This document shows, one piece after another, positions 1 to 20,867 of a stretch of 20,867 bases of DNA. The stretch spans positions 1-20,867 of the IMG/VR virus record IMGVR_UViG_3300043602_000008. One strand, 5' to 3'. This stretch comes from a virus. A program made the position numbers and the translations under genes. The notes beneath the pieces were generated by a model. It was not told the DNA's origin and searched no databases. It was given only the letters and a program-made list of their open reading frames with translations. Position 1 is the stretch's first letter. Every line of letters begins with the position of its first letter.

Positions 1-23
1 CCCTGAGACATGTTTTCGCGGAA

Positions 24-45
24 AATGTCCCCAAATCGGGACATT
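24..45. promoter_or_regulatory. 22-bp palindrome, candidate operator upstream of the packaging operon
   Basis: AATGTCCC (24-31) and its exact reverse complement GGGACATT (38-45) flank a 6-bp spacer. Perfect 8-bp half-sites two helical turns long are typical of a dimeric repressor operator. The right half covers the -35 element of the promoter-like sequence at 38-66, so binding could block transcription of the packaging and head genes. The regulator is unknown; the ribbon-helix-helix-like protein (2697) and HTH protein (17286) are candidates. A diverged inverted copy lies at 15365-15386. Confidence 0.5.
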
Positions 46-66
46 GGCACGGTTTCTTTTTATACA
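38..66 (+). promoter_or_regulatory. Candidate sigma70-like promoter for the packaging/late operon
   Basis: GGGACA (38-43, 4 of 6 to TTGACA) is separated by exactly 17 bp from TATACA (61-66, 5 of 6 to TATAAT). The -10 lies in one of the few AT-rich patches of the window (53-76). Transcription would begin near 73, ahead of the first late gene. The palindrome at 24-45 overlaps the -35. Inferred from sequence only. Confidence 0.45.
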
Positions 67-129
67 ACGGTTGCATACCGGGTCCAGGTGGGGCGCCCGG
101 GCGGTCACGGGGGGATGATGGGGGGTGAC

Positions 130-357
130 ATGGTAGGTCAGACCGTGATCGTCGTCGTCGGTCGGCGCCTGTCGCTCCCCTGGAATTTCGCGGGCGACGA
201 CCTCGGGACGTGCGCGCGGTGCGGCGCGTTCGCGCGGTACCGTCCCCGGGCGCCCGCGGCGGGGGTTCGGGTGTGTGAGGCGTGTTTCGGGCCCCCCGCG
301 GCGCCCGGGGACGTCTGGATCTTGCCAGGGGCGCCCCGCCAGGGCGTCGCGTCATGA
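130..357 (+). CDS. Small zinc-knuckle protein, function unknown
   Basis: A 75-aa protein with two CxxC pairs, C28/C31 and C49/C52, spaced as in a single zinc ribbon; a hydrophobic strand (IVVV) lies near the N-terminus. ATG at 130 follows a G-rich Shine-Dalgarno-like run; ATGs at 115 and 118 are in frame and would add four or five residues. Its stop overlaps the next ATG (354) as ATGA, so translation is probably coupled. It is the first gene of the packaging operon. Small zinc proteins are common beside phage terminases, but I cannot assign a role. The coding call rests on the coupled overlap and the paired cysteines. Confidence 0.6.
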   Translation: MVGQTVIVVVGRRLSLPWNFAGDDLGTCARCGAFARYRPRAPAAGVRVCEACFGPPAAPGDVWILPGAPRQGVAS

Positions 358-545
358 TCCGCGCGTTGCGGCGCCTAGCCGTGCGGATCTTCGGGGAACC
401 CCCCGATCCCGCCTGGCACAAACAGACCCCCGTCCCGCGGTTCACGGGGTACGACGCGGACCAGGCGCGCGCGGGCGACCGTCGCGCCCATGATCGCGCC
501 GCGCGGATTCGCCGCGCGCACGACGGCCCGAAGCGGGTCGACTAA
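354..545 (+). CDS. Small basic protein upstream of small terminase, function unknown
   Basis: A 63-aa Arg/Asp/His-rich protein starting at an ATG that overlaps the preceding stop (ATGA, 354-357) and ending in TAA immediately before the small terminase ATG at 546. An upstream GTG at 282 is in frame, but the coupled ATG is preferred. The C-terminal third is strongly charged (repeated RRAHD-type segments) and probably helical. No family is recognised. Position suggests a DNA-binding accessory to packaging, which is inference only. Confidence 0.55.
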   Translation: MIRALRRLAVRIFGEPPDPAWHKQTPVPRFTGYDADQARAGDRRAHDRAARIRRAHDGPKRVD

Positions 546-1037
546 ATGGGAAATTGGAACTCCGGCCGACGCCCCGCGCCGACCGCGTTGAAAGTACTCC
601 GGGGCAACCCGGGGAAACGGCCGCTCAACGTCGACGAGCCCACGATCCCCGCGGCCGACCCGTCGTTTGACGCGGTCCCGCGCGAGCTCGTCGACGACCT
701 GGTCGCCGCGGCCGAATGGTCGCGCGTCGCGCCGTTACTGCGGCGCGTCGGGCTCGTGTCCGCGACGGAGCGCGCCGCGTTGACCGCGCTCTGTCAACAA
801 TGGTCGCGGTATCTGGCCGCGCATCAACAAGTGATCGCGCTCGGGATGTGTATTGAAACGACGAAAGCGGTCCCGATCCCGAACCCGTATTTACTGGTCG
901 CCGATCGCGCCCTGTCACACTGTCAACGACTCTGGTCGGAACTCGGGTTGACCCCGTCGGGTCGCGCGCGCGCGTCGAAACTCCCGACCCCGCCCGGGGA
1001 CGCGGCGCCGTCGAAATGGGCGGGGTTGCTGACGTGA
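546..1037 (+). CDS. terS: Terminase small subunit, P27 family
   Basis: The 163-aa protein has the P27-family signature: an N-terminal GRRPAPTALKVLRGNPGKRP segment, then PLN-EP, followed by helices with EW-R-APLL and a C-terminal basic tail. In HK97-type phages this subunit recognises the packaging site on concatemeric DNA and hands it to the large subunit. The ATG at 546 directly follows the upstream TAA, and the N-terminal motif begins within ten residues of it, as in family members. Its TGA overlaps a GTG (1034) that opens a 39-aa ORF leading to the large subunit. Length is normal for the family. Confidence 0.92.
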   Translation: MGNWNSGRRPAPTALKVLRGNPGKRPLNVDEPTIPAADPSFDAVPRELVDDLVAAAEWSRVAPLLRRVGLVSATERAALTALCQQWSRYLAAHQQVIALGMCIETTKAVPIPNPYLLVADRALSHCQRLWSELGLTPSGRARASKLPTPPGDAAPSKWAGLLT

Positions 1038-1153
1038 TCACCGAAAAACAACGGATCATTCTCGGATTTCGCCCGCGGACGCTCGCGGGCGTCTGGTTCT
1101 GGTTCCGGTACTGCTCCGCGATCGGGCGCGCGCTCGGGCGGGTGTGGCGATGA
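1034..1153 (+). CDS. 39-aa coupled ORF between terminase subunits
   Basis: A GTG at 1034 overlaps the small-terminase stop (GTGA), and the TGA at 1151-1153 overlaps the large-terminase ATG at 1150 (ATGA). The ORF fills the terS-terL gap exactly. The product is 39 aa: a polar start, then an aromatic stretch (GVWFWFRYCSAIG) and an Arg-rich end. It may be a real micro-protein or mainly a translational bridge that carries ribosomes from terS to terL. No family recognised. Support comes from the double overlap and neighbour-like codon use. Confidence 0.5.
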   Translation: MITEKQRIILGFRPRTLAGVWFWFRYCSAIGRALGRVWR

Positions 1154-2694
1154 CGATCACGAACGGCCCCGCGAGGAAAGTCGACATCATCAACCGACTG
1201 ACCCATACGAAAGGCCCGTTCGCGGGGCAAGCGTTCCGGTTGCGGGCCTGGCAAGAAAAGAAAATCATTCGGCCGTTATTCAAGATCGACCGCGCGACGG
1301 GCAAGCGGCAGTACCGGATGTGTCTGTTGATGATGCCGCGCAAAAACGGGAAAACCGAACTCCTGGCCGCGCTCGCGATCGATGGGCTGTTATTCGACGG
1401 GGAAATCGGCGCCGAAGTGTACAGCGCGGCCGCGGATCGCGACCAAGCCGCGCTCGCGTTCAATGTCGCCGCGCAAATGATCCGCAACGATCCCGAACTG
1501 CTCGCGCGGTGCGACATTCTGGAGTCGCAAAAACGGATCGTCGACCATAAAACCGGGTCATTCTATCGGGCGATTTCCGCGGAAGCGTACTCGAAACACG
1601 GGTTCAACGCGTCGCGCGTGCTCTATGACGAACTCCACGCGGCGCCGTCGCGCGAACTGTGGGACGTGTTGACCTCGAGCACTGGCGCCCGCGCGCAACC
1701 GCTGACGATCGCGATTTCAACCGCGGGGTACGATCGGCATTCGATCCTCTATGAACTGTACGCGCACGCGAAAAACGTCGCGGCGACGCCCGCGATCGAT
1801 CCCGCGTTTCTCCCGATCATTTTCGAGGCGCCCGACGGCGCCGATTGGACCGACGAAGCGGTCTGGAAACGCGCGAATCCCGCGCTCGGGGATTTCCGAT
1901 CGCTCGACGAGATGCGCGCCGCGTGCGCCAGGGCGAAAGAAATCCCCGCGCAGGAACAAGCGTTTCGCCGGCTGTATCTCAACCAATGGACGGAGCAAGC
2001 GTCCCGCTGGATCGGGCTCGACACGTGGGATCGGTGTCTCGCGCCGATCGATCGCGCGTCGCTCCGCGGGCGCCCGTGTTTCGTCGGGCTCGACTTGTCG
2101 ACGACCACGGATTTGACCGCGGCGGTCGCCGTGTTTCCCGGCGACGGCGACTCGTTCGACGTGTTGCCCGCGTTTTTCGCCCCCGCCGATCGGATCGTGC
2201 AACGCTCGACGCGTGACCGCGTCCCGTACGCGGAGTGGGCGCGCGCTGACCTACTGACCGCGACCCCGGGCCCGGTCGTCGATTACGACTACATTCGGAA
2301 AACGCTGCTCGCGTGGGATGACGAATTCGACATCAAGGTGATCGCGTACGACCCCTGGAACGCGACCGACATTGTCGGGCGACTCGAAAAAGTCGACGGG
2401 TTCACGTGCGTCAAGGTACGCCAGGGGTTCGCGACCTTGTCGGCGCCGTCGAAACTTTTCGAGAAAGCGATCCTCGGCCGCACGCTCCGACACGACGGGA
2501 ACCCGATCCTTCGTTGGAACGTGGGAAACATGTCGGTCGAAACCGACGCGGCGGGCAATATTAAGCCGAGTAAAGACCTGTCGACGGAGCGGATCGACGG
2601 CGCGTACGCGTTGATCATGGCGATCGATGCGATGTCGCGACACGGGCACGACGCGCCGCCCGAATATCAAATGATCATTCTCGGGGGGACGTGA
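1150..2694 (+). CDS. terL: Terminase large subunit, HK97/Terminase_1 type
   Basis: This 514-aa ATPase-nuclease motor cuts concatemeric DNA and pumps it through the portal. The Walker A variant is PRKNGKT (residues ~63-69), Walker B is LYDE (~158-161) and the coupling motif is STAG (~190-193). The C-terminal RNase H-like nuclease shows D315 (VGLDLSTTTD), D401 (AYDPWNATD) and D483 (ERIDGAY), the usual acidic triad. ATG at 1150 is chosen because it overlaps the preceding TGA; GTG at 1144 would add two residues. With the P27 small subunit and the HNH nuclease at 20318, the set resembles HK97-like cos packaging, though no cos site was identified. All key residues are present. Confidence 0.96.
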   Translation: MTITNGPARKVDIINRLTHTKGPFAGQAFRLRAWQEKKIIRPLFKIDRATGKRQYRMCLLMMPRKNGKTELLAALAIDGLLFDGEIGAEVYSAAADRDQAALAFNVAAQMIRNDPELLARCDILESQKRIVDHKTGSFYRAISAEAYSKHGFNASRVLYDELHAAPSRELWDVLTSSTGARAQPLTIAISTAGYDRHSILYELYAHAKNVAATPAIDPAFLPIIFEAPDGADWTDEAVWKRANPALGDFRSLDEMRAACARAKEIPAQEQAFRRLYLNQWTEQASRWIGLDTWDRCLAPIDRASLRGRPCFVGLDLSTTTDLTAAVAVFPGDGDSFDVLPAFFAPADRIVQRSTRDRVPYAEWARADLLTATPGPVVDYDYIRKTLLAWDDEFDIKVIAYDPWNATDIVGRLEKVDGFTCVKVRQGFATLSAPSKLFEKAILGRTLRHDGNPILRWNVGNMSVETDAAGNIKPSKDLSTERIDGAYALIMAIDAMSRHGHDAPPEYQMIILGGT

Positions 2695-2696
2695 AC

Positions 2697-2888
2697 ATGT
2701 CGAATCCGCCAGGGCGCCCGCCCCTTGACCGGGCCGATCGATCCGTCGTCGTCTGTGTCGCGCTCCCCGGTCGGACATTTGACCTGGTCTGTCGGCGCGC
2801 CGCGGGCGCGCGCGTGTCGGTCCCCGAATTGATCCGGCGCGCGCTGTCTATTTCTGAGCAAAAAAATATACAAACTCCCCGCAAGTAA
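2697..2888 (+). CDS. Ribbon-helix-helix-like small protein
   Basis: A 63-aa protein (65 aa if translation starts at the GTG at 2691, whose GTGA overlaps the terL stop). A strand-like segment (SVVVCVALP) is followed by two helices (FDLVCRRAAGA and VSVPELIRRAL), the outline of Arc/CopG DNA-binding proteins, which bind palindromes as dimers. It sits between terminase and capsid genes, an unusual place for a regulator, so it might control capsid expression or the palindrome at 24-45; both are inference. Its last codons are AT-rich (AAAAAAATATACAAAC), unlike the rest of the genome, suggesting that the gene end doubles as a promoter. Confidence 0.6.
   Translation: MSNPPGRPPLDRADRSVVVCVALPGRTFDLVCRRAAGARVSVPELIRRALSISEQKNIQTPRK
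2844..2872 (+). promoter_or_regulatory. Possible capsid promoter at the end of the RHH gene
   Basis: TATACA (2867-2872) lies in an A-rich run that stands out from the GC-rich surroundings, and the same TATACAA occurs in the candidate promoter at 61. A poor -35 (CTGTCT, 2844-2849) is 17 bp upstream. Transcription would start about 35 nt before the protease-capsid start. The -35 is weak, so confidence is low. Confidence 0.3.
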
Positions 2889-2914
2889 CGCCCGCGGCCT
2901 AGACTCGGCGGGCG
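2889..2914 (+). promoter_or_regulatory. Hairpin directly before the capsid start codon
   Basis: CGCCCGC (2889-2895) pairs with GCGGGCG (2908-2914) across a 12-nt loop, ending one base before the ATG at 2915. It may tune translation of the protease-capsid gene, which otherwise has little Shine-Dalgarno sequence apart from GGCGGG inside the stem. Function inferred. Confidence 0.4.
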
Positions 2915-4789
2915 ATGCTCCGCGCGTACGCCCGACTCGACACGAAACGCGCCGACGGGCGCCCGCGCCGCCTGGCGGGGGTCGCGACGACCCCGACGCC
3001 CGATCGGGCGGGCGACGTGCTCGACCCGCTCGGCGCGACGTTCCGCAACCCGATCCCGCTGCTCTGGCATCACGATAAGGAACGGCCGATCGGGACCGTG
3101 ACGCTCCACGCGCCGACGCTCGCGGGGATCGATTTCGACGCGACGATCCCCGACGTCGACACGCCCGGGCCGCTCCGCGACCGCGTCGAGGAAGCCTGGC
3201 AAACCCTGACCGCCGGTCTGATTACGGGCGTCTCGATCGGGTACCGCGTGCTCGATGGCGGGATGTCGATCTTGAAAAACGGCGCCCGCAAGTTTTCCCG
3301 CGTCGAGATTTGTGAACTGTCGCTCGTCACCGTCCCCGCGAATATGGACGCGACGATCCACACGATCAAATCGCTCGACGCGTCGTACCTGGCCGCGCCT
3401 GGCCGAACGTCCGGCGTTCCGGTTCCGCTGAGAACAACCCCCATGACGACCCAAGAAAAAATCCAGAATTTCGAAAACACGCGCGCCGCGAAAGTCGCGC
3501 AGATCGCGAATTTGATGGAGTCGGCGCCCGACACGACGACGATCCCCGACGACGATCGCGCAACCGTCGACGCGCTGACCCTGGAAGTGAAAGCGATCGA
3601 CGGCGACCTGGTTCGGTACCGCGACCTCGAGAAGTTGCAAACCGCGGGCGCGACGCGGATCGTCCCGGGTCCAGGCGTGACCGCGCCGCGAAACCCCGTG
3701 ATCACGATCCGGCCGAATGTCCCGCTCGGGACCGCGTTCGTCCGCGCCGCGTGCGCGAAACTCGTGTGTAACGGGAATTTGCACGAAGCGGCCGAGTACG
3801 CGAAGCGGTGGGACAGTTCGACGCCCGAAGTCGCGTTGTACCTGAAAGCGGCGATCGCGCCAGGGACGACGACCGATGCGACGTGGGCGTCGCCGCTCGT
3901 CGCGACCGGGATCGCGAGCGAATTCGTCGAACTGCTCCGACCCGCGACCATTCTCGGGAAGATCCCCGGGTTGCGTCAGATCCCGTTCAACACGAAAGTT
4001 CCCTCGCAAACCGCGGGCGGAACGTACGGGTGGGTCGGGGAAGCGAAACCGAAACCCGTGACGAAACTCGCGTTCGCGGCGACGACGCTCGGGGTCGCGA
4101 AAGCGGCGGGGATCATTGTCCTGACCGAAGAACTGGTCCGTCTGTCGAACCCGTCGGCGGAAGCCCTGGTCCGCCAGGACATGATCGCGGGGATCGCGCA
4201 ATTCCTGGATCAACAGTTCATCGATCCGGCCGTCGCCGCGGTCGCCGGGGTCAACCCCGCGTCGATCACGAACGGCGCGCCGACGGCCGCGGGGAGCGCG
4301 AGCCCGACGGCCGATATCATGGCGCTGATCAACCATTTCGCGACGAACAATATCGCGGTGGGCGGGGTCACGTTCATCTTGTCGGCGGCGAATTGTCTCG
4401 GGCTGTCGTTCCGGGTCAACGCGGACGGATCCCCGGCGTTCCCCGGGGTCGACGTGAACGGCGGGAGTTACAAGGGGCTGACGTTCATCGCGTCGCAAGC
4501 GGCGGGAACGAACGTGATCGCGCTCCAACCGTCGTTGGTCCTCTACGCGGACGACGGCGGGGTGACGATCGACGCGTCGCGGGAAGCGTCGTTGCAGATG
4601 GACAGCGCGCCCATGTCGCCCGCCGACGCGACGACCGTATTCGTGTCGTTGTGGCAGACGAACTCCGTCGGCCTCCGCGCGGAACGGTACGTGAACTGGT
4701 TGCGCGCGAACCCGAACGCGGTGAAGTACCTGACCGCGGTCGCCTGGCCCGCGCCGTCGGGCGCCCCGCTCGAAAACCCCGTGCTCTAA
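2915..4789 (+). CDS. Fused prohead protease and HK97-fold major capsid protein
   Basis: A single 624-aa ORF carries two jobs usually encoded separately. Residues ~15-155 resemble the S78/U35 prohead protease: LLWHHDKERPIG around H52/H53, and GVSIGYRV with serine S107 in the usual nucleophile position, then ELSLVTVPAN. Residues ~177-245 form a charged coiled-coil-like delta domain that scaffolds assembly and is normally cleaved off. Residues ~260-620 match HK97 capsid: PATILGKIPGLRQIPF, GGTYGWVGE, a TEEL helix, and the terminal RAERYVNW segment. An in-frame ATG at 3443 (M177, MTTQEKIQ) sits where a separate capsid gene would start, but only a weak GAG lies upstream. The fused precursor could mature by self-cleavage, or capsid could be made from the internal start as well. 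Confidence 0.93.
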   Translation: MLRAYARLDTKRADGRPRRLAGVATTPTPDRAGDVLDPLGATFRNPIPLLWHHDKERPIGTVTLHAPTLAGIDFDATIPDVDTPGPLRDRVEEAWQTLTAGLITGVSIGYRVLDGGMSILKNGARKFSRVEICELSLVTVPANMDATIHTIKSLDASYLAAPGRTSGVPVPLRTTPMTTQEKIQNFENTRAAKVAQIANLMESAPDTTTIPDDDRATVDALTLEVKAIDGDLVRYRDLEKLQTAGATRIVPGPGVTAPRNPVITIRPNVPLGTAFVRAACAKLVCNGNLHEAAEYAKRWDSSTPEVALYLKAAIAPGTTTDATWASPLVATGIASEFVELLRPATILGKIPGLRQIPFNTKVPSQTAGGTYGWVGEAKPKPVTKLAFAATTLGVAKAAGIIVLTEELVRLSNPSAEALVRQDMIAGIAQFLDQQFIDPAVAAVAGVNPASITNGAPTAAGSASPTADIMALINHFATNNIAVGGVTFILSAANCLGLSFRVNADGSPAFPGVDVNGGSYKGLTFIASQAAGTNVIALQPSLVLYADDGGVTIDASREASLQMDSAPMSPADATTVFVSLWQTNSVGLRAERYVNWLRANPNAVKYLTAVAWPAPSGAPLENPVL

Positions 4790-4798
4790 GACACTCAA

Positions 4799-4831
4799 CC
4801 GCGGGGCGCGTCGAACGGACGCGCCCCGCGG
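4799..4831. terminator. 14-bp perfect hairpin after the capsid gene, probable attenuator
   Basis: Bases 4799-4812 and 4818-4831 are exact reverse complements (14 bp, almost all G:C) around a 5-nt GAACG loop, starting 10 nt after the capsid stop. No U-tract follows, so it is not a textbook intrinsic terminator. It could cause partial termination or protect the abundant capsid mRNA from 3' exonucleases, giving more capsid than portal. The structure is seen directly; the role is inferred. Confidence 0.65.
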
Positions 4832-4848
4832 GGAGTCGGCGCCCCGAC
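4830..4848 (+). promoter_or_regulatory. Portal ribosome-binding site with a hairpin spacer
   Basis: The best Shine-Dalgarno-like run, GGGGA (4830-4834), is about 14 nt from the portal ATG, too far for normal use. The intervening GTCGG-CGCC-CCGAC (4835-4848) can fold as a 5-bp hairpin ending at the ATG, which would bring the two close, as known for T4 gene 38. The run also partly overlaps the larger hairpin at 4799-4831, so the structures may compete. Inferred. Confidence 0.35.
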
Positions 4849-6237
4849 ATGGAATTGCAAATCTTCGGGTACCACGTGATCGCGACGAAGGCGGCGCCGC
4901 CCGCCTTGCGCCCGCTCGACGGCGGGCGGGGTTGGTTCCCGCTCATTCGCGAACCCTCGACGGGCGCCTGGCAACGCAACGAAGAAATCCAACCCGCGTC
5001 CGCGCTCTCCTATTTCGCCGTGTTCGCGTGTGTGACGCTCATCGCGGCCGACATCGCGAAACTCGCGCTCCGGTTGATGCGACGCGACGACGAGGGGGTC
5101 TGGCACGAAACGACGAACCCCGCGTTTTCGCCCGTGCTCCGCAAACCCAACCGGTACCAGACGACGATCAAGTTTGTCGAGCAATGGATCACGTCGAAAC
5201 TGATTCACGGCAACACGTACGTGTTGAAGGAACGCGACGCCCGCGGGATCGTCGTCGCGCTGTACGTGCTCGACCCGCAAAAAGTGACCCCGCTCGTCGC
5301 CCCCGACGGCGCCGTGTATTACGAACTCCGATCGTCTGACCTGGCGGGCGTCGTCGGCGGGGACGCGCCGATCGTCGTCCCCGCGAGTGAAATGATTCAC
5401 GATCGCATGATCGCGCTGTTTCACCCCTTGATCGGGGTCACGCCCCTCTACGCGTGCGGGTTGTCCGCGTTGCAGGGGCTCACGATTCAACAGACGTCGA
5501 ACAAGTTTTTCGCCGCGGGCGCGCAACCGTCGGGCGTGCTCACGGCGCCAGGCGCGATTAAAGACGAAACCGCGAACCGGTTGAAAGCGTATTGGACCGA
5601 AAATTTCTCGGGCGACAACGTCGGCCGCGTCGCGGTCGTCGGCGACGGGTTGAAGTACGAACCGATGACCGTCAACGCGGTGGACGCGCAATTAATCGAG
5701 CAACTCGGGTGGACGGCCGAGACGATTTGCGCGTGCTACCACGTCCCCGCGTTCATGATCGGCGTCGGCCCGCCCCCGCCGTTTTCAAGCGTCGAGCCCA
5801 TGCAACAGCAGTACTACTCGCAATGTGTACAGAGTCTCGTCGTGTCGTGCGAGACGTCGCTTGACGAGGGGCTCGGGATCGCGGGGACGGAGTTCGGGAC
5901 GGAGTTCGACATTGACGATTTGATCTATATGGACACGTCGACGCGGACGAAAGCCGCGAGCGAAGCGATCGGGTCGGGCGCCGTGTCGCCGAACGAAGCG
6001 CGCCGCAAATACTTCGGGCTCGGGTCGGTCCAGGGCGGCGACACGCCGTACATGCAACAACAGAATTATTCCCTGGCCGCGCTCGACGAGCGCGATCGAA
6101 ACTCCCCGTTCGCGGCGCCGGCGCCCGCGCCGCCCGCGGCCGCGGCGCCCGCCGAACTCCCGCCCGCGGACCTGGACGCGACGTTGACCGCGCTCGTCGC
6201 CGCGCTCAACACGAAGGATTGGGGGGCGACCGTATGA
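4849..6237 (+). CDS. Portal protein, HK97 family
   Basis: The 462-aa protein forms the dodecameric ring at one head vertex through which DNA enters and leaves. HK97-portal features in order are ALSYFAVFACVTLIAADIAKL (helix near residue 50), NRYQTTIKFVEQWITSKLIHGNTYV, LYVLDPQKVTPLV, MIHDRMI, GVTPLYACGLSALQG, KFFAAGAQPSGVL, and MTVNAVDAQLIEQ with HVPAFMIGV. The C-terminus (~residues 420-455) is a Pro/Ala-rich tail. ATG at 4849 is selected because the family begins about 50 residues before the first helix; the open frame reaches far upstream to 3808, but that part lies under the capsid gene. The stop overlaps the next ATG (ATGA at 6234). Confidence 0.95.
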   Translation: MELQIFGYHVIATKAAPPALRPLDGGRGWFPLIREPSTGAWQRNEEIQPASALSYFAVFACVTLIAADIAKLALRLMRRDDEGVWHETTNPAFSPVLRKPNRYQTTIKFVEQWITSKLIHGNTYVLKERDARGIVVALYVLDPQKVTPLVAPDGAVYYELRSSDLAGVVGGDAPIVVPASEMIHDRMIALFHPLIGVTPLYACGLSALQGLTIQQTSNKFFAAGAQPSGVLTAPGAIKDETANRLKAYWTENFSGDNVGRVAVVGDGLKYEPMTVNAVDAQLIEQLGWTAETICACYHVPAFMIGVGPPPPFSSVEPMQQQYYSQCVQSLVVSCETSLDEGLGIAGTEFGTEFDIDDLIYMDTSTRTKAASEAIGSGAVSPNEARRKYFGLGSVQGGDTPYMQQQNYSLAALDERDRNSPFAAPAPAPPAAAAPAELPPADLDATLTALVAALNTKDWGATV

Positions 6238-6701
6238 CCGCCGACCTCCCGATCGTCGCCGCGGTCGTCGACGCGATCGAACGGGCCGTCCGCGCGGCCG
6301 TCGCGCCGCTCGTGACGCGCCTGGTCGCGGTTGAAACCGCGGCGGGGCGGTTGACCGCGCTCCCCGACCAGGTCGCCGCGCTCGCGGCCGTGGCGCCCGT
6401 CCCTGGCCCCCCGGGGGCGCCAGGCGCCGACGGCGCGGGCGTCGACCTGGTCACGTGCGAGTACGACGGGGAACGGGCGGTGACGTTCACATGGGCGCGG
6501 GGCGGGGCGGTCGACACGCGGGCGATCGTGCTCCCGTTCATGCTGTACCGGGGCGTGTATGTCCCCGGGCGCCTGTATGACCGGGGGGATTGTGTGACGC
6601 TCGACGGGTCGATCTTCCATTGCAACGCGGACACGACGACGCGCCCGGGGAGCGGGGGCGCCTGGACGCTCGCGGTCAAACATGGGCGGGACGCGCGATG
6701 A
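6234..6701 (+). CDS. Head-fibre-like protein with collagen-like motif and carbohydrate-binding module
   Basis: The 155-aa protein has three parts. An N-terminal Ala/Val-rich helix (residues ~5-60) looks like a trimerising coiled coil. A short collagen-like stretch, PGPPGAPGADGAG, follows around residue 63. The C-terminus (~residues 105-155) has YRGVYVPGRLYDRGDCVTL and TRPGSGGAWTLAVK, the pattern of small chitin/carbohydrate-binding modules common on phage fibres. The location between portal and head-tail connector suggests a capsid- or neck-attached fibre that sticks to host or environmental glycans. ATG overlaps the portal stop (ATGA) and its own stop overlaps the next ATG. The binding target is unknown. 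Confidence 0.72.
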   Translation: MTADLPIVAAVVDAIERAVRAAVAPLVTRLVAVETAAGRLTALPDQVAALAAVAPVPGPPGAPGADGAGVDLVTCEYDGERAVTFTWARGGAVDTRAIVLPFMLYRGVYVPGRLYDRGDCVTLDGSIFHCNADTTTRPGSGGAWTLAVKHGRDAR

Positions 6702-7381
6702 TGTCGTGGGGGTTCACGTTCAACGCGACGCCCGACGAGCTCGTCGCCGACGGGGAGATCCGGTTCGACGCGCCCGCCCCGTATGTGGGCGTCGCGACGC
6801 GCCTGTATGTCGACAACCTGGACCGCGACGGCCAGTACATCCGCCCGATGATCCTGGCGTACGTGGGCGGGACGGTCGCGTATGTCGAAGGGGCGGGCGC
6901 GACATTCGCGCACGTGCGACTACTCGGCCCCCCGCGGCCGCGGATCGGGTACGTTGAGATCCCGATCGTCGTGCTCGACGCGACGGCCGCGGGCGTGACC
7001 CCGGGCCCGGTCACGGTCGCGTTTCTGGCGCCCCCGCCGACGCCCCCGACCCCCCGCGACGCGGCGACCGATCCGCTGCTCGTCAGTCTGTCGACCGCGA
7101 AAGACCATTTACAGATCACCGACACGTTGCACGACGCGGACGTGTCGCAAAAACTCGCGGCCGCGAGCGCGACGATCCGCGACTATCTCAAGGGGCAAAA
7201 CGATCCGACGTGGGACGCGACGACGGCGCCCCCGTGGATCGCCGCGGCCGTGTTGTTGCTGCTCGCGCATTTTTACGAACATCGCGGCGACGAATTCGGG
7301 AATTCGGGCGACAACGATGATCGCGTCTGGAACGCGATCGCGAACCTGACCCGCCGATCGCGCGATCCCGCGCTCGCGTGA
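6698..7381 (+). CDS. Head-tail connector, gp6-like, with an extra N-terminal domain
   Basis: The 227-aa protein ends with a gp6-like connector domain (~residues 125-227). It begins with LLVSLSTAKDHLQITDTLHDADVSQKL, continues through helices with AAASATIRDYLKG and PPWIAAAVLLLLAHFYEHR, and ends in RSRDPALA. Connector gp6 rings dock beneath the portal. The first ~115 residues are an added beta-rich domain (GEIRFDAPAPYVGVATRLYV and similar) followed by a Pro-rich linker (PPPTPPTPRD), longer than the usual ~100-aa protein. The extra domain may be exposed at the neck. ATG at 6698 overlaps the previous stop. Confidence 0.8.
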   Translation: MMSWGFTFNATPDELVADGEIRFDAPAPYVGVATRLYVDNLDRDGQYIRPMILAYVGGTVAYVEGAGATFAHVRLLGPPRPRIGYVEIPIVVLDATAAGVTPGPVTVAFLAPPPTPPTPRDAATDPLLVSLSTAKDHLQITDTLHDADVSQKLAAASATIRDYLKGQNDPTWDATTAPPWIAAAVLLLLAHFYEHRGDEFGNSGDNDDRVWNAIANLTRRSRDPALA

Positions 7382-7384
7382 CGT

Positions 7385-8383
7385 ATGGGGATCGGTGATT
7401 TTCGACACGTCGGGATCGTGCAAGCGGTCACGTCGATCCCCGACGGGGGCGGCGGGCTCGTCGAAGCCTGGACGGATCTCCCCCCGCCCTGGCGGATCGA
7501 CATTCGCCCCGCGACCGTGCGCGACCTGGAACGACAGACCGCGGGGACGACGGTCGCGACGGCGACGCATATCGTTCACGGGCGGTACCGGCCCGACGTC
7601 AAGGTCGACGCGCGGATCCTGTGGGATCCGGGGTCCGATCCGATCTTCCCGCGCGACGGCCTGGTCGCGTACTGGCCGCTCGACGAGCCCGGGGGCGTGC
7701 GACGCGACCGCATGGGGCGCGCGAACCTAACCGAACACAACGGGGTCGGGAGCGGGCCCGGGCGCGTCGGGGTTGGGGCGAAGTTTCAACAAGTGAACTC
7801 GCAATATTTGGGAATTACCCATGCGGGGCTCGACACGGGAAACAGTGATTTCACCCTAACCGCCTGGATCAACCTGGCGACCGTGTCGCAATGTGTCGTG
7901 CTCGGGAAAGACGCGGGGAACGGGCGGGATTACGCGCTCGACGTGTCCGACCTGGCGCGCGCCCGGTTCACCGCGTACCGGAGCAACGACGAAGCGGTCG
8001 TCACGTCGAGCGGGCCCGACCTGGTCGCGGGGACGTGGTATTTCCTGGCCGTCCTGCACGACGCGGCCGCGGAAACGATCGCGATCCAGGTCAACGACGG
8101 GCCCGTCGACGTGACCTCAACCGCGGGCGTCGCGCTCAACCAGACCGCGGCCGAGTTTCGGATCGGGTCGCGCGCCCGGTCGCCGATTGCGGAGTTTTTC
8201 GACGGGATGATCGACGAAGTCGGGATCTGGAAACGGGTACTCGCGCCCGCCGAACGGAGCGCGCTCTATAACAGCGGGGCGGGCCTGGCGGCGCCCCCGC
8301 TCCGCGCGTTGCGGATCGCGGGGATCGCGAATCCGCAGGAACGCAACCGGGATTTGTTCGTGTTCGCGAAAGAGACGCTATGA
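7385..8383 (+). CDS. Head-closure protein with an inserted LamG-like domain
   Basis: Residues 1-80 read as a head-closure/head-tail joining protein (FRHVGIVQAVTSIPDGGGG, WRIDIRPATVRDLERQTAG, HIVHGRYRPDVKVDARILW). The same fold resumes at residues ~306-332 (LRALRIAGIANPQERNRDLF), its normal C-terminus. Between them, residues ~91-303 form a LamG/concanavalin-like beta sandwich: GLVAYWPLDEPGG, FTLTAWINL, VLGKDAG, GTWYFLAVLHD, FFDGMIDEVGIWKRVL, ALYNSGAG. The usual protein is ~110 aa; this one is 332 aa. The insert sits in a loop rather than at an end, so the ring could display a sugar-binding domain at the neck. The family assignment of the outer halves rests on motif memory. Confidence 0.8.
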   Translation: MGIGDFRHVGIVQAVTSIPDGGGGLVEAWTDLPPPWRIDIRPATVRDLERQTAGTTVATATHIVHGRYRPDVKVDARILWDPGSDPIFPRDGLVAYWPLDEPGGVRRDRMGRANLTEHNGVGSGPGRVGVGAKFQQVNSQYLGITHAGLDTGNSDFTLTAWINLATVSQCVVLGKDAGNGRDYALDVSDLARARFTAYRSNDEAVVTSSGPDLVAGTWYFLAVLHDAAAETIAIQVNDGPVDVTSTAGVALNQTAAEFRIGSRARSPIAEFFDGMIDEVGIWKRVLAPAERSALYNSGAGLAAPPLRALRIAGIANPQERNRDLFVFAKETL

Positions 8384-8766
8384 GCGCGAAACTCGAGCTC
8401 CGCGGGTTCGACGACCTGGTTCGCGACCTGGCCGCGCTCCCCGTGACGCTCCAACACGGCGCCGATCCGATCTTGCTCCGACACGCGCGCGCGTCGGCGG
8501 CGCGGGTCCAGGGCGCGTACCCGATCGTGACCGGCGCGCTCCGCGCGGGGGTCAAGATCGTGGAGCGCACCGCGCGCGGGGTCGCGACGTTGTACACGCT
8601 CGTGTCGAGTGCTCCGCACGCGCATTTATACGAATTCGGGACCGCGCGCACGGCGCCGCGGGCGACGTTTCTCCCGATCACCGAACGCGATCGGCGCGCC
8701 GCGACGGTTGACGTCGCCGCGCTCGTCCGCGCCGAAGGGATCACCGTCGCGGGGGAGCGAACGTGA
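8380..8766 (+). CDS. HK97 gp10-like tail-completion/neck protein
   Basis: The 128-aa protein matches the HK97-gp10 family: LRGFDDLVRDLAALP at the N-terminus, then a helix with ARVQGAYPIVTGALRAGVKI (the conserved P--TG-LR motif) and HAHLYEFGTARTAPRATFLPI (the conserved Y-EFGT--PA-PFL motif). Members act at the head-tail interface, in the same place as here, between head closure and tail terminator. The ATG overlaps the previous stop (ATGA), and its own stop overlaps the next GTG (GTGA). Confidence 0.88.
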   Translation: MSAKLELRGFDDLVRDLAALPVTLQHGADPILLRHARASAARVQGAYPIVTGALRAGVKIVERTARGVATLYTLVSSAPHAHLYEFGTARTAPRATFLPITERDRRAATVDVAALVRAEGITVAGERT

Positions 8767-9185
8767 TCAACACGAGCGAAGTCGAACGCGCGCTCATCGG
8801 GAAACTGACCGCCGATCCCGAACTGACGAGTTATCTCCCCGACGGGGTGTATTGGGATCTCGCGTTGCAGGGGTCGACCCGGTTCGCGATCGTGAGCGCG
8901 TCGACGTCGCGGGGACAAATGGAATTCGGCGGGGTCGACTCCTGGCGCGCGTTGGTCTACATCGTCAAGGCGGTCGTACAAAGTACCGGGACGACGACCG
9001 TCGCCGCGGCCGACGCGCGGATCAACGCGCTGCTCGACCGGCAACCGCTCGCGCTCCCGCCCGCCGCGGGCGCGTCGTTGATGGTCATGCATTGGTTGGA
9101 TCGGGTCCGGTATTCGGAAAACGTCGACGGGAATACCTGGCAACACGGGGGCGCGCGGTACGAAGTGATCGTCACGCCCGCATAG
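8763..9185 (+). CDS. Tail terminator protein, DUF3168/gpU-like
   Basis: The 140-aa protein has the expected size and place for the ring that caps the tail tube and joins it to the head. It begins with a helix (TSEVERALIGKLTADPEL), then has VYWDLALQGSTRFAIVSAST, a central strand WRALVYIVKAVV, a helix AAADARINALLDRQPL, and ends with YEVIVTPA. This order is seen in gpU/DUF3168 proteins. The start is GTG at 8763, coupled to the upstream gene by GTGA. The assignment depends on position plus fold pattern. Confidence 0.75.
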   Translation: MINTSEVERALIGKLTADPELTSYLPDGVYWDLALQGSTRFAIVSASTSRGQMEFGGVDSWRALVYIVKAVVQSTGTTTVAAADARINALLDRQPLALPPAAGASLMVMHWLDRVRYSENVDGNTWQHGGARYEVIVTPA

Positions 9186-9196
9186 AGGGGGAGCAT

Positions 9197-9607
9197 ATGG
9201 CACGAAGGCATGGATCGCACGGCTCAGTGATGATGGATCCGACGGGCGGGGCGACCCCCGCGGCCGTCGCGACGCTCAATACCTGGTCGTTGGACCTGAA
9301 ACGGGATCGCGCGGACGCGACCTGTTTCGGCGACACGGTCAAGGTGTCGGTCCAGGGGTTGCCCGCGATCGAAGGGAAATTGGAAGGGATTTGGGATGAA
9401 ACGACGTCGCCCGCGTTGTTCAAGGTCGCGCTCGGCGAACTCGCGGTCCTCCTGAAATTGATCCCGTCGGACCTGGCGCCGACGTACTTTTTCTCGGGCC
9501 TGGCGTACCTGGACACGTCGATCGAAGTCGCGCACGACGGCGCGATCAAAACCGCGGGGACGTTCGCGGGCGCGGGCCCCTGGACGATGGATCCCGCGGT
9601 CCCGTAA
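9197..9607 (+). CDS. Tail tube (major tail) protein
   Basis: The 136-aa protein follows the tail terminator and precedes the chaperone pair, the standard place for the tube subunit that polymerises around the tape measure. It starts with a small polar segment and then shows strands typical of compact tube proteins (TLNTWSLDLKRDRADATCFGD, VQGLPAIEGKLEGIWDE, YFFSGLAYLDTSIEVAHDG, IKTAGTFAGAGPWTM). A strong Shine-Dalgarno-like run, GAGGGGGAG (9185-9193), precedes ATG 9197, consistent with high expression and unlike its coupled neighbours. Confidence 0.82.
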   Translation: MARRHGSHGSVMMDPTGGATPAAVATLNTWSLDLKRDRADATCFGDTVKVSVQGLPAIEGKLEGIWDETTSPALFKVALGELAVLLKLIPSDLAPTYFFSGLAYLDTSIEVAHDGAIKTAGTFAGAGPWTMDPAVP

Positions 9608-9616
9608 CGGGCGCCC

Positions 9617-9925
9617 GTGCAGACGATCCGCGGCCGCGTCGCGGCGGTCAAATGGGCGTACTACACGGCCGCGGCCGTCGAGGGGTACACGGTGACACAC
9701 GACCGGGCCGCGGGCGCCTGGTCGGTCGCGGGCAACCTGGTCCCGGGCGCCGTCGACGCGTACAAACTCGCGCAACGGCCGTTGTTCTTCGTCGCCCCGT
9801 TCAAGCGGGGCGCGTGGCGATGGGAAATTCGCACGATCACACGACACGACGGCGGGCGGTTTGTCGCCGCGCTCGGCCCCGTGTCCGTCGAGGGGGAACA
9901 TGGGATCACGTGTCCGACGTCCTGA
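9617..9925 (+). CDS. Small tail-region protein, function unknown
   Basis: A 102-aa protein starting at GTG 9617, nine bases after the tail tube stop, and overlapping the next gene by 26 nt. It reads as a compact mixed alpha/beta protein (KWAYYTAAAVEGYTVTHD, RPLFFVAPFKRGAWRWEIRT, GGRFVAALGPV). There is no clear Shine-Dalgarno box close to the GTG. Phages of this type often carry a small gene between tube and chaperone, but I do not recognise the family. Codon use matches its neighbours. Confidence 0.6.
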   Translation: MQTIRGRVAAVKWAYYTAAAVEGYTVTHDRAAGAWSVAGNLVPGAVDAYKLAQRPLFFVAPFKRGAWRWEIRTITRHDGGRFVAALGPVSVEGEHGITCPTS

Positions 9926-10346
9926 AATTGACGTGCTCCCGCTGACCGCGGGCGACACGATCACGGTCAAGCGGTTTCTCACGGCGGGCGAGTTCCGCGC
10001 GCTCATCAAAACGGCGACGAAACCGGTCCACATGGACGCGGCGCGCGCCGCGAACGGGCAAGATCTGACGTTTGAAATCGACCCGACGGAAAGCGGGATC
10101 GGCCTGGTCCTCGCGTATCTGCTCGACTGGACGTTTCAGGATTTCGACGGGCGCCCGCTCGTGATTCGTGATCAACCGCCCGCGGTCGTCCGCGCCGCGC
10201 TCGACGCGATCGACGCGGGGAGTTACATGGAAGTGCAGAAGGCGATCCAGACGCACGATCACGCGATGCGCGCGTTCATTGACGCGGAAAAAAAAACGAC
10301 GCCTGGCGCGATGGCGCCCGCTCCGACTTCGGGATCTGTCGGGTAA
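9900..10346 (+). CDS. Tail assembly chaperone, short (gpG-like) form
   Basis: The 148-aa protein lies between tail tube and tape measure, where the tail assembly chaperone is encoded. It begins PEIDVLPLTAGDTITVKRFLTAGEFRALIK, a pattern common in these chaperones, and ends in a low-complexity segment (TPGAMAPAPTSGSVG) expected of the unshifted product. ATG 9900 is preferred over the upstream ATG at 9861 because AGGGGG lies just before it. A nine-A run near the 3' end (10288-10296) provides a -1 slip site leading into the 10346-10435 frame; see the separate entries. Confidence 0.8.
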   Translation: MGSRVRRPEIDVLPLTAGDTITVKRFLTAGEFRALIKTATKPVHMDAARAANGQDLTFEIDPTESGIGLVLAYLLDWTFQDFDGRPLVIRDQPPAVVRAALDAIDAGSYMEVQKAIQTHDHAMRAFIDAEKKTTPGAMAPAPTSGSVG

Positions 10347-10435
10347 TGGGGTGGACGTTGCAGGACGTGTGGGATCTCCCGATGCATTACTACGAATTTC
10401 TGATCGACGAACTCAACCGCGAGTCGGCCCGGTGA
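10283..10435 (+). CDS. Tail chaperone T-domain made by -1 frameshift (gpGT-like extension)
   Basis: After slippage at 10295 the -1 frame adds 46 residues to 132 residues of the upstream frame, giving a 178-aa fusion. The extension reads NDAWRDGARSDFGICRVMGW, then TLQDVWDLPMHYYEFLIDEL, resembling the second tail-chaperone domain (a helix with W-L-DV--LP---YE-L). The 29-residue part from ATG 10346 (TAATG overlap with the upstream stop) could also be initiated separately. In lambda the GT fusion recruits tape-measure and tail-tube subunits at a low molar ratio to G. It ends 4 nt before the tape measure ATG. Confidence 0.82.
   Translation, partial: RGKKNDAWRDGARSDFGICRVMGWTLQDVWDLPMHYYEFLIDELNRESAR
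10289..10318 (+). promoter_or_regulatory. Programmed -1 frameshift signal (slippery site plus hairpin)
   Basis: In the chaperone frame the bases read GAA AAA AAA ACG, giving the heptamer A AAA AAA at 10289-10295. Nine nt downstream, GGCGC (10305-10309) and GCGCC (10314-10318) can pair around a GATG loop as a stimulator. The -1 frame has a TGA at 10280-10282, so it opens only just before the slip site, then stays open to 10435. This is the arrangement known from lambda G/GT and conserved among long-tailed phages. Confidence 0.85.
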
Positions 10436-10439
10436 CGTC

Positions 10440-11993
10440 ATGCCGTTGACCGCGAATTTTCTCGCCGATTTCTCGTCGTTCATTACCGCGTGCAAAGACG
10501 CGACGACGTCGACGGAACAACTGGTCGAATCGGCGGGGAAAGTCGGCGCCGACGTCGACGAGGCGATCGGGAAAGCGGCGGGGTCGATCAAATCAATGGC
10601 GACCGGGGTCGCCGACTTCGCGAAGTCGACGTATAGCGTCCTGAGTTCGTCCCAGGTCAAGGATTTCGTGGGCGACGTGACGACCGCGGTCATGGGGTTT
10701 GTCAACGAATTCGCCGAAGGGGAAGCGGCGACCGCGCGCCTGACCGTCGCGCTGAAAAACGCGGGGCAAGCGTCCCCCGACGTGATCGCGGCGTACGGGG
10801 AAATGGCGACGCACCTGCAAAGTGTCTCGAGGTTTTCGGACGAAGCGTTGACCGATACACAAACCTATTTCACGACGATCGGGCAAGTCGGCCCCGAGAA
10901 CATGCAACAAGTGTTGGAAGCGACGATGGATCTTGCGATCGGGATTGGGAAAGATCTCCCCGACGCGGCGAAACTCATGGTCCAGGCCGCGCAGAGCGAC
11001 GGCGAAGCGTTGGGGAAACTGAAAAAGATTTTTGGCGACACGATCCCCGAAGGCGCGAGCTTCGCCGAAGTGTTAGAAGCGATCAACAAGAAATTCGGCG
11101 GGCAAGCGGCCGCGGACATGGAAACGACGACCGGCAAACTCGCGAACATGAAAAATCAGATGTCCGATTTCAACGAGCAAATCGGCGCCGTGCTCGCGGA
11201 CAACCTGAAATCTATGCTCGACGCGTTCAAGGCGCTCCCCGAAGGAATGCAAACGTTCATCATCGCGACGGTCGCGATCGGGACCGCGATCACGCCGTTA
11301 CTCGTGTCGGGCGCGTCGGTGATTACGATGCTCGGGACCATGGGCGTCGTCGGCGGGGCGACCAGTATCGCGCTCGGGCCCGTCGCGCTCGTGATCGCGG
11401 GGATCGGGGCGGCGCTGCTCGCGATTTGGGCCGTATGGCATTACTGGGATGACATTGTGGCGGTCGTCAAACAAGCGGTCGGGGCGATCGTGGGGTTTCT
11501 GAAGGAACTCCCCGCCGCGTTCGCGGCCGTGATCGTCGCGGTCGCGAAGTGGTACGCGGATCTGTACGTCTGGTTGTGGGAAAAACTCTCCTGGTTGATC
11601 GGCCAGGTCATCAAACTCCCCGCGAAGATCGTCGACGCGTTCAAATGGATGTACAACGAAATTATCGGGATGTCCTCGGTCCCTGACCTGGTCGACGGGA
11701 TCGCGGAGCATTTCGGGCGCCTAGACGGGACGATGGTCGATCCCGCGCTCGCGGCCGTCGGCGACGTCGCGGCGGGGTTCGCGTCGCTCAACGGCCCGAT
11801 CCCGCTCGGGACGCTCACGCCTGGCGCGTCCGCGGCCGCGGGCGGCGCGGGCGGGGCCCCCGTGACCGTCAACGTGAACATGTCGGGGATGCTCGGGACC
11901 GACGACCCGCAAACCCGCGCGACGATTGCCGATCTCGTGTCTGACGCGGTGATGGCGGGGATGCGAAACACGCGCCGACTCGGGACGGTGTAA
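10440..11993 (+). CDS. Tail tape measure protein
   Basis: The 517-aa protein fixes tail length and is ejected with the DNA. The N-terminal half is alpha-helical and Ala/Lys/Asp-rich (ITACKDATTSTEQLVESAGK, VALKNAGQASPDVIAAYGEM, MQQVLEATMDLAIGIGKDL). The middle (~residues 275-400) has several hydrophobic segments (FIIATVAIGTAITPLLVSG, LVIAGIGAALLAIWAVWHYW, FAAVIVAVAKWY) that could form a membrane channel during ejection. The C-terminus is Gly/Ala-rich and then polar. At the usual ~0.15 nm per residue the tail would be about 75-80 nm, short for this group. ATG 10440 has no Shine-Dalgarno box; it follows the chaperone stop by 4 nt, so reinitiation is likely. Confidence 0.93.
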   Translation: MPLTANFLADFSSFITACKDATTSTEQLVESAGKVGADVDEAIGKAAGSIKSMATGVADFAKSTYSVLSSSQVKDFVGDVTTAVMGFVNEFAEGEAATARLTVALKNAGQASPDVIAAYGEMATHLQSVSRFSDEALTDTQTYFTTIGQVGPENMQQVLEATMDLAIGIGKDLPDAAKLMVQAAQSDGEALGKLKKIFGDTIPEGASFAEVLEAINKKFGGQAAADMETTTGKLANMKNQMSDFNEQIGAVLADNLKSMLDAFKALPEGMQTFIIATVAIGTAITPLLVSGASVITMLGTMGVVGGATSIALGPVALVIAGIGAALLAIWAVWHYWDDIVAVVKQAVGAIVGFLKELPAAFAAVIVAVAKWYADLYVWLWEKLSWLIGQVIKLPAKIVDAFKWMYNEIIGMSSVPDLVDGIAEHFGRLDGTMVDPALAAVGDVAAGFASLNGPIPLGTLTPGASAAAGGAGGAPVTVNVNMSGMLGTDDPQTRATIADLVSDAVMAGMRNTRRLGTV

Positions 11994-11996
11994 GCG

Positions 11997-14768
11997 ATGG
12001 CGGCGACCGATGTCGTCGTCGTGATCGACGGGAAAACGATCACCCCGTTCGCGCGGATCGGGCGCGTGCGGATCGATGACCTCTTGAACGACGCGCCGAA
12101 TACCGCCGCGGTGACGATCGTCGCGACCCCGCGGACGGCCCCCGTCGGGTCGGGCGGGTTCGACCCGGGCGGGTTCGACGCGGGCGGATTTGCGACGGCG
12201 CGGACAGGCGGCGCGACCTCGGGCGCGTTCAACGCGGCCGCGTTCAACCCGGGGGCGTTCGCGTCGGCGACGCTCCCGCCGGCGATGATCACGCCCCCGC
12301 CGATCTTGCCAGGCGCCCCGATCGCGATTTACCTCGGCGCGATCGATCCCGCGTTGCAAATCTTCGGCGGGCAAGTGATGAACCGCGAGCAATACGCGGA
12401 ACTCGAGATCCCCGCCCACGTGCGGTACGACCTGTCGTGTCTCGATTTCACGCGCCGCTTAAATCACCGCACGGTCACGACCGAATACGCGACCGCGAGC
12501 GTCACGGCGATCGTGCAAGACGTGATCGCGCGGTTCGCGCCCGTGATTACGACGACCCACGTCCAAGCGGGGTTGCCCTCGATCCCCGGGATGACGTTCA
12601 CGTTCGAAGATGTCTCGGGCGCGCTGTCCCGTCTGGCGAAAACGATCGGGGCGTCCTGGTATGTCGACTATGTCGGGGATCTCCATTTCTTCATCGGGAC
12701 CGAAGCGGGCGCCGCGCCCGCGCCGATTGTCCCGGGCGGGCGGTTTGCGGATCTGAAAATCTCCGCGGATCTAACGCAGGTCCGCACGCGGATCATTGTC
12801 GAAGCGGCGGGCGCGACCTCGGCCGCGACGGTCCCGACGGCCGACACGTTGATCCCGCTGTCGACCGCGCTCCCCTTCCCGTCGTCGGGCCGCGCGAAGA
12901 TCGGGACGACGATCGTCGCGTACAGCGGGACGAACCCCGGGGGCGTGAAAGCGAACACGACGGGCCCGCTCCCGGCTGGGATCCCCCCCGTCGACCCGAT
13001 CCCGCCCCCCGCGGCGCCAGGCGCCCCCGGGGTCGCGCTCGCGCCCGCGTCGACGGCGGGGCAAGCGGTCGGGCCGTACACGTACGCGGTGACACTCGAG
13101 CTCGCCGACGGGCGACGGTCGGACGTCGGCGCGTCGTCGGCGCCTGTCACGATCACGCCCGCGGCCGCGCCGCCGGCGACGTCGGCCGCGCTGCTCGCGA
13201 CGCCCGCCCGCGGGCCGATCGTCGTCGGGGTCGCGTCGTCCTATGCGACGTCGTTCGTCGACGCGGCGGGCCGTCAAACGCCCGCGACGACGGGCGGGCC
13301 GACGATCACGGGGCGCGCGGTCGTCGCCCCGTCGGGCAATATCCCGTATCAGGTCCAGGCAAACGGCCGGATGAAAACGGGATCGTATTACTACGCGGTA
13401 TCGTTCCTGACCGCGCACGGGGAAACGCTCACGATCCAAAGCGCGCCCGCGGTCCCGATCACCGCCGACAATCAAAAAGTACTACTCCTGGCGATCCCGA
13501 CCGCGCTCGACGGGCGCGTCGTCGGGCGCCGCGTCTATCGGTCGTCGGCGAATCCTGATTTGTCGGGACAGGCGGCCGTAATGGTCCCCTGGCACCGCGT
13601 GATCGATATTCCGAACAACACGGCGACGCAGTACCTCGACGACGCGGCCGATACGGAACTCTCGACGACAACGCTCCCCGTGTTTACGACCGCGAACGAC
13701 GTCGGGGAAGCGGCGACCGTGACGATCCCGACGTCGACCGACCCGCGGGTCGTCGGGCGTCGGCTGTACCGGCAAGACGGCGCGGGCGGGTTCCGCCTGG
13801 TCGCGGACCTGAAAGACAACACGACGACGACGTTCGCCGACGTCGCGGTCGCGAGCGGGGGCGACCTGGCGCCGACCGTCAACGCGATCACGACGGGCGC
13901 GATCCTCATCTCCGGGATCGACCTCGGCCCCGCGGGGACCGTACGGCGGCGCGTGTTTCGGACGGTCGCGGGCGGGTCACAGTATCGGGAACTGGTCGCG
14001 ATCAACGACAACACGACGACGACGTACACGGACGCGAACGGGGATACCGCGCTCGGCGGCGCCCCGCTCCCCCCGGTGGGGATCGCCGGGTCGCCCGCGA
14101 GCGCGGGCGCGGGGATCGCCCCGACGCCCGCGGGGGCGACGACGATCGAACTCGACACCCTGGCGGCGATCCCCGCGGCGGGCTGGATCCTGGTCGAACA
14201 ACAAGTGATCCGGTACCGCGGGACGACGACGATCGACGGCCGGTTCTACCTGACCGGGATCCCCGCGACGGGTGCGGGCGCGATCACGGCCGACATTCTC
14301 GCGGGGACCGTCATCGCGACGATCCCCGCGCTGACGGGCGTCGATCCCGCGCGCCCGGTGACGATCGGCGACGACGTCAATTTGATCGTGATCGTCGACG
14401 ACATCCCGGCACAAACCGCGCTCGCGGCCGTCGAAGGCGGCGACGGGATCGTCGAGCATTACATCCAAGATCGGCGGTTGAGCGACGCCGGCGCCCGCGC
14501 GCGCGCCCTGGCCGAACTCGCGCTGTTCAAGACGATCGAAACGCGGATCACATATACGACCCATGATCTCGAGACGCGGAGCGGCAGGACCGTCCACGTC
14601 GCGTTGCCCGCGCCGACGAACCTGTCGGGGGATTTCCTGATCCAACGCGTCACATTCGACAACGTCGGGACCGCGATCGGGACGGCCCCGCGGCGCCAGG
14701 TCGACGCGTCGACGACGCGGTTTTCGTTTGACGATGTCCTGGCCCGGTTGCTATTGGAGCAAACATGA
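11997..14768 (+). CDS. Large tail hub/baseplate protein with repeated domains
   Basis: The 923-aa protein appears to join a gpD/gp27-type hub with adhesion-like repeats. The hub region (~residues 1-270) includes VVVVIDGKTITPFARIGRVR, AIYLGAIDPALQIFGGQV, YDLSCLDFTRRLNHRTVTTE, TFTFEDVSGALSRLAKTIGA and SWYVDYVGDLHFF, typical of late-control/hub proteins. It is interrupted by a Phe/Gly/Ala repeat (~residues 52-94). The middle (~340-690) contains three copies of a beta unit, VVGRRVYR...NTATQYLDD, VVGRRLYR...DNTTTTFAD and VRRRVFR...DNTTTTYTD, at about residues 507, 584 and 648. The C-terminus (~700-923) returns to hub-like sequence (IVIVDDIPAQTALAAVEGGD, IQDRRLSDAGARARALAELA, TYTTHDLETRSGRTVHV), so the repeats are an insertion. 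Host contact is likely but inferred. Confidence 0.82.
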   Translation: MAATDVVVVIDGKTITPFARIGRVRIDDLLNDAPNTAAVTIVATPRTAPVGSGGFDPGGFDAGGFATARTGGATSGAFNAAAFNPGAFASATLPPAMITPPPILPGAPIAIYLGAIDPALQIFGGQVMNREQYAELEIPAHVRYDLSCLDFTRRLNHRTVTTEYATASVTAIVQDVIARFAPVITTTHVQAGLPSIPGMTFTFEDVSGALSRLAKTIGASWYVDYVGDLHFFIGTEAGAAPAPIVPGGRFADLKISADLTQVRTRIIVEAAGATSAATVPTADTLIPLSTALPFPSSGRAKIGTTIVAYSGTNPGGVKANTTGPLPAGIPPVDPIPPPAAPGAPGVALAPASTAGQAVGPYTYAVTLELADGRRSDVGASSAPVTITPAAAPPATSAALLATPARGPIVVGVASSYATSFVDAAGRQTPATTGGPTITGRAVVAPSGNIPYQVQANGRMKTGSYYYAVSFLTAHGETLTIQSAPAVPITADNQKVLLLAIPTALDGRVVGRRVYRSSANPDLSGQAAVMVPWHRVIDIPNNTATQYLDDAADTELSTTTLPVFTTANDVGEAATVTIPTSTDPRVVGRRLYRQDGAGGFRLVADLKDNTTTTFADVAVASGGDLAPTVNAITTGAILISGIDLGPAGTVRRRVFRTVAGGSQYRELVAINDNTTTTYTDANGDTALGGAPLPPVGIAGSPASAGAGIAPTPAGATTIELDTLAAIPAAGWILVEQQVIRYRGTTTIDGRFYLTGIPATGAGAITADILAGTVIATIPALTGVDPARPVTIGDDVNLIVIVDDIPAQTALAAVEGGDGIVEHYIQDRRLSDAGARARALAELALFKTIETRITYTTHDLETRSGRTVHVALPAPTNLSGDFLIQRVTFDNVGTAIGTAPRRQVDASTTRFSFDDVLARLLLEQT

Positions 14769-15316
14769 AAACGCTAGATCACCGTTTCCGCAGCGCGAAA
14801 ACCGACGGCCCCGACGCGTCGCAAGTACAACCGTCGCATTGGAACGACGCGCACGCGTTCTCGGGCGGGGCGAACGGGAACGCCCTGGTCCGCGATACGA
14901 CCGACGCGGCGTACGGCGCGACGTGGGCCCCGCTCGGGAAATGGATCGCGGTCCCGTTCGCCGTGGGGAATTTCGGCGAACTCAACGGATCGTGGGTCGT
15001 GCCAGGGGTCCAGGTGCAACGCTATACGCTGCTCGGCGCGACGATGCGGTACCACGTGTACATTCCCGCGTCGACGGCGACCGGGGTGTCGGGGATCGCG
15101 ATCGGGCTCCCGACGGGGTACAGCATGACGTCACAGGTCCATGACACGGCCCTGTATATCGACAGCGTCGGCCCGGGGATCGCGCAACTGTACGCGTCCC
15201 CCGGCGAAACGTCGCTCAAGATCGTCAAGTTCGCGGGGTTCTTCGCGACGGGCAATCTCGAAATCTATCTGTCCGTGACGCTGGAAGTCGCGGGCCCGGG
15301 GGTCACGGCAGACTAG
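14765..15316 (+). CDS. Distal tail fibre-like protein
   Basis: The 183-aa protein starts at an ATG overlapping the hub gene stop (ATGA). The first ~40 residues (KTDGPDASQVQPSHWNDAHAF then GGANGNALVRDT) match the attachment segment seen at the start of phage tail fibres and fibre-linked proteins, where DG--A--V-PS-WN--H is common. The rest is a beta-rich C-terminal domain (ATMRYHVYIPASTATGVSGI, LYIDSVGPGIAQLYASPG, EIYLSVTLEV) likely to trimerise as a receptor-binding tip. It is the last structural gene; no endolysin or holin follows. The receptor cannot be predicted. Confidence 0.7.
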   Translation: MKTLDHRFRSAKTDGPDASQVQPSHWNDAHAFSGGANGNALVRDTTDAAYGATWAPLGKWIAVPFAVGNFGELNGSWVVPGVQVQRYTLLGATMRYHVYIPASTATGVSGIAIGLPTGYSMTSQVHDTALYIDSVGPGIAQLYASPGETSLKIVKFAGFFATGNLEIYLSVTLEVAGPGVTAD

Positions 15317-15364
15317 TCCGACGGGCCCGCGTCGCGCGCCAGGGTACGTACTTCGCACGCGGAA

Positions 15365-15386
15365 ATAATCCCGATTGGGGGACATG
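15365..15386 (-). repeat. Diverged inverted copy of the 24-45 operator-like palindrome
   Basis: Read on the - strand, 17 of 22 bases match the palindrome at 24-45, including the intact ATGTCCC half-site and most of the spacer. The other half-site is degraded. It lacks a TATA-like -10 at the proper distance. It may be a second, weaker binding site for the same protein, or a chance match in CpG-rich DNA. Confidence 0.35.
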
Positions 15387-15409
15387 GGGCGCCCCCGTGG
15401 GGCGACCCC
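15386..15409. repeat. Tandem GGGGCGCCCCC / GGGGCGACCCC palindromes
   Basis: GGGGCGCCCCC (15386-15396) and GGGGCGACCCC (15399-15409) are separated by GT. The 15-mer starting ACATGGGGCG also occurs at 15621. The second unit recurs exactly in the 17203-17239 hairpin. The family is concentrated in the non-coding DNA flanking attP and the integrase. Confidence 0.6.
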
Positions 15410-15433
15410 TGGACTATGTGATTTGAAATCATA

Positions 15434-15498
15434 GAGTTACGCGGTCGGCTCCCGCCTTCACACGGCGGGGGTCACTGGTTCGAGTCCAGTAGCGCCCA
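15434..15498 (+). other. attP: attP: 3' portion of a tRNA-Val(CAC) gene
   Basis: A perfect anticodon arm (CCGCC 15452-15456, loop TTCACAC with anticodon CAC, GGCGG 15464-15468) is followed by a 5-nt variable loop. A perfect T arm (ACTGG, TTCGAGT, CCAGT, 15474-15490) and a 3' acceptor strand AGCGCCC plus discriminator A (15491-15498) complete it. A poor D-arm-like segment lies upstream, but nothing there pairs with the acceptor strand, so the tRNA is incomplete. A 3' tRNA fragment beside an integrase is the usual attP: integration would rebuild the host tRNA. The exact crossover core cannot be set without the host sequence. Confidence 0.82.
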
Positions 15499-15530
15499 CT
15501 ACTTAAACCCTCCCGATACAACACGTTACA

Positions 15531-15556
15531 GACGCGGTCCCGATGGGGGCCGCGTC
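15531..15556. terminator. Hairpin terminator between late genes and integrase
   Basis: GACGCGGTCCC (15531-15541) pairs with GGGGCCGCGTC (15546-15556) through 11 bp (one G:U) around a GATG tetraloop. A T/A-rich stretch (GATTTTAATTAGTTAAAAA) begins about 20 nt later, too far to be a classic U-tract. The position between convergent units fits a bidirectional terminator; it could also be part of the integration complex. Confidence 0.55.
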
Positions 15557-15623
15557 GCGGGTCGCCCCAAGCTAGATTTTAATTAGTTAAAAATAGGCCG
15601 GAATATACACGATCGCAAAACAT

Positions 15624-15646
15624 GGGGCGCCCCCTGGGGCGCCCCC
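15624..15646. repeat. Two tandem GGGGCGCCCCC palindromes
   Basis: Exact GGGGCGCCCCC copies at 15624-15634 and 15636-15646, one base apart, preceded by the same ACAT as the copy at 15386. They follow the AT-rich patch 15570-15610, which has AATTAGT at 15581-15587, the reverse complement of ACTAATT at 17048-17054. Possibly protein-binding sites for integration or regulation. Confidence 0.55.
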
Positions 15647-15713
15647 GAACGGCCCTGGAGCGACGATCGCCCGTGGGGGCGGGGGTAATTCGGGCGGGGA
15701 GCGTTTCGCCGTC

Positions 15714-15760
15714 GGGGGCGCCCCACGGCGGCGGGAAATGGGGCGCCCCCGACAGGGGCG
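15714..15760. repeat. GGGGCG repeats and hairpin just downstream of the integrase gene
   Basis: GGGGGCGCCCC (15714-15724) and GGGGCGCCCCC (15740-15750) are further copies. CGCCCC (15744-15749) and GGGGCG (15755-15760) can form a 6-bp hairpin with a 5-nt loop, ending about 8 bp from the integrase stop. On the - strand it would be the first structure after the gene and may limit readthrough, although no U-tract follows. Confidence 0.45.
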
Positions 15761-15768
15761 TCCGGTGC

Positions 15769-16980
15769 TTACGATCCCGCGGTTTTGACCAGACGCAAGC
15801 GGGACGCGGGCGCGACGGGCGGGGGGATCGTGGCGATCGTCGCGTACGCGGCGCCCGCCTTCGCAATTGCGGCCGCGACGCGCGCGGACACGGCGCCGCG
15901 CGTGTACCGTTTCGTCGTTTCGAACGACGCGTGTTGTAACAGTTCCGACACGGCCCCGATGTCGCCCGTCTCGCGGTAGATTTCCGACGCGAACGCGTGA
16001 CGCAAGTCGTACGGGCGACACTTCGACGGGAGCGCGGCGATTTCCTTCGACCAGGATTGATCGCCTGTTTCAGCGGCGACCCGCGCGGCCGCGGCCGTCG
16101 CCCGCGCGATCCCGACGCGCCACGTTTTCCCGACACTCGAGCCCGACCATTTCCGCCCGAACAACCCCGCGGCCGCGAAGTCGCGAAACGCGTCGATCGC
16201 GAGCGGGAGCAACGTGACCCAGGCGCCGTGCGTCCCCTTGCCCTTGCGACGCGGACGGAGATAGACCCGCGCGTGATCCAGATCCAGATCCCGCGGCCGC
16301 ACGCGGCGCAGCGTTTCGGGCGGGATCCCGGTCCAGGCCATGACGCGCAACCGGGTTTTCGTTTCCGATACCGTGGGGCGCGTTTTCCCGCGTTCCGCGC
16401 GCCCCTGGTCGGGGAGCGACGACACGATCAACTGGACGATCCGCGCGGGGATGTCGCGGGGCTCGGCGCGGGGCTCGCGCAAGTACTGGATCGCGTCCGT
16501 CGGGTTGCCATCGTCGAGCCCGTCGAAGGCGCGGTACAGTTTCCGCAACCGCGACAAACGACGGTTGCAGGAATTCTCCGCGGCGCCCGCCGTCGCCCAT
16601 TCGGAAATCACCGCGAGCAGATCGAGACGCGTGATCGTGCGACGGTCGCGCGCGCCGATCGCGCTCCGCGACCAGTGCGACAACAGATCTTCGGTGTCGA
16701 CGCGGTACCGCCCCTCGGGGAGCGCGGCGACGAATTCGGCGATGTCGGCCGCGAGCGATCCGCGCCCGGGCGCGCTCGGCGGCGCCGCGGTCGCGAGTTC
16801 ATGGCGGGCGCCGTGTTGCCAGGCGCGAATATCGCCGACCGCGGTCCCCAACGGGAACCGCTCACGCGCGCGGGTTTGCGTCCCGGCGCGTGAACTGCCG
16901 ATCCGTACTTCGCCGACGAGCGCGTCGCCGTCGCGGTAAATTCCGGGGCCGATACGGATCCGGGCGTGTTGTCGTGGCAT
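15769..16980 (-). CDS. int: Tyrosine recombinase integrase
   Basis: The 403-aa site-specific recombinase would integrate the phage at the tRNA-Val site next to it. The N-terminal ~65 residues are a beta-rich arm-binding-like domain (RIRIGPGIYRDGDALVGEVR), residues ~75-170 a helical core-binding domain, and ~185-365 the catalytic domain. Visible catalytic residues are the beta-hairpin lysines (RRKGKG), R327 in YDLRHAFA (Tyr replaces the first His of H-x-x-R, a common variant), H350 (LLQH) and nucleophile Y359 (TTKRY). Where most relatives have TGxR, this protein has TGIPPETLRR: Pro at 220 and arginines at 225-226. The ATG at 16978-16980 has GGAG about 10 nt upstream. The gene reads toward attP, opposite to all others. 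Confidence 0.93.
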   Translation of the reverse strand: MPRQHARIRIGPGIYRDGDALVGEVRIGSSRAGTQTRARERFPLGTAVGDIRAWQHGARHELATAAPPSAPGRGSLAADIAEFVAALPEGRYRVDTEDLLSHWSRSAIGARDRRTITRLDLLAVISEWATAGAAENSCNRRLSRLRKLYRAFDGLDDGNPTDAIQYLREPRAEPRDIPARIVQLIVSSLPDQGRAERGKTRPTVSETKTRLRVMAWTGIPPETLRRVRPRDLDLDHARVYLRPRRKGKGTHGAWVTLLPLAIDAFRDFAAAGLFGRKWSGSSVGKTWRVGIARATAAAARVAAETGDQSWSKEIAALPSKCRPYDLRHAFASEIYRETGDIGAVSELLQHASFETTKRYTRGAVSARVAAAIAKAGAAYATIATIPPPVAPASRLRLVKTAGS

Positions 16981-17017
16981 GTCGTCAGAACTCCGTTAGA
17001 GCGCGCGCGCGGCGCAG

Positions 17018-17040
17018 TGTGTCCTATCACACAATCGTGT
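17018..17040. promoter_or_regulatory. Overlapping inverted repeats, candidate regulator-binding site
   Basis: TGTGT (17018-17022) and ACACA (17029-17033) are 6 bp apart, the same spacing as in the 24-45 palindrome. ACAC (17029-17032) also pairs with GTGT (17037-17040). The site lies just upstream of the integrase start and could repress int when bound. Regulator unknown. Confidence 0.45.
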
Positions 17041-17056
17041 AATTCTGACTAATTCT
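17040..17056. repeat. TAATTCT direct repeats, candidate Int/Xis arm sites
   Basis: TAATTCT occurs at 17040-17046 and 17050-17056, exactly 10 bp (one helical turn) apart, and TAATTC again at 17107-17112. Helically phased short repeats are typical of excisionase or integrase arm binding. ACTAATT (17048-17054) also occurs inverted near attP at 15581-15587. Confidence 0.4.
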
Positions 17057-17079
17057 AGCCTGAAACCTTGACAATACAA
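17052..17079 (-). promoter_or_regulatory. Candidate integrase promoter
   Basis: On the - strand, TTGTAT (17079-17074) and TAGAAT (17057-17052, 5 of 6 to TATAAT) are 16 bp apart. It overlaps the rightward promoter at 17068-17096, so the two would compete. Inferred from sequence. Confidence 0.4.
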
Positions 17080-17096
17080 TTCCGCCCCTTCATAAC
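17068..17096 (+). promoter_or_regulatory. Rightward early promoter
   Basis: A perfect TTGACA (17068-17073) is followed after exactly 17 bp by CATAAC (17091-17096, 4 of 6 to TATAAT). It is the best sigma70-like promoter found in the window, it points at the early gene cluster, and it would start transcription near 17103. Confidence 0.6.
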
Positions 17097-17202
17097 ACTT
17101 CCAGGCTAATTCGCGCGTGGGTTTTTTGCGTTGGAACCTAGATCGCCGTGTGAAGGCGTGAGTTACTAGCGAAAACCCCTTATTTCGTCGTGATTTAGAT
17201 GA

Positions 17203-17239
17203 GGGGTCGCCCCACAGGGACGCCCCACGGGGCGACCCC
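17203..17239. repeat. 11-bp inverted repeat upstream of the excisionase-like gene
   Basis: GGGGTCGCCCC (17203-17213) and GGGGCGACCCC (17229-17239) are exact reverse complements around a 15-nt loop. The right arm is identical to the unit at 15399-15409 on the other side of the integrase. In the early transcript it would form a strong hairpin about 45 nt before the GTG start, possibly an attenuator; it may instead be a DNA-level site. Confidence 0.55.
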
Positions 17240-17285
17240 AACCCCGCGCGAGTCGTGGCCGCGCCCACAAAGGGGGGTATCTATC

Positions 17286-17597
17286 GTGAAACCGTCGACC
17301 TTGCCGATCTCTGATCTCGACGCCTTGCCCGTGATCCTGACGCTCAACGAACTCGCGCCGATCTATCGCCTGTCACAGTCGACGATCCGGCGCCAGGTCC
17401 AACAAGGGACGTTCGCGCCGCGCCCGTGGGACAAGTACCCGTACCGGTGGCGCCGTGAGGATGTACTCGCGGATCTGAAACGGCCCCGCCCCGACAGACC
17501 GCGGCGCCCGCATGGATTCGCGGCGACGCTCCCGAGACTCCGCGCCGCGAAAGCGACGCTCCCCCCGCTGACCCCCGCGCGTCGCAACCGCCGCTGA
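17286..17597 (+). CDS. Helix-turn-helix protein, excisionase (Xis/AlpA)-like
   Basis: A 103-aa basic protein with a MerR/excisionase-type winged helix (~residues 17-62): VILTLNELAPIYRLSQSTIRRQVQQG, then a wing with PYRWRREDVLADLKR. The C-terminus is Arg/Pro-rich and likely disordered. Start GTG 17286 follows AAGGGGGG at a proper distance (17270-17277). Being first in the rightward unit and divergent from int is typical of excisionases, which bend att DNA and favour excision. It could also repress int or the overlapping promoters. The fold call is firm; the role is inferred from position. Confidence 0.7.
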   Translation: MKPSTLPISDLDALPVILTLNELAPIYRLSQSTIRRQVQQGTFAPRPWDKYPYRWRREDVLADLKRPRPDRPRRPHGFAATLPRLRAAKATLPPLTPARRNRR

Positions 17598-17620
17598 CCG
17601 CGGCGATCAAGGGGTCGCGT

Positions 17621-18004
17621 ATGAAATGGTTTCAATTGGACGCGGACGCGCCCGACGATCCGAAGGTCCGCGCCGTCGTGCGCGCGCTCGGGCCCGCGGG
17701 GTTCGGCGGGCTCGTCGGGTTGTGGTGTCACGTCGCGAAACACGGGCGGCGACCAGGCCAGGGCGTCGACTCGCGCGGCGCGCCGCTCCCCGTCGACGAC
17801 CTGGTCGCCGCGAGTATGCTCCCCGCCGATCAATTCACGACGTTGATCGATGTCTGTACCACGTCGGGACATTTCCGCCGCGACGCCTGGGATCTGTATC
17901 GCGGGATCTGGATCCCCGCGATGGAGCGACGCGGCGACCAGTACGCGCGGCGCCTGGCGCGCTCGGGTCAACTCCCGATCGACTGGACCGGGGGCGAGAA
18001 ATGA
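17621..18004 (+). CDS. Replication-organizer-like winged-helix protein
   Basis: The 127-aa protein resembles the N-terminal domain of phage replisome organizers: KWFQLDADAPDDPKVRAVVR at the start, GFGGLVGLWCHVAKHG, a helix pair (LPVDDLVAASMLPADQFTTL), a wing around GHFRRDAWDLY, then IPAMERRGDQYARRLARSGQ. Such proteins bind the phage origin and load the host helicase. Full-length relatives are commonly 200-300 aa, so the C-terminal half is absent or lies in another frame (see 18001-18194). AAGGGG precedes ATG 17621. The following DNA has DnaA-box-like repeats, supporting a replication role. Family call is from motif pattern. Confidence 0.6.
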   Translation: MKWFQLDADAPDDPKVRAVVRALGPAGFGGLVGLWCHVAKHGRRPGQGVDSRGAPLPVDDLVAASMLPADQFTTLIDVCTTSGHFRRDAWDLYRGIWIPAMERRGDQYARRLARSGQLPIDWTGGEK

Positions 18005-18194
18005 CCGCCCGTGTATTTTTGCGCGCGTTGTGCGGAGTTTGTATCGCTACAACACAACACAAGATCAAGATCAAAACCGCGCGCGCCAGCGCGCGCAAGA
18101 AAAGAACATCGCGGTTCGGACCTGTATTTCTGCTCAACCCGAATACGGGCAAAAGCTTAGGCTGTTGAAAACACTGTGGAAAACGTGTGCATGA
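18001..18194 (+). other. Overlapping short frames after the replication protein
   Basis: Two frames stay open here. One begins at ATG 18001 (ATGA overlap with the preceding stop) and ends at 18168: 55 aa, basic (KIKIKTARASARKK), with codons unlike the rest of the genome. The other is open up to the stop at 18192-18194 and gives a more protein-like text (SLYRYNTTQDQDQNRARQRA, QPEYGQKLRLLKTLWK). That polar Gln/Asp/Arg tail is reminiscent of the ends of phage replication organizers and would need a +1 shift near 18001 (AAA TGA C) or a GTG at 18030. Neither is proven; a sequencing or natural frameshift is possible. Confidence 0.35.
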
Positions 18195-18205
18195 ATTGTG
18201 GAAGG
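18163..18205 (+). other. Possible replication origin: three DnaA-box-like 9-mers
   Basis: TGTTGAAAA (18163-18171), TGTGGAAAA (18175-18183) and TGTGGAAGG (18197-18205) repeat in one orientation, 12 and 22 bp apart. TGTGGAAAA is the complement of TTTTCCACA, a DnaA-box form used by several bacterial groups. The site follows the replication-organizer-like gene in a gene-poor, relatively AT-rich stretch. The last copy also includes the GGAAGG that can serve as ribosome-binding site for the next gene. Confidence 0.4.
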
Positions 18206-18213
18206 CGGGCCCC

Positions 18214-18642
18214 ATGCAAAAACTAACCTGGCGGATCGGGCTGTTGATCGTGATCGTGTTGACCGCGATCGCGTGCCGACCGACGACCGTGATCAATCTC
18301 CCGAACGATCCGACCCCAACCCCGACGCCCGCGCCCGTCGTCCTGAAACATACGATCCAGTTCCGCGCGCAAGGGAACGCGTCGAGCGTACGGATCCGGT
18401 ACTCGACGCCCGTCGACGGGCTCGGCCAGGTTGTGACGTCGCTCCCGTACTTTCAGACGTTCACGATCGCCGGCGACGCCGTGTTTCTGTCCCTGGAAGC
18501 GACCCCGATTTCGTACGGGTACGCGGTGATCTATCCGTTCCTGTCGATACAGATCACGGTCGACAATGTCGTGTTTCGTGAAGCGACCTCGGCCGATTTC
18601 ATTCTCGCGCCGCTCGCGACGTCGGGACAATGGCGCCAGTGA
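18214..18642 (+). CDS. Phage-encoded lipoprotein with an MmpS-like beta domain
   Basis: The 142-aa protein begins with a basic n-region and hydrophobic core (QKLTWRIGLLIVIVLTAIAC) whose C21 fits a lipobox, so it is probably lipid-anchored outside the inner membrane. A Thr/Pro linker (DPTPTPTPAP) leads to a beta-sandwich-like domain (~residues 44-142: FRAQGNASSVRIRYSTPVDG, LPYFQTFTIAGDAVFLSLEA, PFLSIQITVDNVVFREATSA) that recalls the extracytoplasmic MmpS accessory fold. ATG 18214 is chosen over a GTG at 18187 because it gives a normal signal peptide after GGAAGG. Small phage lipoproteins commonly block receptors or DNA entry of other phages, so superinfection exclusion is an attractive but unproven role. 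Confidence 0.65.
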   Translation: MQKLTWRIGLLIVIVLTAIACRPTTVINLPNDPTPTPTPAPVVLKHTIQFRAQGNASSVRIRYSTPVDGLGQVVTSLPYFQTFTIAGDAVFLSLEATPISYGYAVIYPFLSIQITVDNVVFREATSADFILAPLATSGQWRQ

Positions 18643-18887
18643 CGCCCCCGCTCAACCCGATCGCGTCGTTGATGCTTGACGATTTGCGGCGCGCGGCCGC
18701 GTTTCTCGACGAACTCGCGGCCGAATATACCGACGCGCGTCGGGATCAACGGTCGGCGACCGCGCACGCGCACGCGGTACGACTCTGGTCGGCGACGCAA
18801 GCGGTCGAACGTCTGACGATCGCGGTTGAAAACCTCATCATGGTCGAACGCTCGCGACACGCGTACGGGAACGGGGATCGCACGTGA
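18630..18887 (+). CDS. Small helical protein, function unknown
   Basis: An 85-aa, largely alpha-helical protein (LMLDDLRRAAAFLDELAAEY, HAVRLWSATQAVERLTIAVE) resembling a short helical bundle. ATG 18630 lies inside the end of the lipoprotein gene (13-nt overlap), and the stop overlaps the next GTG (GTGA). No family recognised; its place before the DUF1064 nuclease suggests the early DNA-metabolism group, but nothing in the sequence fixes a role. Confidence 0.6.
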   Translation: MAPVTPPLNPIASLMLDDLRRAAAFLDELAAEYTDARRDQRSATAHAHAVRLWSATQAVERLTIAVENLIMVERSRHAYGNGDRT

Positions 18888-19294
18888 CAACCGACCGCGA
18901 CGCCTGGACGCGCGCGTATGGGGGCGACGACCAGGTCGCGCCCCCGCTCCGCGCGAATAAGTACCACGCGGCCGTGTGCACGGTCGACGGGATCCGGTTC
19001 GACTCGCGCAAGGAAGCGCGACGGTACGAACGGTTGAAACTCCTGCAAACCGCGGGCGAAATCCTCGCGCTCGAAATCCAACCCGAATTCCTGATCAACG
19101 TGTTGGAACTGTGGCGCCCTGACGGGCGCCTGGTCGCGTGCGGCCGGTATCGCGCCGACTTCCGGTACGTCGACGCGCGATCGGGGGAAGTCGTGATCGA
19201 AGATGCGAAATCCGACGCGACGAAAACGACCGCGTACCGGTTGCGGAAACGACTCGTCGAAGCGATGTATGGGGTCACGATCCGCGAAGTCTAA
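18884..19294 (+). CDS. DUF1064 family phage nuclease (PD-(D/E)XK fold)
   Basis: The 136-aa protein carries the DUF1064 pattern throughout: NKYHAAVCTVDGIRFDSRKE near residues 26-44, LKLLQTAGEILALEIQPEF, RADFRYVDARSGEVVIEDAK and TTAYRLRKRLVEAMYG. Candidate metal ligands and catalytic residues are E44, D92, E106 and K109, as expected for a PD-(D/E)XK nuclease. Members are common in phage early regions and are proposed to act in recombination or DNA processing; substrate unproven here. Start is GTG 18884, overlapping the upstream stop. The next gene begins inside its 3' end. Confidence 0.85.
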   Translation: MTTDRDAWTRAYGGDDQVAPPLRANKYHAAVCTVDGIRFDSRKEARRYERLKLLQTAGEILALEIQPEFLINVLELWRPDGRLVACGRYRADFRYVDARSGEVVIEDAKSDATKTTAYRLRKRLVEAMYGVTIREV

Positions 19295-19484
19295 CGCGGG
19301 CCTGGGTCAACCCGCCTTGTTCGACCTGGCGCCGCCAGGCGCGCGACGGTGCCCGCAATGCGACGCGCGCATCATCCCCGCGCCGCCCGTCCGCATCGGG
19401 TCGGCGATCAATGTCCGATGGGCGTGCGGCGCGTGCGGCGCCGCGGGGATCGAAAGTACCCGCGTCGACGGGGGGAGCAAATGA
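19269..19484 (+). CDS. Zinc-ribbon protein (first of three)
   Basis: A 71-aa protein starting at ATG 19269, 26 nt inside the DUF1064 gene in another frame. It has C28/C31 and C53/C56, a standard zinc ribbon with a 21-residue loop. The flexible N-terminus (GLGQPALFDLAPPG) is reminiscent of short linear motifs, though no partner is named. Its TGA overlaps the next ATG (ATGA at 19481). The ATG at 19269 is the nearest in-frame start that keeps the ribbon whole. Confidence 0.6.
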   Translation: MGSRSAKSNAGLGQPALFDLAPPGARRCPQCDARIIPAPPVRIGSAINVRWACGACGAAGIESTRVDGGSK

Positions 19485-19705
19485 AAACGTGTGATCTCTG
19501 TGGCGACGTCGACGATCGGTTATTCCTACACGCGCGCTGTCACCCCTCGGCCCCGTTACGCGCGGTGAAAGATGGCGCCGTCTTGATCCTGAGATGTTAC
19601 GTGCCGACGTGTGATCGTGAAGTCGTCCGGTTCGATCTTGTCGCGCCGAATAGTGACGACGACCAGGGCGATCCCGACGAGGAACCCGACGGGTTTCTAG
19701 GATGA
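19481..19705 (+). CDS. Zinc-binding small protein (second of three)
   Basis: A 74-aa protein with C4/C7, H17, C20/H21 and C39/C44 that could hold one or two zinc ions, and a strongly acidic C-terminal tail (SDDDQGDPDEEPDG). It has its own GGGGGAG Shine-Dalgarno-like box (19471-19477) and ATGA coupling on both sides. The acidic tail may mimic DNA or contact a basic partner, which is speculation. No family recognised. Confidence 0.6.
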   Translation: MKTCDLCGDVDDRLFLHARCHPSAPLRAVKDGAVLILRCYVPTCDREVVRFDLVAPNSDDDQGDPDEEPDGFLG

Positions 19706-19914
19706 CCAGGCCGTTCTCGCGCGTCGTGTGTCCGAACTGCGGCGGGATCTTCGCGCGGCGCCGCGACGGGCGTACGCCGTACCGCCATCGGTGCTGCGTC
19801 GGCGCGTGGTGTCCCGCGGCGCGCGCCCGCTGTCCCGAATGCGGCGCGTATCGGTCGCGCGTCGACGTGTGTCGGAAATGTGAACCGCGGAACGCGGAAA
19901 CGGATCGCCGGTAA
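19702..19914 (+). CDS. Double zinc-ribbon protein (third of three)
   Basis: A 70-aa basic protein with nine cysteines: C10/C13, C31/C32, C37, C44/C47 and C57/C60, enough for two ribbons (CPNCG...CC and CPECG...CRKC). Arg content is high, compatible with nucleic-acid binding. The ATG overlaps the previous stop, and its TAA shares a base with the next ATG (TAATG). Function unknown; such proteins often accompany phage nucleases. Confidence 0.62.
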   Translation: MTRPFSRVVCPNCGGIFARRRDGRTPYRHRCCVGAWCPAARARCPECGAYRSRVDVCRKCEPRNAETDRR

Positions 19915-20321
19915 TGCGGTCGATCACGGGACTACTCGCCCGGTTTGAGCGAAACGGCGGGCAACGGGATCAAGCGCGCGCAATTATCGAGCGACGCGCC
20001 GACGTGCGCGCGCGTCAGTTACACGTGACAAAGGGATTCATGCTGATCGATATGAATTGGCGCGCGTTGATCCCCGTAATGCGCGCGCTATTGGGGCCCG
20101 ATGGTACGTGCCCCGACTGCGGTCGCGGTTTTCGCCATGATCGCGATATTGCCATCGATCACCTAGAACCCCCGCGCCGCTATCAGGATTGGGCGCGCGA
20201 ACACGCGCGGAACCTATCCCTTGTCTGTTGTTCTTGTAACTCTAAAAAGCAACGTCGATCGCTCGGCGATTATCTCGACAACCGTCCCGCGGGCGCGCGT
20301 CAATTGCGGCTGACGTTATGA
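19914..20321 (+). CDS. HNH/endonuclease VII-like nuclease
   Basis: The 135-aa protein has an N-terminal helical half and a C-terminal beta-beta-alpha-metal nuclease. C66/C69 (TCPDCGRGF) and C105 or C106/C108 (VCCSCN) bind a structural zinc. DHLEPPRRY (D82, H83), N100 and N109 supply the HNH-type active site, with Asn in place of the last His (an HNN variant as in T4 endonuclease VII). Members cut branched DNA or act as homing-type or packaging nucleases. It is followed by a second, more canonical HNH protein in coupled translation. Confidence 0.75.
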   Translation: MRSITGLLARFERNGGQRDQARAIIERRADVRARQLHVTKGFMLIDMNWRALIPVMRALLGPDGTCPDCGRGFRHDRDIAIDHLEPPRRYQDWAREHARNLSLVCCSCNSKKQRRSLGDYLDNRPAGARQLRLTL

Positions 20322-20674
20322 CCGTGTTTTGTATGGAACCGGGTTGCGGCGCCCTGGTCGCCCGGGGCCGCTGCTCCACGCACGCCCGCGCCGTCGATCA
20401 CGCCCGCGGGTCGTTTCGTGAGCGCGGGTACAACGCACGATGGGATCGCCGCGCGCTCCTGTTTCGCGAACGATACCCGCTCTGCGGGATGCGACCCGGC
20501 GACCTGGCGCCCGTCGGGTCGCAATGTTTCGACGACGGCCGCGTGACGCTCGGCGCCCTGGTCGATCACGTCGTCCCGCATCGGGGCGATCGCGGGTTGT
20601 TTTGGGACGAAGGCGGGAATTGGCAAACGCTCTGCCGCGCGTGTCATACGCGGAAAACGGGCGCGGGGAAATGA
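20318..20674 (+). CDS. HNH endonuclease of the packaging type (HK97 gp74-like)
   Basis: The 118-aa protein ends in the classic phage HNH motif: VDHVVPHRGDRGLFWDEGGN with D83, H84 and N101, then NWQTLCRACHTRKTG with C106, C109 and H110. In HK97 the homologous gene lies beside terS/terL and its nuclease helps terminase cut cos. An N-terminal C5, C10, C19, H22 set forms a small extra zinc knuckle. The first half of the usual structural CxxC reads CGMR here (C56, then R59), so one ligand is missing or replaced by C70. Being at the right edge, it would precede terS directly on a circular map. ATG overlaps the upstream stop. Confidence 0.85.
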   Translation: MTVFCMEPGCGALVARGRCSTHARAVDHARGSFRERGYNARWDRRALLFRERYPLCGMRPGDLAPVGSQCFDDGRVTLGALVDHVVPHRGDRGLFWDEGGNWQTLCRACHTRKTGAGK

Positions 20675-20867
20675 TCGACCCGCGCGGCGACGGCCGCGGT
20701 CGACGGCCGAATATGCAAGGTCTGTATATCGCCCCTGGCGCCTATTTGCGGCGCCCTGGCGCCCGGGCGACGCGGCGCCAGGCGGCGCCAGGGGACGCGC
20801 GCCAGGCGCGCACGGGGCGGCGCCAGGGGGGGGACGGTCGCGTCCGCCCGGTGAACACTCCCCGGGC
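20671..20867 (+). CDS. ORF running off the right edge, coding status uncertain
   Basis: ATG 20671 overlaps the HNH stop (ATGA) and the frame has no stop up to the window edge (65 full codons). The product is Arg/Gly/Ala/Pro-rich (AYLRRPGARATRRQAAPGDA) and resembles translated GC-rich repeats more than a folded protein. If the ends join, it would total 104 aa (see 1-118). Coupling favours it; composition argues against. Confidence 0.3.
   Translation, partial: MIDPRGDGRGRRPNMQGLYIAPGAYLRRPGARATRRQAAPGDARQARTGRRQGGDGRVRPVNTPR
20737..20824. repeat. GGCGCC(AGG) repeat cluster
   Basis: GGCGCC occurs six times in 88 bp (20737, 20750, 20758, 20774, 20784, 20819), four preceded by CTG or followed by AGG. 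A 15-bp palindrome GCGCGCC-A-GGCGCGC lies at 20797-20811. Between the HNH nuclease and, if circular, the terminase operon, this is a natural place to look for a packaging (cos) site, but nothing specific proves it. GGCGCC is frequent elsewhere in this genome too. Confidence 0.5.

Follow-up and report, generated by a model that had tools for sequence, protein, structure and literature searches.

The usual places to look for phage host-binding modules are the tail tip, the fibres and the capsid, and the Ig-like and LamG modules found on tail fibres, tail tubes and capsids are modular, patchily distributed beta-sandwich add-ons. The neck can carry such modules as well. In Vibrio phage XM1, collar spikes (gp40) bind the head-completion and tail-terminator rings, gp4 and gp5 (PMC10457771). 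In lactococcal 936 phages, carbohydrate-binding modules are displayed by a neck collar, which 73 of 113 phages possess, and one of these modules has been shown to bind its host cells, while the neck collar of phage TP901-1 was reported to be non-essential (PMC6669499). The head-closure (stopper) ring itself has been described for SPP1, whose connector contains six copies of gp16. In this protein a tunnel helix (residues 43-51) lies in the lumen, the beta1-beta2 loop protrudes tail-ward, and the adaptor is contacted by Gln39, Tyr61, Ser91, Glu95, Arg98 and the N-terminus (PMC9701221). The solved gp16-type rings are hexamers (PMC9701221, PMC10457771).

The protein described here resembles the SPP1 gp16/Phage_HCP family (PF05521, including Rcc01689 of RcGTA and gp4 of XM1) in the fold of its un-inserted relatives, in its gene position between adaptor and terminator, in its N-terminal motif and in its terminal strands. 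However, the solved family members that we found are about 100-140 aa long and have no nested domain, whereas this protein carries a LamG domain of ~213 aa in its beta4-beta5 turn. As with XM1 gp40, binding modules would be arranged six-fold, and the rings concerned, those of head completion and of the tail terminator, are the same (PMC10457771), but gp40 is a separate trimeric spike that is held non-covalently by an Ig-like domain, whereas the LamG domain is covalently part of the ring protein. The lactococcal neck passage structure (936, P335) also places binding modules around the connector in only some members, yet it consists of a separate protein (~500-900 aa) that combines a BppU-like ring domain with a coiled-coil fibre and has no head-closure fold (PMC6669499). 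Pfam and PHROG scans of the nested protein found no BppU-like ring domain, and the carrier is the head-closure protein (HCP) itself. The known Ig-like/LamG add-ons sit on fibre, capsid or tail-tube proteins, unlike this one, which is nested in a ring protein of the DNA gate. Thus, neck collars are already known, but a collar domain nested in the stopper ring appears to be new when judged against the open-licence literature, in which we found nothing that combines LamG with head closure or a head-tail connector.

A LamG domain within a head-closure protein

The stretch of DNA analysed, referred to as the window, comprises 20,867 nucleotides of IMG/VR record IMGVR_UViG_3300043602_000008; the IMG/VR records used are possibly fragments. 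It is the structural-gene block of an HK97-type long-tailed phage, presumably of soil origin, with genes for the small and large terminase, a fused protease-capsid protein, portal, a collagen-like protein, a gp6-like adaptor and the nested protein, followed by a gp10-like protein, terminator, major tail protein, tape measure and tail proteins. The gene of the nested protein is thus located downstream of portal, between the gp6-like adaptor and the gp10/terminator genes. It runs uninterrupted from an ATG at 7385 to a stop at 8381-8383, the adaptor gene ends with a TGA at 7379-7381 just before this ATG, and the ATG of the gp10-like gene (8380) overlaps the stop. The features are as follows:

6698-7381, + strand: gp6-like head-tail adaptor (Ad1) with an extra N-terminal domain of ~115 aa, forming the ring above the head-closure ring (Phage_connect_1, E 3e-8; phrog_40 Ad1, E 2.5e-10)
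7385-8383, + strand: head-closure (stopper) protein with nested LamG domain, 332 aa (open frame, domain matches, full-length relative L001)
7385-7624, + strand: N-terminal HCP piece, aa 1-80, with beta1, beta2, tunnel helix region, beta3 and beta4 (Phage_HCP 1-81, E 3e-6; 56-77% identity to un-inserted relatives)
7625-7654, + strand: entry linker, aa 81-90 (DPGSDPIFPR), in place of the 2-6 residue beta-turn of the empty form (alignment, junction DNA)
7655-8293, + strand: LamG/concanavalin A-like beta-sandwich, aa 91-303 (Laminin_G_3, E 5e-22; AF2; Foldseek)
8294-8305, + strand: exit linker, aa 304-307 (alignment)
8306-8383, + strand: C-terminal HCP piece, aa 308-332 and stop, the last two strands (alignment with un-inserted HCP C-termini)
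8380-8766, + strand: HK97 gp10-like neck/tail-completion protein (phrog_5, E 9e-10)
8763-9185, + strand: tail terminator, gp17-like (Tail_completion_gp17, E 7e-4, under the family cut-off)

Residues 1-81 of the nested protein match positions 1-80 of the 106 positions of the Pfam model Phage_HCP (E 3.2e-6, 28.1 bits against a cut-off of 25), and also PHROG_25 'head closure Hc1' (E 6e-5). The end of the model that is absent from this match is C-terminal, and was recovered behind the LamG domain at residues about 308-332 (ALRIAGIANPQERNRDLFVFAKETL). These residues align with the terminal strands of un-inserted HCPs of 108-112 aa (RTFRITGVASPKERKIELWLFAVETI) at about 50-70% identity. Over residues 1-80, the identity to the same proteins is mostly 56-77%. 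This bears out the initial annotation, which had read the protein as a head-closure fold split by a LamG domain, and in the alignment the boundaries it gave (1-80, ~91-303 and 306-332) are correct to within a few residues. Un-inserted HCPs without LamG were found in L006/L007, L008/L009, L005, L011, L019, L022, L024, L026, L078 and L148, and in these the two outer pieces are joined by a turn of 2-6 residues. For example, L005 reads continuously R-M-L-F-[EGR]-T-F-R-I-T-G, where the window has R-I-L-W-[DPGSDPIFPR + LamG + linker]-A-L-R-I-A-G. Judged from this alignment, the insertion of ~213 aa in the beta4-beta5 turn replaced only a turn of 2-6 residues; by eye, the DNA at the junctions contained no obvious duplication. 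This shows that a DNA-gate ring protein can accommodate, within a beta-turn, a domain that is twice as large as itself, and it marks this turn as a site of the SPP1 gp16 fold that tolerates insertion.

The un-inserted relatives match the Phage_HCP model over positions 1-105 of 106, with E values down to 1e-16. An AF2 model of the L019 protein (22 sequences) had a mean pLDDT of 79, with strands at 8-19, 25-42, 62-67, 77-80, 83-91 and 99-107 and a helix at 45-50. Its best Foldseek match was gp16 in the SPP1 connector (7z4w, TM 0.75, E 1.1e-6), and further matches were neck/stopper proteins of other phages, the Shigella head-tail adaptor homologue 2kz4 and the RcGTA stopper. In agreement, the sequence profile of the HCP family matched 2kz4 at 1e-22, SPP1 gp16 at 5e-13 and the RcGTA stopper Rcc01689 at 3e-8. 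The un-inserted form is thus predicted to have an SPP1 gp16-type head-closure fold, indicating that the two outer halves, when joined, do make a head-closure protein, as had been proposed. The gp16-type fold was assigned on L019, since the AF2 model of the whole window protein was made with an alignment in which the number of HCP rows was reduced, and its HCP halves remained below pLDDT 50 because only five alignment rows covered them.

In the same whole-protein model, the block of residues 91-300 forms a confident beta-sandwich (means per ten residues of 81-97). The Pfam model Laminin_G_3 matches residues 139-290 (E 5e-22, 79.1 bits against a cut-off of 27.6), the predicted domain spanning about 91-303, and the PHROG scan also returned several LamG-containing virion proteins. 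Foldseek matched the block to domain 4 of the arabinanase AbnA (TMt 0.76), sialidase and other ConA-like lectin domains, and sequence profiles matched it to an S-layer protein, AbnA and pentraxins. Its assignment as LamG follows from both a profile score above the curated cut-off and the beta-sandwich fold in AF2 and Foldseek. Several of the solved relatives are sugar-binding proteins, and by analogy of fold and relatives the nested domain would bind sugars as well. LamG folds also bind proteins or serve structural roles.

LamG domains on other neck proteins of related phages

Most relatives of the window have no LamG, and none was present in L008, L019 and L022, which are records of 21-23 kb. 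In the examined records that do carry LamG, it occurs in one gene per record, in different arrangements. Nesting in the HCP turn was found in the window and L001; these two cases are a lower bound, as the collection searches rely on short peptide patterns. Fusion to the HCP C-terminus behind an Ig-like domain was found in L037 (and L036, L038 and L081) and L082, with two LamG domains in L037, and in L084 the LamG domain directly follows the HCP C-terminus. In other relatives the tail terminator carries a C-terminal Ig-like and LamG domain, in L007 (and L006 and L076) and in L078 (and L077 and L079), and in these groups the HCP is plain wherever the record spans it. In L096, it is the gp6-like adaptor that carries LamG, at its N-terminus; the adaptor match of this protein is weak (E 0.015) but contiguous and at the right gene position. 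Finally, L097 has a stand-alone LamG gene between portal and HCP. The coordinates of the fusions are:

L037, 1798-3612: HCP with C-terminal Ig-like domain and two LamG domains
L082, 3207-4409: HCP with C-terminal Ig-like and LamG domain
L084, 1034-2020: HCP with C-terminal LamG domain
L007, 5710-7071, and L078, 3069-4397: tail terminator (gp17-like) with C-terminal Ig-like and LamG domain
L096, 3489-4529: gp6-like head-tail adaptor with N-terminal LamG domain

The Ig-LamG cassettes of L007 (on the terminator) and L037 (on the HCP) are 46% identical, and are therefore related cassettes on two different neck proteins. In a seven-gene tree, the window and L001 grouped together (SH-aLRT 98.6, bootstrap 96), as did L007 and L078 (99.9/100), and the LamG-free L008 and L022 were among the nearest relatives. 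In the portal tree, L081, L082 and L084 formed a separate group (100/100), and L096 and L097 were on long, uncertain branches. This separation, together with the different attachment sites, implies at least three, and probably four, separate gains of LamG on neck proteins. Thus, in one lineage of uncultured, presumably soil-borne phages LamG is attached to the adaptor, head-closure or terminator ring, by nesting or by C-terminal or N-terminal fusion, and its occurrence on several rings with one carrier gene per phage points to the head-tail joint as a general display site. It seems that binding domains have repeatedly come to be displayed on the phage neck. The initial annotation had considered a lectin-type domain in a neck ring loop unusual; nesting in the turn was seen in only two genomes, but LamG on neck proteins recurs in this lineage. 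Pairs of natural phages with and without the domain, for example the window versus L008 or L022, offer a means to probe the role of neck-displayed domains.

The HCP of L008, the nearest LamG-free relative, is un-inserted (5001-5339), and its turn is four residues longer than in the others. This longer turn could be the scar of a lost insertion, and the LamG-free state of L008 may be a loss. In the HCPs of L037, L082 and L084, the region of beta1-beta2 and the tunnel helix is shorter by about 20 residues. In L098 (2970-5636), LamG is located inside a protein that weakly matches the 923 aa tail protein of the window (11997-14768), with 24% identity over part of its length. L096 and L098 were also considered as long HCPs, but this was rejected since the extra length was mostly upstream open frame.

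Location of the nested domain and its possible role

Up to position 81, the numbering of the window family is about one above that of gp16. Combined with the gp16 contacts, this offset suggests that strand 83-91 ascends from the insertion turn to the adaptor side and that strand 99-107 returns, so that the turn (about 80-82) and the C-terminus would both be at the tail-ward end, adjoining the terminator ring. Nested and C-terminal LamG domains would then reach nearly the same place. Six domains of more than 200 residues could not plausibly be accommodated inside the channel, and the comparison of strand topology with the published SPP1 contacts, rather than a docked model, suggests that the LamG domain is exposed outward and tail-ward. 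By analogy with the solved gp16-type rings, the LamG-bearing ring would be a hexamer that shuts the portal channel; of the six or twelve copies proposed in the initial annotation, six is thus the number to be expected and twelve is not.

We therefore consider it probable that the protein forms a stopper ring with six outward LamG domains that act as an accessory adhesion collar at the head-tail joint. The beta4-beta5 turn of the ring protein has been opened by a complete LamG domain with short linkers on both sides. The outer halves would keep the SPP1 gp16-type barrel and assemble into a hexamer, with the gp6-like adaptor on one side and the tail terminator on the other, and the six LamG domains would stick out from the tail-ward outer rim. 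The most likely task of such a collar would be weak multivalent attachment to cell-surface glycans or a glycan matrix, thereby aiding adsorption. This adsorption role is suggested by analogy with known neck collars, and both the XM1 collar spikes and the lactococcal 936 neck modules make an adhesion collar plausible. The collar would be dispensable, because there are sister phages without LamG, and the patchy presence of LamG fits a dispensable adsorption aid.

The ligand could also be a phage protein. As a structural clamp, LamG would bind the neighbouring terminator, adaptor or capsid vertex, and not the host, and reinforce the head-tail joint, as the N-terminal domains of XM1 gp40 do at the gp4-gp5 joint (PMC10457771), and it would agree with this that the main LamG carriers found here are neck proteins clustered at one joint. 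We regard this as unlikely, since sister phages with the same neck set do without LamG in records of 21-23 kb, and the joint therefore does not need it. Moreover, the LamG types differ strongly among the carriers, whereas a shared clamp surface on conserved rings would predict a conserved LamG, and the two LamG domains behind an Ig spacer in L037 are suggestive of reach and not of packing.

A further alternative is a tolerated passenger, an insert without selected function in a turn that accepts insertions, with LamG modules being abundant in phage DNA. The length of the beta4-beta5 turn varies even in solved relatives (five additional residues in Shigella 2kz4, four in L008), and the distribution of LamG is patchy. 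However, the second genome, L001 (IMGVR_UViG_3300045120_000058), contains the same nested protein over its full length, with 75% amino-acid and 81% nucleotide identity. At a dS of about 0.4, the HCP halves of the two genomes gave a dN/dS ratio (Nei-Gojobori) of about 0.34, and linker plus LamG one of about 0.46, compared to 0.28 for the flanking gp10-like gene and 0.18 for the terminator gene. These ratios indicate that the nested protein is under purifying selection, and that the insert is kept as a protein while evolving faster than its host protein. With the insert open and full length in both genomes, and with repeated separate gains of LamG on neck proteins, a passenger is improbable. The G+C content and third-position G+C of the N-terminal HCP piece and the LamG insert are closely similar.

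Slightly less probable still is that ligand binding by LamG acts on the stopper ring, so that the neck senses surface contact and helps to open the DNA gate, a reading prompted by the location of LamG between two strands of the DNA-gate protein itself. In a milder form, the neck joint of this lineage could be an evolvable docking platform with repeated LamG grafting. Finally, an artefact, in which a frameshift or, as the initial annotation had cautioned, mis-assembly put a separate LamG gene in frame, finds no support beyond LamG genes being common in metagenomes. It can be dismissed, since architecture and linker positions are the same in L001, a separate metagenome record with 81% nucleotide identity, LamG is followed in frame by the C-terminal HCP strands, and the stop overlaps the next gene.

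Host range and other features of the gene block

Portal relatives with up to 60% identity occur in prophages of mostly proteobacteria (Paraburkholderia, Caballeronia, Phyllobacterium, Sphingomonas and others), and among cultured phages Rhizobium phage RHph_X2_26 has the most similar portal (52%); by these matches the host is likely proteobacterial. No LamG was present near the neck in any of the 45 scanned prophage loci of cultured or binned bacteria. With P0001 and the un-inserted HCP of L006, tblastn gave no match among 50,697 phage records, hence no cultured phage with the protein was found, and a search of genome contigs with the HCP alignment yielded no relatives. When 185 genomes of one class were scanned with Pfam for background, three of them contained HCP matches, four in total, which did not suffice for a length distribution.

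In the window, prohead protease (Peptidase_S78) and major capsid protein are encoded by a single open reading frame of 624 aa (2915-4789), a fusion common to the relatives. The short protein encoded 3' of portal (6219-6701) has a GPPGAPG collagen-like stretch and a C-terminal domain that is weakly CBM 5/12-like. Since the portals of PHROG families 1289 and 2271 end in this C-terminal domain, the short protein may be a split-off portal appendage. Finally, the ~115 aa domain at the adaptor N-terminus (6698-7060) had no Pfam match. The window shares this fusion with L001, L008 and others, whereas in L007 and L022 the domain has a gene of its own; it is possibly another neck-displayed domain.
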